Below, piece by piece: positions 1 through 64,000 of a stretch of DNA of 64,000 nucleotides; the stretch's first letter is position 1; each line of letters opens with the position of its first letter. The stretch is from Pedococcus sp. 5OH_020 (GTDB lineage: Bacteria; Actinomycetota; Actinomycetes; Actinomycetales; Dermatophilaceae): positions 62,001-126,000 of the forward strand of contig NZ_JAPYZV010000007.1 of the NCBI RefSeq assembly GCF_027812955.1, read 5' to 3'. The position numbers were made by a program, and so were the translations under genes. The notes under the pieces were generated by a model that searched no databases, had not been told where the DNA came from, and worked only from the letters and a program-made list of their open reading frames with translations.

Positions 1-82
1 GCGCGGCCGGTCCGACACGACGTTGACCCCCGAGGAGCAACAGGCCCTGGCGGCCGCTCGCACCGGATCGCAGAGCGGCTGA
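1..82 (+). CDS. C-terminal fragment of an unidentified protein
   Basis: Frame 2 is open from the left edge of the window to a TGA at 80-82 and encodes 26 residues, ending TGSQSG. The codons have G or C in most third positions, as real genes here do. The stop lies 5 bp before the pheA start, so the two genes are probably co-transcribed. Too little is visible to name the product. Confidence 0.5.
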   Translation, partial: RGRSDTTLTPEEQQALAAARTGSQSG

Positions 83-87
83 GCATT

Positions 88-1014
88 GTGACGACCTACG
101 CCTACCTCGGTCCCGCGGGAACCTTCACGCAGATGGCCCTCGACGCCTGGGGCCCGGCCGCCGGGGCCTCCCACCTACCCTGCGGATCCGTCGACGCCGC
201 GCTCGGGCTGCTGCGCTCCGGCGAGGTCGACGGTGCCATGGTCCCGATCGAGAACTCGGTGGAGGGTGGCGTGAGCGCCACGCTCGACGCCCTGGCCAGT
301 GGCGACCCTCTGGTCGTGGTGGCAGAGGTGCTCGTGCCGATCACGTTCGTGCTGGCGGCTGCTCCCGGGACGTCGTGGGACGACGTCGCCGCGGTGGGGA
401 CGCACAGCCATGCCTGGGCACAGGTGCGGGGCTGGATGCAGGAGAACCTTCCCCAGGCTGTCTACGTGCCCACCCTGTCGACCGCCGCCGCAGCGGCCGC
501 CCTCGCTGCGGGCCAGCCGGAGCGCACGTCGTACCAGGCGGCGGTCTGCGCGCCGGCAGCGGTGAAGGACCACGGGCTCACCCAGCTCGCCGAGGACATC
601 GGCGACAACCGGTCGGCCGTGACGCGGTTCGTGCTGGTGGCCCGGCCCGGCGCCCTGCCGGAGCCGACCGGCGCCGACAAGACGACGCTGGTGCTCTTCC
701 AGCGCGACGACCACGCGGGAGGTCTGCTGGAGCTCCTCGAGCAGTTCGCCGTCCGGGGCATCAACATGTCACGGCTGGAGTCGCGCCCGACCAAGGACTC
801 CATGGGCAGCTACTGCTTCTCCATCGACATCGAGGGCCATGTGCTGGACGAGCGGGTCGGAGAGGCGCTCCTGGGGCTGAAGCGGGTCTGTGCCGACGTA
901 CGGTTCCTCGGCAGCTACCCCGCCGCGCACGGCACCGCCGTGCGGGTCAGCCCGCATACGACGGACGAGGCCTTCGCGGAGGCACGGTCCTGGCTGCGGT
1001 CGCTGCGCGGCTGA
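88..1014 (+). CDS. pheA: Prephenate dehydratase
   Basis: Converts prephenate to phenylpyruvate in phenylalanine synthesis; cytosolic. The 308-residue protein has the usual monofunctional layout: a catalytic PDT domain (about residues 3-185) opening with YLGPAGTFT and carrying the TRF catalytic motif at 179-181, then an ACT domain (about 197-280) with the ESRP phenylalanine-binding motif at 231-234, which predicts feedback inhibition by phenylalanine. There is no chorismate mutase domain. Translation starts at a GTG 5 bp after the preceding stop, so expression probably depends on the upstream gene. It converges on zwf with an 87-bp gap. Confidence 0.95.
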   Translation: MTTYAYLGPAGTFTQMALDAWGPAAGASHLPCGSVDAALGLLRSGEVDGAMVPIENSVEGGVSATLDALASGDPLVVVAEVLVPITFVLAAAPGTSWDDVAAVGTHSHAWAQVRGWMQENLPQAVYVPTLSTAAAAAALAAGQPERTSYQAAVCAPAAVKDHGLTQLAEDIGDNRSAVTRFVLVARPGALPEPTGADKTTLVLFQRDDHAGGLLELLEQFAVRGINMSRLESRPTKDSMGSYCFSIDIEGHVLDERVGEALLGLKRVCADVRFLGSYPAAHGTAVRVSPHTTDEAFAEARSWLRSLRG

Positions 1015-1101
1015 GGTACGCCGGACTGCACTCCACGACCCTGCCGGGCGCGGCGCCCACGACCTCTCGGCGCTCCAGGCTCCTTGCTGGCGGGCTGGCC
1101 C

Positions 1102-2607
1102 TTACTTCTTCTCGCGCCAGGCCCTTTCGAACGGGAGGCGCCACGCGTGCGGCGCGATGAGCTGGTGGATGGCGTTCGGCCCCCAGGTGCCGGCCTGGTA
1201 CGGCTTGACCTCGGGGGGGTTGTCGAGCAGTGGCTGGGACCGCTCCCACAGCGACTCGATGCCCTCTGCTGTGGTGAAGAGCGTGTGGTCGCCGCGCATG
1301 GCGTCGAGGATCAGACGCTCGTACGCCTCCAGCACGTCCCCGGCACGCTCCGTCTCGCGCGTGGAGAACTGCATCGACAGCTTCTCCAGCCGCATGCCCG
1401 GCCCAGGCCGCTTGCCGTAGAAGGACAGCGACACCTTGGACTCGTCGGCCAGGTCGAACGTGAGGTGGTCCGGGCCGGCCGACCCGACCCCGGAGTTCAG
1501 GGGGAACATGGAGCGCGGCGCCTCCTTGAACGCGATCGAGATGATCCGGGCGCCCTCCGCCATCCGCTTGCCGGTTCGCAGGTAGAACGGCACACCGGCC
1601 CACCGCCAGTTGTCCAGTCCGGCCTTGAGCGCGATGAACGTCTCCGTGTCCGAGTCCGGTGCCACGCCGTCGAGCCGGGTGTACCCCGCGAACTGCCCGC
1701 GGACGACCTGCGACGGGTCGACGGGCAGCAGCGAGCGGAACACCTTGTTCTTCTCCTCGGAGATGGCCCGCGGTTCCAGCGCCGTGGGCGGCTCCATCGC
1801 GACGAAGGCCAGGACCTGGAACAGGTGGGTGACGACCATGTCCTTGTAGGCGCCGGTCGCCTCGTAGAACCCGGCCCGCTCGTCCAGACCCAGGGTCTCG
1901 GGGATGTCGATCTGGACGTGGTCGATGAAGTTGCGGTTCCAGATGGGCTCGAAGAGCCCGTTGGCGAAGCGGAAGGCGAGGATGTTCTGGGCCGCCTCCT
2001 TGCCGAGGAAGTGGTCGATACGGAAGATCTGCTCCTCGGCGAAGGTCTGGTGGACCGTGTTGTTCAGCTCGATGGCGCTCGCGAGGTCCGTGCCGAACGG
2101 CTTCTCCATGACGACCCTCGAGCGCTCGACCAGCTGGGCGTTGCGCAGCATGGCGATCACCGCGACTGCGGCCTTGGGCGGCACCGACAGGTAGTGCAGC
2201 CGGAGGGCCTCGGGTCCGAGCTGGGCCTCGGCGTGGGCGACCGCGGCGGCAAGCGGCTCGGGGCCGGCGGTCTGGGGGACGTAGACGAGGTTGTCGTCGA
2301 ACTTGTCCCACTGGTCCTGGGTCAGCGAGTGGCTGCCGAACTCCACGACGGCCTTGCGGGCGAACTCGCGGAACTCCTCATCCGACAGGTCCTCCAGCGA
2401 GGTACCGACCACGCGGATGTCGGGAGCCAGCTCCGACGCCGCGAGATGGGCGAGTCCCGGGAGGAGCTTCCGCCGTGCAAGGTCGCCGGTCGCGCCGAAC
2501 AGGACGATGACATGGGGGTCGGCGGGTTCCAGGGCGCCGCGCGCCGACCGCACGTCGGACGCCGGGTAGGAGATCGTCTGGGGACGGCGCGTCGTCTGCT
2601 CTGGCAC
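1102..2607 (-). CDS. zwf: Glucose-6-phosphate 1-dehydrogenase
   Basis: First step of the oxidative pentose phosphate pathway (glucose 6-phosphate to 6-phosphogluconolactone, making NADPH). The Rossmann motif GATGDLARRK is near residues 38-47, EKPFG near 168, and the substrate-binding RIDHFLGKE at about 196-204. The length, 501 residues, is normal for the family. I chose the GTG at 2607, giving VPEQTTRRP, because the alternative start at 2643 adds an arginine-rich stretch and overlaps the upstream phosphatase gene. The gene begins 7 bp after that stop, so it may be the last gene of a lipid kinase-phosphatase-zwf unit. No tal, gnd or opcA lies beside it, unlike the usual actinobacterial arrangement. 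Confidence 0.95.
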   Translation of the reverse strand: MPEQTTRRPQTISYPASDVRSARGALEPADPHVIVLFGATGDLARRKLLPGLAHLAASELAPDIRVVGTSLEDLSDEEFREFARKAVVEFGSHSLTQDQWDKFDDNLVYVPQTAGPEPLAAAVAHAEAQLGPEALRLHYLSVPPKAAVAVIAMLRNAQLVERSRVVMEKPFGTDLASAIELNNTVHQTFAEEQIFRIDHFLGKEAAQNILAFRFANGLFEPIWNRNFIDHVQIDIPETLGLDERAGFYEATGAYKDMVVTHLFQVLAFVAMEPPTALEPRAISEEKNKVFRSLLPVDPSQVVRGQFAGYTRLDGVAPDSDTETFIALKAGLDNWRWAGVPFYLRTGKRMAEGARIISIAFKEAPRSMFPLNSGVGSAGPDHLTFDLADESKVSLSFYGKRPGPGMRLEKLSMQFSTRETERAGDVLEAYERLILDAMRGDHTLFTTAEGIESLWERSQPLLDNPPEVKPYQAGTWGPNAIHQLIAPHAWRLPFERAWREKK

Positions 2608-2614
2608 GTCTCGA

Positions 2615-4060
2615 TCATGGCACCGCGCGCGGCGTATGCGCATGTGCGACGAAGGTGGCGTGCTGCCGTCGGCGGTACCACCCGTACGCGAGCAGGGCGC
2701 AGAGCACCCCGTTTGCCAGACCGACCACGACGTCCGTCAGGTGGTGCATGCCGCGGTACAGGCGGGCATAGGCGACGAGGAGCGGGACCATGAGGCACAG
2801 GACCGAGGTGAGGCGTCGTAGCGGCGTACGTTTCCTGGCCAGCAGCAGGAGGGCGAAGGAGAGGTAGAGCGCGAAGGCGGCTCCCACGTGGCCGCTCGGG
2901 TAGCTCGACGTCGGAGGAGCGGGGTCCAGCTTGGGCACCTGCGGTCGCCCACGGTCGACCAGGTTCGTCGCGATGACGAAGATCGTGGCCTGGAGCGCGA
3001 TCGCGATGCCCGGCACGACCGAGAGCCGCCAGTCGTGAGTGCGCCACAGCAGCACCGCCATCACCACGACACAGACGCTGATGATGATCTCCGTGTTCCC
3101 CACATGCGACCAGACCAGCGTGATGCCGTTCCAGGTAGGGGTCCGTTCGCGGGCCAGGTCCTTGCTGAACGCCTCCTCGTCGCGCGACAGCCACAGCAGC
3201 GGGCCTCCGAGCATCACGCCGAGGGCGACGATGACGGTCCACAGCGCGGCACCTGGTGCGACGACCCGGACGAGGAGGTCCTGGGCGTCCTGCCGGACGA
3301 CACGGCTCGGACGCCCGGACAGTGAGGCAGCGGCCCTGCTTGTCGTCCTGTCCCTCCCAGTGGTCCCCGCCGTCGGGACGGTCCCGCCCACGAAGCCGAG
3401 CCACGACGAGAAGGTGATGCCCACCCCGAGGACCCATCCGGCCACGACGTCGGAAGGGAAGTGGACGCCGAGGAACACCCGGTCGAGACCGACCGCCAAC
3501 GACGCCAGTACGGCGAGCACCACCGCGACCCGGCGGCCGACGGACGACAGGAGCGGCCACAGCATGAAGACCATCACCGTGGCGATCACGGTGATGTTGA
3601 AGGCATGTCCGGAAGGGAACGAGTAGCCCGGAGCATGGGAGATGGGCTCATGGAGGACCGGCCGTGCGCGCTGCACGACCAGCTTCGCGTCGAGGCCGAG
3701 GTTCCAGGCGACCATCATCGTCACGATCGCCCACAGCGCTCGGGTGCGCAGGTTGCAGAACCGCCAGGCCCAGGCGGCGACGAGGACCGCGAGCACATAG
3801 ATGCGGACAGGCTGGCTGACCTGCTGCAGGAGGATCAGGCCGGCCTTGGCGCCTGTCCGTCGCGTGGCGTCCGTCGCTGCGAGGGTCAGCCGGTCGTCGA
3901 GGCGGACCAGCGGCTCGAACTTCTGACGCGCGGCGAACGCGAGCAGCACGACTGGAACGGCGAAGAGCACCATGGCGAGCGCTCCGCGCAGGAGGCGCTC
4001 TGTCCGGCTGGGTGGGGCCGGTGTAGCAGGGTCAGTGGGGCCGACGTCCCCTTCGGCCAT
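2615..4060 (-). CDS. Double-domain PAP2 family membrane phosphatase
   Basis: Integral membrane phosphatase of the PAP2 superfamily, probably acting on phosphatidate or polyprenyl diphosphate outside the membrane. The 481 residues hold two PAP2 units. The first has KX6RP (K126 to P134), PSGH (149-152) and an RX5H-FPSD motif (194-204). The second has PSGH (about 388-391) and RLYRGMHHLTD, but a threonine (about 365) where the first-motif lysine should be. Each half is surrounded by several hydrophobic segments. The ATG overlaps the upstream kinase stop by 1 nt (TGATG), implying translational coupling. A kinase and a phosphatase for the same kind of lipid in one operon suggests a lipid-recycling pair; the exact substrate is inferred. 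Confidence 0.85.
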   Translation of the reverse strand: MAEGDVGPTDPATPAPPSRTERLLRGALAMVLFAVPVVLLAFAARQKFEPLVRLDDRLTLAATDATRRTGAKAGLILLQQVSQPVRIYVLAVLVAAWAWRFCNLRTRALWAIVTMMVAWNLGLDAKLVVQRARPVLHEPISHAPGYSFPSGHAFNITVIATVMVFMLWPLLSSVGRRVAVVLAVLASLAVGLDRVFLGVHFPSDVVAGWVLGVGITFSSWLGFVGGTVPTAGTTGRDRTTSRAAASLSGRPSRVVRQDAQDLLVRVVAPGAALWTVIVALGVMLGGPLLWLSRDEEAFSKDLARERTPTWNGITLVWSHVGNTEIIISVCVVVMAVLLWRTHDWRLSVVPGIAIALQATIFVIATNLVDRGRPQVPKLDPAPPTSSYPSGHVGAAFALYLSFALLLLARKRTPLRRLTSVLCLMVPLLVAYARLYRGMHHLTDVVVGLANGVLCALLAYGWYRRRQHATFVAHAHTPRAVP

Positions 4061-5172
4061 CAGGCCGGCGCCCCCACCCTCACCAGCAGGGCGCCGGGGA
4101 GCACCTCGGCCGTGATGGCACGGGCCTTCCCCACGGGGTCACCGTCGACCTGGACCTCCTGTGGCCGGTCCGCACGCACCTGTACCGAGGCGCTCGTATG
4201 GTGGTCCACCCGCTGGTGACCCTTGCGCTTCTTGGAGGCCAGGCGCGCCGCGACGGCGGCCCATCCGACGACGCCCTTGGGAGAGAGGATCACGGTGTCG
4301 AGCAGGCCGTCGTCGATCTCGGCCTCCGGCATGAGCACGAGGCCACCGAGCAGCTTGCCGCAGTTGCCGATCACGACGGTCCGGGCCCGTCGGATCAGCT
4401 CCTCCTGGTCGTCCACCTTGATGCGGACCCGGAACTGGGGCCCCCGCAGGTTCTTGGCCCCGGACACCACGTACGCGGCGGGGCCCACCCTCGCCTTGAG
4501 AGTCTCCGGAGCGTCGGCCATGATCGCCGCGTCGAACCCCAGGCCGGCCATCACGAGGAACACATGCTGGACCGGACGCTGGTCCTCGCCGCTGGTGTCC
4601 ACCGTGAGCCGCCCGACGTCGACGCGCTTGTTCTGACCGGTGAGTGCCACCTCGAGCGCCACGCTGAGGTCGTCGACGCGCAGGTCCAGGTTGCGGGCCA
4701 ACAGGTTTCCGGTGCCCATGGGCAGCAGACCCATGGGAGTGTCGCTGCCGACCAGTGCTCCGGCCACCGCGCGGACCGTTCCGTCGCCGCCCAGCGCGCA
4801 CACCAGGTCGACCCCGTTGCTGAGGGCCTCCTTGGCCTGGCCGCTGCCCGTGTCGCGCTCCGTGGTGAGGATGAACAGCGGCTCGGCCCAGCCGAGCCTG
4901 GCGCACTCCTGCGCGATCTGTCCCTGCACGACCGAGACGTCGTCGAACTTCGTCGGGTTGACGATGACCGCCGCGCGTCGGGTGGGGTGCTCCGTGACGA
5001 CTCCCTCGGGCCGGAACTCGTTGCGGTGGGGTCGACGTCGCCACGGCGCGCTGCGACGCGGGGCGCTCCGGCTGCGGCTGCGCATCCCGGCCCGCCCGGC
5101 GAGTCCCAGGCCGAAGAGGACGATGAGGGCGACCGCCGCGGCGACGACCCATCCGGAATGTTCCTGAAGCAC
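4060..5172 (-). CDS. Diacylglycerol kinase family lipid kinase
   Basis: Member of the DAGK catalytic-domain family (DgkB/YegS-like), which phosphorylates diacylglycerol or related lipids with ATP. Residues 9-28 form one N-terminal membrane segment, followed by an arginine-rich linker (to about 55) and the kinase domain, with VNPTKFDD at 71-78 and the nucleotide-binding GGDGT at 128-132. Its 370 residues exceed the usual 300 because of the membrane anchor. The start is a GTG with no Shine-Dalgarno; a TAGCGT hexamer lies 6 nt before it, which fits a leaderless mRNA. An 8-bp inverted repeat covers that hexamer. The stop overlaps the PAP2 start. Confidence 0.88.
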   Translation of the reverse strand: MLQEHSGWVVAAAVALIVLFGLGLAGRAGMRSRSRSAPRRSAPWRRRPHRNEFRPEGVVTEHPTRRAAVIVNPTKFDDVSVVQGQIAQECARLGWAEPLFILTTERDTGSGQAKEALSNGVDLVCALGGDGTVRAVAGALVGSDTPMGLLPMGTGNLLARNLDLRVDDLSVALEVALTGQNKRVDVGRLTVDTSGEDQRPVQHVFLVMAGLGFDAAIMADAPETLKARVGPAAYVVSGAKNLRGPQFRVRIKVDDQEELIRRARTVVIGNCGKLLGGLVLMPEAEIDDGLLDTVILSPKGVVGWAAVAARLASKKRKGHQRVDHHTSASVQVRADRPQEVQVDGDPVGKARAITAEVLPGALLVRVGAPA

Positions 5173-5178
5173 GGGGTG

Positions 5179-5197
5179 ACGCTACCCCAGGGTAGCG
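5179..5197 (-). promoter_or_regulatory. Leaderless promoter with overlapping inverted repeat upstream of the lipid kinase
   Basis: On the minus strand TAGCGT (5184-5179) is followed by 6 nt and the GTG start at 5172. A perfect inverted repeat, CGCTACCC-CA-GGGTAGCG (5180-5197), overlaps the hexamer and could be a repressor site. No regulator gene is adjacent. Confidence 0.5.
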
Positions 5198-5255
5198 AGC
5201 CGCCCGACGACGTCGGCAGCGCCGGGTCACCTGCGCCTCTGGGTGTACGGAGATC

Positions 5256-5261
5256 TAGGGT
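5256..5261 (+). promoter_or_regulatory. -10 hexamer of leaderless DinB-like gene
   Basis: TAGGGT is followed by exactly 6 nt (GCAACC) and the ATG at 5268. There is no Shine-Dalgarno, so the transcript probably starts at or next to the start codon. Confidence 0.5.
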
Positions 5262-5267
5262 GCAACC

Positions 5268-5912
5268 ATGGCTGACCTTCAGGATGACCGGACGGCGGGC
5301 GGCGCCCAGGCCGACACGAACGTCCAGCCCGACACGAAGGACTGGACCTGGACGCTTCAGCGCCGGTGCCTCCAGTGTGGCTTCGACGCGCGGCTGGCGG
5401 AGGCCCAGACGATCTCCGGGCGGACTGTGGAGCTGACCGCTCCCTGGCAGGAGGTCCTGCGCCGACCGGACGTCGCCCGGCGTCCCTCCCCGGCGGTGTG
5501 GTCCCCGCTGGAGTACGGCTGCCACGTGCGGGACGTGTGCCGCGTGTTCGAAGGCAGGGTGCGGCTCATGCTCGACGTCGACGAGCCCCGGTTCCCGGAC
5601 TGGGACCAGGACGAGACCGCGCTCGCGGAGCGGTACGGCGAGCAGGAGCCCTCCACCGTCGCCGGCGAGCTGGCCGAGTCGGCTCGACAGGCGTCTGCGG
5701 CGTTCGGGCGAGTGGGCGGTGACCAGTGGGGCCGCAAGGGCCTGCGGAGCAACGGCTCGCAGTTCACGGTGCTGACCCTCGGTCAGTACTTCCTGCACGA
5801 CCTCGCTCACCACCTCATCGACGTGGGCGTGGACGAGCTACCGCAGGCCTGGGCGCCGGCCCTGCCCCCTCACGGAGAATCGCGTGGCCGGGGGCCCGAC
5901 GCTGCTCGGTAG
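5268..5912 (+). CDS. DinB-like four-helix-bundle protein
   Basis: A 214-residue protein resembling actinobacterial DinB_2 / DinB-like proteins. After about 40 polar residues comes WTLQRRCLQCGFDA, then a helical core with WSPLEYGCHVRDVC (about residues 82-95), where the family's first metal-ligand histidine sits, and LHDLAHHLIDVG (about 181-192), where the last ones sit. This superfamily includes metal- and thiol-dependent transferases such as mycothiol S-transferases; substrate and activity are unknown. The 60 bp between its start and the convergent run of minus-strand genes suggest its own leaderless promoter. It ends 9 bp before serS. Confidence 0.75.
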   Translation: MADLQDDRTAGGAQADTNVQPDTKDWTWTLQRRCLQCGFDARLAEAQTISGRTVELTAPWQEVLRRPDVARRPSPAVWSPLEYGCHVRDVCRVFEGRVRLMLDVDEPRFPDWDQDETALAERYGEQEPSTVAGELAESARQASAAFGRVGGDQWGRKGLRSNGSQFTVLTLGQYFLHDLAHHLIDVGVDELPQAWAPALPPHGESRGRGPDAAR

Positions 5913-5915
5913 GCT
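5910..5915 (+). promoter_or_regulatory. -10 hexamer of leaderless serS
   Basis: TAGGCT followed by 6 nt (GACCCG) and the GTG at 5922. The hexamer begins inside the last codon and stop of the preceding gene, so serS can be transcribed independently. No Shine-Dalgarno is present. Confidence 0.5.
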
Positions 5916-5921
5916 GACCCG

Positions 5922-7184
5922 GTGATCGACATCAAGCTCCTGCGGGAGGACCCTGAGCGGGTCCGTGCCAGCCAGCGCGCTCGCGGTGAGGACGACGGGA
6001 TCGTCGACGCGATCGTGGCCGCGGAGCAGGCGCACCGGTCGAGCCTCACCGAGTTCGAGCGGCTCCGGACTGAGCAGAAGTCGATCGGCAAGCAGGTCGC
6101 TCGGGCACAGGGGGAGGAAAAGCAGGCGCTCCTGGGGCAGACCAAGGAGCTCGCCGCCAGGGTGAGACAGCTCCAGGCCGACGCCGACGCGGCGCAGACC
6201 GAGCTCGGTGACCTGCTTCGGCAGGTGGGCAACCTCGTCGAGGACGGTGTGCCGGTCGGCGGTGAGGACGACTACACGGTGCTCGAGACCGTGGGGGAGC
6301 CGCCGCAGTTCGACTTCGATGCCAAGGACCATCTCGCGCTCGGGGAGTCGCTGGCCGCGATAGACATGGAGCGGGGCGCCAAGGTCGGTGGCTCGCGGTT
6401 CTACTTCCTCACTGGGGTGGGGGCCCGTCTGGAGCTCGCGCTGCTGAACATGGGCATGGCCCAGGCCGTGGAGCACGGGTTCACCCCGATGATCACGCCG
6501 ACCCTGGTGAAGACCGAGGTGATGGCGGGGGCCGGGTTCATCGACAAGCACGCGGACGAGGTGTACCGCCTGGAGGCAGACGACCTCTTCCTCACGGGTA
6601 CCTCCGAGGTCGCGCTCGCCGGCTACCACGCGGACGAGATCCTGGACCTGTCCGCCGGTCCCAGGCGGTATGCCGGGTGGTCGGCGTGCTACCGGCGTGA
6701 GGCGGGCTCCCACGGCAAGGACACCCGCGGCATCATCCGCGTACACCAGTTCCACAAGGTGGAGATGTTCACCTACTGCCGGGTGGAGGACGCGGCGGCA
6801 GAGCATCAGAGACTGCTGGCGTGGGAGAAGGAGATGCTGGCCAAGGTCGAGCTCCCCTACCGGGTCATCGACACGGCCGCCGGTGACCTCGGGGGCCCGG
6901 CGGCCCGGAAGTTCGACTGCGAGGCCTGGGTGCCGACGCAGGGCCGGTACCGCGAGCTCACGTCCACGTCGAACTGCACCACCTACCAGGCGCGGCGTCT
7001 GAACACCCGCGAGCGCGACCCCTACGGCTCGGGCACCCGTGCCGTCGCCACCCTCAACGGGACCCTCGCGACGACGCGGTGGATCGTGGCCATCCTGGAG
7101 AACCACCAGCAGGCAGACGGGTCGGTCCGCGTCCCGACGGCCCTGCAGCCGTTCCTCGGCCTGGATGTCCTCAAGCCGGTCTAG
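5922..7184 (+). CDS. serS: Seryl-tRNA synthetase
   Basis: Charges tRNA-Ser with serine in the cytosol. The 420 residues match the bacterial norm: an N-terminal antiparallel coiled-coil arm (about 1-110) that grips the long variable arm of tRNA-Ser, then the class II catalytic core with motif 2 (around [14 protein letters not shown], about 250-265) and motif 3 (around NGTLATTRW, about 375-385). The GTG start gives [11 protein letters not shown], the canonical N terminus. The gene has a leaderless-type promoter and converges with recQ across 34 bp. Confidence 0.97.
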
Positions 7185-7193
7185 CCGACGCCC

Positions 7194-7216
7194 ACGAGCC
7201 CGCTCTGCCCGCTCGT
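7194..7216. terminator. Possible bidirectional terminator between serS and recQ
   Basis: A small inverted repeat (ACGAGC at 7194-7199, GCTCGT at 7211-7216, 11-nt spacer) fills the 34-bp gap between the convergent genes. There is no U-run, so this is weak evidence. Confidence 0.25.
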
Positions 7217-7218
7217 CC

Positions 7219-8838
7219 TCACGCCGGTCTGGCGAGGGTCAGGAGCTGTTCGCTCTCCACGGCCTCCCGTGACAGCACCCGGTAGCCCTCGCGCTCGAAC
7301 AGGACCGTGAGGCGGTCGCTCTCCGTGCTGAGCACGATCCCGTCGCCCCACTGGCGGTGTGACACGCGGCTGTCCACGGGGAACGACTCACCCTCGGGGG
7401 CAGGAGCCGGAGCCTCGCTCAGGCCGGCCTCGCAGGTGTCGCAGTGGCCACAGGGGTCGTCGAGGGTCTCGCCGAGATAGCCGAGCAGGAACCGCCGCCG
7501 GCATCCGGTCGTCTCGGCGTACCCGCGCATCATCTCCGTCCTGCTGCGCTCCACACGCTCGGCGGACTCGCTGACCTCGACCGCCGCGTCGACCGCCTCC
7601 TGGTGCGTCATGGCGACGGCCGAGACCCTGGACCGCGCGACCCTCAGGGCACCGGCCTGCTCCAGGAGGTTCACCGCCCTGGTGACGCGCCGGGCCGGGA
7701 GGTCCAGCCGCCCCCGGAGCTCAGCCAGACGTACCCCCGGGTCGTCCTTCGAGACCTCGGCGAACACCCGGCGCAACACGTCGACGTCCGGTGTGGCCGC
7801 ACCATGGAACCGATGGACACCGAAGTCCTCCGGCCGGTAGAAGAGGACCGCCGACGACGGTTCGCCGTCGCGACCGGCCCGGCCGATCTCCTGGTAGTAG
7901 CTGTCGGGTGAGGCCGGCACGCTCTCATGGACCACGAAGCGCACGTCGGCTCGGTCGATGCCCATCCCGAAGGCACTGGTGGCCACGACCACGTCGACCG
8001 ACCCGGTGGTGAACTGCTCGTGCGCCGCCCGTCGTTCGTCAGCCTTGAGGCCGCCGTGGTATGCGGCCGCCCGCAGGCCGCGTTCGCGCAGCGCGTGCGC
8101 GTACGTCGTGGTGACCTTGCGGGTGCCGACGTAGAGGAGCCCGCGGCCCCCGAGCGCCGCCACGCACTCCACCACGTCGCGGCGCTTGTCGCCGTCGGTG
8201 ACCTCACGGCGGACGTCCAGGTGGATGTTCGGCCGGTTGAAGCCGCGGACCACCACCACGGGTTCGCGCAGCCCGAGCCGCTCCACGATCTCCTCGCGCA
8301 CCGGCGCCGAGGCGGTGGCCGTCAGTGCCACCACGCGGGGCCGGCCCAGGCGCTCCACTGCGGAGCCGAGCCGGAGGTAGTCCGGCCGGAAGTCGTGCCC
8401 CCAGGCGGAGATGCAGTGCGCCTCGTCGACGACGAACAGCCGCACCGCCAGGGTCGCCAGGCGCGCGAGCACGTCCTCACGAGCCAGCTGCTCGGGTGCC
8501 AGGAACACGAAGCCGGGGTCGCCGGCCTCCAGCGACGACCACATCCTCTCGAGGCGACGAGCCGAGCTCGTCGAGTTCAGGGCCCAGGGTCGAGGCACTC
8601 CGGGATGGGAGGCCAGGGCGCGGACCTGGTCGCGCTGCAGGGCGATCAGGGGCGAGACCACGACGGTCACCCCACCGAGGACCGCGGCCGGCACCTGGTA
8701 CAGCGCGGACTTGCCATGGCCCGTGGGCATCACCGCGAGGACGTCCCGACCCTCGAGGGCGGCCGACATAGCCTCCTCCTGCCCGGGGCGTAGGGAGCTG
8801 AACCCGAGCGCCGCCCGGGCCGCCTCCCGCACGTCCAC
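7219..8838 (-). CDS. recQ: RecQ-family ATP-dependent DNA helicase
   Basis: Superfamily 2 3'-5' DNA helicase for recombination and fork repair. Walker A is MPTGHGKS (about residues 37-44; the family norm is GGGKS), the DEAH box is VVDEAHCISAWGHDFR, and the helicase C motif contains AYHGGLKADER and GIDRADVRFVVH. A four-cysteine zinc site follows (GCRRRF, then CGHCDTC). The last 60 residues, after an acidic linker, form a small beta-rich domain (SRVSHRQWGDGIVL) in place of HRDC, so this is a short-form actinobacterial RecQ of 539 residues. It begins 8 bp after the small acidic gene, in the same direction. Confidence 0.93.
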   Translation of the reverse strand: MDVREAARAALGFSSLRPGQEEAMSAALEGRDVLAVMPTGHGKSALYQVPAAVLGGVTVVVSPLIALQRDQVRALASHPGVPRPWALNSTSSARRLERMWSSLEAGDPGFVFLAPEQLAREDVLARLATLAVRLFVVDEAHCISAWGHDFRPDYLRLGSAVERLGRPRVVALTATASAPVREEIVERLGLREPVVVVRGFNRPNIHLDVRREVTDGDKRRDVVECVAALGGRGLLYVGTRKVTTTYAHALRERGLRAAAYHGGLKADERRAAHEQFTTGSVDVVVATSAFGMGIDRADVRFVVHESVPASPDSYYQEIGRAGRDGEPSSAVLFYRPEDFGVHRFHGAATPDVDVLRRVFAEVSKDDPGVRLAELRGRLDLPARRVTRAVNLLEQAGALRVARSRVSAVAMTHQEAVDAAVEVSESAERVERSRTEMMRGYAETTGCRRRFLLGYLGETLDDPCGHCDTCEAGLSEAPAPAPEGESFPVDSRVSHRQWGDGIVLSTESDRLTVLFEREGYRVLSREAVESEQLLTLARPA

Positions 8839-8846
8839 GTCGCGGC

Positions 8847-9029
8847 TCAGGTGGGGGAGCCCGCCGCCGCGGAGGCGTCGGACCCGTCGTCACCGGTGCC
8901 CTGCTCGTCGCTCGAGCTGTCCTGCTTGAGGGCGTCCAGACCGTCGGGTCGGCCTTCCTCGGGAGCGGTCATGGTGGGCTCGGAGTCCTGGTCCACGTAC
9001 TCGGCCTCGGACGAGGTGTTCTCGGTCAT
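8847..9029 (-). CDS. Small acidic protein of unknown function upstream of recQ
   Basis: A 60-residue protein starting MTENTSSEAEY, very rich in Asp, Glu, Ser and Thr, with no hydrophobic segment and no predicted globular core; it is probably disordered. It looks real because the third codon positions are strongly GC, it lies just upstream of recQ in the same strand (8 bp gap), and nothing else fills the space. A GTAGTCC stretch 6 nt before the ATG partly resembles the leaderless hexamer seen elsewhere in the window. I do not recognise a family. Confidence 0.55.
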   Translation of the reverse strand: MTENTSSEAEYVDQDSEPTMTAPEEGRPDGLDALKQDSSSDEQGTGDDGSDASAAAGSPT

Positions 9030-9177
9030 GGCCCCGGACTACCCGCGCAGGCAGCGGGAAAACGTGCCCCATCTCAAGGCCTCCGCAGGTGCCGTGCGGA
9101 TCGGAGGCGGCGTGCATGGCCGTCGCGCGGCGGGGTAGGACCGGTGGGTCGGATCCGCGCTCCCCAGGAGGTCTTCC

Positions 9178-10359
9178 ATGCTCCCCGCCGAACTCGGCGC
9201 CCTGCTCGACGCCACGCCGCCCTTCATCTCCGTGTGCCTGGACGTGAGCCGGCTGAACCGTGCGGCCGGGGACGACGTGCAGCTCCACTGGGGCCAGCTC
9301 GCCCGACGGCTGGAGGAGCGCGACGCTCCGGCGGAGACCATCGAGGCGCTCGGGGAGGCGGTCACCAGCCCGACAGGGCTCGGCGGCGAGCATGCCCGGG
9401 TGGCGGTGGCCGCAGGGGGCAAGGTGGTCGTCGACCTCGTGCTGCCGGGCCGACCTCCCCGTGACGAGTGCCTTGTCGGTCCAGTCCCGCATCTGATGCC
9501 GGTGGCGCGGGCGCTGGCCGACGCCGTTCCGTACGCCCTCGTCCGCCTGGACCGCACCGGCGCCGACGTGCAGGTGTTCAGCGCTGCGGGCCAGATCGAG
9601 GACGAGCGGGTCTTCGAGGGCGACAACGACGTGCTGCACAAGGTGCCTGCAGGGGGATGGTCCCAGCGCCGCTACCAGCAGCGGGTGGAGGACTCGTGGG
9701 CCCGCAACGCCGCCCAGGTGGCCGACCGCCTTTCGCGGGTGGTCAAGCGGGCCGGGCTGGAGCTCGTGCTCGTCGCCGGTGACGTGCACGCCGTGGTCGA
9801 GCTGACCGGCAGAGCCGACGCCGAGCTGCAGCAGCGCCTGGTCGTGCTGGACTCCGGTGGCCGGGCGGCCGGGGTATCGCCCGAGGCCGAGCAGGAAGCG
9901 GTCGACGCGGCGCTCGCAGAGCACATCTCCCAGCGGCGACGAGCCGTCCTGGACGAGTACGTCGAGCAGCTCAGCCGCCAACAGCGCGCCGTCGAGGGCC
10001 TGGGCCCCGTCGTGGAGGTGCTGCGGCGCGGACAGGTGCAGCGGCTGGTCCTGCTCGACGACCCGACGTCGACAGCGAAGCTGTGGGTGGGCGAGGCCCC
10101 CCAACAGGTGGGCCTCACGGAGCAGGACGTCCTGGACGCAGGTGCGCAGGCCGCTCAGGAGGTGCGGGCCGACGCAGCCCTGCTCTGGGCAGTCCTGGGG
10201 ACCGACGCCGACATCTCGCTCGTCGGCGACGAGACCGGGTCCATGCGAGACGGGATCGGGGCCCTGCTCCGGTGGTCCGACCCGGCCACGCCGCACGACG
10301 AGGTCCCCAGCATGCCGGGCCATGGTGAAGGTCCGGGAACGACGGGAAACGTCGAGTAG
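9178..10359 (+). CDS. baeRF-type Vms1/Ankzf1-like (Rv2629-like) protein
   Basis: A 393-residue protein resembling Mycobacterium tuberculosis Rv2629 and the bacterial archaeo-eukaryotic release factor group (baeRF2), related to eRF1 and Vms1 peptidyl-tRNA hydrolases that release chains from stalled ribosomes. The N-terminal part (MLPAELGALLDATPPFISV) is followed by the middle domain, with the loop around GGWSQRRYQQRVEDSWARN (about residues 159-177), where the catalytic glutamine-type loop of this superfamily lies. The C-terminal third is an alpha/beta fold. In mycobacteria this family is linked to dormancy and stress. The activity is inferred from family only. It precedes an LldD-like gene by 23 bp, and that gene has its own promoter. 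Confidence 0.78.
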   Translation: MLPAELGALLDATPPFISVCLDVSRLNRAAGDDVQLHWGQLARRLEERDAPAETIEALGEAVTSPTGLGGEHARVAVAAGGKVVVDLVLPGRPPRDECLVGPVPHLMPVARALADAVPYALVRLDRTGADVQVFSAAGQIEDERVFEGDNDVLHKVPAGGWSQRRYQQRVEDSWARNAAQVADRLSRVVKRAGLELVLVAGDVHAVVELTGRADAELQQRLVVLDSGGRAAGVSPEAEQEAVDAALAEHISQRRRAVLDEYVEQLSRQQRAVEGLGPVVEVLRRGQVQRLVLLDDPTSTAKLWVGEAPQQVGLTEQDVLDAGAQAAQEVRADAALLWAVLGTDADISLVGDETGSMRDGIGALLRWSDPATPHDEVPSMPGHGEGPGTTGNVE

Positions 10360-10370
10360 GCGGGACCGGG

Positions 10371-10376
10371 TAGCGT
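10371..10376 (+). promoter_or_regulatory. -10 hexamer of leaderless LldD-like gene
   Basis: TAGCGT, then 6 nt (CACCCT), then the GTG at 10383. The same hexamer and spacing precede the lipid kinase on the other strand at 5184-5172. Confidence 0.5.
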
Positions 10377-10382
10377 CACCCT

Positions 10383-11594
10383 GTGGCCGAACGCCAGCTG
10401 CCGGAGTGGTCGGAGCTCAGGACGCTGTTGCGTCCGAGACCCTTCGAGCTGAGTCCCAAGCGGCGCAGGCTCGCTTCGGCGCTCACGATCACGGACCTTC
10501 GCACGGTCGCGAGGCGGCGCACGCCCCGGTCGGTCTTCGACTACACGGACGGCGCGGCGGAGGAGGAGCTCAGCCTGCGTCGCGCCCGACAGACGTTCCG
10601 GGACCTGACGTTCGCGCCGTCCGTCCTGCGCGACGTCGGTGACGTGGACCCGACGACCATGGTGCTGGGCAAGCCGTCCCGCTACCCGTTCGGCTTCGGG
10701 CCCACCGGGTTCACCCGGATGATGCAGCACGAGGGAGAGTGCGCGGTCGTCCGCGTCGCCGAGCGGACCGGCATACCGTATGGCTTGTCGACGCTCGGGA
10801 CGACGTCCATCGAGGCGGTGGCCGCGGCGTCGCCCGCGGCGCGGAAGTGGTTCCAGCTGTACGTCTGGCGGGACCACGCGGCCGCGGAGGACCTCATGCG
10901 GCGGGCGGCGGAGGCGGGGTACGAGGCCCTCATCCTCACGGTTGACGTGCCGGTCGCCGGAGCGCGCCTGCGCGACACCCGCAACGGGTTCTCGATCCCG
11001 CCCGCCCTGTCCTTGCGGACCATCCTGGACGGCGCACTGCATCCCAGCTGGTGGGTCAACTTCCTCACCACGGAACCGCTCCACTTCGCCAGCCTGGCCC
11101 GCTGGGACGGCACGGTGGCCGACATGATGAACGCCCTCTTCGACCCCACGATGACCATCGCGGACCTGGAGTGGGTGCGGTCGACCTGGCGGGGGCCGCT
11201 GGTGGTCAAGGGCATCCAGACCGTCGACGACGCACGGCGGGTGGTCGCAGCCGGAGCCGACGCGATCGTGCTGTCCAACCACGGTGGTCGCCAGCTCGAC
11301 CGGGCCCCCGTGCCGGTACGGCTGCTCCCAGAGGTCCGCGAAGCCCTGGGTGACGAGGTGGAGATCATGGTGGACACCGGCGTCATGTCGGGTGCGGACA
11401 TCGTGGCTGCGATGGCGCTGGGGGCGAGCAGTGTGCTCGTCGGGCGCGCCTACCTCTACGGGCTGATGGCCGGCGGGGAAGCGGGAGTGCAGCGGACGGC
11501 GGACATCCTCACCACGGAGGTCCGGCGCACCATGGCGCTGCTGGGCGCGCGTCGCATCGCCGACCTCGGTCCGCACCACGTCCGTCTGGCCTAG
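10383..11594 (+). CDS. FMN-dependent alpha-hydroxy-acid oxidase (LldD-like)
   Basis: Flavoenzyme of the L-lactate dehydrogenase/glycolate oxidase family, oxidising a 2-hydroxy acid. The 403 residues form a TIM barrel. [11 protein letters not shown] (about 55-65) carries the active-site tyrosine. FGPTGFTRM binds FMN. The lysine of VVKGIQ follows, and SNHGGRQLD (about 299-307) provides the catalytic histidine and substrate-binding arginine. The C-terminal [12 protein letters not shown] binds the FMN phosphate. L-lactate is the likeliest substrate, but other hydroxy acids are possible. The start is a leaderless GTG. The stop codon TAG is reused in the -10 hexamer of the next gene. Confidence 0.9.
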
Positions 11595-11597
11595 GTT
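11592..11597 (+). promoter_or_regulatory. -10 hexamer of leaderless HAD gene
   Basis: TAGGTT, whose first three bases are the stop codon of the upstream gene, is followed by 7 nt and the ATG at 11605. Confidence 0.45.
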
Positions 11598-11604
11598 CAG
11601 GTGC

Positions 11605-12450
11605 ATGACGGAACCCCGGCTCCTGGCCCTGGACATCGACGGAACGACGATCAACCATGCCGGTGAGCTGTCCCCCGTCGTACGCGAGGCCGTCCAGGCG
11701 GTCGTCGCCGCGGGGCACCACGTCATCATCGCCACCGGCCGGTCGATCGTGGCGACGACGGACATCCTGGCCGAGCTCGGCATCGAGCGCGGCTTCGCCG
11801 TGTGCTCCAACGGTGCGGTGACCCTGGAGCTCGATCCCTTGGAGGACAGAGGCTTTCGCATCGCTGAGGCGGTCACCTTCGACCCCGCCCCCGCCCTGAA
11901 CCTGCTGCGGCAGGAGTGGCCCGACGCGGTGGTGGCTGTCGAGGAGCTCGGCGTCGGGTTCAAGCTGAGTGGCCCGTTCCCGGACGGCGAGCTCCAGGGC
12001 GAGCTCCGCGTCGTGCCGTGGGAGGAGCTCGTCGCCGACCCCGTCACCAGGGTGACGTTCCGCGCACCGAACGGCACCGCGGAGGACTTCCTGGCGCTGA
12101 CCGAGCGGATCGGCCTGCACGGCGTCAGCTACGCGGTCGGGTTCAGTGCGTGGCTCGACCTCAACCCGGAAGGGGTGTCGAAGGGGTCGGCACTGGAGAT
12201 CCTGCGCCGGCGTCTCGAGGTCGACCCCCGGTACACGGTGGCGGTAGGGGACCAGCGCAACGACCTCGAGATGCTTCAGTGGGCCGCGCGTGGGGTGGCG
12301 ATGGGCAACGCCCCACAAGAGGTGCAGGACGTCGCCGACGAGGTGACCGGGCACGTGGACGACGACGGCCTGGTACCAGTCCTGAGGTCCCTCCTCCCGT
12401 CAGCCGGCCAGTCGCCGGCCGGTCAGACGGCGACCCCCGCGCCGACGTGA
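11605..12450 (+). CDS. Cof-type HAD phosphatase
   Basis: Cytosolic Mg-dependent phosphatase of the HAD superfamily, Cof/YbiV (type IIB cap) group, which dephosphorylates sugar phosphates and related small molecules. Motif I is LDIDGT (residues 7-12, with both nucleophile aspartates), motif II is ATGRS (46-50), the lysine of motif III is in GVSKGSAL (about 190), and motif IV is GDQRNDLEML (about 215). The cap domain lies between 85 and 185. The substrate cannot be told from sequence. The 3' end overlaps the convergent whiB gene by 28 bp. Confidence 0.87.
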   Translation: MTEPRLLALDIDGTTINHAGELSPVVREAVQAVVAAGHHVIIATGRSIVATTDILAELGIERGFAVCSNGAVTLELDPLEDRGFRIAEAVTFDPAPALNLLRQEWPDAVVAVEELGVGFKLSGPFPDGELQGELRVVPWEELVADPVTRVTFRAPNGTAEDFLALTERIGLHGVSYAVGFSAWLDLNPEGVSKGSALEILRRRLEVDPRYTVAVGDQRNDLEMLQWAARGVAMGNAPQEVQDVADEVTGHVDDDGLVPVLRSLLPSAGQSPAGQTATPAPT

Positions 12451-12716
12451 CGGGCCAGGTGCACGCGCTCCTGCGGCGTGGTGCCGCCCCAGACGCCGTA
12501 CGGCTCCCGGACCGCCATCGCGTGGTCGAGGCAGGCCTGCAGGACGGGACAGACCGCGCACAGCGCCTTGGCCGCCCGCTCGCGGCTCGAGCGCGACCGG
12601 CCACGCTCGGCCTCCGCGGCGAAGAACTGCTCCGGATCGGTGCTGCGGCACGCGCCCCGCTCCTGCCACGCGTACGTCCCGAGGACCGGTGACGGTAGTC
12701 GCTTGATGTTCGCCAT
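12423..12716 (-). CDS. WhiB3/WhiD-like iron-sulfur transcription factor
   Basis: WhiB-family protein of 97 residues that should bind a [4Fe-4S] cluster and act with the principal sigma factor. The four cysteine ligands are visible: one in GACRSTDPEQFF, then CAVC, then a last one five residues on (CPVLQAC). The GVWGG turn and a basic tail follow. RGRSRSSRERAAKALC closely matches the WhiB3/WhiD group, which responds to redox and controls development or virulence lipids. I chose the ATG at 12716 because GAGGT lies just upstream. It is divergent from the CarH-like gene, with 143 bp between the two starts. Confidence 0.9.
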   Translation of the reverse strand: MANIKRLPSPVLGTYAWQERGACRSTDPEQFFAAEAERGRSRSSRERAAKALCAVCPVLQACLDHAMAVREPYGVWGGTTPQERVHLARHVGAGVAV

Positions 12717-12762
12717 GGCGGACCTCGTTCTACGTGGGGAGGGCGTGCCCTCACAACCTAGG

Positions 12763-12803
12763 CAGAACCTGTTCACACTGCAACAGTTCTGAACCGGTTC
12801 TAC
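12763..12803. promoter_or_regulatory. Candidate operator: repeated GTTC motifs between whiB and the CarH-like gene
   Basis: The stretch holds CAGAAC (12763-12768), GTTCA (12771-12775), GTTCT (12786-12790) and GTTCT (12797-12801). The last two are 11 bp apart, the spacing typical of CarH operators. GAACCGGTTC at 12791-12800 is a perfect palindrome. TACAGT at 12801-12806 could be the -10 of the MerR gene. GTTCTAC-GTGGGG also occurs at 12727-12739. Confidence 0.4.
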
Positions 12804-12859
12804 AGTGGGGGCTCGTGGGAGGGCGGCACGCCGGAGAGCACGCCGAAGAACGAGGGACC

Positions 12860-13864
12860 ATGGACAGCGACGCCCGCGATGCGGCGCTGGAGGGCGACGC
12901 CTCCGAGCGGCGTGCTGTGGGGCCGCCGGCCCAGGAACTGCGGGCCCAGGGTCTCCTCTCAGGGGTTGGCGCGGTCTCCCAGCGGGTGGGCATCGCGAGG
13001 GACACGCTGCGCACGTGGGACCGCCGCTACGGTGTCGGGCCGTCGCACCGAACGCAGGGCGGGCATCGCCGGTACACCGAGGAGGACATCCGCCGGGTCG
13101 GGGTCATGGCCGGGTTCGCCGCCCGCGGCGTCCCGGCGCAGGCGGCGGCGCGGGTGGCCCTGGCCATGGACTCCGACAGGTTGGCCGACGACCCGGGCCC
13201 CGGGGCGGCCGTCCCTGCGTGGAGCTTCGCCGACGACCCCTCCGCGGTGGTGCACGCCCTCTGCGCCGCCGCCGTCGCTCTGGACGCCGTGGCGCTGGCC
13301 GGGCTCTACCAGACAGCCCTGCGGGAACGGGGTGTCGTCAGCGCGTGGACGGAGGTGTTCGCCCCTGCACTCACCCTCATCGGTGACCAGTGGGGCGTCG
13401 GCGTGCTGGGGGTCGAGTCGGAGCATCTGGCCAGCGAGGTGCTCGTCACCGAGCTGCGCGCGCTGGTCCAGGCGAACAGGCCGCGGAGCACCGGGGTCGA
13501 CGTCGTCCTCGCGACGCCGGACGAGGAACAGCACTACCTGCCCTTGCTGGCCCTCGAGGCCCAGCTCGCGCGACACGGGGTGGGCACCACCCTGCTCGGG
13601 CCGCGGGTCCCGACGACAGCCCTGCACGGCGTGCTCAGTCGTGGACGTCCTTCCCGGCTCTTCCTCTGGGCGTCCCTGGTGCGCCCCTCGGCGGAGCCCC
13701 TCTGGGAGGTGCTGCAGACCGTCGACTGGCCCATGACGCTGGTCCTCGGTGGCCCGGGCTGGCCTGCGGTGGTCCCGGCCGTCCGGCCGACCGTTCGGGT
13801 CCGCCGACCAGAGGCTCTCGCCGAGTCCGTGTCCATGCTGCTCGAGGGCCCGTCGCAGGGCTGA
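12860..13864 (+). CDS. CarH/LitR-like MerR regulator with B12-binding domain
   Basis: Probable cobalamin-dependent, light-sensing transcription factor. After a disordered first 30 residues comes a MerR-type DNA-binding domain (about 35-105: GVAVSQRVGIARDTLRTWDRR type helix-turn-helix, then GGHRRYTEEDI). A four-helix bundle follows (about 125-205) with the CarH photosensor motif W-x9-EH intact (WGVGVLGVESEH). The B12-binding Rossmann-like domain (about 210-334) keeps E-x-H (EEQH), the lower-ligand histidine, although the following glycine is proline. The start at 12860 has GAGGGA 5 nt upstream; longer versions read into the promoter region. Targets are unknown; the divergent whiB gene and its own promoter are the first candidates. 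Confidence 0.8.
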   Translation: MDSDARDAALEGDASERRAVGPPAQELRAQGLLSGVGAVSQRVGIARDTLRTWDRRYGVGPSHRTQGGHRRYTEEDIRRVGVMAGFAARGVPAQAAARVALAMDSDRLADDPGPGAAVPAWSFADDPSAVVHALCAAAVALDAVALAGLYQTALRERGVVSAWTEVFAPALTLIGDQWGVGVLGVESEHLASEVLVTELRALVQANRPRSTGVDVVLATPDEEQHYLPLLALEAQLARHGVGTTLLGPRVPTTALHGVLSRGRPSRLFLWASLVRPSAEPLWEVLQTVDWPMTLVLGGPGWPAVVPAVRPTVRVRRPEALAESVSMLLEGPSQG

Positions 13865-13891
13865 CGCTGGACCGAACGGCGGCGGCCATGG

Positions 13892-14500
13892 TCAGCGGGA
13901 CTGGAGGGCGTCCAGCGCCACTGCCATCGCCAGCCCGACCCGCCAGTCCAGCTGCCAGCCGTTGCTCGCCTGCGGCAGGTGGATGTCGTACCGGTCCCGG
14001 ATGGACCGTCGGCGCTCCGACGTGAGGACCACGCTGCCGTCCGGGGCGGTGAAGTCGAAGTGGAACAGGAAGGGCACCGGCAGGTCACCCACCACCGGGA
14101 GCACGTCCCAGACCCGACGCAGGACGGCCACCCTCGGGTTGCGCTCCGTGCCGAACGCCTCCAGACCGTCCAGCGTTCCCAGGTGCCAGGACGAGCGCAG
14201 CAGCGACTTCCGGAAGTCCTTCCGGAACCAGCCGATGGGCGCGCCGGACGCGTCGAGGACGTCATACGTCGCACCGAGATCCAGCCGGGTCCGCGCCTTG
14301 AACGAGAACACCGGCCGGGTCCGCGCCTCGTCGGCGTAGAAGGTGACCTGCTCCTTGAAGGCCATCCGCTTCTGCTGGGCGACGGCGATGACCGGTCCCT
14401 CGGCGCCGGCGGCGTCCACCGCGCGGACCTCGTAGCGGTTCACCATGAGGGTGATCTTCTGGCGCAGGGAGTAGCGCTCGGTGACAGCGGGTTGGCTCAT
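13892..14500 (-). CDS. LURP-one-related / scramblase-like protein
   Basis: A 202-residue protein of the LURP-one-related family, which has a phospholipid-scramblase-like beta-barrel around a central helix. It begins with YSLRQKITLMVNRYEV (residues 10-25), continues with repeated strands ending in conserved aromatic residues (for example WFRKDFRKSLLRSSWHL), and closes with a hydrophobic helix near the C terminus (VGLAMAVALDAL). The biochemical role of bacterial members is unknown; membrane lipid association is a family inference. It converges with the CarH-like gene with 27 bp between stops. A CAGACT hexamer lies 8 nt before the ATG. Confidence 0.8.
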   Translation of the reverse strand: MSQPAVTERYSLRQKITLMVNRYEVRAVDAAGAEGPVIAVAQQKRMAFKEQVTFYADEARTRPVFSFKARTRLDLGATYDVLDASGAPIGWFRKDFRKSLLRSSWHLGTLDGLEAFGTERNPRVAVLRRVWDVLPVVGDLPVPFLFHFDFTAPDGSVVLTSERRRSIRDRYDIHLPQASNGWQLDWRVGLAMAVALDALQSR

Positions 14501-14553
14501 GGGCCGACAGTCTGCCTGACGGGCCGGACGGACCTGCCATGCTGGGGCGCGCC

Positions 14554-15381
14554 ATGGCTGACCTGATGATCACCTCGCCCGCGAACCCTCGGCTCAAGTC
14601 CCTTGCCGCCCTGCGACGGAGGCGGACGCGGGAGGAGGCCGGCCGCACCCTGGTCGAGGGCTACGAGGAGCTCACCCTGGCGCTGGCGGCCGGGGTCCGT
14701 CCTCAGACGCTGTACTTCTGTCCCGAGCTCATGCTCGACCGCGGAACGCAGACCCGGCTCGTGGACCAGGTCCGGGCGGACGGCGCCGAGACCGTGCAGG
14801 TCTCCCGGACGGCCTTCGAGAAGGTCGCCTACCGCGAGGGCCCGGACGGCTTCCTGGCCGTCGTCCCAGCAGTCGTGCGACGGTGCGTGGACCTGGCGGT
14901 GAGCGGCAGTGCGCTGGTCGTGCTGTGCCAGGGAGTCGAGAAGCCGGGCAACCTCGGCGCCATGCTGCGGACCGCCGACGCCGCCGGCGCGGAGGCGGTC
15001 GTGGCCGCCGACCCGGTCACCGACTGGGGCAACCCCAACCTCGTCCGGGCGTCCAAGGGCACGGTGTTCTCGGTCCCGGTGGCCAGCGACTCGACGCAGG
15101 ACGCGCTGGCGTGGCTGGACGCGGCAGGCATCCAGCTCGTGGCCGCCACGCCGGACACCGACGTCGACTACACGGAGGTCGACTACACCGGCCCCGTCGC
15201 CGTAGCGGTCGGCGCGGAGAAGCACGGGCTGACCGGCGAGGTGCTCGACCGGGCAGCGGTAAGAGTGCGGATCCCGATGGTCGGAAAGGCCAACTCGCTC
15301 AACGTCGCGACGTCCGCGGCCATCGTCATCTACGAGGCGGTTCGTCAGCGCAGAAGGGCCATCAGCCGTTCGTACCAGTGA
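14554..15381 (+). CDS. TrmH-family (SpoU) RNA 2'-O-methyltransferase
   Basis: Uses S-adenosylmethionine to methylate a ribose 2'-OH on tRNA or rRNA. An N-terminal substrate-binding domain (about 1-100; SPANPRLKSLAALRRRRTR opens it) is followed by the knotted SpoU domain with motif 1 around EKPGNLGAMLRTADAAG, motif 2 GAEKHGL and motif 3 IPMVGKANSLNVATSAAI, which forms the SAM-binding trefoil knot. I favour the ATG at 14554 (MADLMITSP); an in-frame ATG at 14539 would add five residues. The target RNA position is not predictable from sequence. Confidence 0.9.
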   Translation: MADLMITSPANPRLKSLAALRRRRTREEAGRTLVEGYEELTLALAAGVRPQTLYFCPELMLDRGTQTRLVDQVRADGAETVQVSRTAFEKVAYREGPDGFLAVVPAVVRRCVDLAVSGSALVVLCQGVEKPGNLGAMLRTADAAGAEAVVAADPVTDWGNPNLVRASKGTVFSVPVASDSTQDALAWLDAAGIQLVAATPDTDVDYTEVDYTGPVAVAVGAEKHGLTGEVLDRAAVRVRIPMVGKANSLNVATSAAIVIYEAVRQRRRAISRSYQ

Positions 15382-15430
15382 CCCGCACCCCTGTCAGGAG
15401 CGCTCCCTGACGTATGTCACGATGTCGGGT

Positions 15431-16066
15431 ATGCGAGTTGACCACGTTTCGTACGCCGCGGAGCACGACGGTCTGCAGGCGACCGCAGACCGCCTGGCGA
15501 AGCTCATCGGGGTCGACCCTGTGGACGGCGGGATCCACCCGCGGTTCGGCACTCGCAACGTGATCCTGCCCCTCGCGCACGAGCGCTACGTCGAGGTCGT
15601 CGAGGTCCTGGACCACCCGGCATCGGACAAGGCGCCGTTCGGCCAGGCAGTCCGCGCCCGCTCGGAGAACGGTGGCGGCTGGCTCGGCTGGGTCGTGGCG
15701 GTCGACGACCTCGCCCCCTTCGAGGCGCGGATCGGGCGGCAGGCCGTCGACGGCAACCGCTACCGCCCCGACGGCACCGAGATCCGGTGGCGTCAGCTCG
15801 GGGTCAAGGGCCTCATCTCAGACCCGCAGCTGCCCTTCTTCGTGCAGTGGGCAGACCTGAGCCTGCACCCCTCCGTCGGCGCACGCACGCAGGTGACGAT
15901 CGACAACCTCCAGATCGCCGGCGACCCGGACCGGGTCCGCGACTGGCTGGACCTGCCGGCGGACCACACGTCCTCGGTCATCGACTTCACCTTCGTCGCC
16001 CCGCACGGCACGCCCGGCCTGCTGGCTGTCACCTTCGACACCCCGACCGGCAAGGTCACCGTCTGA
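15431..16066 (+). CDS. VOC superfamily protein (glyoxalase-like domain)
   Basis: A 211-residue protein with a VOC/glyoxalase-3-like fold: MRVDHVSYAAEHDGL begins the first beta-alpha-beta-beta-beta unit, and HERYVEVVEVLDHP carries a probable metal-ligand glutamate. Function is unknown; VOC members include dioxygenases, isomerases and antibiotic-binding proteins. Of two in-frame ATGs (15422, 15431) I chose the second, because CACGAT lies 7 nt before it, matching the leaderless pattern in this window, and the fold begins directly at this methionine. Confidence 0.78.
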   Translation: MRVDHVSYAAEHDGLQATADRLAKLIGVDPVDGGIHPRFGTRNVILPLAHERYVEVVEVLDHPASDKAPFGQAVRARSENGGGWLGWVVAVDDLAPFEARIGRQAVDGNRYRPDGTEIRWRQLGVKGLISDPQLPFFVQWADLSLHPSVGARTQVTIDNLQIAGDPDRVRDWLDLPADHTSSVIDFTFVAPHGTPGLLAVTFDTPTGKVTV

Positions 16067-16219
16067 CGGGCTCCCGCCAGCCCCGCAGTTTCGCCACCCG
16101 ACCGGCAGGGTCACCGGCTGACCAGTGAGGCCGCCCGGCTACGTCAACGGGGTGATTCGCGCGCCCAGCCTCAGACCTAGCGTGAGAGGCCCGCAGGGTC
16201 CCCAGGCGCCGGAGGTGCG

Positions 16220-17932
16220 ATGGCTCGTCCTCTCCTCCTTGCCGTCGACGCCGACCCGGATGCGCTGTCCCGCATCGAGACGCACCTCCAGCGCCGGTTC
16301 GGGGCGGACTACCGGGTCCGTGGTGAACAGTCCAGCGCCGCCGCGCTGGAGCTGCTCGAGGCGTGTGCACAACGCGGAGACCCGGTCGCAGTGGTCGTCG
16401 CGGACCTGTGGCTCGCGGGTCTCTCGGGATCGGAGCTGCTGCGCCATGTCCGCACCCTGCACCCCGACGCGCGGCGCGCGCTCCTCGTCCGGTGGGGGTC
16501 GTGGTCCGATCGGCCCACGGCGGAGGCGGTGCTGCGCGCCATGGCTGTGGGGGACATCAACTACTACCTCCTGAAGCCGTGGTCCGACGTCGACGAGCAG
16601 TTCAGCCGCAGCGTCGGGGAGTTCGTCCACGAGTGGTCGCGCACGGTCGTCTCCCCGACGCGGGAGGTGGTGGTGGTCGCCGAGCGCCGCGAGCCGCGCG
16701 GGCACGGCATCCGCAACCTCCTCACCCGCAACGGCATCCCGCACGCCTACCTCGAGCGAGGTACCCCGGCCGCCGTCACAGCCCTGACCGAGATGGGGGT
16801 GCGGACCCCCGAAGCGCTGACCGGCCCGGTGGTGGTCTGGATGCCGGCTATCGGCGGCTCTGTGCTGGTCGACCCGACGGACGCCGACCTGTGCGAGGCA
16901 TGGGGCATCCGGACGACTCTGGACGACGAGCGTGACTTCGACGTGGTCGTCGTCGGCGCGGGTCCGGCCGGCCTGGCGACGTCGGTCTATGCCAGCTCGG
17001 AAGGCCTGCGGGTGCTGGTGGTCGAGCGGGAGACGTTGGGCGGCCAGGCCGGCTCGAGCTCCCTCATCCGGAACTATCTCGGGTTCTCCCGGGGGCTCAG
17101 CGGGTCCGAGCTGGCCCAGCGGGGGTACCAGCAGGCCTGGGTCTTCGGGGCGCACTTCCTGCTCACGCGCGAGGTGCAGGAGGTGCGTCAGGAAGCAGAG
17201 GGCTTCACGGTGCAGGTGGACACGGTGGGCCTGGTCCACGCGAGATGCCTGGTGCTCGCCGCGGGGGTCTCCTACCGGCGGCTGGGCATCGCCTCGCTCG
17301 AGGCGCTCAGCGGCGCTGGCGTGTACTACGGCGCGAGCGTCTCGGAAGCGCAGGGGCTGGCCGGTCTGGACGTCGTGGTGCTCGGCGGCGGCAACTCGGC
17401 CGGCCAGGCGGTCCTGCACCTGGCCAGGTACGCCTCGCAGGTGCGCCTTGTGGTGCGGGCTCAAGCGCTGTCAGAGGGCATGTCCCAGTACCTCGTCGAC
17501 GAGATCCATGCCAACCCGGGCGTCGTGGTGCACACCTCCAGCGAGATCGTCGGCGGCGGTGGCGACGGATGGCTCGCCACGGTGGTGGTGCGCGACCGTG
17601 GAACCGGCGTGGAGCAGACCGTGCGGGCCGAGGGCCTCTTCGTCATGATCGGTGCGCACCCGCGTACGTCCTGGCTCCCCGAGCAGGTCGTCCGGGACGC
17701 CCAAGGGTTCGTCCTGTGTGGTACCGACGCCATGGACGAACCCCGGTGGCCGGGCGGCCGGCTGCCGTTGCCGTACGAGACGACGATGCCGGGCGTGTTC
17801 GCCGTCGGGGACGTGCGGCACGGCTCGGTGAAGCGGGTCGCCTCGGCCGTTGGCGAGGGTTCGGTGGTCGTCTCGCAGCTGCACCAGTACCTTGCGAACC
17901 TGCGGTCCGAACGCTCCGGCGTGCCGCGGTGA
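16220..17932 (+). CDS. Response-regulator / FAD-NAD(P)H oxidoreductase fusion (thioredoxin reductase-like, CxxC absent)
   Basis: Residues 1-130 are a receiver domain with the acidic pair (D10, D12), phospho-acceptor D62 (VVVADLW) and conserved K119 (LLKPW). A linker domain follows (about 140-230), then a thioredoxin-reductase-like flavoprotein (about 240-560) with the FAD motif VVGAGPAGLATS, the NAD(P)H motif VVLGGGNSAG and the second FAD motif GVFAVGDVR. Where thioredoxin reductases have the redox-active CATC, this protein reads YYGASVSEA, so it cannot be a classical thioredoxin reductase. Relatives carry cyclic-nucleotide-binding domains in place of the receiver. The stop overlaps the cyclase start by 4 bp (GTGA), implying coupled translation and a shared signalling role. 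Confidence 0.85.
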   Translation: MARPLLLAVDADPDALSRIETHLQRRFGADYRVRGEQSSAAALELLEACAQRGDPVAVVVADLWLAGLSGSELLRHVRTLHPDARRALLVRWGSWSDRPTAEAVLRAMAVGDINYYLLKPWSDVDEQFSRSVGEFVHEWSRTVVSPTREVVVVAERREPRGHGIRNLLTRNGIPHAYLERGTPAAVTALTEMGVRTPEALTGPVVVWMPAIGGSVLVDPTDADLCEAWGIRTTLDDERDFDVVVVGAGPAGLATSVYASSEGLRVLVVERETLGGQAGSSSLIRNYLGFSRGLSGSELAQRGYQQAWVFGAHFLLTREVQEVRQEAEGFTVQVDTVGLVHARCLVLAAGVSYRRLGIASLEALSGAGVYYGASVSEAQGLAGLDVVVLGGGNSAGQAVLHLARYASQVRLVVRAQALSEGMSQYLVDEIHANPGVVVHTSSEIVGGGGDGWLATVVVRDRGTGVEQTVRAEGLFVMIGAHPRTSWLPEQVVRDAQGFVLCGTDAMDEPRWPGGRLPLPYETTMPGVFAVGDVRHGSVKRVASAVGEGSVVVSQLHQYLANLRSERSGVPR

Positions 17933-19314
17933 GCTCCGGTCCGCGAGCCGCGGCGCCACGCTCCCGCGATCGAAGCACGCTGGTCACCGGAGGCCTCGCC
18001 GCCGCCGTGCCGCTGGCCGGGCTCGCTCTGCTCCTGCGCCGGCCCGCGCTCGACCTGCGGTGGGAGCACCACCCGTCACACTTCTGGCTCGTACTGGGAG
18101 CCGCGGCTCTCAGTGCGGTGGTGGCGTACGGGACGGGGGTCGCCTCCATCCGACGGGCAGACGCGCGGGTGTTCCTCGTGTCGTTGACTTTCCTGTCTGC
18201 TGCCGGTTTCCTCGGGCTCCATGCGCTGGCCACTCCGGGAGTGCTGCTGGGGCACCCCAACGCGGGATTCGTCCTCGCGACGCCGGTTGGGGTGGCACTG
18301 GGAGCGGTGTTCGCGGCCTGGTCCGCGATCCCCCTGGAGGGCGAGCGCGGCGTACGCCTGATCGCTGTCGCCGGGTGGGTCCGCACCGCCCTCGTCGCTC
18401 TCATGGTGCTCTGGGCCGTCGCCTCGCTGGCCGAGCTACCCCCGCTGCACGGTGACCAGGCACCCGAGAAGGCGTCCGGGCCCCTCGTCGCGATGGCGCT
18501 CGTCGCGATCGCCCTCTACGGGTGGGCGGCCTACCGCTACCTGGCACTGTGGCGCACCCGGCGCGGGACCATGCCGCTGGCCGTCGCGGCGGCGGTCGTG
18601 CTGCTCGCCGAGGCCATGGTCGCTCTGCTCTTCGCCCCGAACTGGCACCTCAGCTGGTGGGAGTGGCACGTGCTGATGCTGGCCGCCTTCACCCTGGTGG
18701 CGTGGGGAGCGCAGCGCCAGTGGCACGAGGAGCGGTTCGTAGGCCTGTACCTCGAGCAGACGGTGTCCGGACGGCGCGAGATGAGCATCCTGTTCGCCGA
18801 CCTCCAGGGGTTCACCACCTTCTCCGAGGCCCATGAGCCACAGGAGGTCACCGCCATGCTCAACGCCTACTTCCGGGTGGCCATCCCGCCGGTGGTCAGC
18901 GCGCACGGTGGCGACATCGACCGCCTCATCGGCGACGCGATCATGGCGACGTTCAACCGGCGCGGCGACCAGCCCGACCACGCGCGCCGGGCCGCCGCAG
19001 CGGCGCTGGCGATGCAGGAGGCGACTGCCGTGGTCGCCGCGCAGCATCCGGGCTGGCCGCGGTTCCGGGCCGCCGTCAACACGGGAGAGGTGTCGGTGAG
19101 CGTCCTCGGCGTCGGAGGCGGGCGCACCCATACCGTCATCGGGGACGCGGTGAACGTGGCGTCACGGCTCGAGGCCAAGGCGCCGGTGGGCGGCGTCGCG
19201 GTGAGTGCGGCCACGGCCCGACTCCTCCCGAACGCCCGGACCGAGCCACTCGGCACGTTCGAGCTGAAAGGCAAGGCCGAGCCCGTGGAGGCCTTCGTCC
19301 TCACGGCGCTCTGA
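17929..19314 (+). CDS. Membrane-bound class III adenylate/guanylate cyclase
   Basis: 461 residues. The first 270 hold about seven to eight hydrophobic segments. The catalytic domain (about 280-455) has the first metal aspartate in SILFADLQGFTTFSE (D291), the second in LIGDAIMATF (about 335), and VIGDAVNVASRLE with the transition-state asparagine and arginine. The usual substrate-specifying lysine is arginine (GGDIDRLIGD), so ATP versus GTP preference is uncertain. The GTG start overlaps the preceding flavoprotein stop in GTGA; earlier in-frame codons lie inside that gene and are rejected. The membrane part may be a sensor. Context suggests that cyclic nucleotide output is tied to redox or phosphorelay input. 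Confidence 0.87.
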   Translation: MSSGPRAAAPRSRDRSTLVTGGLAAAVPLAGLALLLRRPALDLRWEHHPSHFWLVLGAAALSAVVAYGTGVASIRRADARVFLVSLTFLSAAGFLGLHALATPGVLLGHPNAGFVLATPVGVALGAVFAAWSAIPLEGERGVRLIAVAGWVRTALVALMVLWAVASLAELPPLHGDQAPEKASGPLVAMALVAIALYGWAAYRYLALWRTRRGTMPLAVAAAVVLLAEAMVALLFAPNWHLSWWEWHVLMLAAFTLVAWGAQRQWHEERFVGLYLEQTVSGRREMSILFADLQGFTTFSEAHEPQEVTAMLNAYFRVAIPPVVSAHGGDIDRLIGDAIMATFNRRGDQPDHARRAAAAALAMQEATAVVAAQHPGWPRFRAAVNTGEVSVSVLGVGGGRTHTVIGDAVNVASRLEAKAPVGGVAVSAATARLLPNARTEPLGTFELKGKAEPVEAFVLTAL

Positions 19315-19328
19315 GCGGCCGCTGTCGC

Positions 19329-19742
19329 TCAGGGCACTGCAGGCGGTCCAGCGGCGTGCGGTGAGCCATCGGGCTTGGGCGCGCCGTCAGGCCCCGGTCC
19401 GCCATCGGCGACGAGCCCGCGTACCGAGGGCAGCTGCGCCGCGGCGTTCACCGCCGCAGAGAACACCAGCAGGGCGACCCCCCAGCTGCGGTGACCGGCA
19501 GCCCACAGGCCGAGGGACGCGGCGCCGAAGACGAGCACCTTCGTCAGCGGTCGGACCCCGCGGCCCCGCACGGGAGCCTTCGGAGAGGCGAACGTCCACC
19601 ACACCGCGATGACGACGACGAGCAGGAGACCCGCGAGCAGCGGGCCACCGGCGTGGTGTCCCCAGACCCCGGCGGACACCGCGGCGAGCACCTCGTCGAG
19701 GAAGACGAGGGCCAGCACCGTCCATCCCGCGGCAGGGGCCAT
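19329..19742 (-). CDS. YrdB/DUF2568 family membrane protein
   Basis: A 137-residue protein with four hydrophobic segments (about 6-26, 33-50, 67-83, 85-100) and the loop TFASPKAPVRGRGVRP, typical of DUF2568. The C-terminal 30 residues are Pro/Gly-rich. Function is unknown. The ATG lies 3 bp after the purB stop, so it is translated from the purB message. It converges with the cyclase gene. Confidence 0.75.
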   Translation of the reverse strand: MAPAAGWTVLALVFLDEVLAAVSAGVWGHHAGGPLLAGLLLVVVIAVWWTFASPKAPVRGRGVRPLTKVLVFGAASLGLWAAGHRSWGVALLVFSAAVNAAAQLPSVRGLVADGGPGPDGAPKPDGSPHAAGPPAVP

Positions 19743-19745
19743 GCG

Positions 19746-21155
19746 TCAGCCGAGGTAGTCGACGAGCCGTGGAGCGACTCCGACGTAGGTCTGCGGGGTG
19801 AGCTCGCAGAGCCGCTTCGCCACGTCGTCGGGGAGCCCGAGGCCGGCCACGAACCCGCGCAGGTCCTCACCGGTGATGCGCCGACCCCGGGTGAGCTCCT
19901 TGAGCCGTTCGTACGGGTTCTCCATCCCGGCGACCCCCTGGGCGCCGAGGGCGCGCATGGCCGACTGCACCGGTTCGCCGAGGACCTCCCAGTTGGCGTC
20001 GAGGTCGGCTGCCATCGCCTCCGGGACGGCGTCCAACCCGGCCAGACCCCGATCCGCGTTGTCGATGGCGAGCAGGGAGTGGCCGAACGCAGTGCCGATG
20101 TTGCGCTGCATCGAGGAGTCGGTCAGGTCACGCTGGAGGCGGCTGGTGACGAGCGTGGCGCCCAGGACGTCGAAGAGGGCGTTGCTCACCTCGAGGTTCG
20201 CCTCGGCATTCTCGAACCGGATCGGGTTGACCTTGTGCGGCATCGTCGAGGATCCGACGGTCCCCTGGCCCCTGACCTGCGCGAAGTACCCGAGTGAGAT
20301 GTACGTCCACACGTCGGTGCAGAGGTTGTGCAGCACCCGGTTGAACCGGGCCACGTCGGCATACAGCTCGGCCTGCCAGTCGTGCGACTCGATCTGCGTG
20401 GTGAGCGGGTTCCACTGGAGGCCGAGCGACTCCACGAACTGACGGCTCAGGGTCGGCCAGTCGGCCTCGGGCACAGCCGCCAGATGGGCCCCGAAGGTCC
20501 CGGTCGCGCCGTTGAGCTTGCCGAGGTACTCGGCGCTGCCGATCCGGCGCAGCTGACGTCCGAGGCGATGGGCGAGCACCGCCAGCTCCTTGCCCATGGT
20601 CGTCGGCGTCGCGGGCTGGCCGTGGGTGTGCGCGAGGAGCGGTACGTCGCGAAGGTCCGAAGCCATCGTGGCGACCATGTCCCTGAGCGCGGAGGCCCGC
20701 GGGAGCCACACCTGGCTGACGGCGCCCTTGACCATGAGCGCGTAAGAGAGGTTGTTGACGTCCTCGCTGGTGCAGCAGAAGTGGATCAGCTCGGCCAGGC
20801 CGCGGTCGTGTTCGGCCGGCGCGATAGTGCCCAGCCGACGCTTCAGGAAGTACTCCACGGCCTTGACGTCGTGCTGGGTCTCGCGCTCGATCTCGGCCAG
20901 CTCGGCGATCTCCTGGGCGCCGAAGTCGTCCACCACCTGGCGCAGCCGACGCTGCTCCTCCTCGGTCAGCGTCCGGACCCCCGGCACGACGTGGCGTGAG
21001 GTCAGGAAGAGGAGCCACTCCACCTCGACCCGCAGCCGCTCGCGGTTGAGGGCCGGCTCGGAGAGGTGGTCCACCAGAGGAGCCACGGCGCCCCGGTAGC
21101 GACCGTCGAGTGCCCCCAGGGCGATGGGAGGGGTCGCGTCAGCAAGCGAGGCCAT
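19746..21155 (-). CDS. purB: Adenylosuccinate lyase
   Basis: Catalyses two fumarate-releasing steps of purine synthesis (SAICAR to AICAR, adenylosuccinate to AMP). The 469 residues belong to the fumarase/aspartase superfamily; the flexible signature loop GSSTMPHKVNPIRFEN (about 290-305) carries the catalytic serine, and THGQPATPT (about 168-176) carries the general-acid histidine. I chose the ATG at 21155 (MASLADATPPIALGALDGRY); a longer frame extends upstream but is low-complexity. A GGGAG sits about 10 nt upstream, and GAGACT lies 7 nt before the start. It is followed by the DUF2568 gene. Confidence 0.95.
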   Translation of the reverse strand: MASLADATPPIALGALDGRYRGAVAPLVDHLSEPALNRERLRVEVEWLLFLTSRHVVPGVRTLTEEEQRRLRQVVDDFGAQEIAELAEIERETQHDVKAVEYFLKRRLGTIAPAEHDRGLAELIHFCCTSEDVNNLSYALMVKGAVSQVWLPRASALRDMVATMASDLRDVPLLAHTHGQPATPTTMGKELAVLAHRLGRQLRRIGSAEYLGKLNGATGTFGAHLAAVPEADWPTLSRQFVESLGLQWNPLTTQIESHDWQAELYADVARFNRVLHNLCTDVWTYISLGYFAQVRGQGTVGSSTMPHKVNPIRFENAEANLEVSNALFDVLGATLVTSRLQRDLTDSSMQRNIGTAFGHSLLAIDNADRGLAGLDAVPEAMAADLDANWEVLGEPVQSAMRALGAQGVAGMENPYERLKELTRGRRITGEDLRGFVAGLGLPDDVAKRLCELTPQTYVGVAPRLVDYLG

Positions 21156-21326
21156 GTCGCACAGTCTCCCAGAGCGTCGATGCAGCTCTGGACGGCAGGT
21201 CGTCCCTCCGGTACGCGGCGACCAACAGGTGCGTGGCCGGTGAGCCGGCGGGACGTGGAGCGGTCGGTGAGGGAGCGTCGCGGTGGAGCACCGGTCGGTG
21301 AGCGAGCGGTGCGATGGGGCAGGACC

Positions 21327-21332
21327 TACGGT
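21327..21332 (+). promoter_or_regulatory. -10 hexamer of leaderless aldo/keto reductase gene
   Basis: TACGGT, then 7 nt, then the ATG at 21340. No Shine-Dalgarno is present. Confidence 0.45.
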
Positions 21333-21339
21333 GGCAGTC

Positions 21340-22371
21340 ATGCGATACACCACCCTCGGACCCAGCGGGACTGTCGTCTCCACGCAGTGTCTCGGAACCA
21401 TGACTTTCGGTGCGGAGGCCGATGAGGAGACCTCCGGGCGGATCCTCGAGGAGTATGTCGCAGCGGGCGGCACGTTCGTGGACACGGCGGACGTCTACAG
21501 CAAGGGGACGTCGGAGGAGATCATCGGGCGGTGGCTGCGTTCCCATCCCGAGGATGCACGGCAGCTGGTCATCACGACCAAGGGAAGGTTCCCGATGGGC
21601 ACGGGGCCCAACGACCTCGGGCTGTCCCGCCGGCATCTGCGGATGGCCCTCGAGGACTCGCTGCGACGCCTCGGAGTGGAGCACCTCGACCTCTACCAGA
21701 TGCACGCCTGGGACGGGCTGACTCCGATCGAGGAGACGTTGCGGTTCCTCGATGACGCGGTGAGCTCGGGGAAGATCTCGTACTACGGCTTCTCCAACTA
21801 TCTCGGCTGGCAGCTCGTCAAGGCGGCCGAGACCGCCAAGGCACATCACTGGAGCCGACCGGTCACCCTCCAGCCCCAGTACAACCTGCTCGTCCGCGAC
21901 ATCGAGCACGAGGTGGTCCCCGCCTGCCTCGATGCGGGAGTCGGCCTGCTTCCGTGGTCCCCGCTCGCCGGTGGCTGGCTCAGCGGGAAGTACCAGCGGG
22001 ACCAGACGCCGAGCGGCGCCTCGCGCCTGGGAGAGGACCCCAACCGCGGTATGGAGGCGTGGGGCCCTCGGAACGCCGAGGAGCGCACGTGGCAGGTCAT
22101 CGAGGAAGTCGCGGACGTCGCCCGAGACGAGGGAGTCACTTCCGCTCAGGTCGCTCTGGCGTGGGTCGCCGCTCAGCCTGCCGTGACGTCGGTGATCCTT
22201 GGCGCGCGAACTGTGGACCAGCTCCGGGACAACCTCGCGGCCGCCGACCTCGAGCTGGCGCCGGAACACCTGGACCGTCTCAGCGAGGTCAGCGCCCCGC
22301 CTGTGCCCGACTACCCGTACGGCCCGGCTGGCGTCAGGCAGCCCCACCGGGCCCTCATCCAGGAGGGCTGA
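21340..22371 (+). CDS. Aldo/keto reductase
   Basis: NAD(P)H-dependent reductase with an (alpha/beta)8 barrel, 343 residues. The catalytic tetrad can be placed: Asp and Tyr in FVDTADVYSKG (about 48-58), Lys in VITTKGRF (about 80) and His in YQMHAWDG (about 119). The nucleotide-binding end is VTSVILGARTVDQLRDN near residue 290. Natural substrates of this broad family cannot be inferred. The start at 21340 (MRYTTLGPSG) is supported by the family's usual N terminus and a leaderless hexamer. Confidence 0.88.
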   Translation: MRYTTLGPSGTVVSTQCLGTMTFGAEADEETSGRILEEYVAAGGTFVDTADVYSKGTSEEIIGRWLRSHPEDARQLVITTKGRFPMGTGPNDLGLSRRHLRMALEDSLRRLGVEHLDLYQMHAWDGLTPIEETLRFLDDAVSSGKISYYGFSNYLGWQLVKAAETAKAHHWSRPVTLQPQYNLLVRDIEHEVVPACLDAGVGLLPWSPLAGGWLSGKYQRDQTPSGASRLGEDPNRGMEAWGPRNAEERTWQVIEEVADVARDEGVTSAQVALAWVAAQPAVTSVILGARTVDQLRDNLAAADLELAPEHLDRLSEVSAPPVPDYPYGPAGVRQPHRALIQEG

Positions 22372-22423
22372 TCCTGGCGAACCGAACCGGGTCTGGCGCG
22401 GTGGGCCTTCGAGCGCCGGTCGC

Positions 22424-23230
22424 TCAGCCCGGGGTCGGAGCCGGGGTCGTGCTGGTCGGGTCGATCAGGCCGAACACCTCGCCCTGGGGCGCTCGCACGA
22501 TCGTCATCCGGCCGAACGGGGTGTCGTCGGGGCCCATCATGACGCTCCCGCCCAGCTCGGTGGCCCGCGCCGTGGAGCTGTCCACGTCGTCCGCCTGGAA
22601 CCACACCAGCCAGTAGGGCGGGTGCTCGCCCGGCATCTTGGTGTCGTCGTTGATGCCCCCGCAGCTCGCCTGCTGCCCCGGCGCGGTGAACGTCGAGTAC
22701 GCGAAGCTCTCCCCATCCCCCATCTGGTCGTACCGGTAGCCGAACACGGCGGCGTAGAACTCCTTCGACCCTTCGTAGTCGCGCGTGTGCAGCTCGTTCC
22801 AGCAGTAGGCGCCGTCCTGGTTCGCCACCGCGGCGCCGGTCATCGTCTGGGACTGCCAGATGCCGAACACCGCGCCGGTCGGATCGGTGGCGACGGCCAT
22901 CCGACCCAGGCCCATGACATCCATGACCGGGACGACGACCTGGCCGCCCGCGGCCGTGACCGCACTCGTGGTGGCCTCTGCGTCCTGCGACTCCAGGTAG
23001 GTCGTCCACATGGTCGGCACGTCGCCCTGCCCCTCAGGCTTCGCACCGAGGCCGGCGGCGGCACCGCCGTCCTTGGTGGCCGTGAGATAGCCGCCGCTCT
23101 CCGGTGCCCCCTGCTGGAACTCCCAGCCGAACAGCGCCTCGTAGAACTCCCGGGCCTGCTGAACGTCGTCGACCATCAGGTCGACCCAGCTCGGGGTCCC
23201 CGCCGGCCATGGCTCGTCACGCGTGGGCAT
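22424..23230 (-). CDS. Protein with two VOC (glyoxalase-like) domains
   Basis: 268 residues arranged as two VOC domains (about 10-125 and 140-255), each starting with a variant of WVDLMVDDVQQAREFYEALFGW or WNELHTRDYEGSKEFYAAVFGY. This matches mycobacterial CFP-30B-type proteins often misnamed hydroxylase. The catalytic role is unknown. The ATG at 23230 follows a near-perfect Shine-Dalgarno, AGGAGGT with 5 nt spacing, one of the strongest in the window, so this gene is translated from a leadered message, unlike many neighbours. Confidence 0.85.
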   Translation of the reverse strand: MPTRDEPWPAGTPSWVDLMVDDVQQAREFYEALFGWEFQQGAPESGGYLTATKDGGAAAGLGAKPEGQGDVPTMWTTYLESQDAEATTSAVTAAGGQVVVPVMDVMGLGRMAVATDPTGAVFGIWQSQTMTGAAVANQDGAYCWNELHTRDYEGSKEFYAAVFGYRYDQMGDGESFAYSTFTAPGQQASCGGINDDTKMPGEHPPYWLVWFQADDVDSSTARATELGGSVMMGPDDTPFGRMTIVRAPQGEVFGLIDPTSTTPAPTPG

Positions 23231-23369
23231 CTGGTACCTCCTGGTCAGTACGTCTACGGGCCTGTGCCCGCTGACGACCAACCAACCACAGGGGTCTGAC
23301 AGCCACCAAGGGGACGAGGTGGTGTCAAGGCGGTTCGACTGACCTCCTCCCTGTCCTGGGCCGGGACGA

Positions 23370-23421
23370 GCAGTCCGGCGAGCCGAACGCACGGGGGGGC
23401 GCGAGCGAACCGCCGGACTGC
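23370..23421. terminator. Inverted repeat between the LLM-hemerythrin and double-VOC genes
   Basis: Perfect 11-bp arms, GCAGTCCGGCG (23370-23380) and CGCCGGACTGC (23411-23421), enclose 30 nt. A second pair, GGCGGTTCG (23329-23337) and CGAACCGCC (23406-23414), competes with it. It lies just downstream of the minus-strand LLM-hemerythrin gene and could terminate it; no U-run follows. Confidence 0.35.
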
Positions 23422-23494
23422 CTGCGTACAGCGTCTCCCATGGCGCGGGGGCCTGCCCAGCCCGCCATAGAAGACCTGAATGGCGTCCTGGCCC

Positions 23495-25099
23495 TCAGCC
23501 CAGGCCGTGACGGGCCAGCGGCTCGATCAGCTCGCGCTCCTCGTACGCCAGATGCGACAGCAGCGTGTCCGTGAGGAGGTCGACCGCCCGGTCCAGCGGT
23601 GTCGTGTCACCGCCTTCCGACACCATGCTGACGAGCGCGCGGTCGACCTGCTCGAGCACGTCGTGGATGATCTCGTGCTCGTGCTGCAGCCGGTCGAGGA
23701 CTCTCGTGAGAGCCGGCTCCTTGCGGCGCAGGTGGGGAAAGACCGAACGGTCCTCCAAGGTGTGGTGGCCCGTGACGATGCGGCAGTACTGCGCGCAGTA
23801 GGCGCCCAAGGTCCAGTGGTTCTGCCGCATCGTGAGCTGGTTGATGAGGTTCCGCGCGCGGTTGGCCTCCACCGCGCCGTCATGCACCTGCTCCACGATG
23901 TCCCTCAGCCGGGCCAGCTCGCCGCGCAGACCGTCGTGGATGTCTACGAGATGCTGAGCAGAGGCCTGCTGCTCGGCTGTGTAGCGGGACTGCGGGTCGC
24001 GCGAGAGGGTGGGACGACTGTCCTCGTCCCAGCTGAGGGTTCCCGTAAACCGGTTGCCGTCGTCAGGGGTCGGCCGCACGACGAGGGGCCGGGCGCTGGA
24101 GCGCGGCTCCCACCCCGACGCTGTCTCCACCGCCACCTGCCGCCGGCCGGGGTCACTGCGCCCGCCGGCATCACGGAGGGGTTCGGCGCCGTCATCCGTG
24201 GAGGGCCGGCTGGCTCGGCGCTCCCGCTCGGCGTCGACCAGCTCGCGGGTGGCAGGAGCGACCTCGCCGGCGAAGCGCTCCACCTCCGCGACCGTCGAGA
24301 CGCCGACGATGTAGGTGCTCATGCCTTCGTCGAGGGTCAGCTCGGCCAGCTGCTGCGCCCAGTCGCGCGGCCCTCCACGCAGGAAGCCGGGGCCGGAGCC
24401 GTACGTGCCGTTGATGTTGTAGAGGCGCCGTACCGCGGCAGGGGCGCGCCCCGCCGCCACGGCGGCTTGGTCGATGGTCGCGTTCAGCTTCCGCAGGGCG
24501 GGCGGGTCGGCGTACCCCTGGCTTGGGAGCCAGCCGTCCGCGAGCCGGCCGGTCACTCGCAGCATCCGCGGCTTGTAGGCGCCCAGCCAGAGCTCCACGT
24601 CGTGGGCGGGAGCCGGCCCTGGGTGCAGTCCCGTGACGCGGTAGTGCTCTCCGTCGACCCGCACGGAGCCCCTCCCGGACCACACCGCGCGGATCACCGC
24701 GATGGCCTCCTCGAGCGCGCCAACGGACTGCCCGGGCGTGCGACGTGGGCCGCCCGCGGCCACGATGGCATCCCAGAACGCGCCCGTGCCGAGGCCGAGC
24801 TCGGCGCGCCCGCCGCTGAGCAGGTCGAGGGTGGCCACGCTGCGAGCCAGCACCACGGGTGGCCGCAGGGGAAGGTTCGCGACATTGGGTGCCACGCTGA
24901 TGGACGTGGTCCGGGCCGCGATGACGGACAGCAGCGTCCAGGCGTCCAGGTGTCTCGCCTGGTAGGGGTGGTCCTGGATCGTCACCAGGTCCAGCCCCGC
25001 GACGTCCGCCGCCTCGCTGAGCTCGAGCACGAGCTGCGCACCGGCGGCGTCCGGGCTGGGGAAGATCCCGAACCGGAGGTCGTGGCCGTAGTCGGGTAT
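23495..25099 (-). CDS. Fusion of LLM-class flavin-dependent oxidoreductase and hemerythrin domain
   Basis: One continuous 534-codon frame. The first about 310 residues are a luciferase-like (F420- or FMN-dependent) TIM barrel: LRFGIFPSP forms strand 1, SVAPNVANLPLRPP and GRAELGLGTGAFWD follow. After a roughly 60-residue charged linker, the last 165 residues are a hemerythrin-like four-helix bundle with iron-ligand candidates in VDIHDGLR, GHHTLEDRSVFP, LQHEHEIIHD and SHLAYEERE. The first strand is encoded upstream of the earliest GTG (25030), and the only codon placed correctly after a Shine-Dalgarno (GAGGAG overlapping the preceding TGA) is ATA at 25099-25097, so I start there. It is coupled to the upstream TPR gene. 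An oxygen- or redox-sensing oxidoreductase is plausible but unproven. Confidence 0.8.
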   Translation of the reverse strand: MPDYGHDLRFGIFPSPDAAGAQLVLELSEAADVAGLDLVTIQDHPYQARHLDAWTLLSVIAARTTSISVAPNVANLPLRPPVVLARSVATLDLLSGGRAELGLGTGAFWDAIVAAGGPRRTPGQSVGALEEAIAVIRAVWSGRGSVRVDGEHYRVTGLHPGPAPAHDVELWLGAYKPRMLRVTGRLADGWLPSQGYADPPALRKLNATIDQAAVAAGRAPAAVRRLYNINGTYGSGPGFLRGGPRDWAQQLAELTLDEGMSTYIVGVSTVAEVERFAGEVAPATRELVDAERERRASRPSTDDGAEPLRDAGGRSDPGRRQVAVETASGWEPRSSARPLVVRPTPDDGNRFTGTLSWDEDSRPTLSRDPQSRYTAEQQASAQHLVDIHDGLRGELARLRDIVEQVHDGAVEANRARNLINQLTMRQNHWTLGAYCAQYCRIVTGHHTLEDRSVFPHLRRKEPALTRVLDRLQHEHEIIHDVLEQVDRALVSMVSEGGDTTPLDRAVDLLTDTLLSHLAYEERELIEPLARHGLG

Positions 25100-25108
25100 G
25101 GCAGCTCC

Positions 25109-25516
25109 TCAGCGGTCGTCGCTGGTCCGGGCCTCACCGTACGCCGCGGGCCGGGCGTAGTCGCCAAGCACCTCGGCGAGCGCGAGGTGACGCCGGGCAT
25201 CGGCGTGCCTGCCCTGTCGCTGGAGGGTCCGGCCGAGCAGCAGGTGGAGGTAGCCGTCGTCCGGTGCAGCTTCCACGAGCTCACGCAGCACCACCTCGGC
25301 CCGCCCCAGCTGCGCCGAGCCGAAGTAGGCCCGGGCCAGCAGGACACGCAGGTCCGTCGTGCCGTGCAGGGGACCATCGGCGGTTCCCTGGGCCTGCGAC
25401 TCCACCTCTGCGACGAGCTGCGCGAGCGCCGTTGCGGCGCCGGCGTACTCGCCGCGGTCGAAAAGGCTCCGGGCCCACGAGAGCCGCAGCGGGAAGGGGC
25501 TGGCCATCGTCGTCAT
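25109..25516 (-). CDS. Small tetratricopeptide-repeat protein
   Basis: 135 residues of helical repeats: LSWARSLFDRGEYAGAATALAQLV (first helix pair), LRVLLARAYFGSAQLGRAEVVLRELV, then YLHLLLGRTLQRQGRHADARRHL fit the TPR pattern at three positions. It probably mediates protein-protein contact. The GAGG before the ATG supports this start. Its TGA forms part of the Shine-Dalgarno of the LLM-hemerythrin gene 9 bp later, so the two are translationally coupled and may work together. Confidence 0.75.
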   Translation of the reverse strand: MTTMASPFPLRLSWARSLFDRGEYAGAATALAQLVAEVESQAQGTADGPLHGTTDLRVLLARAYFGSAQLGRAEVVLRELVEAAPDDGYLHLLLGRTLQRQGRHADARRHLALAEVLGDYARPAAYGEARTSDDR

Positions 25517-25553
25517 GTCGCCTCAACCGCGGTCCCGACCCACCTATTCCTAC

Positions 25554-26087
25554 CTATTCAGCTTCCTGTGCATGACGGGTCTTGAGCTCGCCGCGGACGA
25601 ACTCGACCACGCCGTCGGCGGCGGCGAGGATCTCGGCATACGTCTGTTCGAAGGACGAGTCGTCGCCGTACCAGGGGTCGTCCATGTCGAGCGTTCCGGC
25701 GCGTTCGGCCTCTGGGTCGAAAGACCGGAACATCCGCAGCTTCGCACGGTGCCCGGCCGTGCGGCACAGGGGCAGGAGCTCGCTGAGGTGTCCCGAGTCG
25801 GCCACCAGCACGAGGTCCACGTCGTCGAGCCAGGCCCGCTCGAACTTGCGCGCCACGTGCTCTGCGCCACCCCAGTCGGTATGGCCGTTGCGGGCCAGGA
25901 CCGCCAGGGTCCGGGGGTCCGCCGGGTTGCCGACCTCATACGAGTGCGTGCCGGCAGAGTCGATGGCGACCTCCTCGCCGAGCCCTGCCTCGTCGAACCG
26001 CTGCCGCAGCAGGAACTCAGCCATCGGCGAGCGACAGATGTTGCCGGTGCAGACGACGGTGACGCGGTAGGGGGAGGGTGCTGTCAT
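25554..26087 (-). CDS. Low-molecular-weight protein-tyrosine phosphatase
   Basis: Cytosolic phosphatase with the P-loop CTGNICRS near the N terminus (residues 12-19; C-x5-R-S) and the general-acid aspartate in DPWYGDD (about residue 137). 177 residues, slightly longer than the common 155. Members dephosphorylate tyrosine-phosphorylated proteins, often in exopolysaccharide export or as secreted effectors; the substrate here is unknown. The ATG at 26087 (MTAPSPYRVTVVC) fits the family. An upstream in-frame ATG at 26126 would add 13 unrelated residues. TTGAAT lies 6 nt before the chosen start. Confidence 0.9.
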   Translation of the reverse strand: MTAPSPYRVTVVCTGNICRSPMAEFLLRQRFDEAGLGEEVAIDSAGTHSYEVGNPADPRTLAVLARNGHTDWGGAEHVARKFERAWLDDVDLVLVADSGHLSELLPLCRTAGHRAKLRMFRSFDPEAERAGTLDMDDPWYGDDSSFEQTYAEILAAADGVVEFVRGELKTRHAQEAE

Positions 26088-26183
26088 GACCCCATTCAAC
26101 CCAAGCGCTGCGTTCGCCGCTCGCACGGGTGCGGTCGCCTCAGGTGGTGGCAGGGCCGGCGGCCACGCCGGCCGCCCTGGGCG

Positions 26184-27200
26184 TCAGTCCGGATAGCCGA
26201 GCGGGTTCTCGCGCTGCCAGTGCCACTGGTCCGCGCACATGTCCTCGATCGTCCGGGTCGCCTTCCAGCCCAGCTCGGCCTCGGCGCGCGAGGGGTCGGC
26301 GTACGACGCGGCGATGTCGCCGGCCCGCCGTCCGACGATCTCGTACGGCAGGTCGTGGCCACAGGCCTTCTCGAAGGCCTTCAGCACCTCCAGCACGCTG
26401 GTGCCGTGCCCGGTCCCCAGGTTCCAGGTGGAGACCCGGTCCTCGCTCGTCCCCAGCTTGTTCAGCGCCGCCAGGTGACCCGCCGCGAGGTCCTCCACGT
26501 GGATGTAGTCCCGCAGCGCTGTGCCGTCGGGGGTGGGGTAGTCGTTGCCGAAGACGCGCAGCTTGTCCAGCTTGCCGACCGCCACCTGCGCGATGAAGGG
26601 CATGAGGTTGTTGGGGATTCCCTGCGGATCCTCCCCGATGGTGCCCGAGGCGTGGGCCCCCACCGGGTTGAAGTAGCGCAGCAGCGCGATCCTCCACCGC
26701 TCGTCGGTCGTAGCGACGTCGCGCAGCACCTGCTCGATCATCACCTTGGTCCAGCCGTACGGGTTCGTGGCGGAAGTGGGGAACTCCTCCTTCATGGGCA
26801 CCGGCGCCTTGTCTCCGTAGACGGTGGCGGAGGAGGAGAACACGAGCTTGAAGCAGCCGTGCCGCTGCATGGCCCGCACGAGCGCGAACGTGGAGTCGAG
26901 GTTGTTCTGGTAGTACTCCAGCGGCACCGTCACGCTCTCGCCCACCGCCTTGAGACCGGCGAAGTGGATCACCGCGTCGAACTGCCGTTCGGCGAAGAGC
27001 GACTCCGTCTTGTCGCGGTCGGTGAGGTCGAACGCATGGACCTCCAGCGGCTTGCCGACCAGTGCCTCGAGCCGTGGCACGACCGTGGGCTTGGCGTTGG
27101 CGAAGCTGTCGACGACCACGACATCGTGCCCTGCGGCGGCAAGCTGGACGACGGTGTGGGACCCGATGTAGCCGGCACCGCCGGTGACCAAGACGCGCAT
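26184..27200 (-). CDS. galE: UDP-glucose 4-epimerase
   Basis: Interconverts UDP-glucose and UDP-galactose for galactose use and cell-wall glycans. Extended SDR fold of 338 residues: NAD motif GGAGYIGSH (7-15), FANAKPTV near residue 34, catalytic serine/threonine in SSSATVYGD (about 124-132) and the YxxxK pair in NPYGWTK (about 148-154). No other Leloir gene is adjacent. The ATG at 27200 is leaderless: TACGGT lies 6 nt upstream. Confidence 0.95.
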   Translation of the reverse strand: MRVLVTGGAGYIGSHTVVQLAAAGHDVVVVDSFANAKPTVVPRLEALVGKPLEVHAFDLTDRDKTESLFAERQFDAVIHFAGLKAVGESVTVPLEYYQNNLDSTFALVRAMQRHGCFKLVFSSSATVYGDKAPVPMKEEFPTSATNPYGWTKVMIEQVLRDVATTDERWRIALLRYFNPVGAHASGTIGEDPQGIPNNLMPFIAQVAVGKLDKLRVFGNDYPTPDGTALRDYIHVEDLAAGHLAALNKLGTSEDRVSTWNLGTGHGTSVLEVLKAFEKACGHDLPYEIVGRRAGDIAASYADPSRAEAELGWKATRTIEDMCADQWHWQRENPLGYPD

Positions 27201-27206
27201 GGGACA

Positions 27207-27212
27207 ACCGTA
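27207..27212 (-). promoter_or_regulatory. -10 hexamer of leaderless galE
   Basis: TACGGT on the minus strand, then 6 nt, then the ATG at 27200. It lies in the 18-bp gap after the PaaI-like gene, so galE has its own promoter as well as possible read-through. Confidence 0.45.
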
Positions 27213-27218
27213 TGCTGG

Positions 27219-27638
27219 TCAGGCTCGCGCTGCCCCGGAGGACAGGCTTCGGGACCTGCCGCGGAACTCCGCGACGAGCGCCCCGTCGGACTCGCGGATG
27301 ACCGTGACATCCGTGAGACCGCTGCGGCCGTAAGCCGCTCGCTGTATGCCCTCGGCGACCAGCACGTCGCCACGCCGGGCGGCGGCGACGAAGGTGATGT
27401 CCGCGCCTGCCGCCACCGTCAGCGCTCCCCGGCTGTTGCAGACGAGCGCGAAGGTGGAGTCGGCCAGGGTGAAGATGAAACCGCCGTGCGCGATGTCGTG
27501 GCCTTTGACCATGGAGTCGGTGACCCGCATCGTGACGACCGCGTGGTCGGTCTCGATGGTCACGGCCCGCATCCCCAGCTCGCGTGACGCTCGGTCGTCG
27601 GCCCACATCCTGCGCACATGGCTGAGGTCCTCGTCCAT
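27219..27638 (-). CDS. paaI: PaaI-type hotdog thioesterase
   Basis: 139-residue single hotdog-domain protein. HGGFIFTLADSTFALVCNSRG (about 62-81) is the hallmark of PaaI, with the catalytic Asp in the central helix, and GADITFVAAARRGD follows. PaaI hydrolyses hydroxyphenylacetyl-CoA thioesters, rescuing CoA in phenylacetate catabolism. It is divergent from paaN with 40 bp between starts, which supports the pathway assignment. The start at 27638 is chosen on family length and a TACGTT hexamer 7 nt upstream. Confidence 0.87.
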   Translation of the reverse strand: MDEDLSHVRRMWADDRASRELGMRAVTIETDHAVVTMRVTDSMVKGHDIAHGGFIFTLADSTFALVCNSRGALTVAAGADITFVAAARRGDVLVAEGIQRAAYGRSGLTDVTVIRESDGALVAEFRGRSRSLSSGAARA

Positions 27639-27645
27639 GCCGGCC

Positions 27646-27671
27646 AACGTAGTCCGAGCGGCGCCTACGAT
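27646..27671. promoter_or_regulatory. Divergent leaderless promoters of paaI and paaN
   Basis: TACGTT on the minus strand (27651-27646) precedes the paaI ATG by 7 nt; TACGAT on the plus strand (27666-27671) precedes the paaN ATG at 27679 by 7 nt. The two -10 elements are only 14 bp apart, so the polymerases should compete and a single regulator could control both. Confidence 0.5.
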
Positions 27672-27678
27672 GGCTGGC

Positions 27679-29421
27679 ATGACCACGGCAACGGCGCCCA
27701 CCCAGTCCCAGCAGCCCCAGAGCCACCCTCTCGTCGACCGGCATGCCGGGGTGCTGCAGGAGGCCACCGCCGCCCTCGCGGGACGTTCCTACTTCTCGCG
27801 CTACCCCGAGTCGCCGTCACCTCGGGTGTACGGCGCGGGGGCCGCCGAACAGGGCCAGGCGGCATACGAGGCCTTGTTGGACAAGGCCTTCGGCGCACTG
27901 GGGGAGGTGGCGACCGACGGTGGCTGGGTCGGCGAGGAGGTCTCGCCGTACGGGCCGGCCCTGGGCGTCACCTACCCCCACCTGGAGGTCGACCGTGCGA
28001 TCGAGGTGGCCCAGGCCGCCCTGCCGCGGTGGCGGGACGCCGGAGCACGGACGCGGGCGGCGGTCTGCGTCGAGATCATCGATGCCATCAACACGCGGTC
28101 GTTCGAGATCGGGCACTCCGTCATGCACACCACGGGCCAGCCGTTCGTCATGGCCTTCCAGGCCGCCGGACCACACGCCCAGGACCGGGCTCTGGAGGCC
28201 GTCGCCGCCGGGCTGGCCGAGCAGGAGCGCATCCCCGCCTCGGTGGTGTGGGAGAAGCCAGGCCGAGACAAGCAGGGCAACCCTGCCCCCATCCGCCTGC
28301 AGAAGGACTACCGCGTCGTGCCCCGTGGCGTCGCGCTGGTCATCGGCTGCAACACCTTCCCCACCTGGAACGGGTACCCCGGGCTCTTCGCCTCCCTCGT
28401 CACCGGGAACCCCGTCATCGTGAAGCCGCACCCCCGGGCGATCCTGCCCCTGGCGATCTCCGTGGCGGTGGGTCGCGAGGTGCTCGCCGGAGCGGGATTC
28501 AGCCCGGACCTGCTGCAGCTGGCGCCCGAGGCGGAAGGCGAAGGCCTGGCCAAGGTGCTCGCGCAGCGGGACGAGGTGCGCATCATCGACTACACCGGAG
28601 GTCCGGGGTTCGGGACCTGGCTCGAACAGACCGCCGCGGGAGCCGGCAAGCAGGTCTATACGGAGAAGGCGGGGGTGAACACCGTCGTGGTCGACTCGAC
28701 GGACAACCTGCGGGGCGTGCTCGGGAACCTCGCGTTCTCCCTGGCGCTGTACTCGGGTCAGATGTGCACCACCCCGCAGAACATCTACGTGCCGCGCGAG
28801 GGCATCCGGACCGACGAGGGCATGCTGTCGTTCCAGGAGTTCGGAGCCAAGCTGGCGGCCGCGGTCGGGAAGCTCACCGGCGACGACGCCCGGGCTGTGG
28901 AGCTGCTCGGCGCCACGGTCAACGACGGGGTCCGGGCGAACGCCGAGGGGCTCGCCGCGCTGGCTCGGGAGGCCGGCGGCGAGGTGGTGCTCGACTCCCG
29001 CGCGGTCGTTCACCCGACCTTCCCCGAGGCGGTCGTCAGGGCGCCCGGGCTGGTCAGCCTCGACGTCAGCCGCGAGGACGTCTACACCCAGGAGTGCTTC
29101 GGGCCGGTCAGCTTCCTCATCGGGACCGCGGGCACGGAGCAGTCGCTGGCGCAGTTCCGAGACACCGTGCGGGAACACGGTGCCATGACGGCAGCGGTGT
29201 ACTCCACCGACGAACAGGTCCTCGACGACGCCCGGGAGGCGGCTGCCGACGCCGGCGTCGCACTCTCGGAGAACCTCACCGGTGCCGTCTTCGTGAACCA
29301 GACCGCGGCCTTCTCGGACCTGCACGGCACGGGCGCGAACCCGGCCGCCAACGCGGCATACGTCGACACGGCCTTCGTGGCGAACCGGTTCCGGGTCGTC
29401 ACCTCACGCCGCCACGTCTGA
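27679..29421 (+). CDS. paaN: Phenylacetic acid degradation protein PaaN (aldehyde dehydrogenase superfamily)
   Basis: 580 residues with the aldehyde dehydrogenase fold. CNTFPTWNGYPGLFASLVTG and VIVKPHPRAILP are in the NAD-binding domain, TEKAGVNTVVVD holds the general-base glutamate, and the catalytic cysteine is in SGQMCTTPQNIYVP. PaaN works in the ring-opened part of phenylacetate catabolism, oxidising or hydrolysing the oxepin-derived aldehyde. The rest of the pathway (paaABCDE, paaK, paaG) is not in this window. The start at 27679 fits a leaderless transcript; ATG 27670 in the same frame would add three residues. Confidence 0.92.
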   Translation: MTTATAPTQSQQPQSHPLVDRHAGVLQEATAALAGRSYFSRYPESPSPRVYGAGAAEQGQAAYEALLDKAFGALGEVATDGGWVGEEVSPYGPALGVTYPHLEVDRAIEVAQAALPRWRDAGARTRAAVCVEIIDAINTRSFEIGHSVMHTTGQPFVMAFQAAGPHAQDRALEAVAAGLAEQERIPASVVWEKPGRDKQGNPAPIRLQKDYRVVPRGVALVIGCNTFPTWNGYPGLFASLVTGNPVIVKPHPRAILPLAISVAVGREVLAGAGFSPDLLQLAPEAEGEGLAKVLAQRDEVRIIDYTGGPGFGTWLEQTAAGAGKQVYTEKAGVNTVVVDSTDNLRGVLGNLAFSLALYSGQMCTTPQNIYVPREGIRTDEGMLSFQEFGAKLAAAVGKLTGDDARAVELLGATVNDGVRANAEGLAALAREAGGEVVLDSRAVVHPTFPEAVVRAPGLVSLDVSREDVYTQECFGPVSFLIGTAGTEQSLAQFRDTVREHGAMTAAVYSTDEQVLDDAREAAADAGVALSENLTGAVFVNQTAAFSDLHGTGANPAANAAYVDTAFVANRFRVVTSRRHV

Positions 29422-29442
29422 CTTCCCCGCCGCCCTTCCCCC

Positions 29443-29517
29443 ACCGGACTCACGAATTTGTGAGTGTCGAGGTCGCAAGCGGCTCGACACTCATAAAAAG
29501 GTGAGTCCGGTCGAGGG
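29443..29517. repeat. Nested palindrome, copy 1 (left of the AbiEi/DUF559-like gene)
   Basis: A 75-bp element with outer arms CCGGACTCAC (29444-29453) and GTGAGTCCGG (29501-29510), and inner arms TGAGTGTCGAG (29461-29471) and CTCGACACTCA (29483-29493), all perfect. The inner stem can extend through TTTG/TAAA, and CGC-AA-GCG closes the tip. It aligns without gaps to the 75 bp at 30587-30661 (52 identities counted by hand). The stop codon of the minus-strand nuclease-like gene (29493-29491) lies in the inner stem. It also separates that gene from convergent paaN and may act as a terminator. Confidence 0.8.
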
Positions 29518-30486
29518 GGTGGAGCGCCAAAGGCCCGTGAACCGGGAAGCGTCGCCGGCTCTGCGCGCAGACCAGACGGCGTGCTGGACGGACCGCGGGC
29601 GCTCGAGCAAGTCCCGCAGCTCGAAGCGGACCACCGTCAGCCCCACGTTGGTCAGGTCGTTGTGACGCGACTTCTCTCTCCAGAAGGTCGAACCGATCCC
29701 TTCACCATCGTCGTCCTGGTACTTCGCGCGACCGTCGAGCTCGAGCACCGTGGCATCGTCCTTCCACCCTCCGTCGACGCGACCCAGGAACAGCCCGCCG
29801 AGATCCTCGATGACGACCTGTGGCTCCGGCAGGTTGACTCCCCACTCGTGGAAGCGGACGGACCCCCAGGACTCGAGCCAGGACTCCCGTCGGCCGTCGA
29901 CCAGCATCAGCGACGCACGAGCCCGCGGCTTACCGCGCCAGCGACGCTGTGACTCCAAGACGGCCCGCACGTCCTGCGGAGCCGTGAGACCCCGGTGGAG
30001 CGCGGCATCCGCGATCGGTACGGAGACCCGAGGCCCGAAGCTGCGTAGGCAGTCGGCGACGGTCCACGCTGTGCTCGTGACGACAAGCCCGTCGGCGAGG
30101 TCCAGCTCGGGCTCGACGGAGTCGCAGTGGTGGAGCACCGCGCCGTGGGGAGTGCGCGAGCGCTGCGTGGAGTGGATCGTCGTCAGGTGGACGGGTCCCG
30201 CCGGCCCCATGGGCAGAGGCAGGCCGTATGCGGCGGCCGCGGTGAGGTGGCTCGCGGCATACCCCGTGGTGAACCGGTCGAGGGCTACGCGAGCCTCGCT
30301 GACGTGGCGTGCCGAGCGGGCCTCGGGCGCGACGGGCTCCGCCCTCTCATAGGTGCCGTGGCGCAGCCGGCGGACGAGGCCGCGACGCACCCACGTACGC
30401 AGCCGTACGTCGCTGACGCCCGCCTCGACCGCCTGGCGTCGGGTGAAGATGTCCGGCAGCAGGTCTGGATGCACCCGTCCGAGCAT
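29491..30486 (-). CDS. AbiEi-like winged-helix protein with DUF559/Vsr-like nuclease domain
   Basis: 331 residues. The N terminus (about 10-55: LLPDIFTRRQAVEAG to RGLVRRLRHGTYERA) matches the AbiEi antitoxin-type winged helix. The middle (about 85-170) resembles AbiEi C-terminal regions. The last 130 residues resemble DUF559/Vsr-like endonucleases, with Asp in GRVDGGWKDDA and ELDGRAKY giving a PD-(D/E)xK-like set. No AbiEii nucleotidyltransferase partner is next to it. The start at 30486 is the first methionine fitting the family; I see no strong Shine-Dalgarno. It is bracketed by two homologous palindromes in the same orientation, and its last seven codons lie in one of them. Stand-alone defence protein or part of a palindromic mobile unit; both are inferences. 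Confidence 0.72.
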   Translation of the reverse strand: MLGRVHPDLLPDIFTRRQAVEAGVSDVRLRTWVRRGLVRRLRHGTYERAEPVAPEARSARHVSEARVALDRFTTGYAASHLTAAAAYGLPLPMGPAGPVHLTTIHSTQRSRTPHGAVLHHCDSVEPELDLADGLVVTSTAWTVADCLRSFGPRVSVPIADAALHRGLTAPQDVRAVLESQRRWRGKPRARASLMLVDGRRESWLESWGSVRFHEWGVNLPEPQVVIEDLGGLFLGRVDGGWKDDATVLELDGRAKYQDDDGEGIGSTFWREKSRHNDLTNVGLTVVRFELRDLLERPRSVQHAVWSARRAGDASRFTGLWRSTPSTGLTFL

Positions 30487-30586
30487 CAGGCTGATCTGGT
30501 CCCTGCAGGGCGCCGACGAGACGTCCTGTGGACTGGCGAGCCTCGTGCCAGGTCCTGTGCCCTCACTTCCTCGGTTCCCTCGCCCG

Positions 30587-30661
30587 ACCAGACTCGGGAT
30601 CTTGTGCGTGTCGGGCCTTCGGCGGACGAGACACGCACAACAACGTGAGTCTGGTCGAGGG
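30587..30661. repeat. Nested palindrome, copy 2 (right of the AbiEi/DUF559-like gene)
   Basis: Same length and orientation as copy 1. Outer arms are CGACCAGACTC (30585-30595) and GAGTCTGGTCG (30647-30657); inner arms are TTGTGCGTGTC (30602-30612) and GACACGCACAA (30630-30640); all perfect. Two stem pairs differ from copy 1 by compensatory change: G-C to A-T in the outer stem and A-T to C-G in the inner stem. It sits in the 306-bp gap (30487-30792) between the nuclease-like gene and the holin-like gene. That gap otherwise holds a G-rich stretch (30658-30690), the short repeats below, and no convincing gene. Confidence 0.8.
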
Positions 30662-30698
30662 ACGGGGGCGGGAGGGGACGGAAGGGGACGGCCGCGCG

Positions 30699-30755
30699 AA
30701 GGTGAGTGCAGGCAGGTCAGTGAGCCGGAAGGTGAGTGCAGGAAAGTGAGTCCGG
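30699..30755 (+). repeat. Short direct repeats of the GTGAG motif
   Basis: AAGGTGAGTGCAGG occurs at 30699-30712 and again at 30729-30742 (period 30). Between them is AGTGAGCCGG (30719-30728), and after them GTGAGTCCGG (30746-30755), which is identical to the right outer arm of palindrome copy 1. They lie between copy 2 and the next gene and may be degenerate half-sites of the same element. Confidence 0.65.
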
Positions 30756-30792
30756 CCGGGTATGGCGCCGCGTCGTCTGGCACTATCGCGCC

Positions 30793-31173
30793 ATGGGCTT
30801 CCTCATCAAGATCGCGGTCAATGCCGTGGCGTTGTGGGTGGCGGCGTGGCTGGTCCCGGGCATCACCTTCGGTGCGGGGAAGTTCGGCTCGAGGTTCGCC
30901 ACGGTCATCCTGGTCGCCCTGGTCTTCGGCCTCGTGAACGCGGTCGTGAAACCGGTGGCGAAGTTCCTCAGCTTCCCGTTCATCATCCTCACGCTGGGCC
31001 TCTTCACCTTCATCGTGAACGCGTTCATGCTCCAGCTCACCGAGTGGCTCTCGAGCCCACTGGGGCTGTCGTTCGCCATCAGGCACTTCTTCTGGGACGC
31101 CGTGCTGGGCGCACTGGTCATCACCATCGTCTCGATGGTCCTGGGCTGGGTCATCCCGGACCGCGACGAGTAG
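30793..31173 (+). CDS. Phage holin 4-type small membrane protein
   Basis: 126 residues with four hydrophobic helices (about 4-22, 31-52, 58-80, 92-116). [22 protein letters not shown] and [21 protein letters not shown] are typical of the phage holin family 4 superfamily, which is chromosomal and widespread in bacteria; no phage genes are nearby and lysis is not implied. Function is unknown. The ATG at 30793 is chosen because CACTAT lies 6 nt upstream and the membrane helix starts at once; longer frames read back into the GTGAG repeats. Confidence 0.85.
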
Positions 31174-31277
31174 ACGGGCCCCCTTACCCACGCGAGGCAG
31201 CTGTCGCGCGGCACCGCCGCACTCCATCGCCGAACGCCGCGCACACGAGAGCCGAGTGGGGCCGGTTCGGCGCCGCC

Positions 31278-31283
31278 TACAGT
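31278..31283 (+). promoter_or_regulatory. -10 hexamer of leaderless hisC-like gene
   Basis: TACAGT, then 6 nt (GATGCC), then the ATG at 31290. Confidence 0.5.
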
Positions 31284-31289
31284 GATGCC

Positions 31290-32375
31290 ATGACTGACAG
31301 TGATGTCCGCCTGCGGGCAGCCCTCGACCAGGTGCCCTCCTACATCCCGGGAAAGCCCGCCGCTGCGCAGGACGGGGTTACGGCGTACAAGGTGTCCTCC
31401 AACGAGAACCCCTACCCCCCACTGCCGTCCGTCCTCAAGGTCGTCCAGGAGGCCGCGGCGACGATCAACCGGTACCCCGACATGGCAGTCACCGAGCTGA
31501 CCCAGGCTCTGGCGGACTCGCTGGAGGTGCCGGTGGAGCACATCGCGACGGGAACCGGGTCCGTGGGCGTCCTCGGCCAGGTCATCACCGCGACCTGCGA
31601 CCCGGGTGACGAGGTGGTCTACGCGTGGCGCTCCTTCGAGGCGTACCCCATCGTCACGGCGCTCGCCGGAGCCACCTCGGTGCAGGTCGGGCTCGACGAG
31701 CGGGCCCGGCACCGCCTGGACGCCATGCGCGCCGCGATCACCGACCGGACGAAGGTCGTCATCGTCTGCACGCCCAACAACCCCACCGGCCCCATGGTCA
31801 CGCACACCGAGCTCGAGCGGTTCGTCGACGCGGTGCCGAGCCGCGTGCTCGTCGTGGTCGACGAGGCGTACGTCGAGTTCGTCACGGGTGACGACGCTCC
31901 TCGCAGCCTGGAGCTGTACCGGCAGCGACCCAACGTGATGGTGCTGCGCACGTTCTCCAAGGCCTACGGCCTGGCCGGCCTGCGGGTCGGGTACGCGGTG
32001 GCCCACCCGCCCGTGGCGTCGGCGCTGCGCAAGACGGCAACGCCGTTCGGCGTCAGCTCCATCGCCCAGGCCGCAGCGGTGGCGTCCCTGGCGGCCTTCG
32101 ACGAGCTGAAGGAGCGGGTCGACGCACTCGTCGCGGAACGCACCAGGGTGGTCGGGGCCCTGCGGGGCCAGGGCTGGGCCGTCCCGGACAGCGAGGCGAA
32201 CTTCGTGTGGTTCCCGCTCGGCCACCGGTCCGGCGACTTCGCCGCAGCAGCGCAACAGGCAGGGCTCACGTTGCGCCAGTACGGCAACGACGGCGTACGC
32301 GCCACGATCGGGGAGCGTGAGGCCAACGACGTCCTCGTCCGAGTCGCCGGGGAGTTCCTCCGGTCCTCCACGTAG
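31290..32375 (+). CDS. hisC: Histidinol-phosphate / aromatic amino acid aminotransferase
   Basis: Class I/II PLP aminotransferase of 361 residues. [13 protein letters not shown] is the usual N-terminal substrate segment, [10 protein letters not shown] (about 158-167) contacts PLP, DEAYVEF follows, and the PLP lysine is in [14 protein letters not shown] (about 223). It could be HisC or the actinobacterial aromatic aminotransferase Pat, which are difficult to separate by sequence; no his operon is adjacent, which leans towards Pat. The start at 31290 is supported by the leaderless hexamer. Confidence 0.88.
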
Positions 32376-32455
32376 GCGGCGTCCCAGCACGCGGCGCGTC
32401 CGCGACTGACTCCCCTTGCCATGCCCCCGCGGCCGTCCCCGGGCAGACTGGGGCC

Positions 32456-33502
32456 ATGGTCGACACCTGGATGCCTCCGTACCTTGCCCACCCCGACCGC
32501 TACGGGCCGATGCCGTACCGCCAGGTCGGTCAGTCCGGGCTGCGCCTGCCCGCGGTCAGCCTGGGGCTGTGGCACAACTTCGGCGACGACAAGCCCTTCG
32601 ACGTCCAGCGAGCGATCCTGCGCCGCGCGTTCGACATCGGCATCACGCACTTCGACCTGGCGAACAACTACGGGCCCCCGTACGGCGCGGCCGAGACGAA
32701 CTTCGGGCGGCACCTCGCCGCTGACTTCAGGCCGTACCGCGACGAGCTCGTCATCAGCAGCAAGGCCGGCTGGGACATGTGGCCGGGGCCTTACGGTGAC
32801 GGCGGCTCCCGCAAGTACCTGGTGGCGAGCCTGGACCAGACCCTGCGCCGCACCGGCTTGGACTATGTGGACATCTTCTACAGCCACCGCCCCGACCCGG
32901 ACACCCCACTGGAGGAGACGATGGGTGCACTGGCCTCCATCGTCAAGCAGGGCAAGGCGCTGTATGCCGGGATCTCCAGCTATGGCCCAGAGCTCACCGC
33001 GCGTGCCGCGGACGTGCTCGACGACCTCGGGGTGCCGCTGCTGATCCACCAGCCGTCCTACTCGATGCTCAACCGCTGGGTGGAGGGTGGCCTCCTGGAG
33101 ACCCTCGGCGAGCGCGGCGTCGGCTGCATCGCCTTCTCGCCGCTGGCTCAGGGCATGCTGACGAACAAGTACCTTGGAGGGATCCCCGAGGGCTCGCGGG
33201 CGTCCCAGGGCAAGTCCCTGTCGCCGGACCTGCTGACGCAGGAGTCGCTCACGCACGTCCGCAAGCTCAACGACCTCGCCTCCGAGCGCGGCCAGTCGCT
33301 CGCGCAGATGGCGCTGGCCTGGGTGCTGCGCGACGAGCGGGTCACCTCCGTGCTGATCGGGGCCTCCTCGGTCGGACAGCTGGAGGACTCCGCCGCGGCG
33401 GTGGCCAACCTCCGGTTCTCGGACGCCGAGCTCGAGGAGATCGACCGGGACGCGGTGGAGGCGGGGATCGACCTCTGGCGTACGCAGTCCCGGCTCACGT
33501 GA
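32456..33502 (+). CDS. Aldo/keto reductase, YghZ-like (glyceraldehyde 3-phosphate reductase type)
   Basis: 348 residues, beginning MPYRQVGQSGLRLPAVSLGLWHNFGDDKP after a short leader, typical of the YghZ/GpR and Kv-beta subgroup. The catalytic set is Asp and Tyr in HFDLANNYGPPYG, Lys in VISSKAGWDMWPG and His in YSHRPDPDTPLEE. The C-terminal VLIGASSVGQLED binds the NADPH phosphate. E. coli YghZ reduces L-glyceraldehyde 3-phosphate and methylglyoxal; the same role here is by family. CAGACT lies 6 nt before the ATG. It converges with a lipoprotein gene over 109 bp. Confidence 0.9.
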   Translation: MVDTWMPPYLAHPDRYGPMPYRQVGQSGLRLPAVSLGLWHNFGDDKPFDVQRAILRRAFDIGITHFDLANNYGPPYGAAETNFGRHLAADFRPYRDELVISSKAGWDMWPGPYGDGGSRKYLVASLDQTLRRTGLDYVDIFYSHRPDPDTPLEETMGALASIVKQGKALYAGISSYGPELTARAADVLDDLGVPLLIHQPSYSMLNRWVEGGLLETLGERGVGCIAFSPLAQGMLTNKYLGGIPEGSRASQGKSLSPDLLTQESLTHVRKLNDLASERGQSLAQMALAWVLRDERVTSVLIGASSVGQLEDSAAAVANLRFSDAELEEIDRDAVEAGIDLWRTQSRLT

Positions 33503-33611
33503 CGCCCCGGTAGACCCCGCCGACGGGACACCTGCGTCCGCACGTGCTGCACGCCCGGTCGACGCGGGTTACCAACCGGCGAGGGTGGACAGGGAGCGGT
33601 CAACCGCATCG

Positions 33612-34016
33612 TCACCGGGAGACGACTGCCTCCACCCGGAAGGGGGTGCCCTGCTGACACGTGGTCATGACACCTGGAGCGAGTGCGCCCCTGATGGTCA
33701 CCGTCATGCCGGCCTCCAGGCCGCCCGTCCTGCCGACGAGCACCCACGTCCCCTTCCCCGGGGCCGACTTCGGCTCGAACACCAGGCAGCCCGACTCGAC
33801 GCCTGCGGAGACGGTGCCGGTGACCGTCATGCTGCGCCCGGCTGTCGTCGGTGCCTCGGTGGTCGACGGCGTTGGCGCGTCGGTGGTAGATGGCGTTGGC
33901 GCGTGGGTGGTCGTCTCCGGCCCGCTGGACGGGCCGGATCCCGCTCCGGAACCCGTGCTGCCACAGGCAGCGAGCAGGACGCAGAAGCCGAGGGTTCCTG
34001 CCAGGCGCGGCGACAT
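33612..34016 (-). CDS. Secreted lipoprotein with Thr/Pro linker
   Basis: 134 residues. A signal peptide ends in the lipobox LLAAC (C18 lipidated). A repetitive linker of about 40 residues follows (THAPTPSTTDAPTPSTTEAP), then a small beta-rich domain of about 75 residues (MTVTGTVSAGVESGCLVF to GTPFRVEAVVSR) with two cysteines that could pair. It looks like an OB-like or SH3-like extracytoplasmic domain. The function is unknown. The start at 34016 has only weak upstream signals. Confidence 0.75.
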   Translation of the reverse strand: MSPRLAGTLGFCVLLAACGSTGSGAGSGPSSGPETTTHAPTPSTTDAPTPSTTEAPTTAGRSMTVTGTVSAGVESGCLVFEPKSAPGKGTWVLVGRTGGLEAGMTVTIRGALAPGVMTTCQQGTPFRVEAVVSR

Positions 34017-34030
34017 ACCTCATGGTGCCC

Positions 34031-34046
34031 TTCCGCGCACGCGGAA
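34031..34046. promoter_or_regulatory. Inverted repeat upstream of the lipoprotein gene
   Basis: TTCCGCG-CA-CGCGGAA, perfect 7-bp arms, 15 bp before the minus-strand lipoprotein start and 245 bp before the E1-alpha start. It may be an operator for either gene. The rest of the 274-bp gap shows a possible -10 (TATCTT, 34140-34145) for the dehydrogenase operon and nothing else clear. Confidence 0.35.
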
Positions 34047-34290
34047 AACCAGAGGCAGGTCCACGAGGCCACAGGCGGCGCCACCAGGCGAGCTGCGTCC
34101 CGGGCGGGGTCCGGATTCTGAGATTTCGGGGGCGGCGGATATCTTTGGCCTCAGCAAGGCCACCATGTGAGCGCCGCCACACTCGGCGCAACCAGCCTGC
34201 CGCAGAACCAGCAGCGGAGACCCCGCACGGGGACCGCGGCCCGAGCCGGACGCCCCGCCACCCGTGGAGCGGTCGGAAGAAGGAGTGCCT

Positions 34291-35490
34291 GTGAGCGACA
34301 ACGCTGTCGCCGGTGTCAGCACCGGTCCCGCCGAGGACGACGTGCTGGCGGAGCTGACCGCCCCGGTGCCGGAGGTGGGTGACGGCGGACCGGAGATGGT
34401 CCAGCTGCTCACGCCCGAGGGCCAGCGGGTGGAGAACACCGAGTACGACCATTACCTCGACGGGCTCACTGACGAGGACCTGCGCGGCTTCTACCGCGAC
34501 CTGGTCCTCATCCGGAGGGTCGATGCAGAGGCCACCGCCCTGCAGCGCCAGGGTGAGCTCGGGATCTGGGCCTCGCTGCTCGGCCAGGAGGCCGCCCAGG
34601 TGGGTTCCGGCAGGGCTTTGCGCCCCCAGGACTACGCGTTCCCCACGTACCGGGAGCATGGCGTGGCGTGGTGCCGCGGGGTGAACCCTCTCAACCTTCT
34701 GGGCCTGTTCCGCGGGGTCAACCACGGCGGCTGGGACCCCAACGAGAAGAACTTCCACCTCTACACGATCGTCATCGGCGCGCAGACCCTGCACGCGACG
34801 GGGTACGCCATGGGGGTCCAGCGTGACGGCGCGGTGGGGACGGGCGACCCGGACCGCGACACCGCGGTGATCGCCTACTTCGGTGACGGGGCGAGCGCCC
34901 AGGGCGACGTCAACGAGGCCTTCGTCTACGCCGCCGTCAACAACGCACCCGTGGTCTTCTTCTGCCAGAACAACCAGTGGGCCATCTCCGAGCCGAACGA
35001 GCGCCAGACCCGGATCCCCCTGTACCAGCGGGCGCGCGGCTTCGGCTTCCCCGGAGTGCGGGTCGACGGCAACGACGTGCTGGCGGTGTACGCCGTCGCC
35101 ACCCAGGCGCTCAACGCCGCCCGCTCGGGCCAGGGCCCGACCTTCATCGAGGCCTACACCTACCGGATGGGCGCGCACACGACGTCCGACGACCCGACCA
35201 AGTACCGCGTGTCGGCCGAGGTCGAGGTGTGGAAGCACCGGGACCCGATCGAGCGCCTCAAGTCCTGCCTCGTCCACCAGGCCAAGGCCGACCAGGGCTT
35301 CTTCGACGCGGTCGACGGCGAGGCCGACGAGCTGGCCGCGCAGGTGCGGGAAGGCTGCCTGACGATGCCCGACCCCACGGGCGACTCGATGTTCGACCAT
35401 GTCTACGTCGAGCCGCACCCGGTCGTCGAGGCGGAGCGTCGCGAGTTCGCGGAGTACCATGCCGGATTCGCGACGGAAGGTGGTCACTGA
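34291..35490 (+). CDS. 2-oxoacid dehydrogenase E1 component, alpha subunit
   Basis: Thiamine-diphosphate enzyme subunit that decarboxylates pyruvate or branched-chain 2-oxoacids. The 399 residues include the TPP motif GDGASAQGDVNEAF ending in FCQNNQWAIS (about 193-225) and the phosphorylation-loop region YRMGAHTTSDDPTKYR (about 290-305). The GTG at 34291 has AAGGAG 6 nt upstream; an alternative GTG at 34264 lacks a site. First gene of an E1a-E1b-E2 operon. Substrate is unresolved: the sequence fits either actinobacterial BkdA or a heterotetrameric PDH E1, and no leucine-catabolic genes or Lrp regulator are adjacent to decide. Confidence 0.92.
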   Translation: MSDNAVAGVSTGPAEDDVLAELTAPVPEVGDGGPEMVQLLTPEGQRVENTEYDHYLDGLTDEDLRGFYRDLVLIRRVDAEATALQRQGELGIWASLLGQEAAQVGSGRALRPQDYAFPTYREHGVAWCRGVNPLNLLGLFRGVNHGGWDPNEKNFHLYTIVIGAQTLHATGYAMGVQRDGAVGTGDPDRDTAVIAYFGDGASAQGDVNEAFVYAAVNNAPVVFFCQNNQWAISEPNERQTRIPLYQRARGFGFPGVRVDGNDVLAVYAVATQALNAARSGQGPTFIEAYTYRMGAHTTSDDPTKYRVSAEVEVWKHRDPIERLKSCLVHQAKADQGFFDAVDGEADELAAQVREGCLTMPDPTGDSMFDHVYVEPHPVVEAERREFAEYHAGFATEGGH

Positions 35491-35491
35491 G

Positions 35492-36466
35492 ATGACCAGC
35501 ATGACCATCGCCAAGGGGGTCAACAACGGTCTGCGCGCAGCCATGGAACGCGACCCCAAGGTCGTTCTCATGGGTGAGGACATCGGCAAGCTCGGCGGGG
35601 TCTTCCGGGTGACGGACGGCCTGCAGAAGGACTTCGGCGAGGACCGGGTCATCGACACCCCGCTCGCGGAGGCCGGCATCGTCGGCACGGCGATCGGTAT
35701 GGCGCTGCGCGGCTACCGTCCCGTGGTCGAGATCCAGTTCGACGGCTTCATCTACCCGGCGTTCGACCACATCGTCAGCCAGGTGGCCAAGATGAGGGCA
35801 CGCTCGCTCGGCAAGGTCAGGCTTCCCATGGTGATCCGCATCCCCGTCGGCGGAGGCATCGGCGCAGTCGAGCACCACTCGGAGTCCAACGAGGCGTACT
35901 TCGCGCACACCGCCGGCCTGAAGGTCGTCTGCTGCTCCAACGCGGAGGACGCCTACTGGATGATCCAGCAGGCGATCGAGAGCGACGACCCGGTCCTGTT
36001 CTACGAGCCGAAGCGCCGCTACTGGGACAAGAGCGAGGTCGACGTCAGCGCTGCGCCCCGTGAGCTGCTCAAGGCACAGGTGGTCCGTGAGGGTGCCGAC
36101 GCGACGCTCGTCGCCTATGGCCCGATGGTCAAGACGTGCCTCCAGGCGGCCGAGGCGGCCGCCGGCGAGGGCAAGGACCTGGAGGTCATCGACCTCCGCT
36201 CGCTCAGCCCGCTGGACCTCGACACGGTGGCGTCGTCGGTGGAGAAGACGGGCAGAACCGTGGTCGTGCACGAGGCCTCCACCTTCCTCGGGATGGGCGC
36301 CGAGATCGCCGCCGCGCTGCAGCAGCGATGCTTCTACCACCTTGAGGCGCCGGTGCTCCGGGTCGGCGGGTACAACCTGCCGTATCCGCCGAGCAAGCTG
36401 GAAGAGGAGTTCCTGCCCGACCTGGACCGGGTGCTCGACGCCGTCGACCGCTCGCTCGCCTTCTGA
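35492..36466 (+). CDS. 2-oxoacid dehydrogenase E1 component, beta subunit
   Basis: Partner of the alpha subunit; 324 residues with the transketolase pyrimidine-binding domain ([18 protein letters not shown], about 26-43; [17 protein letters not shown], about 54-70) and a C-terminal transketolase domain ([17 protein letters not shown]). The ATG is separated by 1 bp from the alpha-subunit stop, with GGAAGGTGG upstream. An in-frame ATG three codons later is a possible alternative. The gene order alpha, beta, E2 is standard. Confidence 0.93.
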
Positions 36467-36485
36467 GAGAGGACGCGAAACGCCT

Positions 36486-38012
36486 GTGTCTGCCGAAAAG
36501 TCTGCGTCTGTCAAGGAGTTCAAGCTTCCCGACCCCGGTGAGGGTCTCACGGAGGCCGAGATCGTCACCTGGAACGTCAAGGTCGGGGACACGGTGAAGG
36601 TCAACGACATCGTCGTGGAGATCGAGACCGCCAAGTCGCTGGTCGAGCTGCCCGTACCGTTCGCCGGGAGGGTGACGGCCCTCCTCGTGGAGGAGGGGCA
36701 GACCGTCGAGGTCGGGACGCCCATCATCGCCGTCGACACCGCCGGAGGCGCCGCGACAGGGGCCGCCGCCACCGTGCAGGACGCGCCCGCCGAGGGGCCG
36801 GTCGAACCTGGTATCGAGGGAAGCCCGGCCCCGAAGCTCGCCGCGGAGATCGCCGCCGCTCACGACGAGGAGATCGAAGAAGGCAAGATCGGCGGCACCA
36901 CGTCCACCGGGCGCACGGCCGTCCTCGTGGGGTATGGCGTGAAGCAGACCGAAGCGGTCCGTCGCCCCCGCAGGGGCGGTGCGGCGCCCGTCACCACCCA
37001 GGAGGCGGCCGCCCCGCCCGTCACCACCCAGGAGGCGGCCGCCCAGCCCGTCGTTGGGGGCCAGGGCGGGGCACGTGCGCTGGCCAAGCCACCGGTGCGC
37101 AAGTACGCCAAGGACCTCGGCGTCGACCTCGAGGCGGTCACCGGCTCTGGCGAGGGTGGCGTCATCACCCGCGCCGATGTCGAGGCCCACGCCAGCGGCT
37201 CGGGTGCGCGCGGGTCGGAGGTGGCCGGGACGCAGCCGACTTCCGGCGCCGGCGCCGGCCGCGCGGCATACCAGGCTCCGGTGTTCACCCGCGGGGAACG
37301 TGAGACGCGCGTCCCCATCAAGGGCGTCCGGAAGATGACCGCGCAGGCGATGGTGGGAAGCGCCTTCACTGCGCCGCACGTCACCGAGTGGGTCACCATC
37401 GACGCGACCGCCACGATGGCGCTCGTCGAGCGGCTGAAGAAGGACCGCGAGTTCAAGGAAGTCAAGGTCACGCCGTTGCTGGTCCTCGCGAAGGCGATGA
37501 CCGTGGCGATCCGTCGCAACCCGGAGATCAACGCGACCTGGGACGAGGCAGCCCAGGAGATTGTGGTCAAGCACTACGTCAACCTCGGCATCGCCGCGGC
37601 GACGCCCCGTGGCCTCATCGTCCCCAACATCAAGGACGCCGACCAGCTCTCGATGCTCCAGCTCGCGCAGGCGATCGGCGACCTGACGGCGACGGCGCGG
37701 GAGGGGCGCACCCAGCCTGCCGACATGTCGGGCGGCACCATCACGATCACCAACGTCGGCGTCTTCGGCGTCGACACCGGTACCCCGATCATCAACCCCG
37801 GAGAGTCGGCGATCCTCGCGTTCGGGGCGATCCGCCGCCAGCCGTGGGTCGTCACCGCTCCCGACGGCGCCGAGACGATCGAGCCCCGCTGGGTCACCCA
37901 GCTCGCCCTGAGCTTCGACCACCGGCTCGTGGACGGTGAGCTCGGGAGCAGGTTCATCGCCGACGTAGGAGCCATCCTGGCCGATCCCGCACGCGGTCTC
38001 GTCTGGGGCTGA
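36486..38012 (+). CDS. 2-oxoacid dehydrogenase complex E2 (dihydrolipoamide acyltransferase)
   Basis: 508 residues in the order lipoyl domain, linker, E1/E3-binding domain, catalytic core. The lipoylated lysine is in [14 protein letters not shown] (about residue 49). The linker has a tandem repeat of PVTTQEAA (about 172-190). The peripheral-subunit-binding domain spans [20 protein letters not shown] to TRADVEAH (about 200-235). The acyltransferase core ends with the catalytic SFDHRLVDG (about 478-486). There is a single lipoyl domain. The GTG at 36486 is the only start consistent with the N-terminal fold. No E3 (lpd) gene follows, so a shared lipoamide dehydrogenase must be encoded elsewhere. 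Confidence 0.93.
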
Positions 38013-38042
38013 CCCCTCTTCCGTCTGGGACTCGCCGGAGGC

Positions 38043-38070
38043 CGCTAGGCGGAGGGCGCTAGGCGGAGGG
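38043..38070. repeat. 14-bp tandem duplication at the end of the MFS gene
   Basis: CGCTAGGCGGAGGG is repeated twice without spacer (38043-38056, 38057-38070). The second copy contains the MFS stop codon (TAG on the minus strand, 38061-38059), and the first copy supplies another TAG just downstream. Confidence 0.7.
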
Positions 38071-39753
38071 CGCCGCGTGAGCTGCCGCTGCGTCGGCGTC
38101 GGCCTGGTCGGCCTTGCCGCGCTCGGAGTAGGCCGACCCGCCTCGCAGCTCGACGTGCGGCAGCAGCAGCATGACGAGGAAGCCGATGAGCATCACGCCC
38201 GACCCGACGAGGAACACCAGGTCCATCGAGTCCGAGAAGCCCTGGAGGAACGGCTTCGCCAGGCGGGCGTCGAGGTTCGTCAGGAAGGAGGAGTCCTTCA
38301 GGACGCCGCCTGCCGACCCGGCACCGGAGCCGCCGGACTGAGCGGCCTGCAGGCTCTTCGCGAACTGTGCGTTGGCGGGGTCGTGGAGCGCGGTCTGGAA
38401 CTCCCTGGTCGGCGCGACGCGCTGCATGGCCGCGCTGATCTTGTCCGGCACGGTGGAGAAGAGGATCGACAGGAACACGGCCGTGCCGAGGGTGCCGCCG
38501 ATCTGACGGGTGAACGTGGCGGACGACGTCGCGACGCCGATGAGCCGGGGCGACACGGCGTTCTGCACCGCCAGGGTCAGCGGCTGGAAGTTGAAGCCGA
38601 GGCCGAGCCCGAAGAACACCATGACGATCATCGTCTGCCACAGCGGAGTGTCGGCGTGCACGTAGTGGAAGGCGAACAACGCCAGGGCGAGCAGGGCCGA
38701 GCCGATGATCGGGAACCTGCGGTAGCGGCCCGTGCGGCTGATGATCTGGCCCGAGAGGATCGAGCCGCCCATGATGCCCAGCGTGAGTGGGAGCAGCAGC
38801 AGGCCGGCCTTGGTGGGGCTGGCTCCCTTCACGATCTGCAGGTAGAGCGGCAGCGACGCCAACCCACCGAACATCGCCATGCCGATGAGCACCGAGGCCC
38901 CGGAGGCGACGGCCACCGTCCGCTCCTGGAACAGGGTGAGGGGAAGCAGGGCCTCGTCCTTCATCGCCCGCTCCACGAGCAGGAACGCCACCACGCCGAC
39001 GAGACCGACGCCGTAGCACAGGACCGACCGTCCGGAGCCCCAGCCCCAGTCGCGGCCCTGCTCGGCGACGAGCAGGAGCGGGACGAGCCCGACGGTCAGC
39101 ATGGCCGCACCCCACCAGTCGATCCGGTGGTCCAGCCGCGTGTGGCGCAGGTGCAGGGTCCTGGAGACGACGAGCAGCGCGGCGATGCCGATGGGGACGT
39201 TCACGAGGAACACCCAGCGCCAGCCGTCGATCCCGAGCAGGGTGTTCTGCCCGGCGAAGAAGCCGCCGATGACCGGGCCCAGGACACTCGAGGTACCGAA
39301 CACGGCCAGGAAGTAGCCCTGGTACTTGGCGCGCTCGCGAGGCGGCACGATGTCACCGATGATGGCCAGTGCCAAGGAGAACAGGCCGCCGGCGCCCAGA
39401 CCTTGGATCGCTCGGTAGAACGCGAGCTGGAGCATCGACTGGGAGAGGGTGCAGAGCACGGAGCCGACGATGAAGATCGTGATCGCGGTGGAGAAGAACT
39501 TCTTCCGGCCGTAGATGTCGGAGAGCTTGCCGTAGAGCGGGGTGACGATGGTCGAGGTGATGAGGTACGCCGTCGTCGCCCAGGCCTGCTCGTCCAGCCC
39601 CTTCAGGTCGTCCGCGATGGTTCGGATCGCCGTGGCGACGATGGTCTGGTCGAGGGCGGCGAGGAACATCCCCATCATCAGACCCACCAGGATCGTGACG
39701 ATCTGACGGTGGGTGAGGGGCCCGTCGGTCCGCGCGGGGGCGGTGGCTGCCAT
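38059..39753 (-). CDS. DHA2-family (14-TM) MFS multidrug exporter
   Basis: 564 residues with about 14 hydrophobic helices, as in EmrB/QacA proton-drug antiporters. LDQTIVATAIRTIADDL (about 33-49) is motif D1 of helix 1, GKLSDIYGRKKFF is motif A after helix 2, and VIGPVIGGFFAGQNTLLG is motif C in helix 5. It probably exports lipophilic or cationic drugs. The ATG lies 2 bp after the marR stop, so it is controlled with the regulator. The C terminus is Ala-rich and charged. Confidence 0.92.
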   Translation of the reverse strand: MAATAPARTDGPLTHRQIVTILVGLMMGMFLAALDQTIVATAIRTIADDLKGLDEQAWATTAYLITSTIVTPLYGKLSDIYGRKKFFSTAITIFIVGSVLCTLSQSMLQLAFYRAIQGLGAGGLFSLALAIIGDIVPPRERAKYQGYFLAVFGTSSVLGPVIGGFFAGQNTLLGIDGWRWVFLVNVPIGIAALLVVSRTLHLRHTRLDHRIDWWGAAMLTVGLVPLLLVAEQGRDWGWGSGRSVLCYGVGLVGVVAFLLVERAMKDEALLPLTLFQERTVAVASGASVLIGMAMFGGLASLPLYLQIVKGASPTKAGLLLLPLTLGIMGGSILSGQIISRTGRYRRFPIIGSALLALALFAFHYVHADTPLWQTMIVMVFFGLGLGFNFQPLTLAVQNAVSPRLIGVATSSATFTRQIGGTLGTAVFLSILFSTVPDKISAAMQRVAPTREFQTALHDPANAQFAKSLQAAQSGGSGAGSAGGVLKDSSFLTNLDARLAKPFLQGFSDSMDLVFLVGSGVMLIGFLVMLLLPHVELRGGSAYSERGKADQADADAAAAHAAPSA

Positions 39754-39755
39754 GG

Positions 39756-40313
39756 TCAGTGCTCCGATGGTGTCGGGTCGCCTGCGGCGACGGCGAGGGT
39801 GGGCTGTGCAGTGGTGGTGCCGGTGGTGCTCGCCTCTATGTTGCGTCCGCGACCGGTGGCCTGCTCGCGGGCGCCCTCCAGGGTCGCGGCGAAGCGCTCG
39901 AGCTGGGCGGCGAAGGCTGCGGCCTCGTCCACCGTCCAGTCCGAGAGAAGCTCGCCGAACCAGGCGTTGCGGTGCTGCTGGATCCGGCTGAGGAGCTCGT
40001 GTCCCTCGTCGCTGAGCCGGACGACCTGCGCCCGCCCGTCGTCAGGGTCGCTGAGCTTCTCCAGCAGGCCATGCCCGACGAGGGTGCTCACCTGCCGGCT
40101 CACCGTGGAGACGTCGGAATGGACGCAGTCGGCGAGCGCCGAGACCCGCCTCGGCTCCGCGGCCAGGTTGAACAACAGGGGGTACGCGGCAGCGTCGACC
40201 GCAGGGTGGATGCGCGGCGCGTGATGACGCATCACCTGCATGAGCTTCATGACCCGGATGAGGCCTCGGCTGACGCGGTCGGCACTCTGCGGGTCGAGGT
40301 GGGTGGACGGCAT
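39756..40313 (-). CDS. MarR-family transcriptional regulator
   Basis: 185 residues with the winged helix-turn-helix of MarR: helix bundle (about 12-50), RRVSALADCVHSDVSTVSRQVSTLVGHGLLEKLSDPDDGRAQVV (about 55-98) giving recognition helix and wing, then the dimerisation helices. The last 35 residues are a low-complexity Ala/Thr tail. The start at 40313 has AAGGA upstream. The gene precedes the MFS exporter in one operon, and a 13-bp inverted repeat 27 bp upstream is the probable operator, so it likely represses its own efflux operon until a drug ligand binds. Confidence 0.9.
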   Translation of the reverse strand: MPSTHLDPQSADRVSRGLIRVMKLMQVMRHHAPRIHPAVDAAAYPLLFNLAAEPRRVSALADCVHSDVSTVSRQVSTLVGHGLLEKLSDPDDGRAQVVRLSDEGHELLSRIQQHRNAWFGELLSDWTVDEAAAFAAQLERFAATLEGAREQATGRGRNIEASTTGTTTAQPTLAVAAGDPTPSEH

Positions 40314-40339
40314 GACGTTCCTTGGACCGGGGAGGTTGC

Positions 40340-40379
40340 TTGCGCCATACAAATATCACGCGATGCTTGTATGGCGCAA
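40340..40379. promoter_or_regulatory. 13-bp inverted-repeat operator of the marR-MFS operon
   Basis: Perfect arms TTGCGCCATACAA (40340-40352) and TTGTATGGCGCAA (40367-40379) with a 14-bp spacer of AATATCACGCGATG-like composition, AT-rich for this genome. It lies between the MarR start (40313) and the end of the mycothiol-dependent gene (40399). Arm centres are 27 bp apart, enough for two dimers or one large site. Confidence 0.75.
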
Positions 40380-40398
40380 ACAACTGCGGCCAGGCAGG

Positions 40399-41253
40399 CT
40401 ACGGGACGAAGACGAGGTTCTCCAGGACCCGCCGGGCGACCTCGTCGTCGCCGTGCACGGTGAAGTGGATGTCGTCCAGGCCACCGCGGCCGGCGGCCCG
40501 CCGGGTGATCGCATCGGTGGACAGCGTGATGGTGGTGAAGGTGTCGTGCGGGTCGCCGTCGTGCGCGATGCCCGAGAACAGCGGTATGCCGCGTGGCTTG
40601 CCGCCCTCCTCGGGATCCACCCAGACGCCGGCGCGGCCGAGGACCGGTCCGGTGACGTCGAAGATCACCACGTTCCCCGGCTCGATGGCGGCGTCCCGGG
40701 CGACGAGCCTGGGCAGCGCGTCGAAGAGCACGGACATGAACACGGCCGCCCCGCCGGAGTCGAGGTTCCCGGGCCGTCCCAGGGCCTGGCGGATGTCCTG
40801 CTCATGGGTCCAGATGTCGAGGATGCGGGTCTTGAGGCTCTCGCCCGCGGGCCCCGGACCCCACGCTCCGCGCACCGGGGTCTCCAGCGTCATCTCGGGA
40901 GCGCTGAACTGCTCCACCCGTCGCGCCACGACGGTCTCGAGCTCGTCGACGACCTTGGCGCCGAGCATCGTCCGACGTACCTCTACCGACCGCTCCACGA
41001 AGCGGCCCGCCTCGTTCCGCACGTGGGCGTAGTGGGGGACCGTGGCGCTGGGCGTCTCTCCGGTGTGGAGCCAGGACTCCAGCCCGACGACGTGCGAGAT
41101 CTGGTCCTTGACCGACCAGCCGGGGCAGGCGGTGGGCAGGTCGAAGTCGGCGTCGCCACAGCTGCGTCCCAGGTCGATCACCGCCTGGGTCGTCTGCTGG
41201 TAGGCCGCGACGAGGCCGGGCAGGTCTTCGGGTGCTGCCGGGTGCAGGGGCAT
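40399..41253 (-). CDS. Mycothiol-dependent maleylpyruvate isomerase-family enzyme (TIGR03083 type)
   Basis: 284 residues. The N-terminal DinB-like four-helix bundle (about 10-160) contains CPGWSVKDQISHVVGLESWL with the first metal histidine and DIWTHEQDIRQALGRP with the last ligands, the signature of actinobacterial mycothiol-dependent enzymes. The C-terminal alpha/beta domain (about 175-284) is the SCP2-like MDMPI_C region. Members isomerise maleylpyruvate or transfer mycothiol; the substrate is unknown. The start is leaderless (TAGGGT, 6 nt, ATG) and divergent from copD by 26 bp. Confidence 0.85.
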   Translation of the reverse strand: MPLHPAAPEDLPGLVAAYQQTTQAVIDLGRSCGDADFDLPTACPGWSVKDQISHVVGLESWLHTGETPSATVPHYAHVRNEAGRFVERSVEVRRTMLGAKVVDELETVVARRVEQFSAPEMTLETPVRGAWGPGPAGESLKTRILDIWTHEQDIRQALGRPGNLDSGGAAVFMSVLFDALPRLVARDAAIEPGNVVIFDVTGPVLGRAGVWVDPEEGGKPRGIPLFSGIAHDGDPHDTFTTITLSTDAITRRAAGRGGLDDIHFTVHGDDEVARRVLENLVFVP

Positions 41254-41259
41254 GGGCCC

Positions 41260-41273
41260 ACCCTACTTAGGCT
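41260..41273. promoter_or_regulatory. Back-to-back leaderless promoters in a 26-bp gap
   Basis: Minus strand: TAGGGT (41265-41260), 6 nt, ATG at 41253. Plus strand: TAGGCT (41268-41273), 6 nt, ATG at 41280. The hexamers are 2 bp apart, so each gene's -35 region lies in the other gene's coding start. Confidence 0.55.
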
Positions 41274-41279
41274 GTCCGC

Positions 41280-43307
41280 ATGACTTCCTCCGCTGGGACG
41301 GCGGGCGTGACGGCCGCGGGGCCCCAGAGCGGGTCGGCCGCCACGGCTCACGCGACCCGCGCGCCGCTGGTGGTGGTCGCTGTGGCGGCGCTCGGGATGC
41401 TCCCGCTGGCTGCCGCGGTCGGCCTGGCAGCCGCCAAGCCGGACCTGGGGGACCCTGGCGCGGTGGTCCGCTGGGGCGTGCTCTACGCGCGGGTCCTCCA
41501 CGACGTCAGCGCGGCGGCGACGGTGGGCCTCCTGGTGCACGCGGCCTTCCTCATGCCGGAGACGACGCGGACGCATCGGCGCCTCACGGCCACGAGGCTG
41601 GCCGCGGTGAGCGCATGGATGTGGGCGCTGACCGGCGCTGTCGGCACGGTGTTCGCGTTCGCGGACCTCAGCGGGACCCCGCTGTCCGACGCGACCTTCG
41701 TCCAGCAGCTCACGTCGTTCGCCTGGGGCCTGGAGACCATCCGCGTCGAACTCATCTCCACCGGCCTGGTCACCGTGGTGGCGCTGTGCGCCCTAGTGGC
41801 GACCAGCAGGGCTGCCATGGCGTGGCTCGCCACGGTTGCCCTGGTCGCTGTGCTGCCCCTGGCCCTGGGCGGCCACGCGGCCGGGGCGGCAGACCATGCG
41901 ACGGCCGTGAACGCGCTCGCGGTCCACCTCGCCGGGGTGACGCTCTGGGTCGGGGGCCTACTGGGTCTTGCGGTGATGCGGCCGACGCTTGGCAGGGACC
42001 TTGCGGCGACCGCCCAGCGGTTCTCCGTGCTCGCCGGCTGGTGCTTCGCGGCCGTCGCGCTCTCCGGGGTGCAGAGCGGCTTCATCCGGGTGGGGGGCTG
42101 GAGCGACCTGGCCACCCGGTACGGCGCTCTGCTGGTGGTCAAGGCTGCCTCCCTGGTGCTCCTGGGGGCCGCTGGCTGGTGGCACCGGCGCTCGCTGCTG
42201 GCCCGGCTGGCGAGCGGGTCCACCGCCGCCTTCACCAGGCTGGTCCTGGCGGAGCTCGTGGTGATGGGGATCGCGACCGGCACTGCTGTCGCGCTTGCCC
42301 GCAGCGCACCCCCAGTCCCGGACACACCCGTCCAGGACGCCTCCGCCGCCTACGAGCTCACCGGCTACCCGGCGCCACGCGCACTGACCTCGGCGAGCTG
42401 GTTCAGCACATGGACGACCGACTGGCTCTGGGTGGCGCTGGCCGCCGTCGCCGTAGGGCTCTACGTCGCCGGCGTGCTACGACTGCGACGCCGCGGCGAC
42501 GCCTGGCCCGTGCACCGCATACTCCTGTGGGTCCTCGGCTGGCTGGTCTTCGTCTATGCCGTCTGCGGCGCTCCGGGTGTCTACGGCCGGGTCCTCTTCT
42601 CCATGCACATGGTGATGCACATGGTGGTCGCGATGCTCGTGCCGTTGCTCCTGGTGCCGGGAGCCCCGATCCTGCTCGCGCTGCGCGCCATCCCGGCCCG
42701 CCCCGACCAGACGTGGGGCCCGAGGGAGGTGATCCTGCAGGTGGTGCACTCGCACGTCTTCCGGTGGCTCGCCAACCCGGTGGTCGCGGCGGCGCTGTTC
42801 TTCCTCAGCCTCGCCGTCTTCTACTACTCCCCGTTGTTCGAGCTGGCGCTGCGAACCCACACCGGGCACGTCCTCATGCTGGTGCACTTCCTGCTCAGCG
42901 GGTACCTGTTCGTCTGGGTCCTGGTAGGGGCCGACCCTGGACCGCGGAAGTGGCCGCCCCTGATGCTCCTCGTCGTGCTCTTCGCCACCATGAGCTTCCA
43001 CGCCTTCTTCGGGGTCGTCATGACGGGGAGCACCACGGTCCTCGCGCCCGGCTTCTTCGAGGCGCTGCACCTGCCGTGGATGACCGACGTGCTGGGCGAC
43101 CAGAAGCAGGCGGGAGCGGTCGCGTGGGGCATCGGAGAGGCGCCGACGCTGGCCCTGACCCTCATGGTCGCCATCGCCTGGGTGCGCTCCGACCGGGCCG
43201 AGACGACCCGCCGTGACCGCCAGGCAGACCGGGACGGCGATGCCGAGCTCGCCGCGTACAACGCACACTTGCAGGAGCTCAAGAAGCGAGCCGAGGAAAG
43301 AGGCTGA
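41280..43307 (+). CDS. Fused copper-resistance CopD / cytochrome oxidase assembly CtaG membrane protein
   Basis: 675 residues with about 15 hydrophobic helices. The first half (about 20-340) has the CopD copper-import pattern, with helices starting HDVSAAATVGLLVHAAFL and HLAGVTLWVGGLLGLAVM; their histidines are probable metal ligands. The second half (about 380-640) is the caa3_CtaG domain, with SMHMVMHMVVAMLVPLLL (Met/His-rich) and SFHAFFGVVM. This fusion is standard in actinobacteria and supplies copper for cytochrome oxidase. The charged tail (about 645-675) is cytosolic. Leaderless ATG; the nitrilase gene follows 2 bp after the stop. Confidence 0.9.
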   Translation: MTSSAGTAGVTAAGPQSGSAATAHATRAPLVVVAVAALGMLPLAAAVGLAAAKPDLGDPGAVVRWGVLYARVLHDVSAAATVGLLVHAAFLMPETTRTHRRLTATRLAAVSAWMWALTGAVGTVFAFADLSGTPLSDATFVQQLTSFAWGLETIRVELISTGLVTVVALCALVATSRAAMAWLATVALVAVLPLALGGHAAGAADHATAVNALAVHLAGVTLWVGGLLGLAVMRPTLGRDLAATAQRFSVLAGWCFAAVALSGVQSGFIRVGGWSDLATRYGALLVVKAASLVLLGAAGWWHRRSLLARLASGSTAAFTRLVLAELVVMGIATGTAVALARSAPPVPDTPVQDASAAYELTGYPAPRALTSASWFSTWTTDWLWVALAAVAVGLYVAGVLRLRRRGDAWPVHRILLWVLGWLVFVYAVCGAPGVYGRVLFSMHMVMHMVVAMLVPLLLVPGAPILLALRAIPARPDQTWGPREVILQVVHSHVFRWLANPVVAAALFFLSLAVFYYSPLFELALRTHTGHVLMLVHFLLSGYLFVWVLVGADPGPRKWPPLMLLVVLFATMSFHAFFGVVMTGSTTVLAPGFFEALHLPWMTDVLGDQKQAGAVAWGIGEAPTLALTLMVAIAWVRSDRAETTRRDRQADRDGDAELAAYNAHLQELKKRAEERG

Positions 43308-43309
43308 CG

Positions 43310-44107
43310 ATGCGGGTTGCTGTGCTCCAGGTCGCCTACGGTGACGGCGAGCCCATGGAGGAGCGGGTGTCACGGGTTGCCGACCTGGTGCGGGCCCAGG
43401 CCGGTCACGACCTCGTGGTGCTGCCGGAGCTGTGGGCGGCCGGCGGTTTCGCCTACCGAGAGTGGGAGGCTCGCGCGCAGCCTGTCGACGGTCCCGTCGG
43501 CCAGGCGATGGCGGCAGCAGCGCGCGAGGCCGGTGTCATGCTCCACGCGGGCTCGATCGTGGAGCGGCCGGCCTCCGGCGAGCTGGGACCGGACGGCCAC
43601 GGGCTATGGAACACGTCGCTGGTCTACGGGAGGGACGGTGACCTCTTGGCGACCTACCGCAAGATCCACCGCTTCGGCTTCGGCTCGGGTGAACCCAGGC
43701 TGATGGACGCCGGTGAGGAGGTCGTCCTCGTCGACCTGCCCGGCGGTGGCCGGGCCGGCCTGTCCACCTGTTACGACCTGCGCTTTCCGGAGCTCTACCG
43801 GCTCCAGCTCGACGCGGGTGCCATCGCGTTCATCGTTCCGGCGGCCTGGCCGGCGGCGCGCGTGCGGCACTGGACCCTGCTCGCGCACGCGCGGGCGGTG
43901 GAGGACCAGTGCGTCGTGGTCGCCTGCAACACGGCCGGGACACACGCGGGGACCGAGATGGGCGGCCACTCGCAGGTGGTGAACGCCAAAGGGGAGGCGC
44001 TGGCGATGGCTGGGACCGACGAGCAGGTCCTCAGTGTCGAGCTGGACCTCGACGCGGTCTCCGCGTGGCGCGAGCAGTTCCCGGTCCTCCAGGACCGGCG
44101 ACTGTGA
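43310..44107 (+). CDS. Carbon-nitrogen hydrolase (nitrilase superfamily)
   Basis: 265 residues with the catalytic Glu-Lys-Cys triad: Glu in LVVLPELWAAGGF (about 42), Lys in TYRKIHRFGFG (about 119), Cys in GLSTCYDLRFPELYR (about 155). It belongs to the amidase/omega-amidase-like branch and probably hydrolyses a small amide (Nit1/Nit2 metabolite repair or similar). The ATG is 2 bp after the CopD-CtaG stop, and its own stop overlaps the next start by 4 bp (GTGA), so the three genes form a tight operon. The link to copper handling is not obvious. Confidence 0.88.
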   Translation: MRVAVLQVAYGDGEPMEERVSRVADLVRAQAGHDLVVLPELWAAGGFAYREWEARAQPVDGPVGQAMAAAAREAGVMLHAGSIVERPASGELGPDGHGLWNTSLVYGRDGDLLATYRKIHRFGFGSGEPRLMDAGEEVVLVDLPGGGRAGLSTCYDLRFPELYRLQLDAGAIAFIVPAAWPAARVRHWTLLAHARAVEDQCVVVACNTAGTHAGTEMGGHSQVVNAKGEALAMAGTDEQVLSVELDLDAVSAWREQFPVLQDRRL

Positions 44108-45957
44108 CGACGTCGGTGGCGAGGTCGGCGACCCGCTTGCGAGCGCCGGAGCTGGTCGGGCGTGGCTGGCTCAACACGGGCGGTGCCACGCTGTCGCTGG
44201 CTGACCTGCGGGGGCGGATCGTCGTCCTCGACTTCTGGACCTTCTGCTGCGTGAACTGCCTGCACGTGCTGGACGAGCTGCGGCCGCTGGAGGAGAAGTA
44301 CGCCGACTCCCTGGTCCTCGTCGGAGTGCACTCGCCCAAGTTCGAGCACGAGGCGGACGCCGAGGCTCTGGCCGCGGCCGTGGAGCGGTATGCGGTCCAC
44401 CACCCCGTGCTCGACGACCCATCCCTGGTGACGTGGCAGGCCTACACCGCGCGGGCGTGGCCGACTCTCGTGGTCATCGACCCCGAGGGCTACATCGTCG
44501 CCTCGATGTCGGGCGAGGGGCACGGGCACGGGCTCTCGACCCTCGTCGAGGAGCTCGTCGAGGAGCACCGCACCAAGGGCACGCTGCGCCGGGGTGACTC
44601 CCCGTACGTCGCACCCGAGCCCGCCGAGACCGCGCTGCGGTTTCCCGGGAAGGTGGCCGCGTTGGCGGACGGGTCCGTCCTCGTGTCGGACACCGCCCAC
44701 CACGAGGTCGTATGGCTCGAGGCCGACCTGCAGACCGAGCGTCGACGGTTCGGTGGTCCGGGCGAGCTGAACGAGCCGCAAGGTGTGCTGGTGCTGCCCC
44801 GCGAGACGGCGGCCCGCGTGGGGTACGACGCCGTGGTGGCCGACTCGGTGCACCACCAGGTCAAGGGCCTACGTCTGTCCGACGGCTTGTGGACGACTCT
44901 GGCCGGGACGGGCACGCAGCTGCGTGAACGCTCCGGCAGCGGACCTGCCCTGCGACAGCAGCTGTCGACGCCGTGGGACCTGGCCTGGTTCATCGACCGC
45001 GTGGTCATCGCCATGGCAGGGGTTCACCAGCTCTGGGCCCTGCATCTCGCCGCCGACCCGGCGGAGAACACCGTGGCGGTCCTGGCCGGCACGTCGGCAG
45101 AAGGCGTCCGGGACGGTGCCGCGGACGAGGCCTGGTTCGCGCAGCCGTCGGGGCTCGCCACGTCCGCGGACGGCAGCAGGTTGTGGGTAGCGGACTCCGA
45201 GACATCGGCCCTGCGTTCCCTGGACCTGACGGACGACGGTTTCGTCGTCACGACGCATGTGGGGCAGGGCCTCTTCGACTTCGGGCACCGGGACGGTCCC
45301 TCGTCACAGGCCCTGCTCCAGCATCCACTCGGCGTGACCGCCCTGCCCGACGGTTCCGTGGTCCTGAGCGATACGTACAACGGTGCTATCCGCCGGTTCG
45401 ACCCTGTCACCGACGAGGTCAGCACGCTCGCGACCGGGCTGCGGGAGCCTTCGGACGCTCTCGTGGAGGGCTCAGCCCCGGGCGCGACGGCGACCCTCCT
45501 CGTAGCGGAGTCGGCCTCGCACCAGCTGGTACGGGTGCCGCTGCCGGACCACGCCGTGCGTGTGGACGGCCTGGCGCACCACACGAAGCGGCCCCCCACG
45601 GAGCTGGCTCCGGGGAAGGTCACCCTGAACGTCGGGTTCACACCGCCGACCGGTCAGAAGCTGGACCATCGGTGGGGCGATCCCACGCGGCTCATGGTCT
45701 CCGCGACGCCGGAGTCCCTGCTGCGGTCGGGTGGCGGCAGCGCTCGCGGGCTGACCAGGGAGCTCGAGCTGGACCGATCCGTCACTGACGGGGTGCTCCA
45801 CGTGTCCGTGCAGGCCGCCGCCTGCGACGGCGACCCCGTCACCGGCGAGGTGCCCGAGCACGCCGCGTGCCACCTCTTCCAACAGGACTGGGGGATCCCG
45901 GTGGTGCTCACCGCGGGTGCGGCGGACACGTTGACGCTGGACCTGCGCGGCGTCTGA
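44104..45957 (+). CDS. Thioredoxin-like / NHL-repeat protein (NHLRC2-like)
   Basis: 617 residues. The N-terminal thioredoxin-like domain (about 15-165) has the redox motif CVNC in FWTFCCVNCLHVLDEL and the cis-proline region ARAWPTLVVIDPEG. Then NHL-type beta-propeller repeats (about 190-480: VAALADGSVLVSDTAHHEVVWL, DAVVADSVHHQVKGL, LGVTALPDGSVVLSDTYNGAIRRF) and a C-terminal beta domain ending with a cysteine-containing segment. This is the architecture of human NHLRC2. There is no signal peptide, so it is probably cytosolic. The GTG at 44104 overlaps the nitrilase stop. A thiol redox role is likely; the substrate is unknown. Confidence 0.88.
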   Translation: MTTSVARSATRLRAPELVGRGWLNTGGATLSLADLRGRIVVLDFWTFCCVNCLHVLDELRPLEEKYADSLVLVGVHSPKFEHEADAEALAAAVERYAVHHPVLDDPSLVTWQAYTARAWPTLVVIDPEGYIVASMSGEGHGHGLSTLVEELVEEHRTKGTLRRGDSPYVAPEPAETALRFPGKVAALADGSVLVSDTAHHEVVWLEADLQTERRRFGGPGELNEPQGVLVLPRETAARVGYDAVVADSVHHQVKGLRLSDGLWTTLAGTGTQLRERSGSGPALRQQLSTPWDLAWFIDRVVIAMAGVHQLWALHLAADPAENTVAVLAGTSAEGVRDGAADEAWFAQPSGLATSADGSRLWVADSETSALRSLDLTDDGFVVTTHVGQGLFDFGHRDGPSSQALLQHPLGVTALPDGSVVLSDTYNGAIRRFDPVTDEVSTLATGLREPSDALVEGSAPGATATLLVAESASHQLVRVPLPDHAVRVDGLAHHTKRPPTELAPGKVTLNVGFTPPTGQKLDHRWGDPTRLMVSATPESLLRSGGGSARGLTRELELDRSVTDGVLHVSVQAAACDGDPVTGEVPEHAACHLFQQDWGIPVVLTAGAADTLTLDLRGV

Positions 45958-46113
45958 GACGCGGCCCGGCGTGGGATGTGGTGCGCTATCTGTCGCGGCG
46001 TCCCATGCGCGCGGAAATGTCAGGATCCGCGTCGCGTTCCCGCAGGTCACGGACTTTGGGGCTACAGTCGAAGGGTCGGGTCACCCCAAGCCCGCGAAAC
46101 ACCAGGAGTGAGC

Positions 46114-46374
46114 ATGTACATCGGAGTCGGCATCTTTCTCATCGTCGTCGGCGCGATCCTGACCTTCGCCCTCAACGCGTCCGTCGACGCGGTCAACCTC
46201 GCTGCCATCGGCTGGATCTGCATGGCCGCCGGGGTCCTCGCCATCCTTCTCTCCCTCGTCTTGGCGAACCGCCGCAACGTCGGTGGACCCGGCTACTCGT
46301 CGCGCCGCGTCAGCCACACCGACCCCTCGACCGGCACCCGCGTCGACGAGGTGGATGTGGACCCCCGCGCCTGA
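46114..46374 (+). CDS. DUF6458-family small membrane protein
   Basis: 86 residues: two transmembrane helices (about 3-22 and 29-49) separated by ASVDAVNLAAIG, then a polar tail (RRNVGGPGYSSRRV to VDVDPRA). Matches the small DUF6458 family of actinobacteria; function unknown. Unlike many genes here it is leadered: AGGAG lies 5 nt before the ATG and TACAGT (46064-46069) is a probable -10. Confidence 0.82.
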   Translation: MYIGVGIFLIVVGAILTFALNASVDAVNLAAIGWICMAAGVLAILLSLVLANRRNVGGPGYSSRRVSHTDPSTGTRVDEVDVDPRA

Positions 46375-46413
46375 CACTTCGACCACTTCGTCGGCGAGGG
46401 GGTGGCCCGTGGC

Positions 46414-48285
46414 TCAGAAGGCCGACTCGGGTACGTCCATGAGGGCATTGTCCGTGGCCTCGGCCACCTGACGCTCCGCGGCGATGCGCGGAAGCACCGT
46501 ACGGGCGAAGAACGACGCGGCCGCCACCTTGCCCGTGTAGAAGTCGAGGTCCTTGCCGCTGGCGCCGCCGTCGATCGCCTTCTGCGCCACGTCGGCCTGG
46601 CGAAGCAGCAGCCAGCCGATGACGAGGTCCCCTGCGCTGAGCAGCAGCCTGGAGGTGTTCTGGCCCACCTTGTAGAGGTTGCGGAGATCGCCCCCCTCCT
46701 GGCGCGGGTCCGACTTCATCAGCTCGCCCACCATGAAGCCCAGGATCGCCTGGACGTCCTCGAGCCCCTTGCCCAGCAGCTCACGCTCGGTACGCAGGAA
46801 CGCCGTGCCGTCGTCCGCCTTGGCGAACTCCTGGATCTGCAGCGCAAGGTGCGCGAGCGCCTGAGCCTTGTCGCGGATGATCTTGCGGAAGAAGAAGTCG
46901 AGGCCCTGGATGGCTGTCGTGCCCTCGTAGAGCGTGTCGATCTTCGCGTCGCGGATGTACTGCTCGACGGGGTAGTCCTGCAGGAACCCGGACCCGCCCA
47001 GGGTCTGCAGCGACTCCGTCCCCAGCAGGACCCAGGCGCGCTCCGACCCGACACCCTTGACGATCGGCAGGAGAAGGTCGTTGAGCCGGTTCGCCATCGC
47101 GGCCGCACTCTGCGGGTCCAGCTCCTCGGAGCCGTTCTCCAGGAAGGCCTGGTCGACGACGTCCTGCTGGGTCGCGGTGTAGATGACGAGGGCGCGCAGG
47201 CCTTCGGCGTACGCCTTCTGCGTCATGAGTGACCGGCGGACGTCAGGGTGGTGCGTGATGGTGACGCGCGGGGCGGACTTGTCGTTCTGCTGGGTCAGGT
47301 CCGCTCCCTGGACCCGCTCCTTGGCGTAGTCGCGGGCGTTCAGGTAGGCGGTGGAAAGCGTCGAGATGGCCTTGGTTCCCACGAGCATCCGCGCGTGCTC
47401 GATGACGCGAAACATCTGCGCGATCCCGTCGTGCCTGTCGCCGAGGAGGGTGCCGACCGCAGGCTCCCTGTCGCCGAACGTGACCTCACAGGTCGTGGAG
47501 ACCTTCAACCCCATCTTGTGCTCGAGGTTGGTGACGTAGGCGCCGTTCCGCTCCCCCAGCTCGCCCGTCTCCACGTCCACCTGGAACTTGGGAACGATGT
47601 ACAGGGACAGTCCCTTGGTGCCCGGACCAGCGCCCGCGGGCCGCGCAAGAACGAAGTGGACGACGTTGTCGGTGAGGTCGGACTCACCCGAGGTGATGAA
47701 CCGCTTGACCCCCGTGATGTTCCACGTGCCGTCGGAGTTGGGAGTCGCCCTGGTGCGCCCGGCCCCGACGTCCGAGCCCGCGTCCGGCTCCGTGAGCACC
47801 ATCGTGCAGTGCCAGCCCTTCTCGACGATCCAACGGGCCAGCTTCTTCTGCTCGTCGTTGCCCAGGATGTAGAGCAGCCGGCCGAACGAGTACGAGGCCG
47901 CGAACATGGCGATCGCCGGGTTCGCGCCGAGCACCATCTCGTTCATGGCCCACTTGAGGCTCGGCGGAGCAACCGTGCCGTCCAGCTCGCCGGGGACGTC
48001 CACGCCCCAGAAGCCTGAGTCGACATACGCCCGGTAGGACCTCTTGAAGCTCTCGGGCATGGCCACGGAGTGCGTCTGTGGGTCGTAGACCGGGGGGTTG
48101 CGGTCGGCGTCTGCGAACGACTCTGCCAGCTCGTTCTCCGAGAGCCGGGCGACCTCCTTCAACATCTCTCGCGCAGTGTCCTCGTCCACCTCCGCGTACG
48201 GCCCCTGGCCGAGGACGTCCTGCCGGCCGAAGACCTCGAAGAGGTTGAACTCCAGGTCACGAAGATTGCTCTTGTAGTGGCCCAT
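46414..48285 (-). CDS. Acyl-CoA dehydrogenase (large, FadE type)
   Basis: FAD-dependent enzyme of 623 residues that desaturates an acyl-CoA. An extra N-terminal segment ([22 protein letters not shown]) precedes the helical domain. [18 protein letters not shown] (about 160-177) and [17 protein letters not shown] (about 190-206) are the middle beta domain. The catalytic glutamate is in [14 protein letters not shown] (about 455), and a C-terminal helical extension of about 160 residues follows. Size and motifs match the group near ACAD9/very-long-chain enzymes and actinobacterial FadE5. The ATG at 48285 is favoured: GGAGGTG is upstream, and the alternative GTG at 48294 lies inside that site. Confidence 0.92.
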
Positions 48286-48492
48286 GACGGGCACCTCCGC
48301 GTCGTCGTACGTCGCCCCTGGCCAGCGGGATACTGACCGGTAACTTCCATGGTGCTACCCGCCGGTAACGAACGCAAGTCCTCCGGGTTATCTCCCGGGC
48401 GCACCCGACTCTGCGCCACTGAGCGGAGCCGGGTCGCCGACGCGGCGACCGCCGACGACCGCCGTCGCGCGGACACGGCATACTGCCGTGGT

Positions 48493-48999
48493 GTGAGCCA
48501 GCACAGCGAGATGCCCGCCCCCCACGGCGCGCTGGCGCGTGCCCAAGCCGACCTCGCCGCCGGCCGCGAGTGGAAGGCCCGGGACCGCCTGCTCGGCTAC
48601 CTGGCCGGCGAGTACGACCCCGAGGCGCTCGAGCTGCTCGGCGAGCTCCACCACAGGATGCGCGACCTACCCGCCGCCGGCGCGGCCTGGTTCGGCACCA
48701 CGCGACGCGGCGCCGAGGTGGACGAGGCCATCGAGGCCTGGCGGGAGCGCCACTCGGACAACTTCGTGCAGATGTGGCACAGCCTTCCGCGCTCGGTCCG
48801 CGACCACGAGGGCAACAAGAGGGTCGACGCGCTACGTCGGCGAGCTGAGCGCGACCAGCCCGCGCCGGTGGTTCCGTCGGAGAAGCCGGGCGGCATCGAC
48901 CCGGCCGTCATCATCGCGGTCGTCCTGGCAGTGCTTGTCGTGGTGTGTGCGGTGATCGGGTTCGTCCAGCTGCTCCGCTGGATCGTGCCGGGAGGATGA
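48493..48999 (+). CDS. DUF6584-like protein with C-terminal membrane anchor
   Basis: 168 residues. The helical N-terminal part (ALARAQADLAAGREWKARDRLLGYL, about 13-37; DPEALELLGELHHRMRDLPAAGAAWFGT, about 42-69) reads like one or two TPR-type hairpins, and a charged linker follows. Residues about 137-162 form one strong transmembrane helix close to the C terminus, so most of the protein faces the cytosol. The GTG start at 48493 is preceded by CATACT at 8 nt. Function unknown. Confidence 0.75.
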   Translation: MSQHSEMPAPHGALARAQADLAAGREWKARDRLLGYLAGEYDPEALELLGELHHRMRDLPAAGAAWFGTTRRGAEVDEAIEAWRERHSDNFVQMWHSLPRSVRDHEGNKRVDALRRRAERDQPAPVVPSEKPGGIDPAVIIAVVLAVLVVVCAVIGFVQLLRWIVPGG

Positions 49000-49164
49000 C
49001 ACAGCCGGCTGCCCTTGGGTCCGGCTGGTGGCCATGACGCCGTCGGCCCCGGGATCGCGCTGACCTGGTGATCGCCAACACCCGTCTCGCGGCACCTGGA
49101 GGGGTGCGGCCCTGGACGGCGTGGGACCCGGGCGCTGTCAGTGCCTCGTGTCACCCTCGTTCCC

Positions 49165-49356
49165 ATGGAAAACATCGCGGATCTGCTTCTCCTGCAGGCG
49201 ACCCAGGCGTGGTGTGACGACTGTGCCTCGGAGCAGCTCCTCCTGCCTGTGGACGACGACGGCGTCCCGGGCGGTCTGTGCTGCACCGCGTGTGACGCCG
49301 CCGTCTTTGTGATCCCCATGCCGGACGAGATGGTGGTGCTGCGCCGCACCGCGTGA
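49165..49356 (+). CDS. Small zinc-ribbon-like protein
   Basis: 63 residues beginning MENIADLLLLQ. It has CDDC (about 13-16) and CTAC (about 40-43) separated by a short beta-rich segment, which would form a zinc ribbon. No family is recognised. The ATG at 49165 is preceded by CACCCT and 7 nt, resembling the leaderless pattern; an in-frame GTG at 49141 would add eight residues. Third-position GC is high, supporting coding. Confidence 0.55.
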   Translation: MENIADLLLLQATQAWCDDCASEQLLLPVDDDGVPGGLCCTACDAAVFVIPMPDEMVVLRRTA

Positions 49357-49407
49357 GGCACCGCACGGTCCTCGACCCGTTCGCGGGACGAGGCGCACAC
49401 TGAAGGG

Positions 49408-49818
49408 GTGCGCACGCGTCGCTGGCCTTGGGGCCTCCTGAGCGCCTTCGCTCTGGCAACAGGGCTCTCGGTGCTGCTCCTTCCCACGGGGAGCTCACAG
49501 GAGTGTCGCGATGCCGGTGCCGGAACGCTCTCGTGCATCGAGCAGGGCACCACGCTCCTCTCGGTCCAAGGCGCAGGGGTCGTGCCCGTCCTGCTGCTGC
49601 CCGCCGTGCTGTGCCTCGTGCCGGTCTTCGCGCCTCTGCGGCTCGTCGCCCAGGCGGCTGCCGTCACCGTTGTGGTCTTCTGTGTCGTCTCGGCGCTCTC
49701 TGTCGGCCTCTTCTACCTACCGGTCGGCATCGTGGGTCTCGTGCTGGCCGTGCGCCGCCCCGATAACGCGGACCCTCTCGACCAGCAGCCGGCACCCGTC
49801 GTACGGCCCCTCTCGTAG
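49408..49818 (+). CDS. Small membrane protein of unknown function
   Basis: 136 residues with three to four hydrophobic helices (about 8-26, 52-75, 78-95, 97-113). The loop after the first helix has two cysteines (ECRDAGAGTLSC) that could form an extracytoplasmic disulfide. The Pro-rich tail is polar. The GTG start is preceded by CACACT and 6 nt. No family recognised. Confidence 0.65.
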   Translation: MRTRRWPWGLLSAFALATGLSVLLLPTGSSQECRDAGAGTLSCIEQGTTLLSVQGAGVVPVLLLPAVLCLVPVFAPLRLVAQAAAVTVVVFCVVSALSVGLFYLPVGIVGLVLAVRRPDNADPLDQQPAPVVRPLS

Positions 49819-49922
49819 GCCGGTCCAACGTCTTTCACAGGTCCGCCACAGGCCTCGGACCCAGGCTCGATCTCGCGATCCAGCCAGCGGGCTGGGCGGA
49901 CGAGGACGAGATGGGGAGAAGC

Positions 49923-50609
49923 ATGTCGAAGAACACAGTGGTCACGGCCGTGTGCGGGGTGGTGGCGGCGGCGGGCCTCGTGGCGACCGGCGCGGCCCTC
50001 GCCAATGCGTCGTCACGGTCGGCGACCCCCGCCGTGGGAAGCTACTCGGCAGCTCCGGGGGCGGAGTCCAGCCCCCAGACGCGCGGCGGCCAGCACACGG
50101 CGGTGACTGGCACGGAGCTGGACAAGGTCAAGGCGGCCGTGAAGCGCAAAGACTCCTCCGTGACCGTGACCTCGGTGCGCAAGGACGCTGACGGCTCGTA
50201 CGACGTCTTCGGCACCAAGGCCGGAGCGCCGGTCAGGCTCGAGGTGAGCAAGGACCTCGCGACCATCACCACCGAAGCTGGTCGTGGCGACCATGGGGGT
50301 CACGGTGGTCCGGGTGGCCCCGCCGGCAGCGCGGACACCCCGGTCACCGGGACAGAGCTCACCACCGTCACCGCCGCGGTGAAGGCAAAGGACTCGACGG
50401 TGACCGTGACGTCGGTGCGCAAGGATGCCGACGGTACCTATGACGTGTTCGGGACGAAGGCCGGCGCCCCGGTCAGGCTCGAGGTGAGCAAGGACCTGAG
50501 GACGTTCACCACCCGCCCGGGCGGTGGACCGGGCGGGCCCGGTGGAGCCGGTTGGCACGGTGGTCCGGACGGTCCCGATGGTCCGCAGAGTGCCGCGCCG
50601 CGCGCCTGA
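49923..50609 (+). CDS. Secreted protein with two near-identical PepSY-like repeats
   Basis: 228 residues. A signal peptide (MSKNTVVTAVCGVVAAAGLVATGAALANA region, cleavage near 29) leads to two tandem domains of about 56 residues, TGTELDKVKAAVKRKD...LEVSKDLATITT and TGTELTTVTAAVKAKD...LEVSKDLRTFTT, separated by a Gly/His/Pro linker; the tail is also Gly/Pro-rich. The domains contain the helix-strand-strand pattern of PepSY proteins (VTSVRKDADGSYDVF, APVRLEVSKD). The start at 49923 has GGGGAG 6 nt upstream. Probably an extracytoplasmic binding or inhibitory domain; not established. Confidence 0.78.
   Translation: MSKNTVVTAVCGVVAAAGLVATGAALANASSRSATPAVGSYSAAPGAESSPQTRGGQHTAVTGTELDKVKAAVKRKDSSVTVTSVRKDADGSYDVFGTKAGAPVRLEVSKDLATITTEAGRGDHGGHGGPGGPAGSADTPVTGTELTTVTAAVKAKDSTVTVTSVRKDADGTYDVFGTKAGAPVRLEVSKDLRTFTTRPGGGPGGPGGAGWHGGPDGPDGPQSAAPRA
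50105..50510 (+). repeat. Internal 166-bp repeat, two copies 240 bp apart
   Basis: Positions 50105-50270 and 50345-50510 encode the two PepSY-like domains and stay highly similar at DNA level, with identical blocks such as CCGGTCAGGCTCGAGGTGAG in both. The spacer codes for the Gly-rich linker. It looks like a fairly recent intragenic duplication. Confidence 0.75.
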
Positions 50610-50702
50610 CGCGCGCCCTTCCCACGGCGCCTCCACAACAGCGGTCACGCTGTCGGCGGTCTCACCTAGCATGGTGGGACCGCCGAACGCAGGGGAGGGC
50701 CC

Positions 50703-51287
50703 ATGACCACGCTCCAGAACAGACCCAACACCGCACTGCTGGTCGTCGACGTGCAGAACGGCGTCGTCTCCGAGGCCTATGAGCGCGATGCTGTCGTCAA
50801 GAACATCAGAAGCCTCGTCGACAAGGCCCGCGCCGCCGAGGTCGACGTGGTGTGGGTCCAGCACAGCGGTGAGGGGCTCCCGAGGGACAGCGAGAGCTGG
50901 CAGTACGTGCCCGAGCTGGTGCGCCAGGGTTCAGAGCCGCTGGTGCACAAGTCGTATGGCGACTCCTTCGAGGAGACGGACCTGGAGACGGTGCTGGCCG
51001 AGCGCGGGATCGGGAGGCTTGTCGTTGCGGGCGCCCAGACGGACGAGTGCATCCGCTCGACGTTGCACGGTGCCATCGTCCGCGGCTATGACGCGACGCT
51101 CGTGGCTGACGCCCATACAACCGACGACTTCTCGTCGTTCGGGGCGCCTCCTCCCGACAAGGTCATCGCGCACACCAACCTCTACTGGAAGTTCCACACG
51201 GCTCCCGGTCGGACGGCCGGGACGGTGAACACCGCGGACGTGGACTTCACGGCCGTCGCGCACGCTGAGTCGGCTGAGGCGCAGTAG
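50703..51287 (+). CDS. Isochorismatase-family cysteine hydrolase
   Basis: 194 residues with the Asp-Lys-Cys triad of the family: Asp in LLVVDVQNG (residue 16), Lys in LVHKSYGDSFEETDL (about 81) and Cys in VAGAQTDECIRSTLHGA (about 116). Members hydrolyse amides (nicotinamidase-like, carbamoylsarcosine amidase-like) or enol ethers; the substrate is not predictable. GGGGAGGG lies close before the ATG and TAGCAT (50666-50671) is a possible -10, so the message has a leader. Confidence 0.87.
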   Translation: MTTLQNRPNTALLVVDVQNGVVSEAYERDAVVKNIRSLVDKARAAEVDVVWVQHSGEGLPRDSESWQYVPELVRQGSEPLVHKSYGDSFEETDLETVLAERGIGRLVVAGAQTDECIRSTLHGAIVRGYDATLVADAHTTDDFSSFGAPPPDKVIAHTNLYWKFHTAPGRTAGTVNTADVDFTAVAHAESAEAQ

Positions 51288-51409
51288 ACCGGCCGGCGAC
51301 GTGCGCCACGCGCTGCGCAGCCGAGTCGCGCCAAGCCGCCCCACACGACGGTGCTGTCGTCGTGGTGCGCCTTCAAGGGCCTGCGCGACAGCACTATGAG
51401 CGGCAGGAC

Positions 51410-51916
51410 CTAGGACCTGACGAGGCCCCGCACGAATGCTGCCTGTCCGACGTGCTGGCTGTCGTCGTTGACGACGCTCACCAAACGCACGCCGAGGGTG
51501 ACCGGCGGGTCCCAGCGCTCGTCCACAACCCGGCCGAGGTCGTCCGGGGTCAGCGCGCTCACGTAGCCGACCGTCTGGCGATGGACGGCATCCAGGTAGC
51601 CGATGAGCCGATCGGCGTCGAGCCCGCGTAGCTGTTCCACCTGCTCGCTGGTGTGCCCGTAGCCCGTGTCGTCCGGGCGGAAGGGCAGCCCCATCCGCTC
51701 GTGCCACCCCTGCGCCAGCCATACCTGCTCCGTGCCCGCCACGTCGGCGACATGGTCGTCCTGGATGCGCGTCAGGTGCCACACGAGCCAGGCGATCGAG
51801 TTGGCCCGTGGGCTGGGCCGTTGGGCGAGCTGCTCGGGGGTGAGGCCCCGGACAGCCTCCTCGGCGCCGGTACGGACTCGCTCGAAGGCGTCCACCAACA
51901 GCTCACCGAGGGTCAT
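51410..51916 (-). CDS. DinB / mycothiol S-transferase-like protein
   Basis: 168 residues, a DinB-type four-helix bundle (DUF664 group). NSIAWLVWHLTRIQDDH (about 39-55) holds the first metal histidine, and DSQHVGQAAFVRG (about 152-164) holds the last. Matches mycothiol transferases that conjugate the actinobacterial thiol to electrophiles. It converges with the isochorismatase-like gene over 122 bp in which I see no further feature. Confidence 0.82.
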   Translation of the reverse strand: MTLGELLVDAFERVRTGAEEAVRGLTPEQLAQRPSPRANSIAWLVWHLTRIQDDHVADVAGTEQVWLAQGWHERMGLPFRPDDTGYGHTSEQVEQLRGLDADRLIGYLDAVHRQTVGYVSALTPDDLGRVVDERWDPPVTLGVRLVSVVNDDSQHVGQAAFVRGLVRS

Positions 51917-52030
51917 GGCCAGATGGTAGGCCGCGACCGGCGCCGGCGCCCGTCATTCGTTCTAGGCAGACTGCCCGTGGACCGCAGGGAGGCGGCGCAG
52001 GATCCTGGCGCAGGAAGCGAGGTGGCTCTC

Positions 52031-52954
52031 ATGAACCTAGTCGCCAGAAGAACGCTGCTGGCATCTGTCCTAGCGGCGGTGACCGCTGCGACGGTTGCTG
52101 CACCTGGTGCCCAGGCGGTGCACACGGACTCGGTGATCGTCCTGCCGGGCGCCACGTCGGCGGAGGGTATCGCCCGCGGAGCCGGATCCACCTTCTATGC
52201 CGGTGACCTCTTCAGCGGCGACATCTACCGCGGTGACATCCAGCGAGGCACAGCGGCGAAGTTCATCGACAACGCGCCCGGTCGCTACGCGCTCGGCCTT
52301 CGGGTCGACGTCCCGGACAGTCTGCTTTTCGTCGCTGGCGGGTTCGACGGCCGGGCGTACGTCTACGACACCAGGAGCGGTGCGACCGTCGCGACCTACC
52401 AGCTGTCCACGGCGCCGTCGGTCATCAACGACGTCGCGGTGACTCCGGACGGCGCATGGTTCACCAACTCCTCCCAACCGGAGCTCTACTTCGTGCCGGT
52501 CGTGAACGGGCGCCCGGGCGCCGCTCGCGTCCTGCCGCTGACCGGGCCGGCGGGCGAGGTCACTGCCGGCTTCAACAACAACGGCATTCAGGCCACCGCC
52601 GACGGCCGCACCCTCGTCGTGGCGCACTCGAACCAGGGGGCCGTGAACGCCGTCAACCCGCGCACCGGCGCCAGCCGCGCGATCTCCGGAGTGAGCGTGC
52701 CCAATGTGGACGGCATCCTCCTCGAGGGTCGGACCCTTTTCGCCGTCCAGAACTTCAGCAACCAGATCTCTGAGGTGCGGCTCAGCGGTGACCTCACCTC
52801 AGGATCGGTGACCAAGGTGGTCACCAGCCGCAGGTTCGAGGTGCCGACGACCGTGGCTCGGTTCGGTGACCGGCTGGCCACCGTGAACGCCAAGTTCGAC
52901 ACGGGTTTCCCGCCGGCAGCAAGCACGTACGAGGTCGTCGTCGTCGACAGGTGA
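52031..52954 (+). CDS. Secreted beta-propeller protein (SMP-30/NHL-like)
   Basis: 307 residues. A Sec signal peptide (RRTLLASVLAAVTAATVAAPGAQA, cleavage after about residue 29) is followed by propeller-type repeats: SAEGIARGAGSTFYAGDLFSGD, RPGYALGLRVD-type strands, INDVAVTPDGAWFTNSSQPELYFV and GIQATADGRTLVVAHSNQGAV. It resembles actinobacterial SMP-30/gluconolactonase-like secreted proteins, but conserved metal ligands are not evident. The ATG at 52031 follows GAGGTGG. Function unknown. Confidence 0.78.
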   Translation: MNLVARRTLLASVLAAVTAATVAAPGAQAVHTDSVIVLPGATSAEGIARGAGSTFYAGDLFSGDIYRGDIQRGTAAKFIDNAPGRYALGLRVDVPDSLLFVAGGFDGRAYVYDTRSGATVATYQLSTAPSVINDVAVTPDGAWFTNSSQPELYFVPVVNGRPGAARVLPLTGPAGEVTAGFNNNGIQATADGRTLVVAHSNQGAVNAVNPRTGASRAISGVSVPNVDGILLEGRTLFAVQNFSNQISEVRLSGDLTSGSVTKVVTSRRFEVPTTVARFGDRLATVNAKFDTGFPPAASTYEVVVVDR

Positions 52955-53110
52955 CTGCCCAGCCTGGTCCTGCGGGAGTATTCGCAGGTCCAAAGCTCCT
53001 TGCTATGACTGGCCCAGCTGCGCTCATGCGGCAGTGGGTGATGCGAAATCCCGCGCGTCGACAATCGCTGGTGCGCTTCGTGTGCCGCAGCGGGCTGGGT
53101 CCGCTTGACC

Positions 53111-53239
53111 ATGGCGGACGGCTGGATCAGCTACCTGGTCCAGCTGGTGCTCGGCGGCATCGTCTTCGTGGTCCCGTTCGCGGCAACCGCCTGGTGGAGC
53201 AGAGTCCCCGACCTGCGCCGCGTTCAGGCCTCAGCGTGA
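53111..53239 (+). CDS. Possible 42-residue single-pass membrane protein
   Basis: ATG at 53111 to TGA at 53239 encodes MADGWISYLVQ..., with one hydrophobic helix (about residues 9-27, LVQLVLGGIVFVVPFAATAWW region) and a charged C terminus (RVPDLRRVQASA). The composition looks like a real small membrane protein, and it lies in the gap between the propeller gene and the SDR-MFS fusion, overlapping the latter's end by 16 bp. There is no ribosome-binding site and no clear promoter. Confidence 0.35.
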   Translation: MADGWISYLVQLVLGGIVFVVPFAATAWWSRVPDLRRVQASA

Positions 53240-54282
53240 TGCCGGTGACGAACCACCGCAGAGGCGAACACGGCACCTGCCAGGAACACCACGGCGTTCA
53301 CCGCCAGGCCGGTGTGCAAGCCGGAGGTGAGCGCGTCGTCAACGGCCGCGCGGACCGGCGTAGCGAGGGCCGTCGGCTGGAGTGAGCCGTGGGCGGCTGC
53401 CAGGAGAACGGCACGCTGCCCGGGGCCATGGACCCCGTGCTGGGCGAGGGACTCCGGGAGGCTGGCCGCGGTCTGCGAGGCCAGGATGGTGCCCAGGACG
53501 GACGTCCCCAGCACGGCGCCGACCTGACGGAACGTGTTCACCAGCCCAGAGGCCATCGGCGCCTGAGCGGCGGCCACGCTGGTCATTGCGGCTGCCGTGG
53601 AGGATGCGACGACCAGCCCGAGGCCGATACCGAACACGGCCTGCCCGACCAGAACCTCCACCGTGCCGGCCTCCACCGCGTCCAGAGCAGCCGCGGCGAC
53701 GACACCCGGGGCCAGCTTGGGGGCGTCGACGCCGGCGGCCAGGTCGGTGTCGACGTATCCCGGGTGCACGCCGACCACGGTCGTTCCTTGGCTGGCCAGC
53801 TCGATGCGCAGAGCATTCGTCAGCGACCACGCAGCCGCCTTGGACGCTGCATAGGTGGCCAGGTCCGGCACGGCAAGGAAGGACAGCACGGACAGGATGT
53901 TGACGATGGCTCCACCGCCGTTCGCGCGCAGGACCGGCGCGAACGCGCGGGACACTGCGAGCGGGCCGAGTGTGTTGACCTGGAACTCGGCAAGGGCCGC
54001 TCGTAGGGCGTCCTCACCCAGCGCGGGGGAGGCAAGGCCGATGCCGGCGTTGTTGACCACCAGGTCAACCTCCGTCAGCTCCTGGGCCAGCGCCGTTGCT
54101 CGGTCGTGGTCGGTGACGTCGAGCTGGACGGGGACGACACCGGGCATGGACGCCACGGCGTCAGGGACGCGAACCGCCGCATAGACAGTGGTGGCGCCTC
54201 TGGCTCGCAGCTCACGCACGAGCGCCAGGCCGATGCCGCGGTTGGCGCCGGTCACGAAGGCGGTGGATCCGTTGATGTTCAT
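53224..54282 (-). CDS. Short-chain dehydrogenase fused in frame to an MFS transporter C-terminal tail
   Basis: 352 residues. Residues 1 to about 212 are a short-chain dehydrogenase: TGANRGIG (11-18), NNAG (77-80), catalytic YAASK (144-148), PGYVDTD (174-180). The SDR domain loses its last helix (it breaks after VEAGTVEVLVG). From about residue 214 the sequence becomes the C-terminal end of a DHA2-type MFS exporter: GIGLGLVVASSTAAAMTSVA, ASGLVNTFRQVGAVLGTSVLGTI, a long loop, and a last helix (VNAVVFLAGAVFASAVV). The joint is near nt 53646. It looks like deletion between neighbouring sdr and mfs genes. SDR activity may survive; transport cannot. It is divergent from an HxlR regulator. Confidence 0.8.
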   Translation of the reverse strand: MNINGSTAFVTGANRGIGLALVRELRARGATTVYAAVRVPDAVASMPGVVPVQLDVTDHDRATALAQELTEVDLVVNNAGIGLASPALGEDALRAALAEFQVNTLGPLAVSRAFAPVLRANGGGAIVNILSVLSFLAVPDLATYAASKAAAWSLTNALRIELASQGTTVVGVHPGYVDTDLAAGVDAPKLAPGVVAAAALDAVEAGTVEVLVGQAVFGIGLGLVVASSTAAAMTSVAAAQAPMASGLVNTFRQVGAVLGTSVLGTILASQTAASLPESLAQHGVHGPGQRAVLLAAAHGSLQPTALATPVRAAVDDALTSGLHTGLAVNAVVFLAGAVFASAVVRHRHHAEA

Positions 54283-54411
54283 AACGACCTTTTCGGTGAT
54301 GTGGGGCCCAGCGGTTGGGTGTCGAGCGGCTTCCGGCCAGCAAGGGCTGAGTTGGTATGGCGTACTCAGGCAACATTAGCAGCGTGAGTTCAGTTTTCCA
54401 ACCCAGCCCTG

Positions 54412-54417
54412 TATGCT
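54412..54417 (+). promoter_or_regulatory. -10 hexamer of leaderless HxlR gene
   Basis: TATGCT, then 6 nt (GGTCGC), then the GTG at 54424. The 141-bp divergent region (54283-54423) is AT-rich for this genome and holds ACTCA (54364-54368) and TGAGT (54385-54389), a possible regulator site. Confidence 0.5.
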
Positions 54418-54423
54418 GGTCGC

Positions 54424-54888
54424 GTGGAATGGAAGGACTACGACTCAGCCACCTGCTCGATTGCTCGCACCCTCGAGGTCGTGGGGGACCGCTGGACAGT
54501 GCTGGTCCTGCGAGACCTGGCCAACGGGGTCAGGCGCTTCGACGACCTCGCCTCGCACCTCGGCGTGGCCCGCGATGTTCTGACGCGGCGCCTCAACGTG
54601 CTGGTCGACCATGACGTGGTGGAGAAGGTGCCCTACCGGGAACAGGGGTCGCGCACCCGCTACGAGTACCGCCTGACGGCCGCGGGCCAGGACCTGCGAT
54701 CGGTGCTCCTCGCGTTCAGGGAGTGGGGCGACCAGCACCTGAGCGGACCTGAAGGCCCACCGATGGCCACCGTTCACGCCGACTGTGGCGGCAAGGTCCA
54801 CGCGCAGCTGGTCTGCGAGCGGGGGCATACCGTCGAGAGGGGCGAGACCCGTCTGGTACCGCAACCTGGGGCCCGCCTCAGCGCCTGA
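54424..54888 (+). CDS. HxlR-family transcriptional regulator
   Basis: 154 residues with the HxlR winged helix: CSIARTLEVVGDRWTVLVLRDLANG (about 11-35) with the conserved cysteine, then FDDLASHLGVARDVLTRRLNVLVDHDVVEK (about 39-68) as the helix-turn-helix and wing. Later cysteines (HADCGGKV, VCERGHTV) form a possible small metal or redox site. HxlR proteins often respond to quinones or aldehydes through the N-terminal cysteine. It probably controls the divergent SDR-MFS fusion. Confidence 0.88.
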   Translation: MEWKDYDSATCSIARTLEVVGDRWTVLVLRDLANGVRRFDDLASHLGVARDVLTRRLNVLVDHDVVEKVPYREQGSRTRYEYRLTAAGQDLRSVLLAFREWGDQHLSGPEGPPMATVHADCGGKVHAQLVCERGHTVERGETRLVPQPGARLSA

Positions 54889-54959
54889 CCCGAAAGCATC
54901 TCCTCGCGACCCGTGCAGGCCACCGATGCCGCCAGCCTCGCGGCGGGCGGTGTCCGTGG

Positions 54960-55511
54960 TCAGCTGGCCGCGTACGTCGCCAAGGTGGCCGCCCCGGACA
55001 CGTCGACCGAGACCAGCTCCAGGTCTACCGGCGTGGTGAGAAGCCGGGCGCCATCGCCCAGAATCGTGGGGAAGGTCAGCAGCCGGTACTCGTCGACGGC
55101 GCCGGCCGCCGCCAGCTGACGCACGACGCTGGTACTTCCGATGACCACGACGTCCCTGTCCTGCCTGAGCCTGAGGACGCCCTCAGCGAGCTCGCCCTCC
55201 AGCAGCGTGGAGTTGGACCACGCCGAGAGATCCGGAGCGCCGCGCGTGACGACGACCTTCGGGAGGGCGTTCATCGCGGTGGAGAACGGGTCCGTCCGGG
55301 CCGGCCACAACCGTGAGAAGTGCTCCCAGGTCTGTCGGCCGAAGAGCAGCACGCCGGACTGCAGGACCGGCCCCAGCCGGAACTTGTCGCCCGCGACGGC
55401 TTCGGGACCGAACCGGAACGCCCAGCCGCCGAACGGCGTGCCGCCCCGCCCGTCCGGGTCCTCCACCACGCCGTCGAGCGTGACGAACTGGATGACGATG
55501 ACCTTGCCCAT
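54960..55511 (-). CDS. Dihydrofolate reductase family protein (RibD C-terminal type)
   Basis: 183 residues with the RibD_C fold: VIQFVTLDGVVEDPDG (about 5-20), LLFGRQTWEHFSRLWP (about 55-70), and VVVIGSTSVVRQLAAAGAVDEYRL with the conserved glycine-rich NADPH segment (about 120-143). Such proteins are common stand-alone reductases next to ECF sigma factors in actinobacteria. A strong AAGGAGG lies 6 nt before the ATG at 55511. The upstream sigma factor ends 88 bp away in the same direction, so the two probably share an operon. Confidence 0.85.
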   Translation of the reverse strand: MGKVIVIQFVTLDGVVEDPDGRGGTPFGGWAFRFGPEAVAGDKFRLGPVLQSGVLLFGRQTWEHFSRLWPARTDPFSTAMNALPKVVVTRGAPDLSAWSNSTLLEGELAEGVLRLRQDRDVVVIGSTSVVRQLAAAGAVDEYRLLTFPTILGDGARLLTTPVDLELVSVDVSGAATLATYAAS

Positions 55512-55599
55512 GGGGGCCTCCTTGACCTTGACGAGGGCTGACCTCGCGACCCGGCAGGCTGCCGGTCTCACAGGGACATACCGGCCACCGACCGAGAAC

Positions 55600-56520
55600 T
55601 CATCGCAGCTGCGGCGGAAGATCGAAAAGGTCGAAGACGTCAGGGTGCTGGAAGACACTCGTACGCGCCACCAGGCCAGCGGAGACGGTCAACAGCTGGA
55701 CCGTATGGAGCGTGCCGCCCGCGTACGCGGCGAAGCCGGCCTCGCCGTTGCCCCAGAGCGGGACAGTGCGCCAGTCACTGCCGCGCGTGCGGTAGACCCG
55801 GTCCATGAAGCCGGCATAGTTCGCCGGCCCGGCATACCAGTTCCACATCGGCGGCATCTCGAGGACGACGTCGTCGGCGAGGAGCGCGGTCAGGGCCGCC
55901 ACGTCAGCGCGCTCGAACGCGGCGACGTAACGCTCGACGACTGCCCGCTGCTCCTCCGGTGGCGGGGCCTCGGCGTCGGGGTCCACGCCGACCTGGGCCA
56001 GCCTGGCGCGCGCCCGCTGCAGAGCGCTGTTGACGGCGGCGGTCGTCATCCCGAGGGCCTCAGCAGCTTCGGCGGCCGGGAGGTCCAGCGCCTCGCACAG
56101 GATCAGAGCTGCGCGCTGCCGTGCGGGCAGGAGCTGGAGAGCGGCGACCAGCGCGAGCCGGAGCTGGCTGCGCTCGACCGCCGCGGCTGCTGGGTCCGTG
56201 GGCAGCGGGACCAGCCACGGAACCTCGAAGCCGGGCGCGAATGCTGCGTCCGGGTCGTCGAAGCGCTCTCCGATCCCGGAGGGCAGCGGCCGGGAAGCTC
56301 TGCTCTCCAGCGCATTGAGGCAGGCGTTCGTGGCGATGCGGTAGAGCCAGGTGCGAAGCGACGCGCGGCTCGAGTCGTAGGAGTCAGCTGCGCGCCACGC
56401 CCGCAGCAGCGTCTCCTGGAGGAGGTCTTCCGCGTCGTGAGGCGAGCCCAGCATCCGGTAGCAGTGGACCAGCAGCTCGCGCCGGTAGGGCGCGACGGCG
56501 CTCTCGAACTCCGCTCTCAC
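55600..56520 (-). CDS. ECF RNA polymerase sigma factor with SnoaL-like C-terminal domain (SigG-like)
   Basis: 306 residues. Sigma2 (about 8-75) contains LVHCYRMLGSPHDAEDLLQETLLRAWR, and sigma4 (about 120-180) contains LPARQRAALILCEALDLPAAEAAEALGMTTAAVNSALQRARARL. The C-terminal 120 residues are a SnoaL/NTF2-like domain (VERYVAAFERADVAALTALLADDVVLEMPP), as in SigG/TIGR02960-type factors, where it may replace an anti-sigma factor. No anti-sigma gene is adjacent. The GTG at 56520, with GATGAGG upstream, is chosen over a longer frame. Promoter targets unknown; the 140-bp gap upstream shows nothing else definite. Confidence 0.87.
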   Translation of the reverse strand: MRAEFESAVAPYRRELLVHCYRMLGSPHDAEDLLQETLLRAWRAADSYDSSRASLRTWLYRIATNACLNALESRASRPLPSGIGERFDDPDAAFAPGFEVPWLVPLPTDPAAAAVERSQLRLALVAALQLLPARQRAALILCEALDLPAAEAAEALGMTTAAVNSALQRARARLAQVGVDPDAEAPPPEEQRAVVERYVAAFERADVAALTALLADDVVLEMPPMWNWYAGPANYAGFMDRVYRTRGSDWRTVPLWGNGEAGFAAYAGGTLHTVQLLTVSAGLVARTSVFQHPDVFDLFDLPPQLR

Positions 56521-56660
56521 GCCCTCATCCTGACAGCACCGGGCACTGTCCCCACCCACGTCGGGACGAGCAGGCTGACCGAGCCAAGCCGCGCCCTGGC
56601 TGCAGGTGGTACGGGAACGCGCCGACGCGACTCATCGGGGTTGGTCCCCAAGCGCCTCGG

Positions 56661-57722
56661 TCAGAGGCCGAGAAGCCTGACCACCCGTTCGGTGGCCGCG
56701 CCGTCCTCGAGATGGCAGTAGGTGTCCCGGAAAGTGGCGTACCGCTCGGCATAGTCGCCCTCGATCGCGGGCAGGTCATGCAGCGTCTCGGTGAGCTCCT
56801 CCGGGGTGCTGACCAGCGGACCCGGTGCATCTGCGGTGAAGTCGAAGTAGAACCCTCGTACCGCGCTCGCGAAGCGGTCCAGGTCGTAGGTGAAGAAGAC
56901 CATGGGTTTTCCCGTCACCGCGAAGTCGAACATGGTGGAGGAGTAGTCCGTCACGAGGACGTCCGCGGCCAGGTACAGCTCGCTGACGTCGGGGTAGTAC
57001 GAGACGTCGAGCACCCCACGTACCGCGTCCAGGCGGCTGCGTCCCGTCACCATGTTGTGGCTCCGCACCAGCAGGACGTGGTCCGGCCCCATGGCCTCCA
57101 CGAACTCGGCCGGGTCCAGGGCGAGCCGGATCTCGGAGCTGGCATCGACAAAACACTCGTCGTCACGCCACGTCGGCGTGTAGAGCACGACTGTCATGCC
57201 GGGCCCGATGCCGAGGCTCTCGCGGACCTCCTGCCGCACCCGGTCGGCGTCGGGAGCGAGCAGAGAGTCGTTGCGGGGGTACCCGGTCTCCGCGACGAGC
57301 CGGTCGTACGCGAAAGCCTTCGTGAGCCGTGGGCTGCTTACGGCGTTCGGGGAGAGAAGCAGGTCCCACCTGGCGATGTCGCCGTCAAGCCGGCGCAGGC
57401 GACCCTCCGGGGCCCACAGCACATCATTGTGGATGCGCTTGAGCGGCGTGCCGTGCCACGTCTGGAGGTACGTGGTCCCAGCAGCCTTCTCCCACTCCAC
57501 CTCCGTATGCGTGTTGGAGATGAGCAGGTCGGCGCTCTCGAGGAGCCGCCGTGACTCTGGGCCGTTGATATCGACCGTGCGGACATCACTGGGGAACGCT
57601 GCCTGGTGCTCCGGGTCCGCGAGCCATACGTGCTCGGTACCTGGACGGCCGGCGAGCCGCTCGTACAGGGAACGGGTGTTGCAGGAGTACCTGCCATGGA
57701 AGCTGTTGTAGACGATCCTCAT
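56661..57722 (-). CDS. CDP-glycerol glycerophosphotransferase-family protein (TagB/TagF-like)
   Basis: 353 residues matching the Glyphos_transf fold that transfers polyol phosphate from a CDP-activated donor onto cell-wall glycans. TYLQTWHGTPLKRIH (about 83-97) carries the catalytic histidine, VVLYTPTWRDDECF (about 179-192) and VLLVRSHNMV (about 221-230, second His) follow, and SELYLAADVLVTDYSSTMFDF (about 250-270) is the CDP-binding block. No signal peptide; cytosolic face. The ATG overlaps the HAD stop by 1 nt (TGATG). Last gene of a polyol dehydrogenase / phosphatase / transferase operon, which hints at a polyol-phosphate polymer or decoration. Confidence 0.87.
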   Translation of the reverse strand: MRIVYNSFHGRYSCNTRSLYERLAGRPGTEHVWLADPEHQAAFPSDVRTVDINGPESRRLLESADLLISNTHTEVEWEKAAGTTYLQTWHGTPLKRIHNDVLWAPEGRLRRLDGDIARWDLLLSPNAVSSPRLTKAFAYDRLVAETGYPRNDSLLAPDADRVRQEVRESLGIGPGMTVVLYTPTWRDDECFVDASSEIRLALDPAEFVEAMGPDHVLLVRSHNMVTGRSRLDAVRGVLDVSYYPDVSELYLAADVLVTDYSSTMFDFAVTGKPMVFFTYDLDRFASAVRGFYFDFTADAPGPLVSTPEELTETLHDLPAIEGDYAERYATFRDTYCHLEDGAATERVVRLLGL

Positions 57723-58486
57723 CACGCCACCGACTCTCCGGCCACCGGGCACTCCGCAAGGAGGTCCACGACCTCTGCCCAATCCTGCACCACCGCGCCG
57801 GCGCCGGCGGCGCGAAGCTCCTCGATCCGCTCGTCCCTCTCCTCCGGGGCGACGAAGAGCACGTTGCCGATGGCCTCGAAGCCGGCGGCCCGCGCGGACG
57901 CGACGCCCGAGGAGGCGTCCTCGATCGCCAGGCCCTCTCCACTGCCGATGCCCAACCGTGTGCCGGCGAACACGTACACCGCCGGGTCAGGTTTGCTGGT
58001 CGGAAAGGGAAGTGAGTCCTGGGCACTGAAGCGTCGCTCGTGCGGGAACAGCCGGTCCAGGCCGGTCGCCGTGAAGCAGACGGCAAGCCGGCGCAGTGCG
58101 CTCGAGCTCACAACGGCGAGCCGGAACGTCCGCTGCAACACGTCCAGAGCCTCGATCACGTGTGCGTCAGGGCGAAGGACGCCGCCGAGGTGCTCGGTGA
58201 CGACCGCGACCTCCTCCTCGACCCAGGCGTCCAGCAAGGGTTCGTCGATGGCCACTCCGCGCTCGCGGGCGAGCTCTTCGACGATGCTCCGGAAGTTGCG
58301 TCCGGTGGCCGTCCGGCGAAGGGTCGGTCCGCAGTAGTGGGCGTCGACGCCGAGCGATTCGAGCATCCTGTTCATCACGGTGGCAGCGGCGTCGAAAGCC
58401 GGGTCCTCCGAGGGGAAGAGGTTGCCGTCCGCGTCGCAGAGCAGGGTGGTCACCCCTGCCAGGCTCAGCTCACGAAACTGCAGCAT
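57722..58486 (-). CDS. HAD-superfamily phosphatase (subfamily IA)
   Basis: 254 residues: motif I LLCDADGNLFPSEDP (about 15-29; the first Asp is the nucleophile, and the second residue after it is Asp, with glycine following), motif II VVSSSALRRL (about 124), motif III lysine in PTSKPDPAVYVFAG (about 165) and motif IV AIEDASSGVASARAAGFEAIG (about 188-208). Beta-phosphoglucomutase or polyol-phosphatase-like. AAGGAG is 8 nt before the ATG. It begins 17 bp before the polyol dehydrogenase ends and is coupled to the transferase downstream. It could dephosphorylate mannitol 1-phosphate or a related polyol phosphate; this is inferred only from neighbours. Confidence 0.85.
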   Translation of the reverse strand: MLQFRELSLAGVTTLLCDADGNLFPSEDPAFDAAATVMNRMLESLGVDAHYCGPTLRRTATGRNFRSIVEELARERGVAIDEPLLDAWVEEEVAVVTEHLGGVLRPDAHVIEALDVLQRTFRLAVVSSSALRRLAVCFTATGLDRLFPHERRFSAQDSLPFPTSKPDPAVYVFAGTRLGIGSGEGLAIEDASSGVASARAAGFEAIGNVLFVAPEERDERIEELRAAGAGAVVQDWAEVVDLLAECPVAGESVA

Positions 58487-59957
58487 CGGATACTCCTTGG
58501 GTGTGTGAACCGCCATGCAGGCCGGTCCAGTGCGGGTGGGAAGCGGCGGCAAGGGCTGCCCGGACCCCGTAGGTCTCGAGATGCACGAGGGTGGCTTGGA
58601 GCTCGGCTGCCCAGGCCTCGCTCTGGCCGAGGCCCCCGAACAGAGCACCGTGGCGAAGTAGCGGTCGCACATCGTTCGGGTGGTGCCGGACCAGGGCCTG
58701 CAGCATGTCGGCACCCGGGTCCTGCCCGGCCCTGGCAGCGCCTTCCCTGCGCAGGGTGGCAATCCACGCAGCAACCACGAGGGTGAGCCGGCGCCGCGGT
58801 GCAGACGCCCGCACCGCGGCCTCGACGGACGGCAGGACGTATGCGGGGATCCGCACCGACCCCCGAGCGCAGAGTCGCGTCAGAGGGTCGGCGAGCGCGG
58901 TGCTCGCCAGCCGGCGGACGACCTGGTCCTGGTAGTGACACACGTTGAGGCCTGCAGGGGTCGACACTCGAGGTGCGACCTCCTCTCGCATCATCGTGCG
59001 GACGAAGCCGGCAAGTGCGGGGTCGCGCATGGCCTCTGCCGTCGTGCTGAGGCCGGCGGCCGTACCGAGGTAACCCAGGGCGCAGTGGCTGGCGTTGAGC
59101 AGCCGCGACTTGACCTCTCGGTAGGGGGCCGCGTCGGCGACGAACTGCACGCCGACTGCGTCGAGCGGGGGCCGCGTGTTGCAGAACCTGTCTTCGACGA
59201 CCCACTGGCTGAAAGACTCCGTCACGACTGCGCACTCGTCTCGGAGGCCAAGCCGTGCCGCCACCTCGTCGCGAAGCTCCGCACCGAGGGGCGGAGTGAT
59301 CCGGTCCACCATGCTGTTCGGAAAGGCGACGTGGGCGTCGATCCAGCGCGCCAGCCCGCGATCGACCAGCTCGGCCGCCGCGAGGACCTGCCGTCGCGCA
59401 GCGTTGCCGTTCTCGGGCACGTTGTCGCACGACATCACGGTGAACGGGGGCGTGCCATCTGCGTGCCGTCGTTGCAGCGCTGCCGCAAGGTAGCCGAAGA
59501 CCCCGTCGCCGAGCTCTCGTGGGGACTGCGTCTGGTACGTCGGGGCCGTCACCGTGAGAGACACCAGCTTGGTTCCCGGATGCGTCAGCGCCTCCAGCAG
59601 CAGCCGCTCCTGCCGCGGGCCGAAGAGGCACCGCTTCAGGCTGCCGACCACCCGCAGGCGCGCGTCCGTGTCGCCGCGTTCGAATACCGTGTGAAGGCCG
59701 TCCTGGTTGCTCAGCGCCTGCTTCGTCCCTGCCGTCCGAAGGCTGGCGCCGACGGAGCCCCACGCCGAGGAGACGCCCTCCTCGGCCAGGCGGTCGAAGT
59801 AGGACGCCTGGTGTGACCGGTGGAACCGTCCCAGCCCGAAGTGGACCACCCCGGCGGTGAGATCGCGCGCGTCGTACGTCGGTACGGAGACTCCCCCTCG
59901 CACCATGGGCAGCGTCCGGCGCGTGAGCAGGCACAAGGGTTCGCGGGAAGCCGGCAT
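58470..59957 (-). CDS. Polyol-specific long-chain dehydrogenase (mannitol dehydrogenase family)
   Basis: 495 residues with the two-domain MDH fold: VVHFGLGRFHRSHQASYFDRL (about 36-56) is the NAD-binding GxGxFHR motif, and the catalytic K-x4-N-x2-H is in VKSRLLNASHCALGYLG. Members oxidise mannitol, arabinitol, fructuronate or tagaturonate reversibly. The ATG at 59957 is chosen because GGAGGTG lies 6 nt upstream; the frame could extend to 60074 but the extra residues do not fit the family. First gene of the polyol operon, overlapping the HAD gene by 17 bp. Confidence 0.88.
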   Translation of the reverse strand: MPASREPLCLLTRRTLPMVRGGVSVPTYDARDLTAGVVHFGLGRFHRSHQASYFDRLAEEGVSSAWGSVGASLRTAGTKQALSNQDGLHTVFERGDTDARLRVVGSLKRCLFGPRQERLLLEALTHPGTKLVSLTVTAPTYQTQSPRELGDGVFGYLAAALQRRHADGTPPFTVMSCDNVPENGNAARRQVLAAAELVDRGLARWIDAHVAFPNSMVDRITPPLGAELRDEVAARLGLRDECAVVTESFSQWVVEDRFCNTRPPLDAVGVQFVADAAPYREVKSRLLNASHCALGYLGTAAGLSTTAEAMRDPALAGFVRTMMREEVAPRVSTPAGLNVCHYQDQVVRRLASTALADPLTRLCARGSVRIPAYVLPSVEAAVRASAPRRRLTLVVAAWIATLRREGAARAGQDPGADMLQALVRHHPNDVRPLLRHGALFGGLGQSEAWAAELQATLVHLETYGVRAALAAASHPHWTGLHGGSHTQGVSDAAVS

Positions 59958-60133
59958 GGGCGGCACCTCCAGGATCCGGTGCCACGGTGTGTGGCAGGGG
60001 GTGGGGGCTGCCGACGGTTTGACAACTGGTCCCGCAGGTACCCCGGCCCAAGTCGTGGCAAACGTGATGTTCAACCTCGGACAAGGGCGTGCGGAGGATC
60101 AGGCGCACGGCTGCCCCTCCTGCGCCGCGGCGC

Positions 60134-60139
60134 TAGGTT
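60134..60139 (+). promoter_or_regulatory. -10 hexamer of leaderless GDSL gene
   Basis: TAGGTT, 5 nt, GTG at 60145. The divergent polyol operon starts at 59957, leaving 187 bp between the two. Confidence 0.4.
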
Positions 60140-60144
60140 GGCAC

Positions 60145-60846
60145 GTGTATGCCGCGCTGGGTGACTCGATCTCCATCGACGACTACGCCGGCGGTCCGGG
60201 CCGGGGAGGGGCCAGTCTGCTGGCTTCGAACCGTGATGGGGACTTTCCGGAGTGGTCCGGCAGAGACCTGCGTAGCACCTGGCCCGGGATGCCGCTGCAC
60301 CTGCTTGCCACGGATGGCGCCACGTCCTGGACCGTGCTGCGTGATCAGATCCCGCGCCTTGAGTCCCTCCGGCGTGCCCCTTCTCTCGTTACCCTCACGG
60401 CAGGTGGCAACGACGTGCTGGCGTGCTTCGGCGACACCCGAGCCGCCCTCGATGCGGTGCGGACCGTGACGGCCCGGCTTGCCACGGTTCTGGTGGCGCT
60501 GGCCTCCATCGCCGCTGACGCGGTAGTGGTCGTGGGAACCGTCTACGACCCGAGCGATGGCACCGCAGACGCCGCACGCCTCGGCCTTCCGGCATGGCCG
60601 GACGCGGTGAAGGTGATCGCCGAGCTCAACGCGGAGCTGTGTCACCTCGCCGGTTCCCATGGCGCACGCATTGCCCACGTACACCGCCGGTTCCTGGGCC
60701 ACGGCCTCTCAGCGGGGGACCCTGCGCGTCCCGACGCCCGACCTCGGAGCCGGGACCTGTGGTACTGCAACGTGATCGAGCCGAACGCCTGGGGAGCCAG
60801 CGCCGTGCGCGCCGCGTTCTGGGAGGCGCTCCACCCTGGCGCTTGA
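60145..60846 (+). CDS. SGNH/GDSL hydrolase
   Basis: 233 residues. Block I is VYAALGDSISIDDYAGG (nucleophile serine in GDS, residue 8), block III is TLTAGGNDVLAC (about 85-96, GxND), and block V would be CNVIEPNAWGASAV (about 212-225), where the usual DxxH is not preserved: the histidine position reads asparagine. No signal peptide is seen with the chosen GTG, and upstream codons overlap the divergent promoter. Probably an esterase or deacetylase, possibly with an altered active site. Confidence 0.75.
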   Translation: MYAALGDSISIDDYAGGPGRGGASLLASNRDGDFPEWSGRDLRSTWPGMPLHLLATDGATSWTVLRDQIPRLESLRRAPSLVTLTAGGNDVLACFGDTRAALDAVRTVTARLATVLVALASIAADAVVVVGTVYDPSDGTADAARLGLPAWPDAVKVIAELNAELCHLAGSHGARIAHVHRRFLGHGLSAGDPARPDARPRSRDLWYCNVIEPNAWGASAVRAAFWEALHPGA

Positions 60847-60853
60847 GAACCTG

Positions 60854-61207
60854 TCAGCTTGGCTGCCAAAGCTCGATCCGGTTGCCCTCGGGGTCGGTGA
60901 CCCAGCCGAAACGACCGACGCCCTCCAGGTCCTCAGTCGCCTCGGCCACGTCCGCACCCTTGAGACGCAGCTGCGCCAGCATGGCATCCAGGTCGCGGAC
61001 CCGGAAGTTGAGCATGGTCTGCTGGGCGCGTGAGCCGAAGTAGTCCGTCTCGGAGTCGAAGGTCGCAAAGACCGTCACCCCGGCTTCCTGGCGCCATACG
61101 CCCTGGTCGTCTGCGGTGAGACCGAGGCATTCGCGGTACCAGGCACCCAGTGCCACCGGATCGGCAGCGCGCAGGAAGTATCCGCCGAGTCCGAGCACAT
61201 GTTCCAT
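60854..61207 (-). CDS. Small VOC (glyoxalase/bleomycin resistance-like) protein
   Basis: 117 residues, a single VOC domain: LGLGGYFLRAADPVALGAWYRECLGL (about 4-29) starts it and GRFGWVTDPEGNRIELWQP (about 97-115) ends it with the family's terminal glutamate metal ligand. Members act as dimers in detoxification or as binding proteins. It converges with the GDSL gene across only 7 bp. The ATG at 61207 fits the family; a longer frame to 61264 does not. Confidence 0.85.
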   Translation of the reverse strand: MEHVLGLGGYFLRAADPVALGAWYRECLGLTADDQGVWRQEAGVTVFATFDSETDYFGSRAQQTMLNFRVRDLDAMLAQLRLKGADVAEATEDLEGVGRFGWVTDPEGNRIELWQPS

Positions 61208-61354
61208 GCCACCATCCTGCCGGGCGTGGGCGTCAGAGGCGGCATTTCCGCGGGCCGAGACCATGCCGTTGGCGGCGCGGTAGCGTCAGCCGGGTGGCCG
61301 CGCTGGTTCCACCGCTGCTCCTCGGGGGTGGTCCGGCCGTCTCGGCAAGAGAAC

Positions 61355-62170
61355 CTATGCGCCCAGGGCCAAGGTGGCGTGCTCGTAGCGGCGGAGCTCT
61401 TCCCCGCCTGCGGCGTCGGGGTGGGACTCGAGTCGTTGACTGGTCGTGAACAGCCGGAACAACAGCGCGCGGGCTGCCGCAGCGATGCTCACGCCGAGTC
61501 GGTCGAGCATCGAGGCGTCCGCAGCGTGCCAGCAGAGGGCATCCGCGACGACCACGCCCTCCGCATAGGCGACGGGTCGCCAGTAGGGAGAGACATCGAT
61601 GATGGCCGGGGGCAGCCCAGGGTGGACCAGGACGTTGTGGGTCAGGTCTCCGTGCACGATCTGCGGCTCGCCCAACGGCCGCAACAGGGTCTCCAGCCGT
61701 CGCGCGATGCTCGCGATCTCTGGTGACAGCCTGAGCTCGCGCTCGCCCCACGCGGCTTGGTCGGCCACCGCCCACCAGTCGGTACGGGCTCGTAACAGCT
61801 CGGGACGCGGCAGGTGGGCGATGGCCTGATGAAAGGCCCGCCCGGCCGCGATGACCGTCCCCCAGGCCGCAGCGTCGGACAGGTCCGGTGCGCGGCCCTC
61901 GACCCACCTGGTTGCGGTCCACCCATCGACGCTCCAGGCGTTCGCGCCCGCGGCCACCGGCACGGCGAGGCGGAACCCGGACTGGGTGATGGAGGGAGCC
62001 ACGGCCGCGAGCCACTCGTGAAGAGGGCCACCCCCCGGTTTGAGAACGAGATCGCCGGCGACCCACGAGGTGCCCTGGCCGCCTGCGAGGAGGCGCGGTG
62101 CGTCGTCGACGCCGAAGGCCAGCAGCACGGAGGTCGGCACAGCGGAAGGCGGCACCGTGGAAGGGGTCAC
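61355..62170 (-). CDS. Aminoglycoside phosphotransferase-like kinase (TIGR02569-like)
   Basis: 271 residues. VLLAFGVDDAPRLLAGGQGTSWVAGDLVLKPGG (about 16-48) gives the nucleotide loop and lysine, and IVHGDLTHNVLVHPGLPP followed by IIDVSPYWRP (about 169-196) is the Brenner motif with catalytic Asp and the metal-binding D in IIDVSP. It resembles the actinobacterial TIGR02569 family, whose substrate is unknown, rather than a proven resistance enzyme. The GTG at 62170 is chosen: CACAGT lies 6 nt upstream and the frame upstream is Ser/Pro-rich filler. Confidence 0.8.
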   Translation of the reverse strand: MTPSTVPPSAVPTSVLLAFGVDDAPRLLAGGQGTSWVAGDLVLKPGGGPLHEWLAAVAPSITQSGFRLAVPVAAGANAWSVDGWTATRWVEGRAPDLSDAAAWGTVIAAGRAFHQAIAHLPRPELLRARTDWWAVADQAAWGERELRLSPEIASIARRLETLLRPLGEPQIVHGDLTHNVLVHPGLPPAIIDVSPYWRPVAYAEGVVVADALCWHAADASMLDRLGVSIAAAARALLFRLFTTSQRLESHPDAAGGEELRRYEHATLALGA

Positions 62171-62270
62171 GTGACCACTGTGCCGTAGAGCCGGGGACGG
62201 CACCTGAGCGCCGCTCGTGTGGCGCATGCGTCGGATGGAGGCGGCCTGGCATCCGCTCACCTGCTTGCGG

Positions 62271-63980
62271 CTAATGCGCGGTGGAGTCCTTCTTACGCGG
62301 TCTCCGTAGTGGCGGCATGCCAGGGATGTCGAACGCGGGACGGTGCTCGTGGCCCATGTGTGCGTGCAGGTCGCCCTGCTTCACCGGCCGCGCAGGTTTC
62401 GGCAGCTGCGTCAGGTGCACCCACAACGCGACTGAGGGGATGTTGCAGTCGTCCACCACGCTGAGCATGTACCACCCCGGTGGAGCGAGGTGGGGGTTGT
62501 CGGTGACCTCCACGGTGATGGTGCAGGCGTCTCGGCAGACGATCGGCAGGTCGACCAGTCGCTGGCTGGTGTCGTTGGAGTGAGTGGTGGCCATCGGGCG
62601 CATGAGCTGCGCCCAGCGCAGGGTCATCGCCGAGGGCGTGCTGACCTCCACGAGGCTGCCGTAGAGCCATTCGGTCGGCGCGGCCTCGAGGAGCGGCCGT
62701 GGACCTCGGAAAAGGTATGGCGGGTGGTACAGCTCGAGGCGAAGCTCGTCATCCCCGCGGTCGGGGTTGGAGCCCGCCGTGATCACGCGCCCGTCAGGCA
62801 GGAGCAGGGCGGTGGAGTGGTACAGCCGGGACACCGTCGCCTCCGCCACCGACCGTATGGAGTTCGTGGCCGGGTCGTAGATCTCGGCCAGGTGCACCGC
62901 GTCGGCACGGGTCTCGCCGTGCAGGCCTCCACCGGTGATGAGCACGGTGCGGTCGGGCAGGATGACGGAGTTGCACAGGCCGCGGCCTTCGGCGAGGTCT
63001 GGCCCGGAGGTGAAGGCCGCGCCGGCCCCTCCCGAGGACAGGTCGACCAGGTCGGTATGCCGGGTGGCGGCCGGACTCCCCCCACCGCCGACGACCAGGA
63101 CGCGCTGGTCCTGTGCTGGAGGCAGGAGGACGCTGTTGCCCTGGTCGCGGATGCCCTTGTCCCGTAGGCCGGCCACCGTCTGTTCGGCGCCGGTGAACGG
63201 GTCGATGACACGCCCGTCCAGGGTCGCGTTGCCGAGCTGGCCCCCGGTGTAGAAGAGCGAGCCGTCCTTCAACAGGAGCAGATGCGGATAGAGAGGCAGG
63301 TCGGTGGTCTTGGGCAGAGGGCTCCAGCCGATCGCGGGGTCGAAGACCTCGTTCGCAGCCGCGATGCCGGAGGAGACCACGGCCCGACCGTCCCCGAGGG
63401 TCACCAGGGTGGGGTACCACCGCTGGGCGTCCATGTCGTCCACGCGGATCCACTGGCGCAGCTCGGGAACGAACAGGTAGCTGGCGCGGGACCCGACGAA
63501 GTTGTCGTACTTGTCGGTGCCACCCGCGACCAGGACCTTGCCATCGGCCAGCACCGTCTGGGAGGCACAGAACACGTCGAAGGGGCACCCGGGGTCGTAG
63601 AAGGTGCCCTCCTGGTAGTCCCACACGACGCTCTTGACCAGGTGCGCGTTGAAGTTCGGGACGTTGTTCCCCGAGCCGGCGAAGAACAACACCTGTCCCG
63701 TATGCATCAGCACCGCATGAACGGCGAGCACGTGGGAGTCCACAGGGAGCAGCTCCCAGTAACCGGTCTCGGCGACTTCGCACACGTCGACCGGCAGCGC
63801 CCCAGCCATCCCCGGCATCGTCGCCATCCCGCCCATCAGGGTCGTCCCGCCCATCAGCGTCGTCCCGCCGGTCGCGGCCATCCCAGGCATCGCCGGCATC
63901 GCCGGCATCGCCGGCATCCTCGGCGTTCCCCTCTGTGCCGAGGCAGCCCCCTGGCCAGGGCTGTGGGTGGGCATGCTCAT
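62271..63980 (-). CDS. Galactose-oxidase / glyoxal-oxidase-like copper radical oxidase (5' end may lie outside the window)
   Basis: 569 residues in the window. After a Met/Gly/Pro-rich N terminus (about 20-60), Kelch-type propeller repeats hold every residue expected for the Tyr-Cys copper site: Cys in DVFCASQTVLADGKVLVAGG, Tyr in QRWYPTLVTLGDGR, Tyr-His in RLYHSTALLLPDGRV and His in TTHSNDTSQRLVDLP. The C-terminal DUF1929 immunoglobulin-like domain ends in a His-containing tail (LHAHMGHEHRP). Related to galactose oxidase and Streptomyces GlxA. No signal peptide follows the ATG at 63980; codons upstream stay open to the window edge, so the true start may be further out. Possible extracellular oxidase for glycans or alcohols. 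Confidence 0.85.
   Translation of the reverse strand: MSMPTHSPGQGAASAQRGTPRMPAMPAMPAMPGMAATGGTTLMGGTTLMGGMATMPGMAGALPVDVCEVAETGYWELLPVDSHVLAVHAVLMHTGQVLFFAGSGNNVPNFNAHLVKSVVWDYQEGTFYDPGCPFDVFCASQTVLADGKVLVAGGTDKYDNFVGSRASYLFVPELRQWIRVDDMDAQRWYPTLVTLGDGRAVVSSGIAAANEVFDPAIGWSPLPKTTDLPLYPHLLLLKDGSLFYTGGQLGNATLDGRVIDPFTGAEQTVAGLRDKGIRDQGNSVLLPPAQDQRVLVVGGGGSPAATRHTDLVDLSSGGAGAAFTSGPDLAEGRGLCNSVILPDRTVLITGGGLHGETRADAVHLAEIYDPATNSIRSVAEATVSRLYHSTALLLPDGRVITAGSNPDRGDDELRLELYHPPYLFRGPRPLLEAAPTEWLYGSLVEVSTPSAMTLRWAQLMRPMATTHSNDTSQRLVDLPIVCRDACTITVEVTDNPHLAPPGWYMLSVVDDCNIPSVALWVHLTQLPKPARPVKQGDLHAHMGHEHRPAFDIPGMPPLRRPRKKDSTAH
63828..63863 (-). repeat. 18-bp tandem repeat in the oxidase gene
   Basis: Two copies (63828-63845, 63846-63863) differing at one base encode the repeated TTLMGG segment of the Met-rich N terminus. 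Confidence 0.7.
63888..63914 (-). repeat. 9-bp tandem repeat in the oxidase gene
   Basis: CATCGCCGG three times in a row encodes Met-Pro-Ala repeats (MPAMPAMPAMPGM). Slippage could change copy number; the repeat adds methionines. Confidence 0.7.
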
Positions 63981-64000
63981 CGCGGAGTCGACCGCGTCCG

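Follow-up and report, generated by a model that had tools for sequence, protein, structure and literature searches.

The window analysed here, a 64-kb stretch of DNA from Pedococcus sp. 5OH_020, contains a gene (P0001) that lies between two palindromic elements (Table 1). Its neighbours, paaN and a gene for a small membrane protein, are both on the opposite strand. The start of P0001, an ATG at 30486, was set from the alignment with its relatives, and its stop codon (minus strand, 29491-29493) falls within copy 1 of the palindrome. Copy 1 is in a convergent setting and copy 2 in a divergent one, ahead of the start codons of two divergent genes.

Table 1. Features of the locus, in window coordinates.
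Feature	Position	Strand	Description or evidence
Segment present here and absent in 8 congeners between paaN and the next gene	29422..30775	.	alignment of congener junctions
Palindromic element, copy 1	29443..29517	.	covariance-model match, E 2.0e-15 (copy 1 is in the model-building set)
Copy 1, outer arms	29443-29453/29501-29511		11 bp
Copy 1, inner arms	29457-29471/29483-29497		15 bp; variable loop between
AbiEi-type winged helix + Vsr/DUF559-type nuclease gene (P0001)	29491..30486	-	PF13338, E 1.1e-8; alignment of relatives; residue conservation
Palindromic element, copy 2	30587..30661	.	covariance-model match, E 8.9e-14 (copy 2 is in the model-building set)
Copy 2, outer arms	30587-30595/30647-30655		9 bp
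Copy 2, inner arms	30602-30612/30630-30640		11 bp
Solo half-sites (three)	30701..30755	+	GTGAGTGCAG at 30702, GTGAGTGCAG at 30732, GTGAGTCCGG at 30746; adjoin copy 2

An earlier note on this DNA had described two elements of 75 bp, 1,144 bp apart, that align without gaps and are identical in 52 of 75 columns; our alignment reproduces all these figures. It had also reported perfect outer and inner stems, which holds for the outer stem of copy 1 and the inner stem of copy 2, whereas the inner stem of copy 1 includes one G-T pair. Both elements fold better than their dinucleotide shuffles (z -8.45 for copy 1 and -5.06 for copy 2, with 0/200 shuffles as good in each case). The palindrome has no Rfam match above the gathering score, the best being a microRNA family (25 bits vs a gathering score of 74), and we rejected a known RNA family as its identity. 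Another strong palindrome is found elsewhere in the window (40335-40384, GTTGCTTGCGCCATACAA...TTGTATGGCGCAAACAAC), and its full arms were seen only at that place in the DNA examined.

The only Pfam match of P0001, up to E 1, is PF13338 (AbiEi_4), and the protein also matches the PADLOC model of AbiEi (E 2.2e-16). PF04480 and PF18741 do not match P0001 itself at E≤1, and its Vsr-like C-terminal half is visible by profile comparison only: a profile built from P0001 together with 10 relatives could be aligned along 286 columns to ten other homologs (hhalign E 1.1e-40), nine of which gave a DUF559 or MTES_1575 signal (PF04480/PF18741) when scanned, some under the curated cut-off. Among solved structures, the nuclease half of this homolog set is closest to 3r3p ('Mobile intron protein', E 1.2e-7), which we take to be I-Bth0305I, followed by 3hrl ('Endonuclease-Like Protein', E 8.1e-7); Vsr structures match the same set weakly (E 0.4-0.7). 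Across 16 proteins, each of the catalytic-type residues E234, E238, D271, E282, D284, and K288 (P0001 numbering) is either invariant or conserved to at least 90%; the homolog at L089 (G005), which has a stop within the frame, was excluded from the protein alignments. The PF13338 match and the profile comparison agree with the initial description of an AbiEi-like helix and a Vsr/DUF559-like domain.

P0001-like genes are frequent in the order, with matches in 34 of 39 genomes, its own included. We rejected the view that such genes are normally carried by phages or plasmids, since P0001 has matches in 0/50,697 phage records and 1/72,556 plasmid records; two query proteins had no relative in viral contigs. 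The single plasmid record, NZ_OY725717.1, is labelled Collinsella 'plasmid 6' and looks like a piece of chromosome: it carries glutamate synthase, smpB, and ftsEX.

The gene, both palindromes, and the half-sites lie together in a segment of 1,354 bp. Empty sites, which the earlier note had proposed to seek in relatives, were found in eight congeners, where paaN adjoins the next gene and the alignment with the paaN end breaks off 5 to 37 bp short of a conserved TCTGG motif. This motif precedes the gene next to paaN and begins here at 30776. In the remaining two of the 10 congeners, paaN does not adjoin that gene. The insertion at paaN has no definable target-site duplication. In our genome, the gene and its brackets occupy as one block a site that is vacant in these eight congeners.

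The palindrome family of P0001

A search for the half-site pattern identified inverted pairs at a fixed distance of 57 nt in five places of the genome. We then used a covariance model built from 10 aligned full copies, scoring up to 150 candidates per genome, and found at least 21 places at E≤1 and at least 17 at E≤1e-6, of which 10 are the building set. The family has about 20 copies in this genome, and only two of them adjoin a P0001-like gene; the genome-wide search therefore returned the many copies that had been anticipated, most of them away from such genes. The copies have variable loops, and two besides those of the window carry extra half-sites with a tandem period of 19 nt. They lie mostly directly downstream of genes: among 15 of the 17 strong copies (the window's two left out), classed with a crude ORF caller, 14 have a gene on their left that is transcribed in their direction, and 7 are in convergent, 8 in co-directional, and 0 in divergent settings. 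All 17 strong copies, including the 7 outside the building set, score higher on the plus strand of their contig, a bias that would not be expected, since contig orientation should be arbitrary.

The earlier note had taken paired changes in both stems as a sign that selection keeps the structure. Both double changes exist, but base-pair covariation does not exceed that of shuffled alignments: the 10 own copies score 0.074, a value reached by 167/500 shuffles, and 12 dissimilar copies of a congener family give 0.667 for paired and 0.664 for shuffled columns. We therefore rejected covariation as proof of a selected fold. The conserved feature is the sequence of inverted half-sites at near-fixed spacing, not their pairing.

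The family is not common to the genus. At E≤0.01, the covariance model has no match in the 10 congeners (up to 150 candidates scored per genome), and at E≤1 three of them show weak matches that are mutually dissimilar. Among the other 28 relatives, the one match at E≤0.01 is in G016, and we rejected it as a member of the same family: its half-site is GGTGTCCGGTC, with a period of ~19 nt, and the sole P0001 homolog found in that genome has other brackets (L193). G016, which belongs to the same taxonomic family as our genome, has two-armed half-site arrays (L128-L143; period ~19 nt, GGTGTCCGGTCG) that converge on GCGATCG and are not the brackets of its P0001 homolog. Used as a pattern, the exact outer arms matched 4 contigs, scattered over the species collection, and 0 viral contigs.

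Bracketed nuclease genes in other genomes

Ten of the best matches of P0001, from nine congeners and G028, are at one common locus, different from the paaN locus, whose genes are presumably a phosphate transporter gene and pstB. Nine of these ten orthologs (those of eight congeners and of G028) have matching flanks, which are mostly palindromes; the copy of G004 is degenerate and lacks matching flanks, and the match in G028 is not palindromic on both sides by a strict test. A conserved locus without palindromes in the relatives, which would have spoken against the pairing, is therefore not what we observe, because the conserved locus of the relatives does carry them. The bracket sequences vary between species, with half-sites CTTCTGGCC in G003 and G009, CTTCGGGCC in G002, CTTGTTGCC in G001, G006, and G010, CTTCGTACC in G007, and CTTCTTGCC in G005.

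The palindromes of these congeners are also dispersed in their genomes. Using patterns composed after the bracket sequences had been seen, and counting tandem copies, we found 52 places in G003, 33 in G009, 19 in G001, 18 in G002, 13 in G006, 6 in G007, 3 in G010, and 2 in G005. Reversed patterns matched 0 to 3 times overall and 0-2 times in these eight genomes. The patterns have no match in our own genome (G000), in G004, or in G008, and 0 or 1 in each of 28 genomes outside the genus; G004 and G008 carry P0001 homologs, yet no copy of the patterned families. The palindromes measure about 30-90 nt and are often nested; at the first listed place of each genome, the outer arms of G001 and G002 span 58-59 nt, against 66-69 nt for those of the other six genomes. 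G006 has two families, with 5 places like the brackets of its own gene and 8 of another kind. In G003, which has 3 P0001 homologs for its 52 places, some copies form 83-bp tandem arrays. A 400-kb sample of that genome (L208-L227) includes solitary elements similar to those that flank its two other homologs (L211:10617 and L209:10983 vs those of L185 and L197), as well as further palindrome families with no assigned gene, among them GTTCGAGGTGA (L210, L216, L222, and L227) and GGTATGCCGCG (twice in L208, and in L211).

Our own genome has a decayed gene of the AbiEi/DUF559 type at the shared locus (L190, G000:C22:163300-167800), with its homology split over three reading frames. It has brackets on both sides, from a palindrome family separate from that of P0001, whose half-site occurs 10 times in this genome and 0 times in the 10 congeners (control 0). 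A further site is occupied repeatedly. At C26:425093, a solitary copy of the P0001 family separates two genes that keep their order in 11/11 genomes. Between these two genes, 6 of the 10 congeners have a DUF559-type gene flanked on either side by palindromes, whose sequences are of several unrelated kinds; the other four showed no gene of this type there. Different nuclease-palindrome units thus use one intergenic site.

To quantify bracketing, we took the best ungapped match between the 420 bp upstream of a gene and the 420 bp around its stop, with a threshold of 17. This value is reached by 38 of 47 homologs, 36 of which are palindromic on both sides, leaving 9/47 under the threshold; the 47 are not independent, since the shared locus contributes 11, including the decayed copy. 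They come from 49 listed loci (L106 and L183 have no alignment), and L107, a duplicate of L191, was excluded. Mispaired flanks reached the threshold in 0/141 cases. Other genes of G003 did so in 2/144 cases, these controls being ORFs of 220-560 aa from stretches partly chosen to include known copies; one of the two is itself a DUF559-type gene, so the control amounts to 1/143. Among loci from other genera, with two G028 loci excluded, 12/19 pass the strict test.

The similarity of palindromes follows that of proteins, with r of 0.74-0.85 for 11 proteins and 0.56-0.74 for the 8 of the genus. The half-sites were chosen by hand and the correlation is no stronger for the winged helix than for other domains, so that it may reflect co-inheritance or common descent.

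We also sampled AbiEi_4 proteins across the phylum (149 genomes, 30 loci), where 26 loci were testable and 4 had flanks too short, and found 3/26 bracketed. Seven of the eight long proteins have a DUF559 or MTES_1575 signal in Pfam (L242 and L255 under the DUF559 cut-off), and three of the seven are bracketed. The other AbiEi_4 proteins, which lack an evident nuclease domain, are bracketed in 0/19 cases (the Pfam scan covered the one long protein among them, the other 18 being shorter). The rule is thus patchy across the phylum. Bracketed genes with database names are WP_148332043.1 of Collinsella aerofaciens and WP_170181078.1 of Tsukamurella tyrosinosolvens, both annotated as hypothetical protein. 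The Collinsella palindrome has 21 places in its own 900-kb record (counting tandem copies and possibly both strands) and none in other plasmid records; in the 49 kb around the gene, about 11 copies occupy 4 sites; two of these are the brackets, of which one is an array, and the remaining two are arrays as well.

Origin of the pairing and known systems

Genes of the AbiEi-helix/Vsr-DUF559 type are often bracketed by matched palindromes that differ from gene to gene, and in the families examined the bracket palindromes are also dispersed, solitary or in tandem, in the same genome. The arrangement of palindromes and a nuclease gene that the earlier note had likened to REP/RAYT is real, and wider than first seen: it recurs beyond the locus in dispersed copies, repeated bracketing, and an empty site. 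The association is firm, and from it we infer cutting and spreading by the protein. In our preferred reading, to which we give a probability of roughly 0.6, gene and palindromes are partners in the way that RAYT genes and REP/REPIN palindromes are, on an unrelated protein that would bind, cut, and spread its own bracket.

Three other readings were weighed against this one. The palindromes might be transcription terminators or insulators framing horizontally acquired nuclease genes, perhaps of defence, and the solitary copies ordinary terminators. This would fit the position of the elements, mostly directly behind genes (the left-hand gene points toward 14 of 15 own copies, and none is divergent), and the strong hairpins of the window copies. 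It is improbable given that inspection by eye showed no run of T after the stem of either window copy on either strand, that copy 2 precedes the start codons of two divergent genes, and that terminators need neither a common species-specific sequence nor one that matches around a gene yet differs between genes, as the 0/141 mispaired flanks indicate. The palindromes might instead be operators through which the AbiEi helix regulates its own gene and a regulon, with a nuclease domain that acts elsewhere. In the accessible part of PMC3985639, AbiEi is autoregulatory and binds inverted repeats of 11 bp with N27 spacing through its winged helix. The arms and spacers described here are alike in kind to that operator, sequence rather than pairing is conserved, and copy 2 is in a divergent promoter region. 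We nevertheless hold this reading to be unlikely: the 15 own copies examined outside the window are behind genes and not in divergent promoter regions, one of the two brackets follows the gene, the genes of AbiEi_4 proteins that lack an evident nuclease domain have no such brackets (0/19), and tandem arrays and dispersal would require another agent.

A homing or cassette system, in which nuclease-stimulated recombination at the palindromes would carry the gene from one hot spot to another and the solitary copies would be landing sites or scars of loss, has a similarly small probability. Its attraction lies in the closest solved relative, the 'Mobile intron protein' 3r3p, in the intergenic site that holds bracketed DUF559-type genes in 6/10 congeners and a solitary palindrome of the P0001 family here, and in the fact that our own genome has the gene at one site and a decayed copy of it at another. 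Yet solitary copies far outnumber genes, as in G003 (52 places vs 3 homologs), so loss scars alone do not explain them, and the tandem arrays suggest that the palindrome itself multiplies.

If gene and palindromes are partners, as we favour, the winged helix would bind the inverted half-sites in the manner of AbiEi on its operator, and the nuclease would nick or cut there, or at the hairpin or cruciform formed by the palindrome. Repair or strand transfer could then copy the palindrome into new intergenic sites, chiefly directly behind stop codons, with occasional movement of the gene together with its brackets. Protein and half-site would drift jointly, each gene thereby acquiring its own family, and the palindromes would persist as orphans once the gene dies or is replaced. 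Against the simplest version of this scheme, most solitary copies have no adjacent P0001-like gene. We know of no Vsr-type enzyme that transposes DNA.

These results suggest that a nuclease and its private palindrome form, in many actinobacteria, an unrecognised kind of genomic partnership. We give even odds to the broader proposal of a large undescribed actinobacterial class of selfish or domesticated palindrome systems, in which nucleases with an AbiEi helix and a Vsr fold would recognise, cut, and multiply their own bracket, as a convergent counterpart of REPIN/RAYT; this would provide a role for many genes annotated 'DUF559' or 'AbiEi family'. Pfam names the nuclease part a domain of unknown function, and each P0001-like gene now has a directly testable target in its bracket. 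If the mechanism were true, there would be a second, unrelated class of enzymes sustaining REP-like repeats, many species-specific intergenic palindromes of high-GC genomes would be explained, and the targets of these nucleases could be read from their flanks.

MITEs and similar intergenic repeats (ERIC, Correia, RUP) are short, dispersed, palindromic, and extragenic, as are the families described here, which differ in being tied to the nuclease gene that they bracket. P0001 resembles Vsr-fold nucleases (3r3p, DUF559/REase_MTES_1575) in its nuclease half and catalytic-type residues. Unlike the mobile-intron protein 3r3p, it is associated with a bracketing palindrome family, and we saw no intron or intein. 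With the type IV toxin-antitoxin AbiE it shares the AbiEi_4 winged helix, which in the AbiEi antitoxin binds inverted repeats, and it differs by the nuclease-like half that follows. We found no description in the open-access literature of such a pairing of nuclease and palindrome, nor a link of DUF559 to such palindromes, nor, among the papers listed, a relevant one on REPIN/RAYT in actinobacteria. The MTES_1575 nuclease is described as a Vsr-fold domain in the available portion of PMC3710099, which does not mention palindromes; a 2025 survey of REPs, in the excerpts at hand (PMC12306157), reports actinobacterial genomes with many REP-like matches and does not mention DUF559, RAYT, or nucleases.

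The closest likeness is with REP/REPIN palindromes and their RAYT (TnpA-REP) genes. In the accessible text of PMC3116915 and PMC3733652, a REPtron pairs one RAYT gene, present in single copy, with an adjacent REP family of its own; several flavours occur per genome, and the gene does not mobilise itself. The same text of PMC3733652 reports GTAG repeats from Proteobacteria, Cyanobacteria, Chloroflexi, and PVC, and does not mention actinobacteria. Here too, genes are flanked by their own family (38/47 matched, 36 palindromic on both sides), and, as described in those sections of PMC3116915 and PMC3733652, a genome has several families, each next to a single-copy gene of its own, with extragenic copies close to the ends of genes, with clusters, and with families that lack a live gene. 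The families here have 2 to 52 places per genome, vs the >100 given as usual for REPs in the part of PMC2817692 available, and their palindromes, of about 30-90 nt and often nested, count as a further difference. Because the bracketed protein is an AbiEi helix with a Vsr/DUF559-type nuclease and not an HUH/Y1 transposase, and because the GTAG foot of REP palindromes is missing (GTAG/CTAC in 0/10 aligned own copies), we do not class the system among the REPtrons, although its mode of action may be similar; we regard it as a new type of system that has a known analogue.
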